NCBI GenBank assembly: GCA_020249045.1
Contig: JADCGK010000196.1
Coordinates: 1-49,772 of the forward strand
Source: Azospirillum sp.
Lineage (GTDB): Bacteria; Pseudomonadota; Alphaproteobacteria; CACIAM-22H2
Direction: 5' to 3'
Length of the DNA: 49,772 nt
Shown here: positions 1-49,772 of the stretch, in pieces
How the letters are laid out: each line of letters begins with the position of its first letter
Numbering within the stretch: position 1 is the first letter of the stretch
Made by a program: the position numbers and the translations under genes
Notes under the pieces: model-generated
What the model saw: only the letters and a program-made list of their open reading frames with translations
Database searches by the model: none
What the model was told of the DNA's origin: nothing

Positions 1-509
1 GCCGCCAGCACGTCCTCGTGACGGAATCGACGCGCGACCACGAGAGCCAGGCATTCTCGGCTGGCCTCGTCGATGATCGTCAGGATCCGGAACTTCCGGC
101 CATCGTGGGTGCGCCCCTCGACGAAGTCATAGGCCCAGACATGTCCCGGATACTCAGGCCGCAGGCGGATGCACGATCCGTCGTTTAGCCATAGCCGGCC
201 ACGTTTGGGCTGCTTTTGCGGCACCTTCAGCCCCTCGCGCCGCCAGATCCGCTCGACCCGCTTGCGGTTGACCGCCCATCCGGCATTCCGCAGCAATGCC
301 GCCACCCGACGATAGCCGTAGCGGCCGTATTGCCGCGCCAGCGCGATGATGTCGTCCGTCAACGCCTGCTCGTCGTCTGCCCCTCGCGGCACCTTACGCT
401 GCGTCGATCGATGCTGGCCCAGCACCCGGCAAATCCGTCGCTCGGATACTGAGAGTTCGCTTCGTACGTGATCGATGCAGCGCCGACGGCGCGCGGGGCT
501 CAGAAGTTT
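1..509 (-). CDS. IS3-family transposase OrfB (DDE integrase domain), 3' part missing at window edge
   Basis: This is the catalytic half of the IS3 transposase, normally made as an OrfAB fusion by -1 frameshifting and acting on the element ends. The frame opens inside the end of orfA (around LLSPARRRRCIDHV) and runs without a stop to base 1. An HTH_21-like segment (EQALTDDIIALARQYGRYGY) is followed by the start of the rve core with the first catalytic Asp in VWAYDFVEGRTHDG and a second conserved stretch ILTIIDEASRECLAL. The remaining D and E of the DDE triad are outside the window. There is no independent good start codon, consistent with frameshift expression. Confidence 0.85.
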
Positions 510-775
510 CCCCGAGCGGCCTCCTGCAAGATCAGCTTGTCGAGCGTCAGATCCGATATCGCCCGCCGGAGACGCTGGTTCTCTTTCTCAAGGTCCTTCA
601 TTCGCCGCGCTTGATCGGTCTTCAGGCCGCCGAACTCCTTGCGCCAGCGATAGTATGTCTGCTCGGAAACGCCGATCCGCCGGCACGCATCGCTCGCCGT
701 TCCGCCCTGCGCCATTACGATCTCAGCCTCGCGCAGCTTGCCGATGATCTCCTCAGGCCCGTGCTTCTTGCCCAT
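500..775 (-). CDS. IS3-family transposase OrfA (HTH protein)
   Basis: A 91-aa DNA-binding subunit that recognises the element ends. It has the family form: HTH_Tnp_1 helix-turn-helix at about residues 8-45 (PEEIIGKLREAEIVMAQGG, then RRIGVSEQTYYRWRKEFGG), then a leucine-zipper-like C-terminus (about 55-85). The start codon follows the purine-rich AAGGAGACGG. Its last codons overlap orfB, which lies in the -1 frame. The A-rich stretch GGGGAAACTTCTGA at the overlap is the probable slippage region. Length is normal for the family. Confidence 0.92.
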   Translation of the reverse strand: MGKKHGPEEIIGKLREAEIVMAQGGTASDACRRIGVSEQTYYRWRKEFGGLKTDQARRMKDLEKENQRLRRAISDLTLDKLILQEAARGNF

Positions 776-813
776 GTTCCGTCTCCTTCAGGGTCCGGTC
801 TAAGTTAACTTTT

Positions 814-838
814 GGACCGCTCTGAAGGGGGCAGATCA
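814..838 (-). repeat. terminal inverted repeat of the IS3 element
   Basis: The minus strand starts TGATCTGCCCCCTTCAGAG at 838. Only one end is in the window, so the length of the repeat cannot be confirmed by comparison. Confidence 0.55.
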
Positions 839-864
839 AAAGCGCGCTTGGTCTTGACGGCAAA

Positions 865-1200
865 TTACGCCAAGACTTGAAATTTCAGGATCAACGTGCC
901 CCCGTAACCTTCTCTCCACACACCGTTGATGGGCGGCATGAGCTTCACGATTTCTGGCCTTCCCGTTTCTGGAAGAACGATTTGGTAAACGATCCCAGGC
1001 TCGTTCTCCATTGCATAAAGCCGGCGGCACTGAAGATCATCGACTACCACCTCGCACTCATAAATCTTCGTAGGGGAAGAACGAGGTCGGCGTTTCGGCG
1101 GGCCCGCGTCCATCGGTGTCACGATCCAGTCTTGAACTTGCGCAGCCTTTAACTGACTCAAGATCGGCCCGAGCTCCGGCGGCCAGCTGAGAGTTTGCAT
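865..1200 (-). CDS. phage-tail-like small protein (hypothetical)
   Basis: A 111-aa protein. The central motif TPMDAGPPKRRPRSS, followed by a beta-rich segment ending in GVWREGYGGTLILKFQVLA, resembles small phage tail-associated proteins that carry an 'MDAGPxKxRRR' signature near the N-terminus. That resemblance is from memory and the exact virion role is not recognisable. There is no signal peptide or membrane segment. It lies directly inside the IS3 end and downstream of the XRE/ImmA cluster on the same strand, so it may be a leftover of a degraded prophage. Another assignment (generic hypothetical) is possible. Confidence 0.6.
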   Translation of the reverse strand: MQTLSWPPELGPILSQLKAAQVQDWIVTPMDAGPPKRRPRSSPTKIYECEVVVDDLQCRRLYAMENEPGIVYQIVLPETGRPEIVKLMPPINGVWREGYGGTLILKFQVLA

Positions 1201-1257
1201 TTGCGATCCCTCTATTCAATGTGACGCATACGGCGGCGTCATGCAGATTGACGCGCT

Positions 1258-1299
1258 AAAAAATACCTTGGGAGGCGACATCTCTGCCGCCTCCCAAGG
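1258..1299 (-). terminator. rho-independent terminator
   Basis: A perfect 12-bp stem (CCTTGGGAGGCG at 1266-1277 with CGCCTCCCAAGG at 1288-1299, 10-nt loop) is followed on the minus strand by TATTTTTT. It sits downstream of the 46-aa gene and ends the XRE/ImmA/46-aa transcription unit. Confidence 0.85.
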
Positions 1300-1331
1300 G
1301 CGAGCAACTCTTCGGAGTTACTCAGGCTGCA

Positions 1332-1472
1332 TTAGACGGGGACCAAGATGGGCCACGCCTTCATCCCGTACGCGCTAGCGTACAGAATGCGCCCGGTATT
1401 CGGACACTTCCGCCGGGGGCGGAAGATGTACCGGTAACCCGGCGGGGCAGCAGGGAGCGATTTGCGCGCCAT
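1332..1472 (-). CDS. small basic protein, 46 aa, unknown function
   Basis: The sequence starts MARKSLPAAPPGYRYIFR, carries a KCPNTGRILYASAYG core and ends AWPILVPV. The pattern aPPGYRyIF...CpkTGr.LYASaYG.KAWP is, from memory, seen in small proteins of prophages and islands, with no known function. ATG at 1472 is preferred because GAAGGAGAAGG lies at correct spacing. An upstream ATG at 1499 (adding MSPPKEKAS) has the weaker GGAAAGG. The only cysteine is in KCPNTG. The gene is followed by a strong terminator. Confidence 0.6.
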   Translation of the reverse strand: MARKSLPAAPPGYRYIFRPRRKCPNTGRILYASAYGMKAWPILVPV

Positions 1473-1607
1473 GCTTGCCTTCTCCTTCGGGGGCGACATT
1501 TGCCTTTCCGTGCGAACCGGAGTAAAACCCCCACAGTTGCGACCCTGTGTTGGTGCACGTGGCCTTGCTGCCAGCAAGCCCCCTCGAACCCAGCGCAAGT
1601 AAAGATG

Positions 1608-1639
1608 AGGGACCTAGGCGCCAACCTAGGTCCCTTTTT
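1608..1639 (+). terminator. rho-independent terminator on the plus strand, end of a possible small RNA
   Basis: A perfect 11-bp stem, AGGGACCTAGG (1608-1618) with CCTAGGTCCCT (1625-1635), is followed by TTTTTATTT. No plus-strand gene precedes it. Two smaller hairpins do: CACAG/CTGTG near 1532-1550 and CTTGCT/AGCAAG near 1564-1578. It lies just past the 3' end of the ImmA gene, which runs the opposite way. In the minus direction no U-run follows the stem, so it is a poor terminator there. Confidence 0.6.
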
Positions 1640-2177
1640 ATTTCGTCCTCCTGTTGAACAGGTTGTCGATGCGGTGCTTTGCCGCCGCGTCGGATACCCC
1701 ATGTCGGCCGGTGACAGTCGCAATGCTGTCCCCGGCCTTCATGAAGCGGCGCGGCATCAGAAGTTCGGCGGCGAACTGGTTAGCTTGCGGCTCGGAACGG
1801 CGATACGCCGGCACAGCCTCGCTGGGGTTCGTTCGAGCCAGGGGTGCGTCCTTGTGCAAGAACAAGTGTCCGAGTTCATGGGCGACAGTGAAGCGTGCGC
1901 GGCCATCATTCGCACATGCCCCTTCGTAGACATCGAGGCGAAGTCGGATGAATGTGCCTTTCGGGCAGGTGTAACCTTCGGCGCTACCCATTTCGCGGGG
2001 GTCGCCGACTTCCAAGTGGACGAACCCCAACTTGTGATCCAGGACCTTCTCCAGCACGTCGATCACCGGGCAGAAGGGTTCGTTAGTGAGGCCCAACTGT
2101 TCCCTCAGCCAATCCGCTCGTTGCGCGATAGCCGCCCACGACATAGGCGGAGCGACGTAATCCAGGTCCTGCATCAT
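1638..2177 (-). CDS. ImmA/IrrE-family zinc metallo-endopeptidase
   Basis: A 179-aa protease of the COG2856 type. These proteins typically cleave or inactivate a cognate XRE repressor and so switch prophage or mobile-element genes. The zinc site is complete: HELGH at residues 100-104, with E138 as third ligand in NQFAAELLMP. The N-terminal 60 residues form the helical family lead-in. The start ATG ATG follows the stop codon of the XRE gene directly, with GAGAGGAG as ribosome site, so the two are co-translated. The Zn-site residues are intact, so activity is expected. The target is probably the neighbouring XRE protein (inference from the pair). Confidence 0.9.
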   Translation of the reverse strand: MMQDLDYVAPPMSWAAIAQRADWLREQLGLTNEPFCPVIDVLEKVLDHKLGFVHLEVGDPREMGSAEGYTCPKGTFIRLRLDVYEGACANDGRARFTVAHELGHLFLHKDAPLARTNPSEAVPAYRRSEPQANQFAAELLMPRRFMKAGDSIATVTGRHGVSDAAAKHRIDNLFNRRTK

Positions 2178-2540
2178 TCACTCCTCTCGTTTGCTGAGCA
2201 CCGATCGGATGTCCCGAAGCTGATCGTCGGACAGCGAGTTGATCTGACGCGCCAGCAGAGCGACGGTGTCGCGCCCGAGGGCGTTGTTCGGCGTCACGGT
2301 AAAACTCTTTCGAGACGCCGTTGCCGCCTCACGCAGACGGGCGGCGACATCTCCGACAAGCCCATACGCCTTGATGACTAGCTCTTCGAAACCGGTCGGC
2401 GGCGTCTTGGCGCCGGTTTCGATGGCCGAAACGAACGCGGCCGACTTCTGGACCTTGGCGGCCATATCCAGAAGTCGTTCGTCTTTTTCGACGCGGAGCT
2501 TCCGAAGCTCTTTGCCGATCGGAGTGGCGGGATTAGCCAT
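2178..2540 (-). CDS. XRE-family helix-turn-helix regulator
   Basis: A 120-aa DNA-binding protein with an HTH_3 domain at about residues 8-62 (IGKELRKLRVEKDERL, then SAAFVSAIETGAKTPPTG). The C-terminal half is helical and probably mediates dimerisation or contact with ImmA. It is first in an operon with the ImmA protease, the classic repressor/anti-repressor-protease or atypical antitoxin/toxin layout. The region upstream carries repeats that could be its operators (2563-2735). GAGGGGAAC precedes the ATG. Autoregulation is likely but inferred. Confidence 0.88.
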   Translation of the reverse strand: MANPATPIGKELRKLRVEKDERLLDMAAKVQKSAAFVSAIETGAKTPPTGFEELVIKAYGLVGDVAARLREAATASRKSFTVTPNNALGRDTVALLARQINSLSDDQLRDIRSVLSKREE

Positions 2541-2562
2541 GCGGTGTTCCCCTCTTTTTCAT

Positions 2563-2735
2563 GTTCTTCGGGTTTTGCTCGGTTCTTCGCAGAAGCTTGG
2601 ATTTTGGTGGGAACTTAGTCTTGAGAGCCCAGCGCGAATGCCGAGCTCACCCAAGAGTATACACCTTGCGGCTTAGGAAATCAACCTGTCTGGTTTATTT
2701 TTCACGATTTTCAGTTAAACATTTGATTATAATCA
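2563..2735 (-). promoter_or_regulatory. AT-rich operator/promoter region of the XRE-ImmA unit
   Basis: This stretch is far more AT-rich than its surroundings. It holds a direct repeat GTTCTTCG (2563-2570 and 2582-2589, 19 bp apart), an inverted repeat AACC-N5-GGTT (2683-2695) and a perfect 12-bp palindrome TGATTATAATCA (2724-2735). These are plausible binding sites for the XRE protein encoded immediately downstream. No single -35/-10 pair stands out. Confidence 0.45.
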
Positions 2736-3003
2736 TACTTTTGGAATATCTACGACGCACGATCGATTAATTCAGTACCAGCCTTAGTCCATCGCTAGGC
2801 ACCGCCCCCCGAGTTTCCAATTTTTCCGCGAATTTTCGCGGGCGGCCCGATAAGGAATTTCGCGATCGCGTTCCGCCTCCCCCCGGGGGGCGGGGGTGGG
2901 GTTGGGGTGTGATCGGTGCTATCCACACGCCTTCCTGTTGCTCGCCTGTCGTGCGAACGTCGCCGCCATGCCTCTCCCTCCCGGCCTTCACTAAGCGACG
3001 GCA
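2736..3003. other. gene-free stretch
   Basis: No convincing gene. It passes from AT-rich to strongly GC-rich sequence, with a homopurine/homopyrimidine block near 2878-2905 (CCTCCCCCCGGGGGGCGGGGG). A minus-strand open frame of 177 codons crosses it but has no protein-like composition. Confidence 0.5.
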
Positions 3004-3297
3004 TTGCGCTTGGACCTCGCGCGGCTGATGCGCGAGGCGACGCTCCCGGCATATGGTCGGCGCGCGGGCGGGCTCGTGGAGATTTCTGACGACGGGAACC
3101 ATCTGCGCTTCCAAACGCCCGACTATCGCGGCGGACTCTCCTACTTGGGCGCTTGGCCCAAGCCGATCCTTGTCCATCTGCACGCGCTCCGCGCTATCGC
3201 GCGCAAGCTCCCCCGCACCGAGTTCGTGCTGATGGGATATGCCGATGGCTGGTTGAATGTCGGACCGACGCGGCTCAGCGCGCGCCTCGCGACGTAG
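3004..3297 (+). CDS. hypothetical protein, about 97 aa
   Basis: Not recognised. The protein has a protein-like core (GGLVEISDDGNHLRFQTPDY, then GLSYLGAWPKPILVHLHALR and ...EFVLMGYADGWLNVGPTRLS), suggesting a small alpha/beta domain with alternating beta strands. The first possible start is TTG at 3004. ATG at 3028 is an alternative that removes eight residues. Neither has a strong ribosome site. It is probably part of the accessory island and no partner is evident. Confidence 0.5.
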   Translation: MRLDLARLMREATLPAYGRRAGGLVEISDDGNHLRFQTPDYRGGLSYLGAWPKPILVHLHALRAIARKLPRTEFVLMGYADGWLNVGPTRLSARLAT

Positions 3298-3492
3298 CAC
3301 CGACGCCGAGCCTGTCCGTTTTGCCGATCGTCACTGCCAGACTGTCGGGCCGTGTCGATTTCAGCGCCGAAAGGCGAGCGCGATCAAAGGCCCAATGTTG
3401 GCCATCATATGCCGTGACAGACAAGCGCGCCCGCGCCCACCGTGCGCCCCATCGCAACCGCGCGACACGCGCAACACGATGGAGACACCGCC

Positions 3493-3690
3493 ATGCCGAC
3501 GATCACCAGTGCCGAGACCTTCTGGAATGCCAACGCCGCGCTCGACAGCAGCGATGAGGCTCGCTGTCGCTCTGCGATGGCTGCTTTGATTGGGCTCGCA
3601 GTGCATGACCCCAGCAAGGCCGGCGCCCGTGCGGCCGACGTGCTGTTGAAGCGGTTCGGCATAGCGACAGTCACCGAAGCGCGAGGGTGA
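3493..3690 (+). CDS. small hypothetical protein, 65 aa
   Basis: Begins MPTITSAETFWNANAALDSS and ends ...KRFGIATVTEARG. It looks like a short helical protein. The ATG at 3493 is preceded by GGAG at 3481-3484. It is not assignable to a family. It follows the 97-aa gene by about 195 bases in which nothing else is visible, and both may belong to the island. Confidence 0.5.
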   Translation: MPTITSAETFWNANAALDSSDEARCRSAMAALIGLAVHDPSKAGARAADVLLKRFGIATVTEARG

Positions 3691-3797
3691 CGAACCAATC
3701 CGCGAGTTGGGAACAGTGATGCATGGGCGATGCATGGAAGGGCAAACTCGCCTTCTGCCTCGATGGTGCTCGCCGCCAGTGTTCGTGTAAGCCCTTG

Positions 3798-3829
3798 AAA
3801 AAAAACGCCCGGAGCCGAAGCTCCGGGCG
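3798..3829 (-). terminator. rho-independent terminator of the small RNA
   Basis: A perfect 10-bp stem CGCCCGGAGC/GCTCCGGGCG with a 4-nt loop (3806-3829) is followed on the minus strand by eight T. No protein gene on this strand ends nearby, so it most likely ends the structured RNA. Confidence 0.9.
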
Positions 3830-3938
3830 AGTTGAACAGGGAGGCTTCACGTCTGGGAGACGTAGGGTTCAAGGAACCCCGCTCGCGCCGAAGCGCAAGC
3901 CCGGCGGTATCGAGCGCATGGTGCGCCGCAATACCGAC
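3798..3938 (-). ncRNA. putative structured small RNA with two CUCCC motifs
   Basis: Read on the minus strand, about 140 nt fold into consecutive hairpins. HP1 is GGUAUUG/CGAUACC with inner GCGC/GCGC (3906-3935). HP2 is an 8-bp stem closed by UUCG (3881-3900). HP3 is GGGUUC/GAACCC (3865-3879). HP4 is ACGUCU-CCC-AGACGU (3849-3863). An intrinsic terminator follows. GUUCAA (3832-3837) can instead pair with UUGAAC (3867-3872), which would open HP3 and enclose HP4. Two pyrimidine motifs able to pair with ribosome-binding sites are exposed: CUCCC around the HP4 loop and CCUCCC at 3839-3844. A TATCTT -10-like element (3945-3950) places the start just before HP1. It does not resemble tmRNA, SRP RNA or RNase P RNA. 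It could be a trans-acting anti-Shine-Dalgarno sRNA of the kind known in alphaproteobacteria (inference). Confidence 0.55.
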
Positions 3939-4128
3939 AGGTCTAAGATAGGAACGTTCCTGCCCGAAAAAACGGCAAATTCCGCATGCGAGGCCTGCGA
4001 ATGCCGCATGCCCGCGCTAACACACTTGTAACCAACGAAGATTTTGCGGGCGATTGCAGGGGAATAGGTCCGCTAAACCGGACGAATTCACCGCGCCCGT
4101 GCCGCCGCCGACCGACCGCATCGTTCGT

Positions 4129-5019
4129 CTAGAATTGCGACTCGGCAACTTTTTGAACCAAATAATCCCGGAATACCGCGATCCGTTTCGAGCTGCGCAG
4201 TTCTTCGGGATAGACGAAATAGGCCTCGTAGGTCGGGCCTTCGAGCTCGGGCAGGATGCGCCGGATCTTGCTCGATTCCTCGGCCATGTAATCGGGGAAC
4301 GCGGCGATGCCGATGCCGTTCTCGACGGCGCGCAGAATGGCGTAGACGTTGTTGACCATCAGCGTCGGCGCGCGGCGTTTGCCGCCGGGCATGCCCGCTT
4401 CGAGCAGCCAATTGACGTTCGGGAAAGGCGGATTCGGATCGTCGCCGTAGACGACGATCTTGTGCTTGTCGAGATCGGCCGCCGATTTCGGCATGCCGTG
4501 CTTGGCGATGTAATCCTCGCTCGCGTAGCAATGCACGTGCACCGACAGCAAATGGCGCTGGATCAGATCGCCTTGCCGGGGCGGATGCATGCGGATCGCG
4601 CAATCGGCCTCGCGCATCCCGAGATCGAGCTCGCGGTCGTCGACCTTGAGTTCGACCTGCACGTCCTTGTACTGCGCGAGGAACTCGCCCAGGCGCGGCG
4701 CGAGCCACACCGACCCGAAGGCCACCGTCGTGGTCACGCGCAAGCGGCCGGTCGGTTTTTCCTTCGTCTCGGCGAGCTGGGTTTCCACCATCGCGAGTTT
4801 CGCGAACACGTCGCGCACCGCGTTGAACAGCAACTCGCCCTGCTCGGTCAGGATCAGGCCGCGCGCGTGACGATGGAACAGCGGCGCCGAAACCGAATCC
4901 TCCAGCCCCGAGATCTGCCGGCTGACCGCCGATTGCGACAGGTTCAGCTTGTCCCCGGCATGGGTGAACGAACCCGCCTCGGCGACCGCGTGGAAGACGC
5001 GCAGCTTGTCCCAATCCAT
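4129..5019 (-). CDS. LysR-family transcriptional regulator
   Basis: A 296-aa regulator of normal length. It has an N-terminal winged HTH at residues 1-60 (LRVFHAVAEAGSFTHAGDKL, SQSAVSRQISGLE), a linker helix and a periplasmic-binding-protein-like effector domain (about 90-290). It lies 21 bases downstream of trxB on the same strand, so the two are probably one operon. The effector is unknown. A redox- or thiol-related role is possible from context, but LysR effector domains cannot be read from sequence alone. Confidence 0.92.
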   Translation of the reverse strand: MDWDKLRVFHAVAEAGSFTHAGDKLNLSQSAVSRQISGLEDSVSAPLFHRHARGLILTEQGELLFNAVRDVFAKLAMVETQLAETKEKPTGRLRVTTTVAFGSVWLAPRLGEFLAQYKDVQVELKVDDRELDLGMREADCAIRMHPPRQGDLIQRHLLSVHVHCYASEDYIAKHGMPKSAADLDKHKIVVYGDDPNPPFPNVNWLLEAGMPGGKRRAPTLMVNNVYAILRAVENGIGIAAFPDYMAEESSKIRRILPELEGPTYEAYFVYPEELRSSKRIAVFRDYLVQKVAESQF

Positions 5020-5040
5020 GATCCGCGCCCCGCCCCCGGC

Positions 5041-6024
5041 CTACTGCGCCGCCGCAAGATGCGCGGCCTCGGCATGGGCGATGAATTTCTCGGCCTCCAA
5101 CGCGGCCATGCAGCCCATGCCCGCGGCCGTCACGGCCTGACGGAAGATCTTGTCCTTCACGTCGCCCGCGGCGAACACGCCGGGCACGTCGGTCGCGGTC
5201 GAGTCGGGCTTGGTCAGCAGATAGCCTTCCGCATCCATGGCGAGCTTGCCCTTGAACAGCCCGGTCGCCGGCACGTGGCCGATGGCGACGAACAAGCCGT
5301 CCACCGCGATCGTCGAGAACTCGCCGGTGCGCGTGTCCTTGAGCTTCAGGCCCGTCACCGTCGCGGCACCGCCCGGCGTCTTCGGATCCTCGCCGAGGAT
5401 TTCGTCGACCGCGGCGTTCCAGACGACCTCGACCTTCGGATTCGCGAACAGACGCGTTTGCATCATCTTCTCGGCGCGCAGCGTGTCGCGGCGATGGATG
5501 AGGACGACCTTGCTCGCGTGATTGGTCAGATAAAGCGCCTCTTCGACCGCCGTGTTGCCGCCGCCGACCACCGCGACCTTCTTGCCGCGGAAGAAGAACC
5601 CGTCGCACGTCGCGCACGCCGAAACGCCACCGCCGCGGAATTTGTCCTCGCTCGGGATCCCCAGCCAGCGCGCTTGCGCGCCCGTGCAGATCACCACCGT
5701 ATCGGCGACATACGTGTCCCCCGCGTCGCCTTTGGCGACGAAAGGCCGCTTGGACAGGTCGATATCGACGATCAGATCCTCGAGGATCAGCGTGCCGATA
5801 TGTTCGCACTGCTTGTACATCTGCTCCATCAGCCACGGGCCTTGGATGGCCTTCTCGAAGCCGGGGAAATTCTCGACGTCGGTGGTGATGGACAATTGCC
5901 CGCCCGGCTGCATGCCGCGCACCAGGATCGGCGCCAGATTGGCGCGCGTGGCGTAGATCGCCGCCGTGTACCCGGCCGGCCCGGAGCCGATGATGAGCAC
6001 CTTGGTGCGATGGGTTTGGGGCAT
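5041..6024 (-). CDS. trxB: thioredoxin-disulfide reductase
   Basis: A 327-aa flavoenzyme that reduces thioredoxin with NADPH in the cytoplasm. It shows an N-terminal FAD-binding GSGPAGYTAAIYATRA (about 13-28), the redox-active pair C137-A-T-C140 followed by DG, an NADPH-binding GGGNTAVEEALYL (about 154-166) and a C-terminal FAD motif GVFAAGDVKD. Length is standard. It lies between the ELM1-like gene upstream and the lysR gene downstream on the same strand. A 72-base gap upstream leaves room for its own promoter. Confidence 0.97.
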   Translation of the reverse strand: MPQTHRTKVLIIGSGPAGYTAAIYATRANLAPILVRGMQPGGQLSITTDVENFPGFEKAIQGPWLMEQMYKQCEHIGTLILEDLIVDIDLSKRPFVAKGDAGDTYVADTVVICTGAQARWLGIPSEDKFRGGGVSACATCDGFFFRGKKVAVVGGGNTAVEEALYLTNHASKVVLIHRRDTLRAEKMMQTRLFANPKVEVVWNAAVDEILGEDPKTPGGAATVTGLKLKDTRTGEFSTIAVDGLFVAIGHVPATGLFKGKLAMDAEGYLLTKPDSTATDVPGVFAAGDVKDKIFRQAVTAAGMGCMAALEAEKFIAHAEAAHLAAAQ

Positions 6025-6096
6025 GGGGGCGGACTCCGGTATGCGAGAAATGCAAACCTAGCAGTCATGCCAACGCGCGCCTAGCGGGACGGGGAG

Positions 6097-7083
6097 TTAT
6101 CCCCAGCCGAATCGCGCTTTCAACGCCGCCGCCGCGCGGGCCGTGTCGTCCGGTGGCGTGTAGGTCCAGGTTTCGAGACGGCCATCGAATTGGCGCGTAC
6201 GGCCTTGGCGGCGCATTTCGGCCTGGAAGGCGGCGATCCGCCCGGATTTGCCGTCCAGATCGGCGACCAGAACCGGCTTGCCGGTGCTCAGCGCCTCGCT
6301 GGTCATCGACACCGAATCCTCGGTCACGACCAGCGCGTCGGCGAGCGCCAAAATGCCGAGATAGGGGTTCTCGCCCGATCCCAACGCATCGTAGGCGAAG
6401 CCGCCGAGTTCGCGCGCGGCGGCGAGCAATTTCGCGCGCGCGGGCGGATCGGTGCGCCGCGACGTCGTCACCGCCAAGCCCGCACCGGACGCCGCAAGCG
6501 TGCGGAGGTTGGCGTCGAGCCGCGCGACCGCACCCTCGGAGAAGCGATAGCGCCGCAACCCGTTCGAGCCGCCCAGCACGACCCCGACCAGCGGACGCGG
6601 CAGATGCGCGAAAACCGGGCGCCAGCGTTCGGCCGCCTCGGCGAGCTTGGCCGGCGTGACATGGTGCAACGCCGCTTCGGTTTCGATCACGTTCGCGCCG
6701 CGCACCCGATCGTGCCACGGGGCGACGACGGCATCGAGCCACGCCACCGGCAGGCCCGGCCGCTGAACATGGATCGCGACGACCTTGCCGCCCGACGCGC
6801 GCTTCATCGCGACGCCGATCGGCGCGCAGCGCGAGCCCAAGGTGATCGCCACATCGGGCCAAGGCGGATCGAGGCGCGGGCTGTCGGCGGCCAGCATGGC
6901 GAACGGATTGGCGATCAAAAACCGTTCCGGCAGCCAGGCGTAGGGCGCGCGGAATCGGATGTCCTTGAATTCGTAGGCGAGCCCCAGCGCCTCGGCCAAT
7001 CCCCGGCATTGGGCCTTCATGCCGACCTGGCCGGGACTGACGATCCACGCCGTACGCGGCGGGGCGAGAGGGGTGCGGGACAT
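6097..7083 (-). CDS. mitochondrial-fission ELM1-like family protein
   Basis: A 328-aa protein of the ELM1-like family (formerly DUF1022), a glycosyltransferase-B-like fold found in alphaproteobacteria and plant mitochondria. Visible features are the N-terminal TAWIVSPGQVGMKAQCRGLA, the core LVGVVLGGSNGLRRYRFSEG and the C-terminal ALVVTEDSVSMTSEALSTGKPVLV, which resembles a sugar-nucleotide-binding loop of GT-B enzymes. Bacterial function is not established; an envelope glycosyltransferase is possible. It is divergent from lrp and upstream of trxB. Confidence 0.88.
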   Translation of the reverse strand: MSRTPLAPPRTAWIVSPGQVGMKAQCRGLAEALGLAYEFKDIRFRAPYAWLPERFLIANPFAMLAADSPRLDPPWPDVAITLGSRCAPIGVAMKRASGGKVVAIHVQRPGLPVAWLDAVVAPWHDRVRGANVIETEAALHHVTPAKLAEAAERWRPVFAHLPRPLVGVVLGGSNGLRRYRFSEGAVARLDANLRTLAASGAGLAVTTSRRTDPPARAKLLAAARELGGFAYDALGSGENPYLGILALADALVVTEDSVSMTSEALSTGKPVLVADLDGKSGRIAAFQAEMRRQGRTRQFDGRLETWTYTPPDDTARAAAALKARFGWG

Positions 7084-7167
7084 GCTGCGAGGCTGCGTAC
7101 CCGCTCCTCACGCATTCGCGCAATTTTTTTGCGTGGGCCTAGGCGTCTGGCCCGGCTATTGCTAACA

Positions 7168-7181
7168 TTATTTCAAGATAA
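7168..7181. promoter_or_regulatory. AT-rich dyad upstream of lrp-like gene, possible Lrp site
   Basis: TTAT-N6-ATAA in an otherwise GC-rich divergent region between the ELM1 and Lrp genes, about 21 bases before the Lrp start. Lrp-family proteins often bind AT-rich dyads and regulate themselves. The match is short. Confidence 0.3.
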
Positions 7182-7202
7182 CCCCAAAGCTGGACAGGAT
7201 AA

Positions 7203-7697
7203 ATGCGCGGCCACAAGCTCGACGACGTCGATCGGCAGATCCTCCACGACCTTCAGGCCGACGGGCGCATGACCAATGTGGACCTCGCGGAGCGCGCGGG
7301 GATCTCCGCCCCGCCTTGTCTTCGCCGGGTGCGGGTGCTGGAGAAAGCCGGCATCATCCGCGGGTATCACGCCGACATCGATCCGCATGCGCTGGGGTTC
7401 GGGGTCACGGTCTTCGCCTCGGTGTCGCTGAAAAGCCAAGCCGAAGCCGATCTTCGCGCCTTCCACGAATTGATCGAATCCTGGCCGATGGTCCGCGAGT
7501 GCCACATGCTGACCGGCGAGACCGATTTTCTGCTGAAGGTCGTGGCGGCCGATTGGGACGCCTACGAGAAATTCCTGACGACCAAGCTGACCGCGGCGCC
7601 CAACGTGTCGACCGTCAAATCGGCACTGACGATCAAAACGACCAAGCATGCCCCCGGCGTGCCGATCGAGGCCAAACGCAAGGACGACAGGATTTAG
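7203..7697 (+). CDS. Lrp/AsnC-family transcriptional regulator
   Basis: A 164-aa feast/famine regulator. It has an N-terminal winged HTH at about residues 5-60 (LDDVDRQILHDLQADGRMTN, GISAPPCLRRVRVLEKAGII) and a C-terminal RAM effector/oligomerisation domain (about 75-150, including MVRECHMLTGETDFLLKVV). It reads divergently from ELM1-trxB-lysR, a neighbourhood common in related alphaproteobacteria. The ligand (an amino acid in most members) is not predictable. An AT-rich dyad just upstream may be an autoregulatory site. Confidence 0.95.
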   Translation: MRGHKLDDVDRQILHDLQADGRMTNVDLAERAGISAPPCLRRVRVLEKAGIIRGYHADIDPHALGFGVTVFASVSLKSQAEADLRAFHELIESWPMVRECHMLTGETDFLLKVVAADWDAYEKFLTTKLTAAPNVSTVKSALTIKTTKHAPGVPIEAKRKDDRI

Positions 7698-8164
7698 GCG
7701 TCGCGCCGGACCCAGGGAACTTGGGCGACCGGCACGCCTTCGTCGGCGAGGGCGCGGGCTTCGTCGGGCGTGGTGTCGCCGTAGATGTTTTTGTGGGGCT
7801 TCTCGCCATAGTGGATGGCGCGCGCCTCCTCGGCGAACTTGTCGCCGACATGCTCGTAGTTCTTCTCGACGTGTTCGCGCAGCTTGGCGAGTTCCTTGTG
7901 CAGTTCGGCGGCCTTGGCGGTCGCGGGATCGGCGCCGAACGCCGCGGGCAAGCTTTCGCCCGCCGGGGCCGGAACGGCCTTGGTCTTGCGCGACTTTTTG
8001 GTGCCCGCCAGGCGCGGTGCCATCAGCGCCTTTTCGATTTTCGTGTCGCCGCAAACGGGACATTCCACCAGGCCGCGCTTGGCCTGACGGTCGAACGCGG
8101 CCCCGTCCTTGAACCAGCTTTGGAACGTATGGGCCTTGCGGCAACGCAAATCGAACACGATCAT
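7694..8164 (-). CDS. DUF1178 family protein
   Basis: A conserved alphaproteobacterial protein of unknown function. It starts MIVFDLRCRKAHTFQSWFKD, the typical N-terminus of the family, and carries a Cys-x2-Cys in VECPVCGDTKIEKALMAPRL that looks like half of a zinc ribbon. A basic, Ala/Pro-rich linker (about 60-90) is followed by a conserved C-terminal block with EHVEKNYEHVGDKFAEEARAIHYGE. ATG at 8164 is chosen over an upstream TTG at 8200 because it gives the family N-terminus. The 3' end overlaps the last bases of lrp (convergent). Confidence 0.9.
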   Translation of the reverse strand: MIVFDLRCRKAHTFQSWFKDGAAFDRQAKRGLVECPVCGDTKIEKALMAPRLAGTKKSRKTKAVPAPAGESLPAAFGADPATAKAAELHKELAKLREHVEKNYEHVGDKFAEEARAIHYGEKPHKNIYGDTTPDEARALADEGVPVAQVPWVRRDA

Positions 8165-8220
8165 GACCAAGTATTTGGCGCCGCGAACCGGGGAATGCAA
8201 GACCGGGGAAACGAGGGGAC

Positions 8221-8742
8221 GTGATCGATCCGCATCATCGGCTGCAAACCGTCTCGCCGTGGGTTCTGACCCATGCGGGGCTCGTACCGCCCGAGGCGCC
8301 GGTCCTCGACGTCGCCGCGGGCGGCGGACGGCATGCGCGGTTTTTCGCCGCGCGCGGGCACAAGGTCACGGCGGTCGACAAGGATATCGCCCATCTCGGC
8401 GGCCATACCGGCATCGAGGCGGTTCGCGCGGATCTGGAGGACGGCTCGCCCTGGCCGCTCGCGGGCCGGGTTTTCGGCGCCGTGGTCGTGACGAACTATC
8501 TGCATCGGCCGTTGTTCGCGACGCTGCTCGACGCGCTGGCGCCGGGCGGCGTGCTGATCTACGAGACCTTCGCGCGCGGCAACGAGGCCTACGGCAAGCC
8601 CGACAATCCCGACTTCCTGCTCGAACCCAACGAACTGATCGCACGCGTTCTGTCGACATGCATGGTCGTGGCGTTCGAGGACACGGTCGTCGCCGTGCCC
8701 AAGCAAGCAGTCGTCCAGCGCATCGCCGCGATCAAGGCGTAG
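8221..8742 (+). CDS. class I SAM-dependent methyltransferase
   Basis: A 173-aa Rossmann-fold methyltransferase. Motif I is VLDVAAGGGRHARFFAARG (about residues 29-47), followed by an acidic loop VTAVDKDI and a motif IV-like VVVTNYLHRPLF. It is small, resembling TehB-like enzymes, but the substrate cannot be inferred. The start is GTG with a weak purine-rich site (GAGGGGAC). It is divergent from the DUF1178 gene and its 3' end overlaps the convergent carboxymuconolactone-decarboxylase-like gene by 11 bases. Confidence 0.88.
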   Translation: MIDPHHRLQTVSPWVLTHAGLVPPEAPVLDVAAGGGRHARFFAARGHKVTAVDKDIAHLGGHTGIEAVRADLEDGSPWPLAGRVFGAVVVTNYLHRPLFATLLDALAPGGVLIYETFARGNEAYGKPDNPDFLLEPNELIARVLSTCMVVAFEDTVVAVPKQAVVQRIAAIKA

Positions 8743-9181
8743 CGGGCGCAGGCGGCACGGCGGCGGCGACCATCAGACGGTTCCAGCCGTTTATGAGAAC
8801 GACTGCATAACCGAGCGCGGCGATTTCGCCCGCGTCGAAGACCGCACGCATTCGGGCGTGAAGATCCTCCGGCATGCCCGCGTCGGCGACGCGCGTCAGC
8901 GCCTCGGCCCACGCCAATGCCGCACTTTCGCGCGCATCGAAGGCGCCGCTCTCGCGCCAAGCGGGCAGCAGGTCGAGCTTGCGTTGGGACACGCCGGCCT
9001 TGCGCGCGGCCGGGACGTGGACCGACAGGCAATAGGCGCAGCCGTTGATCTGCGACACCCGGACTTCGACGAGTTCGACGAGCGTCGGGTCGAGGCCCGA
9101 GGCCTTGACCGCCATCGTCAATTTCGACATCGCCTCGTAGCCGGGCGCGAAATCCGCCCGAGGATCGAACCGCTTTTCCAT
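8732..9181 (-). CDS. carboxymuconolactone decarboxylase / AhpD-like protein
   Basis: A 149-aa all-helical protein with the AhpD-like redox motif C48-A-Y-C51-x3-H55, typical of alkylhydroperoxidase-like members rather than true decarboxylases. Related proteins reduce peroxides through a disulfide cycle. The conserved flanks are LVELVEVRVSQINGCAYCLS and ESAALAWAEALTRV. It stands alone, on the same strand as the downstream-reading epimerase cluster but probably not coupled to it. The substrate is unknown. Confidence 0.92.
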   Translation of the reverse strand: MEKRFDPRADFAPGYEAMSKLTMAVKASGLDPTLVELVEVRVSQINGCAYCLSVHVPAARKAGVSQRKLDLLPAWRESGAFDARESAALAWAEALTRVADAGMPEDLHARMRAVFDAGEIAALGYAVVLINGWNRLMVAAAVPPAPATP

Positions 9182-9230
9182 TCCGCTCCTCCGCTCGACG
9201 AATGCCGGTTCGCGGGGCCGCGGCGGGGGG

Positions 9231-10208
9231 TTACGCCCCGTGATAGGCCCGGTACCAAGCGACGAATTTCGGCACGCCTTCGTCGATCGTCGTCTTGGGC
9301 TCGAATCCCAGATCGCGCTTGGAGGCCTCGATGTCCGCGAAGCTTTCGCGCACGTCGCCGGGCTGCATGGGTTGCTTGTCGAGGATGGCCTTGTGGTTGG
9401 TCGCGCGTTCGATCAGTTCGACGAAGCGCATCAGCGGCTCGGAGCGATGATTGCCGAGATTGTAGACTCGATGCGCCGCGCGCTTGCCTTCGGCGACGGG
9501 CGGCCGGTCGAGTGCCGCGACGACGCCCGCCACGATGTCGGCGACGTAGGTGAAGTCCCGGCGCATTTCCCCGCCGTTGAACAGCGGGATCGGTTTGCCT
9601 TCGAGAATGGCCTTGGTGAAGATCCACAGGCTCATATCCGGCCGGCCCCACGGACCGTAGACGGTGAAAAAGCGCAAGCCCGTGGCCGGCACGGCGAACA
9701 GATGCGCATAGGCGTGGCTGACCAGCTCGTTGGCCGCCTTGGTCGCCGCGTAGAGCGATACGGGCTTGTCGATCTTGTCCTCGACCGCGAAGGGCAGCTT
9801 GTCGTTGCCGCCGTAGACCGACGAGGACGACGCATAGACCAGATGCTTGATCCCGCCCCGGCGGCGGCACGCTTCGATGACGTTGAAATGCCCGACGATG
9901 TTCGTGCGGATATAGGCGTCCGGATTGGTCAGCGAGTAGCGCACGCCGGCTTGCGCGGCCAGATGCACGACCCGGTCGATCGCGGGATCGGCCAAGGCTT
10001 GGGCGAACGCGCCGTCCGCCGCCAGATCGGCGCGCACCATCCGGAACGCCGGATTCTTGGCGAGTTCGGCGGCGCGCGCCTCCTTCAGGCGCACGTCGTA
10101 GTAGGGATTGAAATTGTCGAAGCCGACGACGCTTTCCCCGCGCGCCAGCAGCGCCTGCGAAAGATGAAAGCCGATGAAGCCGGCGGCCCCGGTGACGAGA
10201 ACGGACAT
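9231..10208 (-). CDS. NAD-dependent epimerase, probable UDP-glucuronate 4-epimerase
   Basis: A 325-aa extended SDR enzyme interconverting UDP-glucuronate and UDP-galacturonate for surface polysaccharides. It shows NAD-binding G7-A-A-G10-F-I-G13, the catalytic S128-S129 region in YASSSSVYGG and the Y153-x3-K157 dyad in LYAATKAANE. The stretch FFTVYGPWGRPDMSLWIFTK is characteristic of the GalA/GlcA 4-epimerase subgroup. ATG at 10208 gives the canonical N-terminus MSVLVTGAAGFIG. The open frame continues further upstream but without family sequence. No other polysaccharide genes are adjacent. Confidence 0.92.
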   Translation of the reverse strand: MSVLVTGAAGFIGFHLSQALLARGESVVGFDNFNPYYDVRLKEARAAELAKNPAFRMVRADLAADGAFAQALADPAIDRVVHLAAQAGVRYSLTNPDAYIRTNIVGHFNVIEACRRRGGIKHLVYASSSSVYGGNDKLPFAVEDKIDKPVSLYAATKAANELVSHAYAHLFAVPATGLRFFTVYGPWGRPDMSLWIFTKAILEGKPIPLFNGGEMRRDFTYVADIVAGVVAALDRPPVAEGKRAAHRVYNLGNHRSEPLMRFVELIERATNHKAILDKQPMQPGDVRESFADIEASKRDLGFEPKTTIDEGVPKFVAWYRAYHGA

Positions 10209-10218
10209 GGGCGCGTTT

Positions 10219-11022
10219 CTAGGGCCGCGCCCGGACGAAGGCAACTGCGGCGATGGCGGCCACGAAGCCAAGCACGACATGGACAGGCCGAGGCGCCATG
10301 TCCGGGTCGAGATTGGCCGCGAGCAGGATGTCGACCGGCGCGCCGTAGCGGATCGCGAAGAACGCGGTTTCCGCGCCGACGACCAGGATCGCGGCCGCCA
10401 ATCCCAGCGCCAGCGCCGTCCCCGGCCCTTTGCCCGGCGCCGCGCGCCACGCCATCGCCCACACGAAAAGACCCGCGACGATCTGGGGTTCGATCGCACC
10501 CAGCCGCGCCTGCAAGAAGAAATGGGCGATGGCGAGCAGCGCGATGGGATAGGCCAAGCGATGCAGGTTCCGCCACGCCTTGCCGCCGATCCGGCGCATC
10601 GCCCCGTCGGTCGACGTGGCCGCAAGGGCGGCCATCGCCACCGACGCGACGAAGCCGATCGTCAGATAAACGCGCAAGACGATCTCGGCGGCGACCTTGC
10701 CGAGATCCCATCCCTGGCTCGCCGCGTAGAGCGCCAAGTGCGCGGCCCCATACACGAAGGCGCCCACACCCAGCATCCGGCGCACGGCGATCAGGCCGTT
10801 CCATTTCCACAGCGCGCGCAAGGGCGTGACCGCGAGCGACAGCAGCAAAAAGCGCAGCGCCCACGACCCCATTTCGCGCGTCGCCGCCTTCAACGGCTGG
10901 CCGCCGAACTGGCCGGTGGCGAGCGCATAGGCGATCCACAAACCGGGCGGCAACAAAGCGACGAAGACGACGAGCTTCAACGGGACCAGGCGCCCCGTCC
11001 GGTCGGTCCACGGCAGGCGCAC
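10219..11022 (-). CDS. MsrQ-like ferric-reductase transmembrane protein
   Basis: A 267-aa inner-membrane haem b protein of the ferric reductase-like transmembrane family (MsrQ/YedZ). MsrQ passes electrons from the quinone pool to the periplasmic methionine sulfoxide reductase MsrP. About six membrane helices are visible, with candidate haem-ligand histidines in YGAAHLALY and in NLHRLAYPIALLAIAHFF. It is about 60 residues longer than E. coli MsrQ, with extra C-terminal hydrophobic segments. It starts at GTG directly after the stop codon of the PPOX gene (TGAGTG). No msrP is adjacent, so the partner is unresolved. Confidence 0.82.
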   Translation of the reverse strand: MRLPWTDRTGRLVPLKLVVFVALLPPGLWIAYALATGQFGGQPLKAATREMGSWALRFLLLSLAVTPLRALWKWNGLIAVRRMLGVGAFVYGAAHLALYAASQGWDLGKVAAEIVLRVYLTIGFVASVAMAALAATSTDGAMRRIGGKAWRNLHRLAYPIALLAIAHFFLQARLGAIEPQIVAGLFVWAMAWRAAPGKGPGTALALGLAAAILVVGAETAFFAIRYGAPVDILLAANLDPDMAPRPVHVVLGFVAAIAAVAFVRARP

Positions 11023-11622
11023 TCAGCCTTCGGCGTCCTTCAGGCGCTTTTCGAGTTCGGCCACGCGCGCGCGCAACGCGCTTACGACCTCGACCACGTC
11101 CTCGGCCGGCACCAGTTGGGGAATATGCTGCGGGCAATTGGTGTCCCAGGCTTCGAGCGCGATCAGAATGGCGCGCGCGGGCGTGGCCGCGTAATCGGCG
11201 TCCGCGAGCCGGTCGAGCAAGGCGGGATCGTCCTCGACGATGCGCGCCCGGCCCCAGATCTTGATCCGCTGGCGCTGCGCGTAATCGGGCAAGAACAGCA
11301 TCACGCGGTCGTTCTCGGCGAGATTGCCGAGGCTGATGAATTGCCGGTTGCCCGCGTAATCGGCGAAACCGAGCGTGCGCGCATCGAGCGGTTTGAGGAA
11401 CCCCGCCGGACCGCCGCGATGCTGGATATAAGGCCAGCCGGCGGACGACGCGGACGCCAGATAGAACGACCGGCAGCGGGCCAGAAAGGCGGCCAAGTCG
11501 CCGTCGACCGCATCGCGCCCGCCGCGCGCTTGCGCGCGCGCGTAGCCCGCGGCCGAACCGTCCTTCTCCTGGAATCGCCGCACCGAGTCCGTGAACGCCA
11601 AGTCGCCGAAATGCCGTCCCAT
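11023..11622 (-). CDS. pyridoxamine 5'-phosphate oxidase-family (PPOX) protein
   Basis: A 199-aa split-barrel flavoprotein-like protein. The core runs from FLARCRSFYLASASSAGWPY through QHRGGPAGFLKPLDARTLGF and GNRQFISLGNLAENDRVMLF, the usual PPOX order. The C-terminus is a helical tail (VSALRARVAELEKRLKDAEG) predicted to coil. It is upstream of, and translationally coupled to, the MsrQ-like gene. Members bind FMN, F420 or haem and most have no assigned substrate. Dedicated pyridoxine synthesis is unlikely. Confidence 0.9.
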   Translation of the reverse strand: MGRHFGDLAFTDSVRRFQEKDGSAAGYARAQARGGRDAVDGDLAAFLARCRSFYLASASSAGWPYIQHRGGPAGFLKPLDARTLGFADYAGNRQFISLGNLAENDRVMLFLPDYAQRQRIKIWGRARIVEDDPALLDRLADADYAATPARAILIALEAWDTNCPQHIPQLVPAEDVVEVVSALRARVAELEKRLKDAEG

Positions 11623-11721
11623 GCGTCACCCGCCCTTCGTCCTCCGAGAATGGGGGGTTTCGCGGCGCGCGAAAACCCCCGCCTTCGGCACGGCGGCTTT
11701 TCTCCGCGGGCATGAAACCTT

Positions 11722-11750
11722 TTGCGCGCGCGCGACGACCCTGCTAGCGT
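11722..11750 (+). promoter_or_regulatory. possible trp promoter
   Basis: TTGCGC and TAGCGT separated by 17 bases, ending about 28 bases before the leader-peptide start. The match to the sigma-70 consensus is weak, but position and spacing fit. Confidence 0.35.
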
Positions 11751-11778
11751 CGGTCGCATAGGGGAGTTTTTCGTTCGC

Positions 11779-11829
11779 ATGAGCCCGACCGCGCGCCGTA
11801 TCGTCCGCTGGTCCCGTTGGTGGCGCTGA
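11779..11829 (+). CDS. trpL: trp operon leader peptide
   Basis: A 16-codon frame reading MSPTARRIVRWSRWWR, with three Trp codons in the last six positions. It lies 100 bases before trpE(G), exactly as expected of a transcription-attenuation leader. Ribosome stalling at the Trp codons when charged tRNA-Trp is scarce would change folding of the downstream leader RNA. GGGGAG at 11761-11766 is the likely ribosome site. Alphaproteobacterial trpE(G) genes are known to have such leaders. Confidence 0.85.
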   Translation: MSPTARRIVRWSRWWR

Positions 11830-11867
11830 GCGCCAGCCAACCTTTTCCCCTTTTTCCGCCCGTATTC

Positions 11868-11914
11868 GGCCGTCGTCCCGCTCCCTTCCGGAGTCCGACA
11901 GGCCATCCCGTTTT
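11868..11914 (+). promoter_or_regulatory. candidate trp attenuator hairpin
   Basis: GGCCGTCG (11868-11875) can pair with CGAC-A-GGCC (11896-11904), with one bulged A, and the stem is followed by CCGTTTT. A second small hairpin, GGCGC-TGA-GCGCC, covers the stop codon of the leader peptide (11822-11834). The arrangement fits attenuation, but the U-run is short and the alternative antiterminator is not clear by eye. Confidence 0.4.
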
Positions 11915-11929
11915 CCAGGATCCGTCCCG

Positions 11930-14125
11930 ATGCGCACCGAATTCGTCACCAAAACCGGGCTCACGCTCGGCCGAACCCAGCGCCCGCTGCCCTACGCGAC
12001 CGCCCTCGACGGCTTCGCCGAGAAACTCGACCGCACGCGCGGCGGATTGTTCTCGTCGGGCGTCGATTATCCGGGCCGCTATTCGCGCTGGGAGTTCGGC
12101 TTCGCCGATCCGCCGGTCGAACTGATCGGCGGCGGGGACTGGCTGACCTTGCGGGCGCTCAACGCGCGCGGGGCGACGATCCTGGACCTGCTCGATCCGA
12201 TCCTGGCCGATGTCGAAGGGGCCGCGCTCGAGGCGCGCACCGAGACGACGCGCACGCTGAAAATCGCGCGCGTCGCCGGCCCCTTCCCCGAGGAAAAGCG
12301 CAGCCAACTCCCCTCGCTGTTTTCGCCGTTGCGCCGCATCGTGGCCGAATTCGCGGGGCTGCCCGACGGCTTCCTGGGGCTTTACGGCGCGTTCGGCTAC
12401 GACCTGTTGTTCCAGTTCGAGCCGATCGCGCTGACCCAGCCGCGCGACGCGGCCCCGCGCGATCTGCATCTTTTCCTGCCCGACCGGATGCTGATCGTCG
12501 ACCGGCGCAAGGAAACCGCGTTCCGCTACGACTACGAATTCGCGCGCGGACCCGTCACGACAGAAGGCAAGTCGCGCGCGTGCCTCGCGCCGTTGCCCAA
12601 GCGCCGCTACGTCGAGCCCGCGACCAAGCCCGAGATCACGTCCGACCTGACCGCCGAACAGTACGGCGCGATGGTCGACAAGGCGCGCGAGCGCATGCGC
12701 GTGGGCGACATTTTCGAGGTCGTGCTGTCGCGGCGGTTCGAAGCCGCCCATCAGGGCGCGCCGTCGGCTTTGTTCGCCAAGCTCAAGAAGGTGAACCCCA
12801 GCCCGTTCGAATTCTACCTTCAGCTGGGTCCCGACCGGCTGGTCGGAACATCGCCGGAAATGTACGTGCGCGTCGAAGGCACGCGCGTGGAAAGCTGCCC
12901 GATCTCGGGCACGGCGCGGCGCGGGCGCAACGCGATGGAGGACGCCGAACGGCTCAAGGGCCTCATCAACTCCGAAAAGGACGAGGTGGAGCTGACGATG
13001 TGCACCGACGTGGACCGCAACGACAAATCGCGCATTTGCGAGCCCGGAACGGTGAAACTGCTGGGCCGGCGCCAGATCGAGGCCTATGCCGGGCTGTTCC
13101 ATACGGTCGATCACGTCGAAGGCCGGCTGCGCGCCGACGTCACGGGCCTGGATGCGTTCATCAGCCACATGTGGGCGGTCACGCTGACCGGCGCGCCGAA
13201 GAAATGGGCCGCCGAGATCGTCGAGGCGATGGAGACCGCGCCGCGCGGCTGGTACGGCGGCGCGGTCGGCGCCCTGCAGTTCAACGGCGACGTCAACACC
13301 GGCATCACGATCCGCACCGTGCATCTGACCGAGGATTCCAAGAAGCGCCAGATCGCGGGCTATCGCGTGGGCGCGACGCTCGTATGGGATTCGACGGGGC
13401 CGGAGGAGGACGAGGAGACGCGCCTCAAAGCCAACGCGCTGTTCCGCGTGCTGGCCCCGCCGCAGGACGCCGCGGCCGGCGAAACCCGCGCGCGGATCGG
13501 CGCGGGCGCCCGGATCGTTCTGATCGACAACGAGGACAGCTTCGTTCACACGCTCGCGGATTACTTCCGCCAGACCGGGGCGACGGTCTCGACCTATCGC
13601 CACGGCCTGAGCCCGGATGCGATCGCCGCGCTGGAGCCCGATTTGGTCGTGCATTCGCCCGGTCCGGGAACGCCGGCACAGTTCGGCGTGCCCGCGTTGG
13701 TGCGCGCGCTGGCCGATCGGGGCCTCGCGCAGTTCGGCGTCTGCCTGGGGCTGCAAGGAACGGTCGAGGCGTTCGGCGGCGCGCTCGACGTGTTGCCCGA
13801 ACCGCGCCACGGCAAACGCTGGGACGTCGTGCATGACGGCACCGGTCTGTTCGCCGATCTGCCCAGCCCGTGCGCGGTCGGCGCCTATCATTCGCTGCAC
13901 GCGCGCCCGTCCGCGTTCCCCCACGACGCGCTGGAGATCGTGGCGAAAACCCCGGCGGGGCTGGTGATGGCCGTGCGCCACCGCCGCCTGCCGATCGCCG
14001 CCGTGCAGTTCCATCCGGAATCGGTGCTGTCGATGGGCCGCACCGAGAAGGGCGAGATCGGCCATCTGCTGATCGACAACGTGCTGCGGGAGCTGTTGCC
14101 CGGCCGGAGCGCGCGCGCCGCGTAA
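11930..14125 (+). CDS. trpE(G): anthranilate synthase, fused components I and II
   Basis: A 731-aa fusion converting chorismate and glutamine to anthranilate, the first step of tryptophan synthesis. The N-terminal part contains the Trp-feedback region (SSGVDYPGRYSRWEF). The chorismate-binding domain spans about residues 240-500 (EVVLSRRFE, PSPFEFYLQLG, VGTSPEMYVRV, CPISGTARRG, EKDEVELTMCTDVDRNDKSR). The glutamine amidotransferase domain begins near 528 (VLIDNEDSFVHTLADYF) with catalytic C605 in FGVCLGLQG and H695/E697 in QFHPES. The fusion form is typical of Rhizobiales and Azospirillum-like bacteria. Expression is probably controlled by the leader peptide just upstream. Confidence 0.97.
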   Translation: MRTEFVTKTGLTLGRTQRPLPYATALDGFAEKLDRTRGGLFSSGVDYPGRYSRWEFGFADPPVELIGGGDWLTLRALNARGATILDLLDPILADVEGAALEARTETTRTLKIARVAGPFPEEKRSQLPSLFSPLRRIVAEFAGLPDGFLGLYGAFGYDLLFQFEPIALTQPRDAAPRDLHLFLPDRMLIVDRRKETAFRYDYEFARGPVTTEGKSRACLAPLPKRRYVEPATKPEITSDLTAEQYGAMVDKARERMRVGDIFEVVLSRRFEAAHQGAPSALFAKLKKVNPSPFEFYLQLGPDRLVGTSPEMYVRVEGTRVESCPISGTARRGRNAMEDAERLKGLINSEKDEVELTMCTDVDRNDKSRICEPGTVKLLGRRQIEAYAGLFHTVDHVEGRLRADVTGLDAFISHMWAVTLTGAPKKWAAEIVEAMETAPRGWYGGAVGALQFNGDVNTGITIRTVHLTEDSKKRQIAGYRVGATLVWDSTGPEEDEETRLKANALFRVLAPPQDAAAGETRARIGAGARIVLIDNEDSFVHTLADYFRQTGATVSTYRHGLSPDAIAALEPDLVVHSPGPGTPAQFGVPALVRALADRGLAQFGVCLGLQGTVEAFGGALDVLPEPRHGKRWDVVHDGTGLFADLPSPCAVGAYHSLHARPSAFPHDALEIVAKTPAGLVMAVRHRRLPIAAVQFHPESVLSMGRTEKGEIGHLLIDNVLRELLPGRSARAA

Positions 14126-14169
14126 GAAATTTGCGCGCGGACGCGGCGCGACGGCAACAACGCGACCGC

Positions 14170-14216
14170 CGGGCGGACGCAAACGGGAAGCTTGTTGCTT
14201 TTCGTTTGGCCGCCCG
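14170..14216 (+). other. extended hairpin between trpE(G) and the IOR gene
   Basis: CGGGCGG (14170-14176) pairs with CCGCCCG (14210-14216). Inside it, AAACGGGAAGC (14181-14191) pairs with GCTTTTCGTTT (14197-14207) through 11 positions including two G-T pairs, with a TTGTT loop. No U-run follows, so it is not a standard intrinsic terminator. It may be an RNA-stability element or a processing site. Confidence 0.45.
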
Positions 14217-14308
14217 CCCGCGGCGTTGTGACGCGCACGCCGACCCGCTACGCTTCGCGCCAACAAGGACGCATTCCGGCGTCCGCCCCCGAGGGATGGA
14301 AAATCGCG

Positions 14309-17300
14309 ATGGCTGTTCCCGCGCGCGCGCTGCTCGACGTCTCGCTCGACGACAAATACGCGGCCGAAACGGGCCGCGTCTATCTGACCGGCATGCAAGC
14401 GCTCGTCCGATTGGCCTTCATGCAGCGCCGGCGCGATCTGGCCGCCGGGCTCAACACCGCGGGCTTCATTTCGGGCTATCGCGGCTCGCCCTTGGCCGGG
14501 CTCGACATGGCGCTGTGGCGCGCGCGCCGGCACATGAAGGACCACCACATCCACTTCACGCCCGGCGTGAACGAGGATCTGGCCGCCGCCGCCGTGTGGG
14601 GCACGCAGCAGGTCAACATGTACGAAGGCGCCAACTACGACGGCGTCTTTTCGATGTGGTACGGCAAGGGGCCCGGCGTCGACCGCTGCGGGGACGTCTT
14701 CAAGCACGCCAACGCCGCGGGCACCTCCCCGCATGGCGGCGTGCTGGCGCTGGCCGGGGACGATCACGCGGCCGTTTCCTCGACGCTGCCCCATCAATCC
14801 GAACACGAGTTCGTGTCGGCGATGATGCCGGTGCTGAACCCCTCGGGCGTGCAGGAATTCCTGGATTTGGGCCTCTACGGCTGGGCGATGAGCCGCTATT
14901 CGGGCTGCTGGGTCGCCTTCAAATGCACGGGCGAAACCGCCGATTCCTCGGCGTCGGTCTCGGTCGATCCGCACCGGGTGAAGATCGTCCTGCCGACGGA
15001 TTTCGAGATGCCGCCGGGCGGTCTGCACATCCGCTGGCCCGACCCGTGGCTCGACCAGGAATACCGCTTGCAGCGTTACAAGGTCTACGCGGCCTTGGCC
15101 TTCGCGCGCGCCAACAAGATCGACAAGATCGTCGTCGACAGCCCCGCGCCGCGCTTCGGCATCGTGACGACGGGCAAATCCTATCTCGACGTGCGCCAAG
15201 CGCTCGACGATCTGGGCATCGACGACGCCCTCGCGGCCAGGATCGGCTTGCGGGTCTACAAGGTCGCCATGCCCTGGCCGCTGGAACGCGAGGGCGCGCG
15301 GGCCTTCGCCGAGGGGCTGGAGGAGGTGCTCGTCGTCGAGGAGAAGCGCGCGCTGATCGAAAACCAGCTCAAGGAGCAGCTCTACAACTGGCGCGCCGAC
15401 GTGCGCCCGCGCGTGATCGGCAAGTTCGACGAAGCGGGCAAATGGATCCTGCCCTCGGCCGGCGAATTGACGCCCGCGATGATCGCCAAGGTGATCGCCG
15501 AACGCCTGGCCCCCTTCTACACGTCCGATCGCATCAAGGAACGCGTCGCGTTCCTCGACGCCAAAGCCAAGGCGCCCGAAGGGCACGCGTTCAAGCGCAC
15601 GCCCTATTTCTGCTCCGGCTGTCCGCACAACACGTCGACCAAAGTGCCCGAAGGCAGCCGCGCGATGGCCGGCATCGGCTGCCATTTCATGTCGATCTGG
15701 ATGGATCGTTCGACCTCCACCTTCACGCATATGGGGGCCGAGGGCGCGCCGTGGATCGGCCAAGCGCCGTTCACCCAGACCAAGCACGTGTTCCAGAATC
15801 TCGGCGACGGCACGTTCTTCCACTCGGGCTCGCTCGCCATCCGCGCGGCGATCGCGGGCAAGGTCAACATGACCTACAAGCTGCTTTACAACGACGCGGT
15901 CGCGATGACCGGCGGCCAGCCGCACGACGGGCAATTGACGGTGCCGCAGATCACGCGCATGGCCCATGCCGAGGGCGTGTCGCGCATCGTCGTCACCACC
16001 GACGAGCCCGAGAAGTACGTCGCGGCCGATTTCGCGCCGGGCACCGCCGTGCGCCACCGCGACGAACTCGACGCCGTCCAGAAGGAATTGCGCGAAACGC
16101 CCGGCGTTTCCCTGCTGATCCACGACCAGACCTGCGCCGCGGAGAAGCGCCGCCGGCGCAAGCGCGGCACCTTCCCCGACCCGAACAAGCGCGTCTTCGT
16201 CAACGAGGCGGTTTGCGAAGGCTGCGGGGATTGCTCGACCCAATCCAACTGCCTGTCGGTCGTGCCGGTCGAAACCGAGTTCGGGCGCAAGCGCGCGATC
16301 GACCAATCCAGCTGCAACAAGGATTACTCCTGCGTCAAAGGCTTCTGCCCGTCCTTCGTCAACGTGATCGGCGGCAAGGTCCGCAAGCCGCGCAGCAAGG
16401 CGCTGGAAGGCGGCGCCGATCCCTTCGCCGTGCTGCCGGCACCCGCACTTCCCGCCTGCGCGGAGCCCTACGGCATCCTCATCACCGGGGTGGGCGGCAC
16501 GGGCGTGGTCACCATCGGCGCGTTGATCGGCATGGCCGCCCATCTGGAAGGCAAGGGCGTGTCGGTGCTCGACATGGCCGGCCTCGCGCAGAAGGGCGGC
16601 GCCGTCGTCTCGCATGTCCGCATTTCGGACGACCCCGAGGCGATCCACGCGGTCCGCATCGCGGCGGGCGAAGCCAAGCTGCTGCTCGGTTGCGATCTGG
16701 TCGTGGCGGCGGGCGCCGAAGCGTTGGACCGCGTGCGCATCGGCACGACGCGCGCGGTCGTCAACGCGCACGAAAGCCCGACCGGCGAATTCACCCGCAA
16801 CCCCGACCTCCAATTCCCGGGCTCGGAGTTGCGCGCGACCGTGTCGCGCGCGCTGGGCCAGGGATCGGTCGATTTCGTCGCAGCGAGCGAACTCGCCACC
16901 GCGCTGATGGGCGATTCGATCGCCACCAACCCCTTCATGCTCGGCTACGCATGGCAGAAGGGTCTGATCCCGCTGGGCCTCGACTCGCTGATGCGCGCGA
17001 TCGAACTCAACGACGTCGCGATCGAATCCAACAAGCGGGCCTTCAACTGGGGCCGCCTTGCGGCGGTCGACGAAGGCAAGGTCAAGGACGCGGCCGCCCC
17101 CACGCTGCCGCCCGCGCGGCCGATCGCCCGCGATCTCGACGGCATCCTCGCCGCGCGCATCGCCCATCTGACCGGCTATCAGAACGAAGCGCTCGCCCGG
17201 CGCTACGAAGCGCTGGTCCGCAAGGTCGAAGCGGCCGAGAAAGCCAAAACGCCGGGGCTTTCCGGCCTCGCCGAGACGGTCGCGCGCTATTACGCCAAGC

Positions 17301-17791
17301 TGCTCGCCTACAAGGACGAGTACGAGGTGGCGCGGCTTTACGCCGATCCCAAATTCCGCGCCGCCCTCGCCCGGCAATTCGAAGGCGATTACAGGATCGA
17401 GTTCAATCTTGCCCCGCCGCTGTTGAGCGAGACCGACGCGAACACGGGCCGGCCGCGCAAGCGGGTGTTCGGGCCTTGGATGATGGGCGTCTTCGGCGTG
17501 CTGGCGAAGTTCAAGTTCCTGCGCGGCACGGCCTTCGATCCGTTCGGGCGCACGGCCGAACGGCGCATGGAGCGCCGTTTGATCGCCGAATACGAGGCCA
17601 CGATCGCCGAGATCCTCGAACGCCTGTCCCCGGCGACGCATGCGGCCGCCGTGGGCCTGGCCGCGATCCCCGAGGAGATCCGCGGGTTCGGGCCGGTGAA
17701 GGAAGCGCACCTGGCCAAAGCCAAGGCGCACGAAGCCGCGCTGCGCGCGCGGCTGCGCGGCGAGGCGCCCGAAGCCCAAGCGGCGGAGTAG
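14309..17791 (+). CDS. indolepyruvate ferredoxin oxidoreductase, single-chain (IorA-IorB fusion type)
   Basis: A 1160-aa thiamine-diphosphate, 4Fe-4S enzyme that oxidatively decarboxylates aryl-2-oxo acids such as indolepyruvate to acyl-CoA with ferredoxin. The N-terminal pyrimidine-binding region is GFISGYRGSPLAGLD. The TPP-binding half contains YFCSGCPHNTSTKVPEGSRA and GIGCHFMSIWMD. An iron-sulfur segment begins with C636-x2-C639-x2-C642-x5-C648 and continues SCNKDYSCVKGFCPS. The C-terminal gamma-type domain starts ILITGVGGTGVVTIGALIG. ATG at 14309 is chosen because the upstream extension to 14192 is not family-like. It lies downstream of trpE(G), separated by a hairpin, and GTG of the DUF429 gene follows the stop. 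Confidence 0.95.
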   Translation: MAVPARALLDVSLDDKYAAETGRVYLTGMQALVRLAFMQRRRDLAAGLNTAGFISGYRGSPLAGLDMALWRARRHMKDHHIHFTPGVNEDLAAAAVWGTQQVNMYEGANYDGVFSMWYGKGPGVDRCGDVFKHANAAGTSPHGGVLALAGDDHAAVSSTLPHQSEHEFVSAMMPVLNPSGVQEFLDLGLYGWAMSRYSGCWVAFKCTGETADSSASVSVDPHRVKIVLPTDFEMPPGGLHIRWPDPWLDQEYRLQRYKVYAALAFARANKIDKIVVDSPAPRFGIVTTGKSYLDVRQALDDLGIDDALAARIGLRVYKVAMPWPLEREGARAFAEGLEEVLVVEEKRALIENQLKEQLYNWRADVRPRVIGKFDEAGKWILPSAGELTPAMIAKVIAERLAPFYTSDRIKERVAFLDAKAKAPEGHAFKRTPYFCSGCPHNTSTKVPEGSRAMAGIGCHFMSIWMDRSTSTFTHMGAEGAPWIGQAPFTQTKHVFQNLGDGTFFHSGSLAIRAAIAGKVNMTYKLLYNDAVAMTGGQPHDGQLTVPQITRMAHAEGVSRIVVTTDEPEKYVAADFAPGTAVRHRDELDAVQKELRETPGVSLLIHDQTCAAEKRRRRKRGTFPDPNKRVFVNEAVCEGCGDCSTQSNCLSVVPVETEFGRKRAIDQSSCNKDYSCVKGFCPSFVNVIGGKVRKPRSKALEGGADPFAVLPAPALPACAEPYGILITGVGGTGVVTIGALIGMAAHLEGKGVSVLDMAGLAQKGGAVVSHVRISDDPEAIHAVRIAAGEAKLLLGCDLVVAAGAEALDRVRIGTTRAVVNAHESPTGEFTRNPDLQFPGSELRATVSRALGQGSVDFVAASELATALMGDSIATNPFMLGYAWQKGLIPLGLDSLMRAIELNDVAIESNKRAFNWGRLAAVDEGKVKDAAAPTLPPARPIARDLDGILAARIAHLTGYQNEALARRYEALVRKVEAAEKAKTPGLSGLAETVARYYAKLLAYKDEYEVARLYADPKFRAALARQFEGDYRIEFNLAPPLLSETDANTGRPRKRVFGPWMMGVFGVLAKFKFLRGTAFDPFGRTAERRMERRLIAEYEATIAEILERLSPATHAAAVGLAAIPEEIRGFGPVKEAHLAKAKAHEAALRARLRGEAPEAQAAE

Positions 17792-17792
17792 C

Positions 17793-18497
17793 GTGTTCGT
17801 CGCCGGCGTGGACGGCTGCAAAGGCGGCTGGGTCGCCGTTTTCCGGCACGCGAAGACGCGCACCAGCTTCGTGCGTTTCGCCGAGACGCTGGCCGCGATC
17901 GTCGATGCACCCGAGCGCCCGCGCTGGATCGCGGTCGACATGCCGATGGGCTTCGCGGACATCGCCGAGCCCGGCGGCCGGGCCTGCGAACGTGCCGCAC
18001 GCCGGATCCTGGGCCCGGCGGGCCGCGCGTCGTGCGTGTTCTCGGCCCCGTCGCGTGGGGCGCTGGACGCGCAAGACTATCCCGGAGCGCTGGCGCGCAA
18101 CCGCGAAGGGCGAGGCGTCGGCCTGTCCAAGCAAGCCTTCAACCTGTTCCCGAAACTGCGCGAGGTGGACGCGCTGTTGCGCGCGCGGCCCGGGATCGGC
18201 GTTTTCGAATCGCATCCGGAAATCGTCTTCGCGCGGATGGCGGGGGCCCCGTTGCGGGCCGCGAAGAAAACGCCCGAGGGGCGCGCGGCGCGGCTGGCCT
18301 TGTTGGCGCAGGCCGGGTTCGACGATGCGGGCCACTGGTGCGGCCTGTTCGCGCGCAAAACGGTGGCGCCCGACGACGTGCTCGACGCGGCCGCGGTCTG
18401 CGCGACGGCCTTGCGCCGCGCGCGCGGGCTGGCCGAACCTTTGCCGGCCGCACCCCCGTGCGACCGTTACGGCATCGAAATGGCGATCTGGCGTTAG
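17793..18497 (+). CDS. DUF429 domain-containing protein
   Basis: A 234-aa protein with the DUF429 signature: VAGVDGCKGGWVAVF at the N-terminus (RNase H-like fold start), WIAVDMPMGFAD, SCVFSAPSRGAL, GVFESHPEIVFARMAG and DDVLDAAAVCATALR near the end. The conserved Asp/Glu residues suggest a nuclease-like active site, but no activity is established. It starts at GTG one base after the IOR stop codon, so it is probably co-transcribed, although no functional link is evident. It ends convergently with a 4-base overlap into gapR. Confidence 0.92.
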   Translation: MFVAGVDGCKGGWVAVFRHAKTRTSFVRFAETLAAIVDAPERPRWIAVDMPMGFADIAEPGGRACERAARRILGPAGRASCVFSAPSRGALDAQDYPGALARNREGRGVGLSKQAFNLFPKLREVDALLRARPGIGVFESHPEIVFARMAGAPLRAAKKTPEGRAARLALLAQAGFDDAGHWCGLFARKTVAPDDVLDAAAVCATALRRARGLAEPLPAAPPCDRYGIEMAIWR

Positions 18498-18745
18498 ATT
18501 TCGAGCGCTTGGCGGTAGAGGTCGAGCAGCTCGTCCTGCTCCTTGCGGTCGGGCTCTTCCATTTTGCGCAGCTTGATCACCTGGCGCATGATCTTGGTGT
18601 CGAAGCCGTTGCCCTTCGCTTCGGCGTAGACCTCGCGGATGTCCGCGGCGAGGTCGGCTTTTTCGGTCTCCAGCCGCTCGATGCGCTCCACGAAGGAACG
18701 CAGCTTCGCCGCCGCAATGCCGCCCGTATCGCCGCCGTCCGCCAT
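18494..18745 (-). CDS. gapR: GapR-family nucleoid-associated protein (DUF2312)
   Basis: An 83-aa protein nearly entirely matching the DUF2312/GapR family: LRSFVERIERLETEKADLAA, DIREVYAEAKGNGFDTKIMR, QVIKLRKMEEPDRKEQDELL. In Caulobacter, GapR binds overtwisted AT-rich DNA ahead of replication forks and RNA polymerase and stimulates topoisomerases. The N-terminal half is a long coiled-coil helix and the C-terminal part carries the basic DNA-clamping residues. A perfect DnaA box lies in its upstream region. The 3' end overlaps the convergent DUF429 gene by 4 bases. Confidence 0.95.
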   Translation of the reverse strand: MADGGDTGGIAAAKLRSFVERIERLETEKADLAADIREVYAEAKGNGFDTKIMRQVIKLRKMEEPDRKEQDELLDLYRQALEI

Positions 18746-18822
18746 GATGCACTCCGCCCGAAAGAACCGACCAGGGCAGCGGGTGTAGCGCCCCCTTCGG
18801 CCCCGCGCCAGCGCATTCGGGC

Positions 18823-18831
18823 TGTGGATAA
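18823..18831 (-). promoter_or_regulatory. perfect DnaA box upstream of gapR
   Basis: TTATCCACA on the minus strand, about 78 bases before the gapR start and just past the cobT stop codon. It is an exact match to the DnaA consensus in a short intergenic region. Confidence 0.5.
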
Positions 18832-18846
18832 CGAGGATATCGGGAG

Positions 18847-20718
18847 CTACGCGCGCCGCCGGCGAAAGCCGCCGGCGGCGGCTTCGGCGTCTTCCTCGAA
18901 CATTTCGGCCAGTTTCTCCATGACCGTGCCGCCGAGCTGTTCGGCGTCGACCAGGGTGACCGCGCGCTTGTAATAGCGCGTGACGTCGTGACCGATGCCG
19001 ATGGCGAGCAATTCCACCGGCGAGCGCGTCTCGATGTACTCGATCGCCTCGCGCAGATGGGTTTCGAGATAGTTCCCCGGATTGACCGACAGCGTGGAAT
19101 CGTCGACCGGCGCGCCGTCGGAGATGACCATCAGGATCTTGCGCTGCTCGGGGCGCGGCAGCAGGCGGTTATGCGCCCACAGCAGCGCTTCGCCGTCGAT
19201 GTTCTCCTTCAGCAAACCTTCGCGCAGCATCAGGCCCAGGGATTTGCGCGCGCGCCGCCACGGCGCATCGGCCCCCTTGTAGACGATGTGGCGGAGATCG
19301 TTGAGCCGGCCGGGATTGGCGGGCTTGCCCGCGGCGAGCCAGCGTTCGCGGCTTTGCCCGCCCTTCCAGGCGCGCGTGGTGAAGCCGAGGATTTCGACCT
19401 TCACGCCGCAGCGTTCGAGCGTGCGGGCGAGGATGTCGGCGGACATGGCCGCGACCGTGATCGGCCGGCCGCGCATCGAACCGGAATTGTCGATCAGAAG
19501 CGACACCACCGTGTCGCGGAACACGGTGTCGCGCTCGCGCTTGTAGGACAGCGGGAAGGCCGGATCGGCGACGACGCGCGCCAGGCGCGCGGCGTCGAGC
19601 ATGCCTTCCTCGAGATCGAACTCCCAAGCGCGGTTCTGATGGGCGAGCAGGCGGCGTTGCAGGCGGTTGGCGAGCTTGCCGATGACGCCTTGCAGGCTTT
19701 GCAGTTGCTGGTCGAGGTGGTTGCGCAGGCGCGAGAGTTCGTCCGCGTCGCACAATTGGTCGGCCTCGACGACCTCGTCGAATTCGGTCGAGAACGCCTT
19801 GTAGGCCTTCTCGTCGACGGAGTTGCGCAGGTCGTTCTGCGGACGCCAGCGCTTGCCGGGCCGCTCGGGCCCGTCCTCGCCCATCCCGTCGCTGTCCTCG
19901 CCTTCGCGTTCCTCGCCCTCGCCTTCGCCGCCGTCTTCCCCGGCCGCGTCGCGCGTTTCCGAACCCATCATCGCCTCGGCGGAGGATTGGTCGCCAGCAG
20001 CCTCCGCCTCGCCCGATTCTTGCGCGTCGTCCTGGCTTTCCTCGTCGTCGTTGGATTCGTCGGGCTCGGTCGCCTCGCCCTGTTCCTCGCCCAATTCGAG
20101 ATCCTGGATCAGCCGGCGCGCGGCGTCGGCGAAGGCGGTCTGGTCGTCCAGCGCCTTGGCGAGCTGCGAAAGATCGCCGCCCGCGCGCGCTTCGATCCAC
20201 GGGCGCCACAAATCGACCATGCGCTTGGCGCTTTCGGGCGGCGCCTGGCCGGTGAAGGTTTCGCGCGCCAGCAGTGCCACCGCGTCGACGATCGGCGCCT
20301 GCTCGCGGTCGGCGACGCGCGCGTAGCCCGCCTGGCGGCAGCGTTCGTCCAGCGCCGCGCCGAGATTCTTGGCGACGCCCTGCATGCGCTTGGCGCCCAG
20401 CGCCTCGCAGCGCGCCTGTTCGACAGCATCGTAGATCGCCCTGCCCAATTGGCCCGCGGGCGCGCGCTTCAAGTGGACCTTTTCGTCGTGGTGGCGGAGC
20501 TTGAGCGAAATCGCGTCCGCCTCGCCGCGCACGATGGCGACTTCGCCCGCCGGCAGGTCGCGGCCCGGTGCGGGCAGCCGCGCCTCGTTGCCGCGCAGCA
20601 GCGCGCCTTCGGGCGCGAAGGCCACCGACAATTCCGGCGCGCGCGCGATCGCGCGCATCGCCGATGCGGTCACTTGCCGGAACTGCTCGACCGGCCCGTC
20701 CTTGTCGCGCGGCGGCAT
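18847..20718 (-). CDS. cobT: cobaltochelatase subunit CobT
   Basis: With CobS and CobN it forms the ATP-dependent cobaltochelatase of aerobic cobalamin synthesis, inserting cobalt into hydrogenobyrinic acid a,c-diamide. The protein (about 623 aa) has the family plan: an N-terminal helical domain, a long acidic low-complexity segment (around 190-270, rich in E/D), and a C-terminal VWA-like domain with the MIDAS sequence DNSGSM in [19 protein letters not shown] at 20718 ([15 protein letters not shown]) is preferred over the open frame start at 20760, which overlaps cobS. It follows cobS by about 10 bases in one operon. Confidence 0.95.
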
Positions 20719-20728
20719 CGCGGGTCCG

Positions 20729-21739
20729 TCAACCCGCCTTGCGCACGGCCACGGCGGCACCGCCCGGCAATTCGGCGCCGAAGCAACGCTGGTAGTACTC
20801 GGCCACGGTCTGGCGCTCGACCTCGTCGCACTTGTTGAGGAAGGTCAGACGGAAGGCGAGGCCCACGTCGCCGAAGATCCGGGCGTTTTCGGCCCAGGTG
20901 ATGACGGTGCGCGGGCTCATCACGGTGGAGATGTCGCCGGCCATGAAGCCCGCGCGCGTGAGGTCGGCGAGCGCCACCATCGCGGCCACGATTTCGCGGC
21001 CTTCCTTGGTGTCGTAGTCCTTGGACTTGGCGATGACGATCTTCGTCTCCTCCTCGTGCGGGAGGTAATTGAGCGTCGTCACGACGTTCCAGCGGTCCAT
21101 CTGGCCTTGGTTGATCTGCTGCGTGCCGTGGTAGAGGCCGGTCGTATCGCCCAAGCCCACGGTGTTGGCCGTCGCGAACAGGCGGAAGGCCTTGTGCGGG
21201 CGGATCACGCGGTTCTGGTCGAGCAGCGTGAGCTTGCCGTCCACCTCCAGCACGCGCTGGATCACGAACATCACGTCGGCGCGGCCGGCGTCGTACTCGT
21301 CGAACACCAGCGCGCACGGATGCTGCAGCGCCCAGGGCAACAGGCCTTCGCGGAATTCGGTGACCTGCTTGCCGTCGCGCACGACGATCGCGTCGCGGCC
21401 GACCAGATCGATGCGGCTGATGTGGCTGTCCAGATTGATGCGGATGCAGGGCCAGTTGAGCCGTGCGGCGACCTGCTCGATATGCGTGGACTTGCCCGTG
21501 CCGTGATAGCCCTGGACCATCACGCGCCGGTTGAAGGCGAAGCCCGCGAGGATGGCCAGGGTCGTGTCGCGGTCGAACCGGTAGTTTTCGTCGAGGTCGG
21601 GAACGTGATCGGTCGGCGCGCTCGAGAACGCCGGCACCTCCATGTCGGAATCGATGCCGAAGGTCTGACGGACCTTGACCTTGATGTCGGGCATCTTGGC
21701 GTGGACGTCGGCGGACACGGGGGCGGGTGCGAGAACCAT
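20729..21739 (-). CDS. cobS: cobaltochelatase subunit CobS
   Basis: A 336-aa AAA+ ATPase of the cobaltochelatase. Walker A is GYHGTGKST (residues 77-85) and Walker B is CALVFDEYD. Sensor and arginine-finger regions follow ([15 protein letters not shown]). N-terminal residues 15-60 ([20 protein letters not shown]) are characteristic of CobS. It drives cobalt insertion together with CobT, encoded directly downstream. An upstream J-domain gene on the same strand is a common alphaproteobacterial neighbour. Confidence 0.97.
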
Positions 21740-21830
21740 GATGGACGAAACTCCGGCACGAATGACGACCGGCCGACGGGCGATCCCGGGGCACGCATGG
21801 CGCGAAACCGTCCTTGGCCCGGGTCTCCGT

Positions 21831-22460
21831 TCAGAGACCGGCCGCCGGTTTCGCCCCCTGTGCCTTCAGAACCGTGTAGGCCTGATTTATGGATTTTAGA
21901 CGCTCTTCGGCGGCTTTGTCGCCCCCGTTCGCGTCCGGATGATGCCGTTTGACGAGTTCTTTGTATCGAGACTTTATCTCGGCGGGACTTGCGCTTAGGT
22001 CCAACCCCAAGACCGTCAAAGCTTCTTCGACCGCCGGCGTCGCGCGCTTGCGCGGGGGGGGATCGGCCGTCCGGCGTGCGCGTCCCGCCCCAAACCCGGG
22101 CACGTCGCCCGAGTCGAACCAGCGGCGCAAGGCTTCCTCCATCGCGGCCCGGTCCATGTTCTCGGTCCGCTTGGCCCCGCCCATGCCGAGCCCCAACGGC
22201 CACGTCGGCCGGCGACCGATCGTATCGGCGCGCTTTTCCCGCTCCAGCGTCGCGGCGTCGGCCCCTTTGTAGAAATCCCAGGCGGCATTGTATTCGCGGA
22301 CATGCTCGAGACAGAACCAGTAGTACTCCCCCAGCCGGTCCCGGCCCTTGGGGGCCCGATATTCGCCGTTCGCAGCACAGCCCGGCCGGTCGCACGCCCT
22401 TGGCGGGGCGTCCGGATCGATTTGGGGCCGGTCGTAAGGGCGGGCGCGGGTACGAGCCAT
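21831..22460 (-). CDS. J-domain (DnaJ-like) protein with N-terminal zinc-finger-like motif
   Basis: A 209-aa protein with a C-terminal J-domain (about 140-202: [20 protein letters not shown], then HPD at about 174-176). It should stimulate an Hsp70. The N-terminal half contains C23, C28, C50 and H53 around [17 protein letters not shown], a possible metal site, and no other known domain. It is about 90 bases upstream of cobS on the same strand. The client is unknown. This type is conserved next to cobST in alphaproteobacteria (from memory), and a role in chelatase assembly is conceivable but unproven. Confidence 0.9.
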
Positions 22461-22554
22461 AAGACCGGCCAGTATGGGCTTTCGGAGGGCCCGCTCACAA
22501 GCCGAGCGGCGGATGAGCGGTAATTAAGTACGCAACTACCGGCAACCAGAAGAT

Positions 22555-22583
22555 TTATTGCGCGTTGGAACCGGAACTATATT
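22555..22583 (+). promoter_or_regulatory. probable sigma-70-type promoter
   Basis: TTATTG and TATATT separated by 17 bases, about 30 bases before the ATG of the gene at 22613, in a locally AT-rich stretch. Confidence 0.5.
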
Positions 22584-22612
22584 ACTCTCAGCGCTAGGTT
22601 TGGGACGTCCGC

Positions 22613-22999
22613 ATGGCAAGCGAATACCGACTGATCTTTTTTGACCAGAACGAGCTGTGCCGCGCGCTGATCGAATACAATCGCCAGCGCAAGACGCCGT
22701 TTCCGCCGGGCAACCTCAAAAAAATCGTCATCGACCGCGATTCGCTGAACGTGACGATCAATATCGACATGGACTCCGGTCAAACCACGACGGTCTCCTT
22801 CGATCCGTCGTCGGTCGCCGCGGCGATGATCGTCTATTGCAAGGAACGCAAGATCCCGCTGCCGTCCAAATCGGCGAAGGAAATGCGGATGGTCGCCGAC
22901 CGCCTGTGCTTCCTGATCCGGATCAAGGGCTCGCCGGCCGAAGCGGCGATCGCCGTCGAATACACAGGTAAGTTGGTCGCGAGCGAGGCGGCGGAGTAA
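22613..22999 (+). CDS. conserved hypothetical protein, 128 aa
   Basis: Not assignable to a functional family. The sequence begins MASEYRLIFFDQNELCRALIEYNRQRKTPF, with an internal repeat-like second block (SSVAAAMIVYCKERKIPLPSKSAKEMR) that echoes ELCRALIEYNRQRKTPFPPG. Both halves show a helix-turn pattern of hydrophobics followed by K-x-P. It is soluble with no signal peptide. A probable promoter lies just upstream. It is followed 10 bases later by the RlmI-like gene, so it is possibly an RNA-related partner (inference from context only). Confidence 0.8.
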   Translation: MASEYRLIFFDQNELCRALIEYNRQRKTPFPPGNLKKIVIDRDSLNVTINIDMDSGQTTTVSFDPSSVAAAMIVYCKERKIPLPSKSAKEMRMVADRLCFLIRIKGSPAEAAIAVEYTGKLVASEAAE

Positions 23000-23009
23000 G
23001 TTCGCGCCC

Positions 23010-24197
23010 ATGACCGATCTTCCCGTCGTCCGGCTGCAAACGCAGCGGCACAAGCGCGTGCGCCTGGGGCATCCTTGGGCGTTCTCCAACGAAGTCCAGA
23101 TGGACAACGCGGCCAAGGCGTTGCCGCGCGGGGCGGCGGTGCGCCTGGAAACCGCGCACGGCGAAGCGCTGGGCGTGGCGATGTTCAACGCGCATACGCT
23201 CATCGCCGCGCGCATGCTCGACCGCGACCCGGCGGCCAAGATCGACGCGGCCTGGATCGCCAAGCGCATCGCCCGCGCCAAGGCCCTGCGCGAACGGCTT
23301 TTTCCCGGCGGGCATTACCGTTTGATCCACGCCGAAGCCGACGGACTGCCCGGGTTGATCGTCGACCGCTACGGCGACGTCGCCGTCGTCCAACGCAATG
23401 CGGCGGGCATCGAGGCGATGGGCGAGGCGCTGTTCGACGCGCTCGCGCGCGAGATCGCGCCGAAGACGATCGTGCTGCGCGACGATTCGCACGCGCGCGC
23501 CCTGGAAGGCTTGCCCCAACGCCTCGAAATCCGCGGAGCCGCGCTCGAAGGACCGATCCCGGTCGCCGAGAACGGCGCCGCTTTCTTCGCCGATCCGCGC
23601 GAAGGCCAGAAGACCGGCTGGTTCTTCGACCAGCGCGACAACCGCGCGAACCTCGCGCGCCTTTGCCGCGGCCTGCGCGCGCTCGACGTCTATTGCTACG
23701 CGGGCGGGTTCGGGGTGCTGGCCGCGAAGACGGGCGCCGTTTCGGTCAAGCTCGTCGACCGTTCGCAAACCGCGCTCGATCTGGCCGCGCGCGCGGCCGA
23801 CGCCAACGGCGTTTCGGATCGTTGCGCGTTCGAACGCGCCGAAGCGTTCGATTTCCTCGACGCGCAGGCGCGCGCGGGCGCGGTGTGGGACGTCGTCTCC
23901 GCCGATCCGCCCGCCTTCGCCAAATCGCGCAAGGACGTGCCCGCCGCGCTCAAGGGCTACCGCAAGCTCGCGCGCGCGGCCGCCCAGGTCGTGGCGCCCG
24001 GGGGCATCCTGTTCGTGGCCTCGTGCTCGCACAACGTCGAACCGGCCGCCTTCGCGGAAGAAGTGGCGCGCGGGGTTTCGGAAGCCGGGCGCCCGGCGCG
24101 CATCCTCGGCGAGGGCCGCGCCGCGGCCGACCATCCGCTGCATCCGATGTTGCCCGAGAGCGCCTACCTCAAAGCGCTGATCCTCGCGCTCGATTGA
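23010..24197 (+). CDS. RlmI-like 23S rRNA m5C methyltransferase
   Basis: A 395-aa class I SAM-dependent rRNA methyltransferase. It has an N-terminal PUA domain (about 1-80, HKRVRLGHPWAFSNEV), an RlmI-type linker (HYRLIHAEADGLPGLIVDRY) and a C-terminal Rossmann domain with motif I LDVYCYAGGFGVLAAKTGA and motif IV ADPPAFAKS, then VASCSHNVEPAAF carrying the likely catalytic Cys. Length matches RlmI (about 396). It is probably co-transcribed with the 128-aa gene upstream. The last 29 bases overlap the convergent DUF547 gene. Confidence 0.92.
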   Translation: MTDLPVVRLQTQRHKRVRLGHPWAFSNEVQMDNAAKALPRGAAVRLETAHGEALGVAMFNAHTLIAARMLDRDPAAKIDAAWIAKRIARAKALRERLFPGGHYRLIHAEADGLPGLIVDRYGDVAVVQRNAAGIEAMGEALFDALAREIAPKTIVLRDDSHARALEGLPQRLEIRGAALEGPIPVAENGAAFFADPREGQKTGWFFDQRDNRANLARLCRGLRALDVYCYAGGFGVLAAKTGAVSVKLVDRSQTALDLAARAADANGVSDRCAFERAEAFDFLDAQARAGAVWDVVSADPPAFAKSRKDVPAALKGYRKLARAAAQVVAPGGILFVASCSHNVEPAAFAEEVARGVSEAGRPARILGEGRAAADHPLHPMLPESAYLKALILALD

Positions 24198-25008
24198 TCG
24201 ACCAATCGTAATCGTGGCCGTCGATCCGCGCGAACCCGGCGAGGGCGTCGGCGCGCGCGGGGGCCGCGTGGGCGCGCAAATGCGCGATCACGCCCGCATC
24301 GGTACCCCCGAAATCGGCCTTGAACCATTCGTAGATCGAGGAGACGCGCAAGCGACCGCCATCGATCCGGAACGCCCGCGGATGGGCCACGAACTCGGCG
24401 GCCCCCCGGGCCAGGACCGCCTCGAGATTTGCCGCCGTGACCGCGCGCGGCGGCAGGTTGGGGCAACCGAGCGACGCGCAATTGACCGCGTAGTGGACGC
24501 GCGGATCGTTCCATAGCGGACGCAGGATGCGATGTTCGATGTCGTCGAGGGACAATTCCTCCCCTTCGACGGCGACGGCTTTGCGCCCCCACGGCCCGAC
24601 CGAAAACCAACCCGGTGAAATGCGGATGTCGCGGATGCTCGCAACCGGCCAATGGCGCACGACGATGTCGACGGTCAAGGCGTTGTAAAGATCGATCCAA
24701 AACGCCATCTGCGCGTCGCGTGCGTAGCGGGAGATCGCGATGCCCGCCAGCGCCGTCAGATAGGCGCCCAACGCCGCGCGATCTTCGGGCGAAGCGGCGA
24801 GCGCGTCGTAATCGAACCGCGCGATCCCATCGGCCGCGTCCTTGCGATGGCGGATCAGCAGCGCGTCCCATGCCGAATGATCGACGTCGTGCGTCGCATG
24901 GGGATCGTGCGCGGCCCATCGCGGCCAGGGTTCGGCTTTTGGGGCGGCCATGACGGTTCCCGGCAGGAAAGCGGCGACGGCGGCGGTCAGGACTGCGCGC
25001 CGACGCAT
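24169..25008 (-). CDS. DUF547 domain protein, probably exported
   Basis: A 279-aa protein with an N-terminal signal sequence (MRRRAVLTAAVAAFLPGTVMAAP, likely Tat- or Sec-dependent). The DUF547 core shows MAFWIDLYNALTVDIVVRHW, GPWGRKAVAVEGEELSLDDI, EHRILRPLWNDPRVHYAVNC and ASLGCPNLPPRA. The HYAVNCASxGCP region suggests a Cys-based active site (inference). ATG at 25008 is two bases after the stop of the upstream mercuric-reductase-like gene (25011), so TVP38, oxidoreductase and DUF547 form one operon. The 3' end overlaps rlmI-like by 29 bases. Confidence 0.9.
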   Translation of the reverse strand: MRRRAVLTAAVAAFLPGTVMAAPKAEPWPRWAAHDPHATHDVDHSAWDALLIRHRKDAADGIARFDYDALAASPEDRAALGAYLTALAGIAISRYARDAQMAFWIDLYNALTVDIVVRHWPVASIRDIRISPGWFSVGPWGRKAVAVEGEELSLDDIEHRILRPLWNDPRVHYAVNCASLGCPNLPPRAVTAANLEAVLARGAAEFVAHPRAFRIDGGRLRVSSIYEWFKADFGGTDAGVIAHLRAHAAPARADALAGFARIDGHDYDWSINRARGSAL

Positions 25009-25010
25009 GG

Positions 25011-26417
25011 TCAGAACGGCAAGCGGAAAAGGAAACGCACGAGCTTGCGCGTGCGCGGCGCGAACAGCTTGGTCGCGAACGAAGCGCCGGCCGCGCGTTT
25101 GCCGATCTCCGCGAGCGTGGGATAGGCGACGACCGTCCCGGCCATCGCGGCGAGGCTCAACCCCTTTTCGACGGCGATCGTCCAAGCGCCGATCGCCTCG
25201 CCCGCGCGCGGGGCGACCAACGTCGCCCCCAGGACGCGGCCCTTCGCGTCGGCGACGATCTTCGCCATGCCGTGCGGCGTCGCCTCGGCTTGGGCGCGGT
25301 CGTTCTCGTGCAGCGACCAGCGCGCGAGCCGGAACGCGATCCCCCGGGCGCGCGCGTCGGCCTCGGTGAGCCCCACATGGGCGATCTCGGGATCCGTGAA
25401 GGTGACGCGCGGGATCGCGCGCGGATCGGCTTTGGCGGGAATGCGGAAACACAGGTTCTTGATCGCGATCCCCGCATGCCAGCCGGCGACATGGGTGAAC
25501 TGCAAACCGCCCGCGCAATCGCCGAGGGCCAGGATGTTCCTGGCGGAGGTGCGCAGCCGCGCATCGACCTTGATCCCCTTGGCGTCGAACGCCACGCCGG
25601 CCGCGTCGAGGCCCAGATCCTCGATGTTGGGCTTGCGGCCCGCCGCGACCAGAATGTGGCTCGCCATGATCCGCTCGCCGGTCTCGAGCACGACCGTCGC
25701 GGGCGATTCCGCGCGCGCGATCCCCACCCCTTCGAGCAGGCGCACGCCTTCGCGCGCGAGGGCGTCGCGGACGTGGCCGGCGGCCTCCGGGTCCTCTTTC
25801 GACAGGATCGATGCCGCCCCTTCGATCAACGTCACGCGCGTGCCCAACCGGGCATGCGCCTGGGCGAGTTCGCAGCCGATCGGCCCGCCGCCGATCACGA
25901 CCAGGTGCGCGGGCGCGTGCGCCAGATCGAAGACGGTTTCGTTGGTCAGCGGCGCGCAGTCGGCCAAGCCCGGGATCGGCGGGATCGAGGCCCGGCTGCC
26001 GGTCGCGATCGCCCATTTGCGCGCGGCGTAGCGCGCGCCGTCCGCTTCGACCACGCCCGGGGCGACGAATTTCGCGCGCGCGCGGATCACGCGCACGCCC
26101 AACCCTTCGAAGCGTTCCTGGGAATCGTTGGGTGCGATCGCCGCGATGGCCGCGCGCACATGCGCGCGCACGCGCGCGTAGTCGACGACGAAGCCGCCGG
26201 GCGTGGTCACGCCGAAGCGGTCGGCCATGCGCACCGCATGGGCCGCGTGCGCGGCCGCGATCAGGGCCTTGGACGGCACGCAGCCGTAATTCAGACAATC
26301 CCCGCCCATCGCGTGCGCCTCGAACAGCGCGACTTTGAGGCCGAGTTGCGAAGCGCCCGCGGCCAGCGATAAGCCCGCCGAGCCCGCGCCGATCACGCCG
26401 ATGTCGAACGCGGTCAT
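25011..26417 (-). CDS. FAD-dependent disulfide oxidoreductase, mercuric-reductase-like
   Basis: A 468-aa member of the pyridine nucleotide-disulfide oxidoreductase class I family. It has FAD-binding VIGAGSAGLSLAAGA, the redox pair C41-x4-C46 in GGDCLNYGCVPSKAL, NAD(P)H-binding VIGGGPIGCELAQAHARLG and ILALGDCAGG. The C-terminus reads VAYPTLAEIGKRA, lacking the His of HPT found in glutathione and lipoamide enzymes, as in mercuric reductases. The vicinal CC at the MerA C-terminus is also absent (it ends RFLFRLPF) and there is no N-terminal HMA domain, so Hg(II) is unlikely to be the substrate. The start overlaps the TVP38 stop codon by 4 bases (ATGA). Confidence 0.9.
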   Translation of the reverse strand: MTAFDIGVIGAGSAGLSLAAGASQLGLKVALFEAHAMGGDCLNYGCVPSKALIAAAHAAHAVRMADRFGVTTPGGFVVDYARVRAHVRAAIAAIAPNDSQERFEGLGVRVIRARAKFVAPGVVEADGARYAARKWAIATGSRASIPPIPGLADCAPLTNETVFDLAHAPAHLVVIGGGPIGCELAQAHARLGTRVTLIEGAASILSKEDPEAAGHVRDALAREGVRLLEGVGIARAESPATVVLETGERIMASHILVAAGRKPNIEDLGLDAAGVAFDAKGIKVDARLRTSARNILALGDCAGGLQFTHVAGWHAGIAIKNLCFRIPAKADPRAIPRVTFTDPEIAHVGLTEADARARGIAFRLARWSLHENDRAQAEATPHGMAKIVADAKGRVLGATLVAPRAGEAIGAWTIAVEKGLSLAAMAGTVVAYPTLAEIGKRAAGASFATKLFAPRTRKLVRFLFRLPF

Positions 26418-27124
26418 GGGGTTTCCTTCCGGAATTTGCGCCAAAGCACGGGCAGCATCGCCAGCGCCGCGAGTGCGAGCAACGGCAGCAGCACGGGCGG
26501 CGAGAGAACGATGGACAAGTCGGGGGTCTCGCCGCGGTCGAACACGGCACCCAGCCCCGCCCCGACCGACGCGAAGACGAACGTCGCGGGCAAAATGCCG
26601 AGGAACGTGCCGATCGCGTAGACCCGCAAACTCACGCCCAGAAACGCCGGCGCCAAATTGACCAGGAAAAACGGAAACGCCGGGATCAGACGCAAGACCA
26701 GCAGATAGGACAGCGCGTCGCGCTTGAACCCTTCCTCGAGCTTGCGCAACCCCGGCCCCGCTTTGGCGCGCAAGGTTTCGCCCAACGCGGTTCGCGCCGC
26801 CAGGAACAGAAGCGTCGCCCCCACCGTGGCGCCGACGACCGCCGCAAGACCACCCAGCCACGTGCCGAACAGAAACCCGCCGGTCAACGTCGCCACCGCC
26901 CCGCCCGGCAGCGACAACGCCACGATGGCGATATAGGCGAGCACATAGGCTGCCAGCGCCAGGCCGGCGTTCGTCGTCGTCCAGGCGAGCAACCGCGCGC
27001 GATTTTCGGCGAGCGCATCGAAGCTGAGATAAGCATGCAACCCCGAAAGATAGGCCAACGACACCGATGCCAGGATCACGACGACCGGCAAAAAGCGCAG
27101 CCAAAGGGGACGGGTTCGGGACAT
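26414..27124 (-). CDS. TVP38/TMEM64-family (VTT domain) inner-membrane protein
   Basis: A 236-aa polytopic membrane protein of the DedA/VTT superfamily. An N-terminal helix lies at about 9-27, followed by several helices including SLPGGAVATLTGGFLFGTWLGG (the conserved re-entrant region with G-x-x-FG) and RLIPAFPFFLVNLAPAFLG. These proteins act as lipid scramblases or transporters. Its C-terminus ends in a basic RKFRKETP. It is followed with an ATGA overlap by the oxidoreductase gene, a frequent pairing of unknown purpose. Confidence 0.92.
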   Translation of the reverse strand: MSRTRPLWLRFLPVVVILASVSLAYLSGLHAYLSFDALAENRARLLAWTTTNAGLALAAYVLAYIAIVALSLPGGAVATLTGGFLFGTWLGGLAAVVGATVGATLLFLAARTALGETLRAKAGPGLRKLEEGFKRDALSYLLVLRLIPAFPFFLVNLAPAFLGVSLRVYAIGTFLGILPATFVFASVGAGLGAVFDRGETPDLSIVLSPPVLLPLLALAALAMLPVLWRKFRKETP

Positions 27125-27231
27125 GGATGGGTTCCTTCGCCGGACGGGTTCGCCGCCCGGTCCGCTAAAGTTACCCTAACCCCCGGAAATCCGTCGGAAA
27201 TTCCGGGGCTCTCGCGACGCAAAACGGTCGA

Positions 27232-27260
27232 TTGACGGACCCCGGGTGGCTTTGTATAAC
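27232..27260 (+). promoter_or_regulatory. rpmH operon promoter, sigma-70 type
   Basis: TTGACG (27232-27237) and TATAAC (27255-27260) with an ideal 17-base spacer, about 40 bases before the rpmH start. This is the best promoter match seen in the window. An 8-bp inverted repeat CCCCGGAA/TTCCGGGG (27181-27208) lies upstream. Confidence 0.8.
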
Positions 27261-27300
27261 CCCCACCTCGTTTTGGCCGGAAATTCCTGGAGTTAAGCCC

Positions 27301-27435
27301 GTGAAGCGCACTTATCAGCCCAGCAAGCTCATCCGCAAGCGGCGGCACGGCTTCCGGACGCGCATGGCCACGGTCGGCGGCCGCAAGGTTTTGCAGCGTC
27401 GCCGTGCCAAGGGCCGCAAGCGCCTGTCGGCCTGA
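27301..27435 (+). CDS. rpmH: 50S ribosomal protein L34
   Basis: The complete 44-aa L34: [20 protein letters not shown] followed by [24 protein letters not shown]. It starts at GTG after CTGGAG. It is the first gene of the rpmH-rnpA-yidD-yidC-yihA-argB cluster, with a near-consensus promoter just upstream. dnaA is not adjacent, as usual in alphaproteobacteria. Confidence 0.98.
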
Positions 27436-27491
27436 AGCCGTCCCGGCCGCACGGCCGGTCCCTTCTCCGATCCGGCGTGGGTGAGAGCCGC

Positions 27492-27857
27492 ATGTCCCAG
27501 ACGCCGGCGACCATCGCGACACGACGCCTGAAGCAACGCGCGGAATTCCTCGCGGTGGCCGACGCGCGCCGCAAATGCGCCGTGCATGGTTTGGTGCTGC
27601 AAGGCCGGCCGCGCGGCGACGGCGCCTCGGCGATCGGCATCGGGTTCACCGCCACGCGCAAAATCGGCGGCGCCGTCGTGCGCAACCGCGCACGCCGGCG
27701 CTTGCGCGAAGCCGCACGGGCGGCATTGGCGGCCAAAGGCCAAGCCGGGTGGGATTACGTCGCCATCGCGCGCGGCGAGACGGGTGCGCGCCCGTTCGCC
27801 GAATTGGTTTCGGATTTCGAGCGCGCGCTGGCCAAGCTCGCCAAAGGTCCGGCATGA
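27492..27857 (+). CDS. rnpA: ribonuclease P protein component
   Basis: The basic protein subunit of RNase P, which assists the RNA subunit in 5' processing of tRNA. The protein (about 121 aa) starts MSQTPATIATRRLKQRAEFL. The family motif is GFTATRKIGGAVVRNRARRRLREAAR, with the RNR loop that binds pre-tRNA. ATG at 27492 is preferred to an upstream GTG at 27477. The stop overlaps the start of yidD by 4 bases (ATGA), indicating translational coupling. Confidence 0.96.
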   Translation: MSQTPATIATRRLKQRAEFLAVADARRKCAVHGLVLQGRPRGDGASAIGIGFTATRKIGGAVVRNRARRRLREAARAALAAKGQAGWDYVAIARGETGARPFAELVSDFERALAKLAKGPA

Positions 27858-28093
27858 TCGCCCGGGTTCTCGACGCGGCGGTCGTCGCCTATCAATGGAC
27901 GCTGCGCCCGGTGCTCGGCGCCAATTGCCGCTTCCTGCCCAGCTGTTCGGACTACGCGCGCGAAGCGCTGGCCGAACACGGGGCCGCACGCGGCACCTGG
28001 CTCGCCGCGCGGCGCGTCTGCCGTTGCCATCCCTGGGGCGGGTTCGGTTTCGATCCCGTCCCGCCCAAGCCCCAAACGCCGCCGAATTTCTAG
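27854..28093 (+). CDS. yidD: membrane protein insertion efficiency factor YidD
   Basis: A 79-aa small protein associated with the inner membrane that aids YidC-dependent insertion. The family signature is ANCRFLPSCSDYAREALAEHG with conserved cysteines, followed by RRVCRCHPWGGFGFDPVP. It starts inside the rnpA stop codon and precedes yidC by 15 bases. Length is normal. Confidence 0.97.
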   Translation: MIARVLDAAVVAYQWTLRPVLGANCRFLPSCSDYAREALAEHGAARGTWLAARRVCRCHPWGGFGFDPVPPKPQTPPNF

Positions 28094-28108
28094 GACGCCA
28101 CACCGACC

Positions 28109-29908
28109 ATGCAATTCGACAACAAGAACCTCTGGGTCGCGATCGCGCTTTCGCTGGCGATCGTTCTCGGTTTCGAGTTCCTCTGGAACCAGCCGCGCAT
28201 CCAGCGCGAACGCGCGCTCGAAGCCGAGCGCCGCGCGAGCGCCGAAATGGCGCAAGTGCCGCAAAGCGGCGCGCCCGCCCCCGTGCCGGTCCAAGGCGCC
28301 GGCGCCCCGCCCGCACCCGGCTCGGTCGCCGCCAATCTGACCGCGGCACCCAACCCCGACCGTGCGGGCATCCTGTCGCAGGCGCCGCGCGTGCGCATCG
28401 AAGGCCCGGGCCTGGAAGGTTCGATCCTGCTGCAAGGCGGGTTGATCGACGACCTCAAGCTCGTCAACTACCGCCAGACGGTGGACCGCACCTCGCCGCC
28501 GGTGGTGTTGCTGTCCCCGCGCGGCGCGCCCGACACCTATTTTGCCGAGACCGGCTGGGTCGCGGCGTCCGGCACGCCGCTGCTGCCGACGCAAGACACG
28601 CTGTGGACGGCCGACCGCACGACGCTGTCCCCGGGCAATCCGGTGACGCTGCGCTGGGACAACGGCCAAGGTCTGCAGTTCGAACGGCGCATCTCGCTCG
28701 ACGACACCTATTTCTTCCGCATCGACCAGCGCGTGACCAATTCGGGCGCCGCGCCGGTGTCGCTGCACGCCTATTCGCTCGCCAGCCGCTTCGGCACGCC
28801 CGCGCTCGCCGGCTACTACATTCTGCACGAAGGTCCGATCGGCGTGTTCGGCGACAAACTGCAGGAGCCGGAATACAAGGATCTGCGCGAGAAGCGCACC
28901 ATCGCCCAGCAAAGCCGCGGCGGCTGGATTGGCATGGTCGACAAATACTGGCTCGTTGCCCTCGTGCCCGAACAGAACCGCGAAGTCACCGCGCGCTTCA
29001 CCTGGTCGCTGGCCGGCGGCCAGGACCGCTATCAGGTCGATTATCTGGGCCCGGTTTCGGCCGTCGCGCCCGGCCAGTCGGCCGAATACACGACCCGTCT
29101 GTTCGCGGGCGCCAAGGAAGTGCATCTGCTCGACCGCTACGCCGAGCGCTACGCGATCCCGCTGTTCGACCGCGCGATCGATTTCGGCTGGTTCTATTTC
29201 ATGACCAAGCCGATGTTCCTGGCGCTCGATTGGCTGGGCAAGGTGACCGGCAATTTCGGCGTGGCGATCATCCTGTTCACGATCGCGATCAAGATCCTGT
29301 TCTTCCCCCTCGCCAACAAGTCCTACAAGGCGATGGCGAAGATGAAGCTGCTCCAGCCCGAAATGGAGAAGCTGAAGGAGAAGTTCGGCGAAGACCGCCA
29401 GCGCATGAGCCAGGAGATGATGCAGCTCTACAAGCGCGCGGGCGCCAATCCGCTGTCGGGCTGCCTGCCGATCCTGGTGCAGATTCCGGTCTTCTTCGCG
29501 CTCTACAAGGTGCTGTTCGTCACCATCGAAATGCGCCACGCGCCGTTCTTCGGCTGGATCCAGGATCTTTCGGCGCACGATCCGACGTCGCTGTTCAACC
29601 TGTTCGGCCTGATCCCGTGGGACGTGCCGCAATTCCTGGAGATCGGCGTGTGGCCCATCGTCATGGGCGTCACGATGTATCTGCAGCAGAAGCTGAACCC
29701 GCAGCCCGTCGATCCGATCCAGGCCAAGATCTTCCTGACGCTGCCCTTCGTGTTCACGGTCATGCTGGCCTCGTTCCCGGCCGGCCTCGTGATCTACTGG
29801 GCGGTCAACAACGCGCTGTCGATCCTGCAGCAATGGCTGATCATGCGCAGCCTCGCGGGCACGCCGCTGGCCCCGCCGGGCAAGGGCCCGGCCAAGGAGA
29901 AATCCTGA
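28109..29908 (+). CDS. yidC: membrane protein insertase YidC
   Basis: A 599-aa inner-membrane insertase of the Gram-negative type. It has an N-terminal anchor helix (about residues 8-25, LWVAIALSLAIVLGFEFLW), a Pro/Ala-rich linker, a large periplasmic beta-sandwich domain (about 85-345) and the conserved five-helix core (about 360-580), including FGVAIILFTIAIKILFFPL, LYKRAGANPLSGCLPILVQI and PVFFALYKVL. It works with SecYEG or alone. The next gene (yihA) begins at or before the yidC stop codon. Confidence 0.98.
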   Translation: MQFDNKNLWVAIALSLAIVLGFEFLWNQPRIQRERALEAERRASAEMAQVPQSGAPAPVPVQGAGAPPAPGSVAANLTAAPNPDRAGILSQAPRVRIEGPGLEGSILLQGGLIDDLKLVNYRQTVDRTSPPVVLLSPRGAPDTYFAETGWVAASGTPLLPTQDTLWTADRTTLSPGNPVTLRWDNGQGLQFERRISLDDTYFFRIDQRVTNSGAAPVSLHAYSLASRFGTPALAGYYILHEGPIGVFGDKLQEPEYKDLREKRTIAQQSRGGWIGMVDKYWLVALVPEQNREVTARFTWSLAGGQDRYQVDYLGPVSAVAPGQSAEYTTRLFAGAKEVHLLDRYAERYAIPLFDRAIDFGWFYFMTKPMFLALDWLGKVTGNFGVAIILFTIAIKILFFPLANKSYKAMAKMKLLQPEMEKLKEKFGEDRQRMSQEMMQLYKRAGANPLSGCLPILVQIPVFFALYKVLFVTIEMRHAPFFGWIQDLSAHDPTSLFNLFGLIPWDVPQFLEIGVWPIVMGVTMYLQQKLNPQPVDPIQAKIFLTLPFVFTVMLASFPAGLVIYWAVNNALSILQQWLIMRSLAGTPLAPPGKGPAKEKS

Positions 29909-30534
29909 CCCCCGAAGCGGCCGAGGCGGCGCGCCGCCTGTTCGTCGGCCCTTGCGAGTTTCTCGCCGGGGCCGCGACGCTCGACGCCATCCCGGCGCCC
30001 GCCTTGCCGGAGGTGGCGCTCGCCGGCCGTTCGAACGTCGGCAAGTCGAGCCTGATCAACGCGCTGACCGGCCGGGGAAACACGGCGCGCGTCTCCAAAC
30101 ATCCGGGCCGCACGCAGCAGCTCAATTTCTTCGGCTTGTCGAACCGGCTCGGCCTCGTGGACATGCCCGGCTACGGCTATGCGGCCGTCTCCAAGGGAAC
30201 GAAGAAGGTCTGGAACGACCTCATCGTGCGCTTCCTGCGCGGCCGGCCCACGTTGCGCCGCGCGCTGGTGCTGGTGGATTCGCGCCACGGCATCAAGGAC
30301 AGCGACCGCCAAGTCTTCGACCTGCTCGACGAGGCGGCCGTGACGTGGCAGCTGGTGCTGACCAAGTGCGATGCGCTGGGCAAGGCGGGGCTCGAGGAGC
30401 GCATCGCGGGATGCGCGGCCGAGATCGGCAAGCGCCCGGCGGCGCACCCCGTCATCGTTCCGACATCCGCCGAGAAGAATCTCGGCATCGAGACGCTGCG
30501 CGAGGAACTCGCCGGCCTCGCGAAGCCCGCGTGA
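29905..30534 (+). CDS. yihA: ribosome biogenesis GTPase YihA/YsxC (EngB)
   Basis: A GTPase needed for assembly of the 50S subunit. G1 is GRSNVGKSS, the G2 region follows in [16 protein letters not shown]3 is DMPGYG and G4 is TKCD; SAEK near the end is G5-like. The start is unclear. The best Shine-Dalgarno (AAGGAG, 29894-29899) is five bases before CTG at 29905, giving 209 aa and a 4-base overlap with the yidC stop (CTGA). An in-frame ATG at 29833 would add 24 low-complexity residues and overlap yidC by 76 bases with no clear ribosome site. Family N-termini of similar length support the CTG start. Confidence 0.95.
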
Positions 30535-30580
30535 ACCCGCTATAAGCCCTCCCCAGTTTCGCGCAACCGGGACCCCGACC

Positions 30581-31474
30581 ATGGACCTGCCCAACGATCC
30601 GCAACTGACCGCGACGCTGCTTTCCGAAGCGTTGCCCTACATGCGCCGCTACGCGAACAAGACCATCGTCGTGAAATACGGCGGTCACGCGATGGGCGAC
30701 GAGAAGGTCGCCGCCGATTTCGCGCGCGACGTGGTGCTGATGAAGCAGGTCGGCATCAACCCGGTCGTCGTGCACGGCGGCGGCCCCCAGATCGCCAGGA
30801 TGCTCGAACGGCTGAAGGTCAAAAGCGAGTTCATCGACGGCCTGCGCGTGACCGACGCCGCGACCGTCGAGATCGTCGAGATGGTGCTGTCGGGCGCCAT
30901 CAACAAGGAGATCGTCGCGACCATCAACCGCGCGGGCGGCCGGGCCGTCGGCCTGTCGGGCAAGGACGCGAACTTCATGATCGCGCGCAAGGTGACGCGC
31001 ACCAAGAAGGATCCGGATTCGAACATCGAACGCGTGCTCGATCTCGGCTTCGTGGGCGATCCCCACAAGATCGATCCGACGTTCCTGGAGGGCTTCGCGA
31101 AATCCGACATCATTCCGGTCGTGGCGCCCATCGGCGTGGGCGAAGCGGGCGAAACCTTCAACATCAACGCCGACACGGTGGCCGGCGCCATCGCGGGGGC
31201 GCTGAAGGCCGAACGCCTGCTGCTGCTCACCGACGTGAAGGGCGTGCTCGACAAGGACAAGAACCTGATGCCCGAGCTGACGGCCGCCAAGGTGCGCGCG
31301 CTGATCGCCGACGGCACGATCTCGGGCGGCATGATCCCCAAAGTCGAAACCTGCCTGCTCGCGGTCGACCGCGGCGTGAAGGGGGCGATCATCATGGATG
31401 GCCGCGTGCGCCATTCGATCCTGCTCGAGGTCTTCACCGACAAGGGCGTCGGCACGATGATCGTGGGCGACTGA
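30581..31474 (+). CDS. argB: acetylglutamate kinase
   Basis: A 297-aa amino-acid kinase phosphorylating N-acetylglutamate, the second step of arginine synthesis. It has [14 protein letters not shown] (phosphate-binding Lys), [17 protein letters not shown] (substrate-binding loop), [18 protein letters not shown] and [21 protein letters not shown] (nucleotide site), and [15 protein letters not shown]. The ATG at 30581 follows a 46-base gap from yihA. Length and order are standard for alphaproteobacterial ArgB, which is usually arginine-inhibited. Confidence 0.97.
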
Positions 31475-31478
31475 CCTT

Positions 31479-32057
31479 GTGCTCGAACGGCTCTACGATC
31501 GGCTGATCGAAGCCTCGCGCAGGCGCCACGCGCCCGCCGTCATGGCGGCGATATCCTTCGCGGACTCGTCGTTCTTTCCCGTCCCGCCGCATCCGTTCCT
31601 CGCGGCGCTGATCATGGCCGACCGCGCGCGCGCCTATCGCTGGGCGACGCTGTGCACGCTCGCCTCCGTCCTCGGCGCGTTCCTCGGCTACGCGATCGGC
31701 GATCTGCTTTTCGACACGGTCGGCCTCTGGCTCGTCCGCACCTACGGCTACGAGGGGCATCTGGAGTCGTTCCGGGCGCTGTTCGCGCAATGGGGCTTCT
31801 GGCTGATCGCGGGAAAAGGCCTGACGCCGATCCCGTTCAAGATCGTCACCATCGGCGCGGGCCTCGCGCAATATCCGCTGCTACCCTTCTTCGCGGCGAG
31901 CGTACTGGCGCGCGGGGTCCAGTTCTACGCGATGGCCTGGCTGCTCAAGCACCAGGGCTCGGTGATCGAGCGCTGGTTCCGACGCTACGCCCGGCCGATC
32001 GGCTGGGCCGCCGCCGCCATGCTCGTCGCCGCCATCGCGTGGCTGGCGCTGCGCTGA
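31479..32057 (+). CDS. YqaA/DedA-like (VTT domain) inner-membrane protein
   Basis: A 192-aa polytopic protein of the VTT/DedA superfamily, YqaA subgroup. The signature region is ISFADSSFFPVPPHPFLAAL, and GKGLTPIPFKIVTIGAGLAQ is the second conserved re-entrant segment. About five membrane helices are predicted. It starts at GTG four bases after the argB stop. Its stop is 3 bases from the stop of the convergent giant repeat gene. Function is probably in lipid translocation or membrane homeostasis (family inference). Confidence 0.88.
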   Translation: MLERLYDRLIEASRRRHAPAVMAAISFADSSFFPVPPHPFLAALIMADRARAYRWATLCTLASVLGAFLGYAIGDLLFDTVGLWLVRTYGYEGHLESFRALFAQWGFWLIAGKGLTPIPFKIVTIGAGLAQYPLLPFFAASVLARGVQFYAMAWLLKHQGSVIERWFRRYARPIGWAAAAMLVAAIAWLALR

Positions 32058-32060
32058 GCG

Positions 32061-35000
32061 CTACTTCTTCCAGCCGACGATCGAGGCGAGCGTCATGTAC
32101 AGCTTGCCGACGTCCGACGACACGAAGGTCGAAACGAGGACGTTCTCCGGATCGGCCTCGCGCGCCTCGGCGATCAGCTTGTCGTACTGCGTCAGATACT
32201 CGGTGACGTAGCGGCGGAAATCCGGATCGTCGGCGTAGCTTTTCGCGACGACCTTGCCGGTGGCGCCCCAATCCAAGCGCAGCAGGCGGCGCACGAAGAC
32301 GCCCTTGTCCCCGCCCAGGAACTCCTTGAGCACGCGGTCGGTGACCGACGAATCGAGCGTCCGCGCGAGGTCGATCGACAGCGAATTGAGGCCTTCGATG
32401 ACCATACGCGAAGCGCGCAGGAAGCGGCCGCGCTTGGCCTCGTATTCGCTGGCGGTCAGACGGTTCTGCGCCTCCTCCGCGGCGGCGGAGGCGGCGGCGA
32501 GGTCTTCGGCCTGGCGGCGGAAAGCGTCGGTCGCCGCCGAAGCTTCGCCGGTCGCCTTTTCGGCGGCGGCGTCCAAGGCCTCGGTCTGGCGGGCGAGCAG
32601 CGTCTCGGCCTCGGCGATGCGCCGTTCGGCCGCATCCATCGCCGAGCCGAGTTCGCGCGACTGGCGCGCGAAGCTTTCGCCGACGGACGCGATGCGCGCG
32701 GCGGCCTGTCCGACGGCGGCCATGACCTCCTCCGCCCGGCGGCGGAAGCTGTCGGCCGTCGCTTCGAGCTTCGCCCCGCCTTCGCGCGCGGCACCTTGCA
32801 GTTCGTCCGCGCGGCGGCGCAGCGAATCCCCGGTCTGGCCGATGCGCTGGCTCGCCACGGTCGCGGCGTCCGCCGCTTCGCGCGCCTGACGGTCGAACTG
32901 CGCGCCCACCTCCGACAGCCGCTCGCCCGCCTCGGCGACGACGCCGTTGAGGTGATCGGCCTGTCCGCGCAGAACTTGGCCGAGTTCGCTCGCGCGGCGG
33001 CCCAGACTGTCGATCGTTTCCACCAGCGTCGCGCGCTGCTTGGCGAGTTCGGCGTCGACCGTGGACATGCGCGCGGCCGTGCCGTCGGACATCGCGGCCA
33101 GTTCGGCCGCGCGGCGCACCAGCGCCTCGCCCAGCGCATCGAGCTTGGTCGCCGAACGGTCGGCCGTGTCGGCGAGCGCGCCCGCGTTGCCGCGCAGCAC
33201 GTCCGCGACCATCGACAGCCGCGCCTCGGCGGCGTCGGCGGCACCGCCCAGATCCACGGTGCGCTCGCGCAACGCCTGCCCCACGCCCGCGATGCGCGCG
33301 TTGGCTTGGTCGACGGCGATCTGCAGATCGCCCGTGCGCCGGCGGAACGTCTCGCTCGCCTCGGCCATCAACGCGCCGACCGATCCGGCGGCGCGGTTCA
33401 TGTCGGCCAGACGCTGGCGGAAATTCTCCCCGCCCTCCTCCAGGCGGCCGACGGCTTCGACCGCTTGGGTGGCGAGCGCCTGCAGCCGGCGTTCGGCTTC
33501 GGCGCCGGCGTCGGCGACCTTGGCGGTCGAGGCTTCAGCCACGTCGCGGATCTCGAGCGCGCGGTCGCGGAACGCGTCGGCCGTCACGCGCAGTTTGGCG
33601 GCGGCGTCCTCGGCGGCGAGGCCGACGGTGGCGGTCTGGTGTTCGAGCTGGGCACCCAGTTCGCCCGCGCGGCCCGAGGCGGTCTCCATGGTCTTGAGCA
33701 GGGCGAGCGACTGGTCGCGCAAGCCCGCGTCGATGGTGCCCACGCGCAACGCCGCCCGGTCGGCGGCGGCGTCGAGTTCGCCCGCGCGCGCGCGCAAGGA
33801 ATCCGAATTCTCCTTGAGCCGCTGGGCGGCACTGGCCGCGATCGAGGCGAGCTCGCCCGACCGCTGTTCGAGCAGGGCGGCGATTTCGTCCACGCGCGCG
33901 CGCGCGGCCTGCGAGGCGGCGGACAGATCCTCGGTTTCCCGGCGCATGGCGTCGCCTGCCGTGCCGATCGCCTTGACCGCGGCGGCGGCGGTTTCGTCGA
34001 GATCGCCGCCGCGCCGGCGCAAGGCCGTCGCCGCCTCGTCGAGCCGGGCGAGCGTCCGGTCGGCGGCGGCGTTGGTTTCGGCCGCGCGCTGGGCGATGGC
34101 GGTTTCGAGCGACGCCGCCCGATCCAGGCCCTGATTGGCCGCGTGCACGAGCCCCAGCGTTTCGTGGCGGAAGGCTTCGCCCGCTTCGCGCGCGCGGTGG
34201 GCGGCCTGATCGGCGGCCAACGTCAAGGCGGCGTTTTCGCGCTTGGCGACGTCGGAGCCCGCGGCCATGCGCTCGGCCGCGCGATCGACGGCGGTGGCGA
34301 CCTCGTGGCTGTCGCGCGATAGGGATTCCGCGGCCGAATCGAGACGACGCACGACGGCTTGGATATCCGCATCCGCACCTTGGGCGGTGGCGCGCACGGT
34401 TTCGCCGGACGCGCGCACGCGCTCGTCCAGGCGGTGGGACAGGGTTTCGAGTTCTCGGGCGCGCGCGTCGACCTCTTGGGCGGCGGCCGTCAGGCGCGCT
34501 TGGGCGTCGGCGGCGGTCGTATCGAGGGCGGCGGTCTTGCGGCGCACGGTTTCGCCCGACGCGTCGAGCGTGCGCGCGGTTTCGGCGGCGGCGGCCGAAA
34601 GTTCGGCCGCGCGCGCGGCGAGGGTGACGCCGAGCCCCTCGAGCCGGTCGCCGGTGGATTTGTCGATGGCGGCGAGTTCCTCGGCGCGCTGGCGCAGCGC
34701 CTCGGCGTAGTCGTCGGCGCGTTCGATCCCGCGATCGGCCGCGCGGACCAGATCGAGCGTGCGGTCGCGGAACGCGTCGGCCGCCTGGCGGACGCGCCCG
34801 CCGGCCTGATCGGCGGCGAGGCCGGTCTGCTCGGCCTCGCGCCGCGCGACCTCGCCGGTCGCCTCCATGCGCGCGGCCGCGCGGTCGAGCGCCGAGGCGA
34901 CCTCGCGCGCGTCGGCATCGAGGGTGCGGGCTGTCGCATCGAACCGCTGGGTGGCGGCGTTGACGGCGGTCTCCGCCTCGTTCGCGCGCGCGCGCAACGC

Positions 35001-37400
35001 CTCGGCGGTCTCGCCGAGCTTGCCCTGGGCCAGCGTCGCCGTGACGTCGAGGTCCTTGGCTTTGCGCTCCATATCCGCGTTGGCGTCGCCCATCCGCGTC
35101 AGCGCGGAATCGACCGCGCGTTCGATGCCGTCGGCGCGCAGGCGGATCGCTTCGCCCGACACGCCGAGTTTGTGCGCGACATCCGATGCGGTATCGCCCA
35201 GCGCGGCGGCTCCCTCGCGCACATGGCTCGCCAACGTGTCCAAGCGCTGCGTGGCGCGTTCGGCGGCGCCGTCGATCTCCTGCGAGCGGCGCTTGAGCGT
35301 GTCGCCCAGCTCCTCGGCCCGTGCGAGCGACAATTCCGCGGAATGCGTCAGATCCTGCGTATGCACGCGGAAACCTTCGGCCGTCGCGCGTACGCGCTGG
35401 GCGGCCTGATCGGCGGCCACGACCAGTTCGTCGCCGCGCCGGCGCGCGACTTCGGCGCTGGCGTCGACGCGCGCGGCGACGCGGTCCAGCGCCTCCTGGC
35501 TTTTCTGCGCGACGGTTTCGAGCGCGGCGTGGGATTCGCCCACGCGGCGGTTGACGGCGTCGAGTTCCTCGGTGCGGACGCGCAAGGCCGCACCGGCGGC
35601 GTCGACCGTGGCGCGCGCGCGGGCGGCGGCATCGGCCAGAATTTCGCTCTCGGTCTGCAGGCGGGTTTCGGCCGCCTGGGCTTCGGCCGACAAGGCGCCC
35701 GCCGTGCGCAGCAGCGCTTCGACCTCGCGGCCCAAACGCTGGCCCGCGTCCGCGCCCACGCGGCCGGCGGTTTCGGCCGCTTCGACCAGGCCCGTCCCGT
35801 GCCGGCGCAGATCCTCGCCGAGCGCCGCGGCCTTGGCCTCCGCCGCTTCGCCCGCCAGCGCGAGGTCGCGCGCGGCTTCCGAAAATCCGGCGTTCGCCGC
35901 CCCCACGCGCGCCAGCGCCTGACCCGCGGCGTCGGCGAGTTCGCGCGACTGGGTCTGGAAGGTTTCGCCCGCCGCGCGCACGCGCGCGACCGAATGGTCG
36001 GCGGCGGCGGCCAGTTCGTGGCTTTGCCGGCGCACGGCTTCGGTCGACGCCTCGGTGCGCGCGGTCAGGCGCTCGAGCGCGCTTTGCATCGAACGCGTTT
36101 CGACGCCGAGCGTCGTGGCCACCTCCGCCATGCGGACGGAGGCTTGCGCGACGTCCTCGGTGCGCGAGCGGATCAGATCGCCTGCGACCACGATCTTGCC
36201 CTCGGCCTCGGTCGAGGCCTCGGCGAGCGCGTCGATCTGGGCGCGCAAGGTGCCTTGCGTCGCCTCGGATTGGCGCGCGAGGTCGCGCGCGGTTTCGAGC
36301 AGACGATCGGCCGTACCGGCGAGGGTCTCGCCCGCGGATTCGGCTTGGCGCTTGGCCGACCCCATCTCGACGGCGGCGGCGGACGCCCGGCCCTCGGCGA
36401 TTTCGGCGGCATCCACGAAGGATTCGGATTGGCGGCGCAGCAGGTCGCCCACTTCGCGCGCGCGGTCGAGCGCCTTTTCCGTCGCCTCGACAAGGGCGCC
36501 GGTCTGGTCGGCCAGGATCGCGCGGATTTCGGCGGCGCGGCTGCGCGCGCGCTCGGTCGTTTCGGCGAGGTCTTGGGACTGCTCGCGCAAGGCTTCGCGG
36601 ATGGCGCCGGCGTTGGCGGCGGTTTTCTCGTTCGTCGCGGCGAGGCGTTCGACCTGCTCGCGCAAAGTCGCGTTGATCTCGCGCGATTGGGACAGCGCGC
36701 GATCCGAGGCGCCGGCGAGGGCTTCGGCCTGCTCGCGCACCGCGACTTCCACGATCTGCACGCGGCTGGTCAGCAGACCCGTGACGCGTTCGAGGCCTTC
36801 GGCGTGGCGGCGCAAACCCGCCATCACCTGCATGGCGCGCGTGGCGGCTTGATCCGAAACCGTGGTCAGTTCGCCGGCTTGCGCGGCGAGGCCCTGGCGG
36901 GCCTCCATCAGGCGTTGGCTTGCGATGTCGGAAGCTTCGGTCAGGGCGCGGGCCTGCACATGCAAAGCTTCGGCGATGGTCTGCAGCTTGGCGTCGGCCC
37001 GATCGGCGGGAAACGCGAGTTCGGCGAGTCGCACTTCGAGCGCGCGCGCGTGGCGGGCGAGATCGCGCCCGCGCGCCCGGTATCCGAGCGCGAACCACAA
37101 GACGAGCAACGGCATCGTCGCGCCGGCGACGAAGGCGCCCAATTCGTGCGGCAGCATCGACAAGAAGGCGGCCCCGCCCAGATAGAGCGCCGCGTACCAG
37201 AAAACGGCCGCGAGCCACGCGAGGGACGCGGCGAGGGCGATGGCGGTCGTGCGTCCGCCCGCGGGCGGCAGCGGTTCGTAGATCGGGCCGGCCGGATCGT
37301 TCGCCGCGCGCGGCGCGCCGGGCTCCGCCGCTTTGCCGCCCGCCACGCGCAAGCGCTGCGAAGCCTGTCCGTTGCCGATGCCGTTGCCGTTCTCGCTCAT
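32061..37400 (-). CDS. giant membrane-anchored coiled-coil protein of 25-residue repeats, 1779 aa
   Basis: Residues 1-50 are polar and Gly/Pro-rich. Two membrane helices follow (about 52-76 and 87-107). Basic residues after the second (GYRARGRDLARHARALEVR) put both ends in the cytoplasm. From about 142 to 1647 the chain consists of some 60 consecutive 25-residue units with consensus hG-x-x-L-R-R-Q-x-x-E-L-x-x-A-A-D-x-A-x-x-R-h-x-E. The core spacing 4-3-4-4-3-4-3 equals two heptads plus one hendecad, with no proline. The last 132 residues are non-repetitive (EGLNSLSIDLARTLDSSVTD, then SSDVGKLYMTLASIVGWKK). The plan resembles polarity scaffolds of alphaproteobacteria, such as TipN and the Rhizobiales growth-pole-ring/RgsE proteins; homology is not proven. 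It starts 3 bases after the scpA stop on the same strand, so it is co-transcribed. It converges with the yqaA-like gene. Function is unknown. Confidence 0.9.
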   Translation of the reverse strand: MSENGNGIGNGQASQRLRVAGGKAAEPGAPRAANDPAGPIYEPLPPAGGRTTAIALAASLAWLAAVFWYAALYLGGAAFLSMLPHELGAFVAGATMPLLVLWFALGYRARGRDLARHARALEVRLAELAFPADRADAKLQTIAEALHVQARALTEASDIASQRLMEARQGLAAQAGELTTVSDQAATRAMQVMAGLRRHAEGLERVTGLLTSRVQIVEVAVREQAEALAGASDRALSQSREINATLREQVERLAATNEKTAANAGAIREALREQSQDLAETTERARSRAAEIRAILADQTGALVEATEKALDRAREVGDLLRRQSESFVDAAEIAEGRASAAAVEMGSAKRQAESAGETLAGTADRLLETARDLARQSEATQGTLRAQIDALAEASTEAEGKIVVAGDLIRSRTEDVAQASVRMAEVATTLGVETRSMQSALERLTARTEASTEAVRRQSHELAAAADHSVARVRAAGETFQTQSRELADAAGQALARVGAANAGFSEAARDLALAGEAAEAKAAALGEDLRRHGTGLVEAAETAGRVGADAGQRLGREVEALLRTAGALSAEAQAAETRLQTESEILADAAARARATVDAAGAALRVRTEELDAVNRRVGESHAALETVAQKSQEALDRVAARVDASAEVARRRGDELVVAADQAAQRVRATAEGFRVHTQDLTHSAELSLARAEELGDTLKRRSQEIDGAAERATQRLDTLASHVREGAAALGDTASDVAHKLGVSGEAIRLRADGIERAVDSALTRMGDANADMERKAKDLDVTATLAQGKLGETAEALRARANEAETAVNAATQRFDATARTLDADAREVASALDRAAARMEATGEVARREAEQTGLAADQAGGRVRQAADAFRDRTLDLVRAADRGIERADDYAEALRQRAEELAAIDKSTGDRLEGLGVTLAARAAELSAAAAETARTLDASGETVRRKTAALDTTAADAQARLTAAAQEVDARARELETLSHRLDERVRASGETVRATAQGADADIQAVVRRLDSAAESLSRDSHEVATAVDRAAERMAAGSDVAKRENAALTLAADQAAHRAREAGEAFRHETLGLVHAANQGLDRAASLETAIAQRAAETNAAADRTLARLDEAATALRRRGGDLDETAAAAVKAIGTAGDAMRRETEDLSAASQAARARVDEIAALLEQRSGELASIAASAAQRLKENSDSLRARAGELDAAADRAALRVGTIDAGLRDQSLALLKTMETASGRAGELGAQLEHQTATVGLAAEDAAAKLRVTADAFRDRALEIRDVAEASTAKVADAGAEAERRLQALATQAVEAVGRLEEGGENFRQRLADMNRAAGSVGALMAEASETFRRRTGDLQIAVDQANARIAGVGQALRERTVDLGGAADAAEARLSMVADVLRGNAGALADTADRSATKLDALGEALVRRAAELAAMSDGTAARMSTVDAELAKQRATLVETIDSLGRRASELGQVLRGQADHLNGVVAEAGERLSEVGAQFDRQAREAADAATVASQRIGQTGDSLRRRADELQGAAREGGAKLEATADSFRRRAEEVMAAVGQAAARIASVGESFARQSRELGSAMDAAERRIAEAETLLARQTEALDAAAEKATGEASAATDAFRRQAEDLAAASAAAEEAQNRLTASEYEAKRGRFLRASRMVIEGLNSLSIDLARTLDSSVTDRVLKEFLGGDKGVFVRRLLRLDWGATGKVVAKSYADDPDFRRYVTEYLTQYDKLIAEAREADPENVLVSTFVSSDVGKLYMTLASIVGWKK
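32460..36977 (-). repeat. about 60 diverged 75-bp coding repeats
   Basis: This segment encodes residues 142-1647 of the giant protein. The unit length is 25 codons, kept almost perfectly in register: for example, more than 20 consecutive units from the middle to the end carry no insertion. One 4-residue slip (one helical turn) is visible around AGAALRVRTEELDAVNRRVGE. Units differ at most variable positions, so the repeats are old and not an assembly artefact. Confidence 0.85.
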
Positions 37401-37403
37401 GGT

Positions 37404-39554
37404 CTATGCCGCCCGTTTGCGCCGCCGGATCAAGCCGAGCACTTCGGCCGCCGCGTGCGGAATGTTGGTGCCGGGGCCGTAGATCGCCGCCACACCGGCC
37501 CCCAGAAGCGCGTCGTAATCCTGCGGCGGGATGACGCCGCCGCAGACGACCAGAATGTCCTCGGCGTCGCGCGCCTTCAGCGCCGCGACGAGCGCGGGCA
37601 CGAGCGTCTTGTGCCCTGCCGCCTGCGAGGAAATCCCGATCACATGAACGTCGTTTTCGACCGCCTGCCGCGCGGCTTCGTCCGGCGTCTGGAACAGCGG
37701 GCCGACGTCCACGTCGAAGCCGATGTCGGCGAACGCCGTCGCGATGACTTTGGCGCCGCGGTCGTGGCCGTCCTGGCCGAGCTTGACCACCAGCATGCGC
37801 GGCCGGCGGCCTTCGGCCTTGGCGAAATCGGCGACCTCGGCCTTGATCTTGGCGAATCCCTGATCGCCCTCGTAGGCCGATCCGTAGATCCCGGTCACCG
37901 ACCGGATGGTCGCGCGATGGCGCGTGAAGACCTTTTCGAGCGCGTCGGAGACTTCGCCCACCGTCGCGCGCGCGCGCATCGCTTCGATCGAAAGATCGAG
38001 CAGATTGCCCCCGCCGCCGCCCGCGGCGCGCGTCAGCGCTTCGAGCGCCGTCCGGCACGCGGCCTCGTCGCGCTTGGCGCGGACCTCGGCCAGACGTTTG
38101 ACCTGGCTTTCGCGCACGGCGGTGTTGTCGATGTCGAGAATGTCGACTTTCTCCGGGCTCTCGGGGCGGTACTTGTTCACGCCGACGATGGTTTCCTCGC
38201 CGCGGTCCACGCGCGCCTGGCGCAGGGCCGCCGATTCCTCGATCTTGAGCTTGGGCATGCCGCTCTCCACGGCCTTGGTCATGCCGCCCAACGCCTCGAC
38301 CTCGCCGATCAGCCGGCGCGCGTGCGCGGCGATCGCCGCGGTCAGGCTCTCGACGTAGTAGGACCCCGCCAGCGGATCGATCACTTTGGCGATCCCCGTC
38401 TCCTCCTGCAGGATCAACTGCGTGTTGCGCGCGATGCGCGCGCTGAAGGGCGTGGGCAGCGCCAAGGCTTCGTCGAAGGAATTCGTATGCAGGCTTTGCG
38501 TGCCGCCCAACGCGGCCGCCATCGCCTCGATGGCCGTGCGCACGACGTTGTTGTAGGGGTCCTGCTCGGTCAGCGAAACGCCCGAGGTCTGGCAATGCGT
38601 GCGCAGCGCCAGGCTGTCGGCCTTCTTGGGGCCGAAGCCCCGCATCATCTCCGCCCACAACAGGCGCGCCGCGCGCAGCTTGGCGATCTCCATGAAGAAA
38701 TTCATGCCGATCGCGAAGAAGAACGACAGGCGCGGGGCGAACGCGTCGACGTCGAGCCCCTTGGACAGCGCCGCACGCACGTATTCGAGTCCGTCGGCGA
38801 GCGTGAAGGCGAGTTCCTGCACGCAGGTCGCGCCCGCCTCCTGCATGTGGTAGCCGCTGATCGAAATCGAGTTGAATTTCGGCATGCGCTGGGCCGTGTG
38901 TTCGATGATGTCGGCCACGATGCGCATGCTGGGGCCCGGCGGATAGATGTAGGTGTTCCGGACCATGAATTCCTTGAGGATGTCGTTCTGGATCGTGCCC
39001 GAAAGCTTGGCGCGATCCACGCCCTGCTCCTCGCCCGCCACGACGAACGCCGCGAGCACGGGCAGCACGGCGCCGTTCATCGTCATCGACACCGACATTT
39101 TGTCGAGCGGGATCCCGTCGAACAGGATCTTCATGTCCTCGACCGAATCGATCGCCACGCCCGCCTTGCCGACGTCACCGACGACGCGCGGATGGTCGCT
39201 GTCGTAGCCGCGATGGGTGGCGAGATCGAAGGCCACCGACAAGCCCGCCTGGCCGGCCGCGAGCGCCTTCCGATAGAACGCGTTGGATTCCTCGGCGGTC
39301 GAGAAGCCGGCGTATTGGCGGATCGTCCACGGCCGGTTCGCGTACATCGTCGCGCGCGGTCCGCGCACATAGGGCGCGAAGCCCGGCAAGCCGCCCAAAT
39401 GCTCGAGGCCGGCGAGATCCGCCTCGGTGTAGAGCGGCTTCACCGCGATGCCTTCGGGGGTCATCCAGGTCAGCGAGTCGGGTTTGGCGCCCTTCAATTC
39501 GGCGGACGCGAGTTTTTCCCACTGGGCGAGATCCGGACGCGCGAAATCGGCCAT
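37404..39554 (-). CDS. scpA: methylmalonyl-CoA mutase, single-chain
   Basis: A 716-aa adenosylcobalamin-dependent mutase interconverting methylmalonyl-CoA and succinyl-CoA (propionate metabolism, ethylmalonyl-CoA pathway). The substrate-binding TIM barrel occupies about 1-560 ([59 protein letters not shown]). The C-terminal B12-binding domain carries D595-x-H597-x2-G600 in [14 protein letters not shown]. The length is that of homodimeric mutases such as E. coli ScpA. It is followed after three bases by the giant repeat gene. The cofactor route is partly encoded in this window (cobS, cobT). Confidence 0.97.
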
Positions 39555-39592
39555 TGCCTGCTCCCCTGTTGAGCGGAGTTTAGGGGGCCGTC

Positions 39593-39612
39593 GACCCCCT
39601 CCATAGGGGGTC
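39593..39612. other. 8-bp perfect hairpin in the scpA upstream region
   Basis: GACCCCCT-CCAT-AGGGGGTC, about 40 bases before the scpA start. Neither side is followed by a T-run, so it is not a terminator. It may be an operator or leader hairpin. Confidence 0.4.
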
Positions 39613-39671
39613 CCGAGTCGAGGCCAAGGCGGTTCGGGGGCAATAGATTGATTCGGCGCGCTGAATCCGAG

Positions 39672-39692
39672 TTATCGACAGGTTGTGGGTAA
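39672..39692. promoter_or_regulatory. two facing near-consensus DnaA boxes
   Basis: TTATCGACA (39672-39680) and, inverted, TGTGGGTAA (39684-39692), each one base from the TTATCCACA consensus, lie in the gap between scpA and the HAD gene. Chance occurrence is possible. Confidence 0.3.
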
Positions 39693-39748
39693 CCCGCTCT
39701 CGAGGCCCAATATTTTGAGGATTCGCGTGCGACTCGGGGGCCGCGCCG

Positions 39749-40609
39749 TTACCAGCGCAATTCGGCCAACATATAGGTCGGCGCGAAGCCGAATTCGGCC
39801 GCCAGGGCGGCCATGCGTTCGGCCGACGGCAAGGTGCCCATCGGGGCTTGGAGCGCTTCGCCGTGAATGCCGCCGGGAATGAACGCCTGATCGATGCCCG
39901 CGGCGCGCGCGCCGGCCACATCCGTGCGCATCGCGTCGCCCACGCCGAGCACGCGCGTCTTGTCCGGATGGCCCGCGAGTTCGAGCGCCCACGCATAGAC
40001 GCCCGCGTGCGGTTTGCCGTGGTAATGCACGGTTCCGCCGAGCGCTTCGTAGGCGAGCGCGAGCGTGCCCGCGCACAGCAAGCGCTGTTCCCCGCGCAGC
40101 ACCTCAAGATCGGGGTTCGCGCAAACCATCGGCAACCCGCGCGCGTGCGCGGCGCGGATCACCGGTTGCAAGGCCGGCATGTCGAGCGTGCCGTCGCCCG
40201 CCGCACCGGTCGCGAAGACGAAATCCGCGTCGTCGAGTGCGGAGGTTTCGGCGAGCCCGATCTCCGCGGGATCGGTCAGATTGCCGTCCATGCCGATATG
40301 GAAATAGCGCGACCACGGCCCGTGCGCGCGGCGCGCGAGCGCGCGCCACGCGGCCTCGCCGGATGTCACGAAGGCCAGGAAATCGCGTTCGTCGAGGCCG
40401 AAGCCGGGCAATTGCGTGCGCAGGATCGGCACCCGGCGGGGCGCGTTGGACAGCGCGATCGTCTTCTTGCCCATCGCGCGCAACCGCGCCAGCAGATCGG
40501 GCACGCCCGCGAACGCCTTGTGGCCGTCGTGCAGGCAGCCCCACATGTCGAACAAAAACACGTCGTACCGGTCGACGACCGGCCCGAGACCTTGCAGCGC
40601 GCGGGTCAT
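39749..40609 (-). CDS. TIGR01459-type HAD superfamily (class IIA) hydrolase
   Basis: A 286-aa HAD phosphatase-like protein with the nucleophile motif YDVFLFDMWGCLHDG (DxW variant, typical of this subfamily), motif II TIALSNAPRRV and motif III/IV TRVLGVGDAMRTDVAGARAAG with the cap CPHAGV-like stretch HYHGKPHAGVYAWALELAG. Related NagD-like enzymes dephosphorylate small sugar or nucleotide phosphates. The substrate is unknown. Its start overlaps the EAL gene stop by 4 bases (ATGA), so the two are translated in a coupled manner. Confidence 0.92.
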   Translation of the reverse strand: MTRALQGLGPVVDRYDVFLFDMWGCLHDGHKAFAGVPDLLARLRAMGKKTIALSNAPRRVPILRTQLPGFGLDERDFLAFVTSGEAAWRALARRAHGPWSRYFHIGMDGNLTDPAEIGLAETSALDDADFVFATGAAGDGTLDMPALQPVIRAAHARGLPMVCANPDLEVLRGEQRLLCAGTLALAYEALGGTVHYHGKPHAGVYAWALELAGHPDKTRVLGVGDAMRTDVAGARAAGIDQAFIPGGIHGEALQAPMGTLPSAERMAALAAEFGFAPTYMLAELRW

Positions 40610-41745
40610 TGGGATTCTTTGAGCGGCTTGGGTTCGCCGAACAGATAGCCTTGGCCGAAGCCCGCGTCGAGATCGAGCACTTCGACGAGCGTCGGCTCGT
40701 TCTCGATCTTGTCGATCACGAGTTCCACCCGCGCGTCCATCAAACCCTGGCGCAACCGCACGAAGCCCGATCCGCCGCCCGAGGCCGCGTAGTCGAGCAT
40801 CTTGCGCGCTTCGACCTTCACGAAGCGGAAGCTGCGCCGGGCGAGTTCGGCCGGATCGAGGTGCGAGGGCTCGATCACCTGATCCATCGAGAAACGGAAG
40901 CCGCTTTTGGCCAGCGCCGCCAACGCGTCCCACTGCTCGGATTTGAGGCGCCGTGTCTGCGCCTCGGCGAGTTCGAAGACGAGGTTGGGCGCCAGATCGA
41001 GATTCTGGCCCATGAAGGCGACGAACTCGCCGAAGAAGCGCCGGTCGGCGAGCGTGTGTTGGGAGATGTTGACGAAAATCCCGGTGCCCGCGCCCGCGCC
41101 CGCTTGGCCCTGGATGCGGCGCACGAGTTGCACGCCGCGGAAGAGCAGCATGTTGTCGATGGCCGTCACGAGACCGTAGGCCTCGGCCAGCGCCAGATAG
41201 GAGTCGGGCCCGATCAACGTGCCGTCGGGGCCGCGCATGCGCGAAAAACATTCGTAATGGCGGCGGCGGCGCTGGGGCAGGTCGACGATGGGCTGCAGGT
41301 AAAGCTCGACCCGACCTTCGCGTAGCGCGTCGCGCACGATATCGAGCACTTGGGAGTCCGCAAGGTTCGGCTTGGCCGGCGCGATGTAGGCCGCCGCCCC
41401 CGCCTCGCCCACCGGTTTGCCCGACAATTCCTCGACGAGGCTTTTGAGCACGCGCATTTCGGCGACGACCGTGCCCATATCGGCGTTCTTGCGCGCCATG
41501 CCTTCGATCGCTTCGAGGATGCCCTTGGCCTCATCGCGGGCGAATTTGAGTTCGCGGCGCAGATCGCCCAGGCGCGCGTCGGCGGCATCCAGGCGTTTGG
41601 CGAGCGCGGCATTCCACCAGACCGCGTGCAACGCCACCGCCGCGGCGAACGCGGCCAGTCCCCAGAGCGGGGCAAGCGCCAATGCGAGCGCGCCCGCGCC
41701 GAGGATATAGGCGAGACCGGCGAGAATATGCGGCATCGGGGTCAT
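40606..41745 (-). CDS. membrane-anchored degenerate EAL-domain protein, TipF-like
   Basis: A 379-aa protein with two N-terminal membrane helices (about 7-25 and 28-45), a coiled coil (about 48-108) and a C-terminal EAL domain (about 130-375). EAL is ECF (165-167). N226 (FVNIS) and K310 (FVKVE) are kept, but the DDFG loop is FSMDQV (285-290), so c-di-GMP hydrolysis is unlikely. The terminal QGYLFGEPKP is conserved. The architecture equals that of Caulobacter TipF, a c-di-GMP receptor that sets the flagellar pole and works with TipN. Orthology is inferred from domain order and not shown. It is part of the DUF952-pyrD-EAL-HAD operon. Confidence 0.88.
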   Translation of the reverse strand: MTPMPHILAGLAYILGAGALALALAPLWGLAAFAAAVALHAVWWNAALAKRLDAADARLGDLRRELKFARDEAKGILEAIEGMARKNADMGTVVAEMRVLKSLVEELSGKPVGEAGAAAYIAPAKPNLADSQVLDIVRDALREGRVELYLQPIVDLPQRRRRHYECFSRMRGPDGTLIGPDSYLALAEAYGLVTAIDNMLLFRGVQLVRRIQGQAGAGAGTGIFVNISQHTLADRRFFGEFVAFMGQNLDLAPNLVFELAEAQTRRLKSEQWDALAALAKSGFRFSMDQVIEPSHLDPAELARRSFRFVKVEARKMLDYAASGGGSGFVRLRQGLMDARVELVIDKIENEPTLVEVLDLDAGFGQGYLFGEPKPLKESQ

Positions 41746-41779
41746 GACCGGACCGGTATCCCAAGCCCGGGCAGGCCGG

Positions 41780-42835
41780 TCAACGGCAATCGGCGCCCAC
41801 CGCGTCGGCGACGCGCGCGAAACCGTCGGCCGCCAGCAAAGCGGGCAAATCCCGCGCGATGCGCGCGGCGAGGCCGGGGCCTTCGTAGACCATCGCCGAA
41901 TAGAGCTGGACCAGCGCCGCGCCCGCGCGGATCTTGGCGTAGGCGGTTTTCGCGTCCGACACGCCGCCCACGCCGACCAGCGGCAACGCCCCGCCGGCCA
42001 ACCGGTAGGTCTTCTTCAGCACCGCCGTCGACAAGTCGAACAGCGGTTTGCCCGATAGGCCGCCCGCCTCTTTGGCGTGCGGCGAGCGCAGGGAATCGGG
42101 CCGCGCCAGCGTCGTATTGCCCACGATCAGACCCGCGAGCGCCCGATCGAGCGCCACGCGCACGACGTCCTCAAGATCGGCGTCGGTCAAATCGGGGGCG
42201 ATCTTGAACAGCAGCGGCGGCGGCTTGGGCAGGCCGAGGCCGGCAAGCGCGTCCTGCACGCGGGCGACGAGGTCGTCGAGCGCGGCGCGGCTTTGCAGCG
42301 CGCGCAAGCCCGGCGTGTTGGGCGAAGAGACGTTGCACACGAGATAGTCGGCGTAGGGGGCGAGCGCCTTCGTGCCGGCGACGTAGTCGTCGGCCGCGTC
42401 TTCGGTGGTTTTGTTCTTGCCGAGATTGACGCCCACGATGCCCCGGCGCGCGCGCGCGGCGAGCTTCGCGCGCGCCGCATCCAGGCCCTTGGAGTTGAAG
42501 CCGTAGCGGTTGACGACCGCTTCGTCCGCGACCAGCCGGAACAACCGGGGCCGCGGATTGCCCGGCTGCGGCCGGGGCGTGATCGATCCCACTTCGACGA
42601 AGCCGAACCCTTGCGCGAGCAGCGCATCGGGCACCTCCGCATCCTTGTCGAACCCGGCGGCGAGGCCGATCGGATTCGGGAAATCGAGCCCCCACAACGA
42701 GGTTCGTAAGCCCGGCGCTTCGACCGGTGCGGGCAGCGGCACGAAACCGTTGGCGAGCGCTGAGACGGCCAGACAATGCGCCCGTTCGGCGTCGAGCGCG
42801 TGCACGAAAGGCCGGGCCAGGCGGAACCAGTTCAC
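41780..42835 (-). CDS. pyrD: dihydroorotate dehydrogenase (quinone), class 2
   Basis: A 351-aa FMN enzyme at the inner membrane that oxidises dihydroorotate with ubiquinone in pyrimidine synthesis. The N-terminal helical extension (NWFRLARPFVHALDAERAH) marks class 2. Catalytic features are GFVEVGSITPRPQPGNPRPR, NRYGFNSKG, GVNLGKNKTTEDAADDY, VCNVSSPNTPGLR (class 2 Ser in NVSSPNTPG) and LVGVGGVSD. The GTG start at 42835 overlaps the DUF952 stop (GTGA), giving coupling, and excludes the longer open frame that runs into DUF952. Confidence 0.96.
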   Translation of the reverse strand: MNWFRLARPFVHALDAERAHCLAVSALANGFVPLPAPVEAPGLRTSLWGLDFPNPIGLAAGFDKDAEVPDALLAQGFGFVEVGSITPRPQPGNPRPRLFRLVADEAVVNRYGFNSKGLDAARAKLAARARRGIVGVNLGKNKTTEDAADDYVAGTKALAPYADYLVCNVSSPNTPGLRALQSRAALDDLVARVQDALAGLGLPKPPPLLFKIAPDLTDADLEDVVRVALDRALAGLIVGNTTLARPDSLRSPHAKEAGGLSGKPLFDLSTAVLKKTYRLAGGALPLVGVGGVSDAKTAYAKIRAGAALVQLYSAMVYEGPGLAARIARDLPALLAADGFARVADAVGADCR

Positions 42836-43179
42836 GCCAGCCCCCAGGGAAAAACATGGCGGCCGTCGGCGCCCAGTTTCAAGGGCGCCGTGCGCGCGAC
42901 GCGGGCCACGTCGAGGGCCGCGTACAAATGCGGGAACGACGCCCCGCCGCGCGAGACCTCCCATTTCAAGGCCGGCCCCAGGGCCTCGGCCGACACCTCG
43001 ATCAACACCAGATCGTCCTGGCCCGCGCGATGCTTGGCGGCGGAGACGACGATCTGCGCCCCGGTCGAAAAATGGATGAAGCCGTCGGCCTTGTCCTGCG
43101 AGGAGCCGGCGTAGCTGCCCGCGCGCAAGGCTTCGTCCCATTCGTCGCGGCGGCACATGTGATAGATGGGCGTCGTCAT
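42832..43179 (-). CDS. DUF952 family protein
   Basis: A 115-aa protein starting MTTPIYHMCRRDEWDEALRA and continuing YAGSSQDKADGFIHFSTGAQ, the family hallmark (DGFIHxS), then VSRGGASFPHLYAALDV. Family members are small ADP-ribosyl-transferase-like fold proteins of unknown role. It is first in the operon with pyrD (4-base overlap). It marks the last core gene before the phage-derived block at higher coordinates. Confidence 0.93.
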   Translation of the reverse strand: MTTPIYHMCRRDEWDEALRAGSYAGSSQDKADGFIHFSTGAQIVVSAAKHRAGQDDLVLIEVSAEALGPALKWEVSRGGASFPHLYAALDVARVARTAPLKLGADGRHVFPWGLA

Positions 43180-43241
43180 CGAGGCGCAACCTAACGCGCC
43201 CGCGCACCGGCGCGCAACGTGCGGCCGGGGTCTTCGCGCGC

Positions 43242-43793
43242 TCAACGGGGTTTGCGGTCGAGAACGCGCGCGAGCGCCGCAAGGCCGCTTTCGGGCGCGC
43301 GGCCGGCACCCAGCGCCTTGTCGGCCGAGCGCTTGTAGACGTAGACGCCGAGCACCGAAAGACCCACCGACCACATCAGCGACAACGCGCCGAGCGCCTC
43401 CACGATTCGGCCCGCGTCCTTGGGCTCGACGACGATGGCCCATGCGACGGCGGCCATCTGCAAGGCCCAGGTCAGCGCCATCACGTAGCCGAAGGTCGGC
43501 CGCATCCGGCGCACATAAGGATCCTCGCTTTGCGCTTCGATCCTTGCGGTGGCGTTCACCTCGGCCAGCGCCGCGCGATAATCGGCGCCGTCGGCGGCGG
43601 CCATCGCTTCGAGATGGCGGTTCGCCTCGGCGAGTTGCGCGGGGTCGACGCGCGTGGCGGCGAACGCCGCGCCGACCTCGTCCAACGCCCGCGCCGCCCC
43701 TTTGGCGGCCGGATTGTCGATGCCCGCCAACGCCGCCCCGACCCATTTGACCAGCAACGGCAAGCCCACTTGCGCCAGCACCGCGGGGATCAT
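43242..43793 (-). CDS. 3-TM phage/GTA-type holin
   Basis: A 183-aa protein resembling the GTA_holin_3TM family. The N-terminal helix IPAVLAQVGLPLLVKWVGAA is followed by a charged helical region and DPYVRRMRPTFGYVMALTWA leading into the second membrane helix, then IVEALGALSLMWSVGLSVLG as the third. The motif 'R.RPtfGYvma' before TM2 is typical. It would permeabilise the inner membrane so the endolysin can pass. Its start overlaps the endolysin stop (ATGA). It is the last gene of the phage block in this orientation. Confidence 0.85.
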   Translation of the reverse strand: MIPAVLAQVGLPLLVKWVGAALAGIDNPAAKGAARALDEVGAAFAATRVDPAQLAEANRHLEAMAAADGADYRAALAEVNATARIEAQSEDPYVRRMRPTFGYVMALTWALQMAAVAWAIVVEPKDAGRIVEALGALSLMWSVGLSVLGVYVYKRSADKALGAGRAPESGLAALARVLDRKPR

Positions 43794-44221
43794 TTGCGCC
43801 TCCGTTCGGTTTGAGGATCGAAGTACCAACGGCCGCCGATGCGCACGCGCAAGCACCCCCGCGGCGGCGGACCTTCCTCGATGTCCGCCCATTCGACGGC
43901 ACCTGCGGTCGGATCGACGTGCCGGCCGCGCAGGATTTGCCGCGCCACACGGCGCGCGTGTTCGTAGCTGCGGCCCGACTTCGCCGCCGCCAGCGCGGGA
44001 ACGGCGCCGTCGGCGCGCGGCATCCAGCATGCGAATGTGCGGCACACGTCCTCGAGCGACGGCGCGTGCGCCCGCTTGGCGCGGTTGACGATCACGGCGC
44101 CCACGGCATCGAAGCCGCGCGCGGGACCGAAGGCGGCCTCGACCTGGATCGTGCGCGCGAGCACATCGAGCGTGGCGCGATCGGGCGGGCTTGCGGATGG
44201 CGGGGCGAGACGCGCGCTCAT
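43790..44221 (-). CDS. cell-wall hydrolase (SleB/Hydrolase_2-like), probable endolysin
   Basis: A 143-aa lytic enzyme. The conserved start of the Hydrolase_2 domain LDVLARTIQVEAAFGPARGF carries the catalytic Glu position, followed by DAVGAVIVNRAKRA and later SGRSYEHARRVARQILRGRH. The C-terminus (GGRWYFDPQTERRRK) is basic. It has no signal peptide, as expected for a holin-dependent enzyme. ATGA overlaps on both sides couple it to the small membrane protein and the holin, giving a compact lysis cassette. Confidence 0.82.
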   Translation of the reverse strand: MSARLAPPSASPPDRATLDVLARTIQVEAAFGPARGFDAVGAVIVNRAKRAHAPSLEDVCRTFACWMPRADGAVPALAAAKSGRSYEHARRVARQILRGRHVDPTAGAVEWADIEEGPPPRGCLRVRIGGRWYFDPQTERRRK

Positions 44222-44529
44222 GACCGCGGCCCCCCCGCCTCGCCCGACTGATCGAGCTTGGCCTCGATGCGCAGCAGATGTGCGGTCAGACGGCTTTCGA
44301 CGTCCTTGAGATAGCCGATCGACGCGTAACCGCGCGCAACATCGAGTTTGAAGGCGGCAAGCCCTTCGCGCAGATCGCGCGCCTCGGCGGATGCGGCTTG
44401 GCGCGCGCGCTCGATGGCGATCTCCGCGTCGCGGCGATGGCGCCAGACCAGCCAAGCCATGGCGCCGAGCGCCGAGACGTCGGTGGCGGCGCCGAAGGCG
44501 AGATAAGGCGGGATTTCGGGCGGAAACAT
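44218..44529 (-). CDS. small membrane protein with coiled coil, lysis cassette
   Basis: A 103-aa protein. One membrane helix (about 15-30, TDVSALGAMAWLVWRH) is followed by a long charged helix to the C-terminus (ARQAASAEARDLREGLAAFK, then KDVESRLTAHLLRIEAKLDQ). Position between the terminase and endolysin suggests a lysis accessory such as an i-spanin, but no outer-membrane partner is visible and the sequence does not prove it. Another option is a virion-assembly membrane protein. Its stop overlaps the endolysin start. Confidence 0.75.
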   Translation of the reverse strand: MFPPEIPPYLAFGAATDVSALGAMAWLVWRHRRDAEIAIERARQAASAEARDLREGLAAFKLDVARGYASIGYLKDVESRLTAHLLRIEAKLDQSGEAGGPRS

Positions 44530-44540
44530 GGGTCACCTCG

Positions 44541-46121
44541 CTAGGGTTCGAATTCGGTTTTGGCGGCGTGCGCGCCTGCGCCAGGGCGCCAGTCCTTGCG
44601 CGCGGGCGGAGGCCCGGGCGGTCCGAAACGCACCGGTTCGGACAGCAGGCAGCCCGCGACCGCATCGAGCCCGTCGTCGGGCGAATGCCCGTCGGGGCGC
44701 CATTCGCGCATCTCGATCGCGAAGGGCGAGGACCAGACCGCCCGGTGGGCGTGCAACGAGCGCGCGGCCAGCCTCGCGTCGAAGGCTTCCAGGATGCGCG
44801 CCGCCTTGGCGCGGCGCGCATGCACGGGGGCGACCGCGCAGGCGATCCGCGCTTCGGCCAGCGTGCGGCGCAGGATCCCGGGCAGGAAGGCGCCCACGCC
44901 GTTCGCTTCGACCGATACGCGCTGCACATGGTTGCGCCCGGCGAACGCGGCCACTTGGCGGCAGAAATCGGCGGCTTCATCGGTTTGCGCGGCCGCCGGC
45001 GAAAGCGCCCGCAAATACGCGACCTCGTGCAGCCAGTAGGCCCCGCCCTCGTCCACGAACACGACCGCGATCACCGACCGGTCGCCGGCGGGCTTGCCGT
45101 AGGACGGATCCCACCAGCAGCTCGCCGACACGAGCCGCCGGCCCTCCAGCGTCAGCATCGGGCGACGATTGGCCTCCGAATAGACCAGCGCGCCGTCGTA
45201 GGGGATCATCCGGTCGGGATCGAGACGCCCGCCCGTTTCCGGCACCGGTTCGAGCATCATCTGCGCCTGGAACTTGCGCGGACCCGTGCGCTTGCGGATC
45301 GCCGCGATCCGTTCGGCCGAGAACCGTTCGGGCCAGGCACTTCGGCCCGCCGCGTCGAGCAACGGGATCGCCAGCCGCTCGAACCCCTCCAGAAACGGCG
45401 CGCGCGCGCCCGTTCCCTCGGCGTCGGCCCCGCCCGCGTCGCCCGGATCGGCGTAGATCGAATCGTGGGCGTGCGGCGTGCCGATGTAGATCTGCAACCC
45501 GCCGGGAACCAGCACGTATTCGATTTCGTTCAGGCGTTCGCGCAGATCCTCGCGCTTGGCGGCCGTGTCGCAATTGTTGGGAACCTCGACGTCGTCGCAG
45601 ATCACCACATCGGCGCGGCTGCCGGTCATGTTGCCGAGCATGCCCTTGGCCGCCATCGAGGGATCGCGCAGTTCCGCCGCGCGGGCGACGATGAATTGGT
45701 CGGCCGCCCATTGCTCGGTCTTCACGGGCTTGAGGCCCGCGCAGGCCGGGTGCCGCTCGACGATCCGTTTGACGTTGCGCACCATCTTGCGCGCAAGACC
45801 GTGCGTCGCCGCCAGGACCAGCACGCGCAAATCCGGATCGCGCGCGAACAGCCACGCGCAGAAAAGGCCGACCAGCGTCGACTTGCCGCTGGACCGGAAG
45901 GCGAGCAGCACGAGCCCGCTGCGCGCGCCGTCCTCGCGCTTGGCTTCGAGCCAGGCGGCGATGCGCGCGTGCAAGGGCGGCGTGCCCTGCCCCTGCAGCG
46001 CGTTCCACGCGTCGACGAACGCGACCAACCCGGGTGTCGGCGGGCGCGGTGCGGGCGGCGCGGCGGGACGCGACTTCGCTTCGGCGGGCGCCTTCGCGCC
46101 CCGCCCGGATTTTCCGGCCAT
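44541..46121 (-). CDS. phage terminase large subunit, T7 gp19-like
   Basis: A 526-aa DNA-packaging motor and nuclease. The ATPase part has Walker A at R76-S-S-G-K80-S81 and Walker B VVICDD (172-177) with E179. The stretch GMLGNMTGSRADVVICDDVE, then NNCDTAAKRE and IYIGTPHAHDSIYAD, closely follows the T7 gp19 pattern (GxLTGSRADxxIxDDVE..N.....RE....YxGTPQ). The C-terminal nuclease domain has ASCWWDPSYGKPAGDRSVI and HSPDDGLDAVAGC with acidic metal ligands. The Pro/Ala-rich N-terminal 30 residues are variable. All motifs are intact. No small subunit is seen nearby. Confidence 0.92.
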   Translation of the reverse strand: MAGKSGRGAKAPAEAKSRPAAPPAPRPPTPGLVAFVDAWNALQGQGTPPLHARIAAWLEAKREDGARSGLVLLAFRSSGKSTLVGLFCAWLFARDPDLRVLVLAATHGLARKMVRNVKRIVERHPACAGLKPVKTEQWAADQFIVARAAELRDPSMAAKGMLGNMTGSRADVVICDDVEVPNNCDTAAKREDLRERLNEIEYVLVPGGLQIYIGTPHAHDSIYADPGDAGGADAEGTGARAPFLEGFERLAIPLLDAAGRSAWPERFSAERIAAIRKRTGPRKFQAQMMLEPVPETGGRLDPDRMIPYDGALVYSEANRRPMLTLEGRRLVSASCWWDPSYGKPAGDRSVIAVVFVDEGGAYWLHEVAYLRALSPAAAQTDEAADFCRQVAAFAGRNHVQRVSVEANGVGAFLPGILRRTLAEARIACAVAPVHARRAKAARILEAFDARLAARSLHAHRAVWSSPFAIEMREWRPDGHSPDDGLDAVAGCLLSEPVRFGPPGPPPARKDWRPGAGAHAAKTEFEP

Positions 46122-46146
46122 GGGTCCTCCGTCCGGGGTTGGGGCT

Positions 46147-46686
46147 TCAGGCCGCGTTCGGCCAGCCGCGGCCGAGATCGATCGCGAGCAACGAAGCGAC
46201 GTCCGGGGCGGCGTCGATCGCCGCGGCGAGCGCGCGTTCGTTGCTGAAGCACGCCTGCACGTGCGCGCGCACCCGCCGCGCCGCCGCCAGCATTTGCGCC
46301 GAGTCGAGCGTCACCCAACCGTCGGCCCCCTTCCAATCGATCGTGTGGGCGGGGTCGAGCGTCGCGGCGAGGGCCGCCCCGGTCAGCAGCGCTTGGCTTT
46401 CGCGGTCGGTGCGCAAACCGGCGACGCCGCCGGTTTCGTGCGTGTGGCGCAACGCCGCAAGCTCGGCGCGCCGCGCGGTCTTGGCGTCCGGCAAGGGCCG
46501 CGGCCGGTCCGGTGCCAGAAAATACCGGTCGTCGAACGGCGCGGGTGCGGGGATCTCCGCAAGGCCGAAGGCCGCGCGCTCGGCGGGCGAACACGCGCGC
46601 AGCCAATCGGCGGGGTAGTTCACGCCGTCGCGCGCGAAGGCTTGATCGAATCGGACTGTCTGGCCGTCGGCGAACTGGAACAGCAT
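46147..46686 (-). CDS. DUF4376 domain phage protein, probable tail-fibre assembly
   Basis: A 179-aa protein. The N-terminus (MLFQFADGQTVRFDQAFARD, YPADWLRACSPAERAAFGLA) resembles tail-fibre assembly/chaperone proteins. The C-terminal DUF4376 domain reads DWKGADGWVTLDSAQMLAAA and RRVRAHVQACFSNERALAAA. It lies between the receptor-binding-like protein and the terminase in a tight operon (10 and 25 bases). A role in fibre folding or attachment is inferred from position and family. Confidence 0.85.
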   Translation of the reverse strand: MLFQFADGQTVRFDQAFARDGVNYPADWLRACSPAERAAFGLAEIPAPAPFDDRYFLAPDRPRPLPDAKTARRAELAALRHTHETGGVAGLRTDRESQALLTGAALAATLDPAHTIDWKGADGWVTLDSAQMLAAARRVRAHVQACFSNERALAAAIDAAPDVASLLAIDLGRGWPNAA

Positions 46687-46695
46687 GCGTGCCTC

Positions 46696-49002
46696 CTATC
46701 GGGCGTTGGCGGATTTGAACGGGGTTTCGGCGAAGGCGGCGAACACGTAGGTCTCGCCCGCGTTGTTGGCGCCGTAACCGGCTTCCTGGCGCAACTTGAA
46801 GCCGCCCGCGAGCAGATCGAAACCGCGGCCGGCGTTCGTTTCCTCGGCGTTGGCTCGGCTGGGATAGAGCGAGGACGCGGCCGCGTTGAAGGGCGCGCGC
46901 GCGGCATCGACGACGTACCAATCCGTCGCGATCGTGGCGCCTTTGACCATCAGCCAACGCGGGCGGAAGCCGCACCACACGAAGGGTCCGTCCGCCGATC
47001 CGTTGCCGACATAGCCGCCGAAAAGCGAGAACCCGGGGACCGAGGTCCAGAGATAGGTGACGTAGGTTTCGCCGGTCACGTTGTAGCCGACGCCGACGCG
47101 GAACGTCGCGGGACCGGGAAGCGTGTTGTTCCAATCCGTCGCGTCGGCCGCGAACGCCGCCACGCCGTCGAGGATCAGCGATCCGGTCGCGGGGTTGGCG
47201 TTTGCGTTCCGGTGATAGACGCGCCACGACCGCGCGACGTTGCGGCACTTCCGCAGCATGAAATGCGGCGTCGCGTTGAGCGCGTGCGCGATATCCTTGT
47301 TGGCCGACGTCCCGCCGTCGGTCGCGATGTCGAAGCCGTAGGCCGCACCCCGCCGGAAGGCCCAATCGACGTAGGCGTTGGCGCCGAGGTTGACGCCGCG
47401 CGCGCCCGTATCGGCGCCGAGCGAATAGCCGTTCGCGTTCAATGCACCCAAGGCGTTCGCATCCGCATACTCGGCGGCGGCACCGTTGGATATGAGGCCG
47501 TTCTGCGCGCCGCGCACCGCGTCGAACAAATTGTGGTTCGTGGCGTTCGACCGAGACTTGAGCCACAGCAGATCGGGCTGGAATCGCAACGACGCCACGC
47601 TCGCGGCCACGCCCGTCCCGGCGCGGAGCGCGGCGTGGAAAGCGTCGTCCCCGCGCCGGACCGTCGGCGCCGGAAGGTTCGCGGCGTTGAGCGCCACGAA
47701 GCCGGCCGGGGGCGTGTGGACGAACGCGCGTTGGCCGAAATTGACGCCGAACACCTGGCCGCCGGCGCCGGTCCCGTTGCCGAAGGTTGGCACGACAACG
47801 TCGGGAAGCGCCGAGAACATGACGCCTTGCGAGACGTTGTCGCGATAGCAAGTGACCGTCCTGGCGTCCATGTCGAGCGCGACGCCGATCACGTTGGCGG
47901 CGGTGTAGGGCGCGCCATAGGCCGCCGAAGCGTTGTTGGCGTACTTGGTGCCGTCCGAGACGTAGAAGAATCCGTTGGCCGTATTGCCCCCGCGCTGTGC
48001 GGCCGCGACGGCGGCGTTGGCGACGCCCACCAGCATCGCGTTCGACGCGATGGTTTCGGGATGGACTTCCCAGTACCACTTCCCGCTGGCGACCGGGATC
48101 GTCGCGGAATTGATCGCGGCACCGGCGGCCAGCGTCATGCGCAGATTGGCGTTCGACGGCGTGTTCGCACCGGCGTTGTCGACGCCGGACAGCACCGCGA
48201 AGTTGTTCGTCGGACTGTCGAGCATCTGGTCGAAGGCCAGGCCCGCCGCGACGCCGATGCCGCTGGCCGTCCAATGGTTCCCGTTGCCCGAACGATCGCG
48301 CGCGATCGTCGCGGTCGAGGCCGCATCGTCGAACGGCAGATGGAAGCCATTGGCGCCGTGGACGCCCGCATAGCGCAGCGGGATCCAGGCGTTCGTCGCG
48401 ACGTCCACGCGACCGAACGCGGCCGGCGCGAGCTGCTGGCCGTCGACCATGACGATTTCGCTGAGATAACCGTCGAGATACATGGAACCGGCGCCGACGA
48501 AGCGCTGCCCGATGCACCAGTTCCGCGACGCCGCGTTCCAATCGAACGCGTAGTTCGCCGCCGGATACGACGCGGACGCGAACGACGCGATTTCGACGCC
48601 GTTCCAGTAAAGACGGACGCGGTTCGCCGCGGTCGCTTGCGTCGTGTCCACGGCGACGAGCAGATGCCCGTGCGCCGAGCCGTCGCGGAACAGCGCGTTT
48701 GTCAGCAGGTTGTAGGCGCCGGTTCCGCTGTCCCGAACGAGAAGCTGATCGCCCGCGCCATTGGTTCCCGCGCCGAACCCGAGGGTGTCCTGCTGGGCCG
48801 CCGAGGAACTGCCGCCGAAGATCGTCTGGAACGCGCCGGTTGCGAGCGTACCGCGCTTGATCCAGGCCGACAGGGTGAAGATGCGGGCGTTGGTCGGCGC
48901 CGCGACGTTCGTGCGCGACAGCGACGCGCCGCCGGCCGCGCGAAAGCGCAGCGAATGGCGGATGCGATGGCGGGTGGGGCCGCCGCCCGGGGGGATCAGC
49001 AT
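46696..49002 (-). CDS. phage tail fibre / receptor-binding-like protein with LamG-like and SPRY domains
   Basis: A 768-aa protein. Residues about 25-170 form a concanavalin-like (LamG) sandwich (IFTLSAWIKRGTLATGAFQT, FVGAGSMYLDGYLSEIVMVD). About 300-430 form a SPRY/B30.2-like domain (SGKWYWEVHPETIASNAMLV, GVALDMDARTVTCYRDNVSQ). The rest holds two related segments seen in phage fibre proteins (PDLLWLKSRSNATNHNLFDA and PRWLMVKGATIATDWYVVDA). Such modules bind surface glycans. ATG at 49002 shares one base with the stop of the preceding fibre gene (TGATG). The host receptor is unknown. Confidence 0.85.
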   Translation of the reverse strand: MLIPPGGGPTRHRIRHSLRFRAAGGASLSRTNVAAPTNARIFTLSAWIKRGTLATGAFQTIFGGSSSAAQQDTLGFGAGTNGAGDQLLVRDSGTGAYNLLTNALFRDGSAHGHLLVAVDTTQATAANRVRLYWNGVEIASFASASYPAANYAFDWNAASRNWCIGQRFVGAGSMYLDGYLSEIVMVDGQQLAPAAFGRVDVATNAWIPLRYAGVHGANGFHLPFDDAASTATIARDRSGNGNHWTASGIGVAAGLAFDQMLDSPTNNFAVLSGVDNAGANTPSNANLRMTLAAGAAINSATIPVASGKWYWEVHPETIASNAMLVGVANAAVAAAQRGGNTANGFFYVSDGTKYANNASAAYGAPYTAANVIGVALDMDARTVTCYRDNVSQGVMFSALPDVVVPTFGNGTGAGGQVFGVNFGQRAFVHTPPAGFVALNAANLPAPTVRRGDDAFHAALRAGTGVAASVASLRFQPDLLWLKSRSNATNHNLFDAVRGAQNGLISNGAAAEYADANALGALNANGYSLGADTGARGVNLGANAYVDWAFRRGAAYGFDIATDGGTSANKDIAHALNATPHFMLRKCRNVARSWRVYHRNANANPATGSLILDGVAAFAADATDWNNTLPGPATFRVGVGYNVTGETYVTYLWTSVPGFSLFGGYVGNGSADGPFVWCGFRPRWLMVKGATIATDWYVVDAARAPFNAAASSLYPSRANAEETNAGRGFDLLAGGFKLRQEAGYGANNAGETYVFAAFAETPFKSANAR

Positions 49003-49772
49003 CAGTTGCTCCACCGCCCGATGCAGCGCATCGCGGCGCCGTCGGAAAGGAAGGTGAAGATCGCCGCCTTGCCCGGCGCCGCGGGCAACGCCGGCGTTCC
49101 GTCGACGCCGAAGTCGAACGTGGCGTGCCAAGCGAGCGCGCGCCCGCCGGCGGCGTCCTGCTGGACGATCAGCAGAAAGACGCCGCCGTCGCGCGGGTTG
49201 GCGGGCGCGCCCAGCGTGCGGTTGCCGCCCAGCGTCGCGCGCGCGACGGGTGCGAGGTCCAGATCCCACGCGATCACGGCTTGATCCGCGAGCGTTGCGG
49301 GCGCGTAACGCTGCGCGCGCGTGAAGGCTTGGACCGCATCGAGATAGGCGTAGGACGCGGACGCCGGCGCCGCTTCGAGCGCCGCACGCGCGGCCGCACC
49401 GGTCGCGGCGCCCGTCCCGCCTTGGGCGATGGGCAAAGGCAAGGCGAGCGAACCGCCGCCCGTCTCCGCACGCGCGACCGCTTGGCCGGCCGCATCGAAG
49501 CCAAGCAACTGGCCCGCCCGCGTGGCCGCCGGAGGCAACGGCGCCAACGCCGCGACGTCCTCGTCGGGCTGGCGCAAGGACCGCGCCACGCCGTGGGCGA
49601 CTTGCTGGATCGCCGCGGTTTGGAAGTCGAGTTCGTCGTTGAGGGTCTTGGCTCGCAATTCGCCGCCCTCCTGGAAGTCGGTCTGGCGCCGCACGGTCAA
49701 GCGGCGCAGTACGGCGATCGCGGTGCCGCCCGCGGGCGCGACGTCGAAGGTCACCGCACCGCGGCCGTTCGC
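49002..49772 (-). CDS. phage tail fibre protein, 5' end missing at window edge
   Basis: At least 256 residues are in the window, and the frame is open through base 49772. The N-terminal part resembles T7-type fibre/tailspike anchor domains (VTFDVAPAGGTAIAVLRRLT, RRQTDFQEGGELRAKTLNDE, LDFQTAAIQQVAH). A hallmark fibre repeat PLPIAQGGTGAATGAAARAA follows. The C-terminus is beta-rich (GKAAIFTFLSDGAAMRCIGR). It probably anchors the fibre to the tail, with the downstream LamG/SPRY protein as the distal part. Confidence 0.85.
   Translation of the reverse strand, partial: ANGRGAVTFDVAPAGGTAIAVLRRLTVRRQTDFQEGGELRAKTLNDELDFQTAAIQQVAHGVARSLRQPDEDVAALAPLPPAATRAGQLLGFDAAGQAVARAETGGGSLALPLPIAQGGTGAATGAAARAALEAAPASASYAYLDAVQAFTRAQRYAPATLADQAVIAWDLDLAPVARATLGGNRTLGAPANPRDGGVFLLIVQQDAAGGRALAWHATFDFGVDGTPALPAAPGKAAIFTFLSDGAAMRCIGRWSN

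Follow-up and report, generated by a model that had tools for sequence, protein, structure and literature searches.

TipN, the new-pole landmark of Caulobacter crescentus, has 882 residues (PMC13170164), with two N-terminal transmembrane (TM) helices and a coiled coil (PMC9178275). RgsE and GPR, of 2,089 and 2,115 aa, respectively, are membrane-anchored cytoplasmic proteins with two N-terminal TM helices and about 1,700 helical residues (PMC7327166, PMC8262873). The cytoplasmic location was measured for RgsE (PMC7327166), the C-terminal region of GPR is essential (PMC8262873), and the Brucella homolog of RgsE/GPR was located at the new pole (PMC9938171). One paper remarks briefly on a similarity between GPR and TipN (PMC8546619) and another terms them analogous (PMC13170164), so that the link itself had been made before. 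Their rods are described in this literature merely as apolipoprotein-like or coiled-coil. Neither a shared domain nor a 25-residue module is described in the GPR and TipN literature that we surveyed.

The rod gene and its surroundings

The window analyzed here, a stretch of 49,772 nucleotides from Azospirillum sp., encodes a rod protein with the following features (coordinates are those of the window, residues those of the protein).

32061 to 37400, minus strand: rod-protein gene, 1,779 aa; ATG at 37400, stop at 32061-32063
37257 to 37400, minus strand: N-terminal tail, residues 1-48; low complexity (sequence), predicted to be cytoplasmic
37179 to 37256, minus strand: TM helix 1 (TM1), residues 49-74 (hydropathy; AlphaFold helix)
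37017 to 37151, minus strand: TM helix 2 (TM2) continuing as an amphipathic helix, residues 84-128 (family alignment; AlphaFold)
32460 to 37007, minus strand: rod with a 25-residue period, residues 132-1647 (repeat model); first 200 residues modeled as one unbroken helix
36411 to 36935, minus strand: seven in-register units close to the membrane, residues 156-330 (repeat model); conservation in the genus 0.76-0.95
35493 to 36362, minus strand: rod section holding all seven register slips, residues 347-636 (repeat model)
32493 to 35492, minus strand: forty successive slip-free 25-residue units, residues 637-1636 (repeat model)
34361 to 34366, minus strand: approximate site, near residues 1012/1013, of the 200-residue (8-unit) insertion of longer genus-mates; placement depends on the aligner
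32064 to 32435, minus strand: C-terminal domain, residues 1656-1779 (124 residues), kept across Alphaproteobacteria; all-helical globular model
37404 to 39554, minus strand: scpA, methylmalonyl-CoA mutase, directly upstream; stop 3 nt before the rod ATG

The two N-terminal TM helices were seen both by hydropathy and in the AlphaFold model. The membrane hairpin can be aligned across the family, with W20 and P55 invariant, and the TM2 region carries a conserved W, a conserved P, and an LPHELGA motif. The TM2 region (residues 84-129, 37014-37151) also matches phrog_9267, a phage family of unknown function (E = 3e−6). Modeling of residues 43 to 332 gave TM1, a TM2 helix running to residue 128, a short break at a conserved proline, and an unbroken helix from 132 to 331. 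In this model the rod fragment had a pLDDT of mostly 80 to 90 and a pTM of 0.31, as expected for a lone rod. The C-terminal domain, present in a single copy in the source genome, was modeled as seven helices (pLDDT 92.4, pTM 0.86) and is unmatched by Pfam or NCBIfam. Its conserved motifs are G, FR, and S-D/E-x-G-K-x-Y. Sequence searches for its solved-structure relatives gave nothing better than an E value of 0.04, Foldseek gave no match at E ≤ 0.001 in the PDB or among viral models, and the best VIA-align Z score (6.9) lies within the common range for helical folds. A link to MamY, seen for one member of 41 at an E value of 0.004, was rejected as probably due to chance.

The scpA stop codon and the ATG of the rod gene are 3 nt apart (37398-37406). 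This pair was found in nearly all the relatives of the same family whose upstream region was examined, and the order recurs outside it, in two further families (families of G050, G059, and G186). The two genes probably form a co-transcribed operon. Elsewhere in the window, positions 46696-49269 encode a phage-like structural or tail-fiber protein (PHROG 19943, 487 bits) with SPRY, laminin-G, and DUF7483 domains, which suggests prophage genes near the right end. An open frame of 2,072 aa on the minus strand (11744-17962) has no Pfam or PHROG match and may be spurious, since it lies in GC-rich DNA with long overlapping frames on the other strand.

The 25-residue register of the rod

An earlier note on this DNA had divided residues 142 to 1647, behind two membrane helices, into about 60 consecutive units of 25 residues, and this was borne out by autocorrelation, periodogram, and repeat model. 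Over these residues, the hydropathy autocorrelation was 0.437, 0.455, 0.408, and 0.381 at lags of 25, 50, 75, and 100, respectively, while the maximum in 300 shuffled rods was 0.109. The periodogram was dominated by a peak at 7.005/25 (3.569 residues), and additional maxima fell on other multiples of 1/25. An unsupervised repeat model with 25 columns and free slips scored 853 for period 25, 354 for the runner-up (period 40), and 176 to 209 for shuffled rods; the repeat analysis, which the note had named as a way to refute its claim, found the period present. The shuffles rule out chance or compositional periodicity. Recent tandem duplication of DNA is also ruled out, as Tandem Repeats Finder returned no 75-bp array; since no 75-bp repeat survives, the register is old and has been maintained at the protein level.

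The core columns are spaced 3-4-3-4-4-3-4, i.e., a heptad, a hendecad, and a heptad, which is a rotation of the spacing claimed before (4-3-4-4-3-4-3, two heptads plus one hendecad). Three of these columns are mostly Leu, Val, Phe, Ile, or Met (0.74, 0.92, and 0.90) and the other four mostly small or mixed, with Arg/Lys and Asp/Glu filling the non-core faces of the rod. Pro, Cys, and Trp are entirely missing from the 1,511 rod residues (0 each). Register slips, which are jumps of 4, 7, 8, 18, or 21 positions, are rare, as had been stated, but they are not spread along the rod: after seven clean units (156-330), all seven of them cluster at residues 347 to 614, and 40 slip-free units follow (637-1636). 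With 0.15 nm for each residue, the full rod would come to about 227 nm, by arithmetic that assumes an unbroken helix. The length of about 220 nm proposed earlier presumes the same, and the AlphaFold model backs only 200 residues of it.

We compared eight full-length members from the genus, including the one in the window, by measuring the rod between fixed anchors. The rods have either 1,566 or 1,766 residues, a difference of exactly 8 × 25. Within each length class, the ungapped identity is 73 to 98% over the entire rod, and the short and long forms align with one 200-residue gap and no other indel. Such a clean change in length, without further indels, supports the selection on rod geometry that the note had proposed; the step itself may be a single event. 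Conservation in the genus is highest near the membrane (0.88 to 0.95 at residues 181-280) and in the last quarter of the rod. It drops to its minimum halfway along the rod (about 0.45 at residues 906-1005), yet the 25-residue period persists there. Quantization of rod length modulo 25 was not seen across the class, where lengths scatter between families, so that the 8 × 25 step is demonstrated inside the genus only.

Homologs across the Alphaproteobacteria

Homologs of the last 134 residues were found in 26 of the 41 close genomes. The C-terminal domain is present in 143 of the 385 genomes sampled over the Alphaproteobacteria, typically ending long open frames. We examined forty of these homologs at full length, and nearly all have one or two N-terminal hydrophobic helices, a helical rod, and the C-terminal domain. 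The favored rod period is 25 in most of the forty, 29 in some, and 11, 22, or 44 in several Hyphomicrobiales. The opinion that the strict 25-residue module could not be attached to a described family is thereby overturned: period 25 is frequent throughout the class and recurs in homologs from many families. Several Hyphomicrobiales (L087, L089, L223, and L171) have 22/44-residue modules, against 29 in others (L069, L078, L073, and L091). A second, diverged copy occurs in three genomes from the same family as the source genome (G012, G013, and G017; copies L248, L249, and L250), and the stretch surrounding these copies showed no scpA.

The note had suggested profile searches with the C-terminal and TM regions, and these revealed homology to RgsE/GPR-type and Caulobacter proteins. 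The C-terminal domain profile of the family in the window matched that of Hyphomicrobiales with a probability of 99.8% (E = 2.6e−29) and that of Caulobacteraceae with 97.0% (E = 1.2e−10), E values that hold for single comparisons. The profile of the N-terminal part matched at 97.9% and 92.6% for Hyphomicrobiales and Caulobacter, respectively. The resemblance to TipN and GPR/RgsE, previously noticed in plan, now holds by homology, as both the hairpin and the C-terminal domain align with RgsE-type and Caulobacter proteins. These matches, in which the Caulobacter protein stands for TipN and Hyphomicrobiales homologs stand for GPR, support the assignment of the rod protein to a TipN/GPR/RgsE family at the level of sequence.

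Named genomes with the C-terminal domain include Brucella, Mesorhizobium, Bosea, Microvirga, Rhodoplanes, Azorhizobium, and others. In eighteen proteins from named genomes, the domain ends a protein of about 1,480 to 2,330 aa with a membrane region, the exception being a 533-aa frame in Aurantimonas. The domain also occurs in 48 of 60 Caulobacteraceae, with a single copy in each genome. We picked a Caulobacter genome via its ChpT, which is 99% identical to a C. crescentus PDB chain. There, the domain profile matches one protein, of 900 codons and with 882 aa from an in-frame Met. This protein fits TipN, identified by genome, length, and architecture, not by accession.

Proposed role and comparison with TipN and GPR

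We think that the rod protein is probably a membrane-anchored cytoplasmic polarity scaffold, one of a pan-alphaproteobacterial family that counts TipN and GPR/RgsE among its members. Two observations count against this: neither TipN nor GPR has a rod of strict 25-mers, and the gene adjoins a metabolic one, scpA. The two-helix hairpin would hold the protein in the inner membrane and leave its two termini in the cytoplasm. Because the residues that follow TM2 are rich in Arg, the positive-inside rule predicts a cytoplasmic rod, as measured for RgsE (PMC7327166); the prediction for the N-terminal tail has the same basis. The rod is a predicted break-free helix, probably oligomerizing as a parallel coiled coil, and would carry at its far end the globular C-terminal domain, a putative docking or assembly domain. 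By analogy with TipN and GPR, the protein may gather at a pole, or at the site of division, where the new pole will form, and may recruit polarity, envelope, or segregation proteins.

Heptads (3.5) coil left-handed and hendecads (3.667) right-handed, and the natural α-helix has about 3.6 residues per turn. With its seven core positions spread over seven turns, the 25-residue module would give 25/7 = 3.571 residues per turn and a hydrophobic stripe that is almost straight. Since this is nearly the period of the α-helix itself, the coil should need little supercoiling. Such a low-twist rod could reach a great length, and whole modules could be gained or lost without losing the stripe. It is possible, if rather doubtful, that the family is a class-wide molecular ruler, with one module per lineage (25, 29, or 22/44) setting the supercoil pitch and with a length that evolves by whole modules. 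In that case, the distance from the anchor to the C-terminal domain would set the size of the polar zone or ring, and TipN and GPR would mark the opposite ends of a single series.

The helices could instead bind lipid in the manner of apolipoproteins, lying along the inner membrane and organizing it, with no upright rod. GPR relatives do match PF01442 and were named apolipoprotein-like (PMC8262873), and the rod in the window has a weak match to the same model, but at 12.7 bits against a gathering cutoff of 90. The strongest PF01442 matches in the class (G380 and G092) fall in ORFs of the TipN/GPR-type family, as reported for GPR (PMC8262873), which was counted for membership in it. The core of the rod in the window forms a narrow stripe like that of a coiled coil, with seven positions in every 25 residues, and the 22/44-residue apolipoprotein pattern is found in Hyphomicrobiales relatives, not in this rod. 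We consider a lipid-binding role unlikely.

The position of scpA, 3 nt upstream and in an order kept in its own and two further families, could point away from the pole, to a tether or scaffold for propionate/methylmalonyl-CoA metabolism with ScpA as its partner. This is very unlikely: in the stretches covered by the comparison, scpA is missing from the vicinity of most homologs, among them those of Hyphomicrobiales and that of Caulobacter (TipN), and the family of the protein is that of known polar scaffolds. An ordinary coiled coil of the SMC or chemoreceptor type, which the note had named as a refuting result, or of the tape-measure type is extremely improbable. Models of SMC, MCE, and phage tape-measure proteins gave weak matches, all far under the curated cutoffs (18.7 bits against 567.35 for SMC), Pfam showed no ATPase head and there is no receptor domain, and the N- and C-terminal homology is specifically to the TipN/GPR family.

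As a member of the polar-scaffold family, the rod protein would help to join two separately studied scaffolds into one comparable series, which the shared C-terminal domain and membrane hairpin extend over much of the Alphaproteobacteria, and it singles out a part of 124 residues as a candidate for docking tests. Its strict module illustrates how such rods may change length in whole units, and makes it a clean natural system for studying how register is kept in a very long coiled coil and whether length or pitch matters at the pole.

GPR (Agrobacterium Atu1348) and RgsE (Sinorhizobium SMc00190; Brucella) share with the rod protein two N-terminal TM helices and a rod of similar size, predicted to be cytoplasmic here as well, and the N-terminal part and C-terminal domain are homologous, as seen in named Hyphomicrobiales homologs. 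In contrast, the rods of Hyphomicrobiales mostly repeat with periods of 11/22/44 (hendecad type) or combine these with 29, and a Pro-rich linker precedes their C-terminal domain. GPR also organizes polar growth in cells without MreB, whereas the source genome encodes a full-length MreB (508.6 bits), together with PopZ and ChpT; its MreB sets it apart from the hosts of GPR/RgsE in the narrow sense, i.e., the polar-growth organizer of MreB-less Rhizobiales. TipN resembles the rod protein in its N-terminal membrane hairpin, helical region, homologous C-terminal domain, and one detected copy per genome. It differs in a long N-terminal tail, a Pro-rich linker, and a far shorter rod with only a weak 25/36 pattern. 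Since MreB, PopZ, and ChpT are retained, a role like that of TipN, as a polarity landmark, would fit better than polar growth like that organized by GPR.
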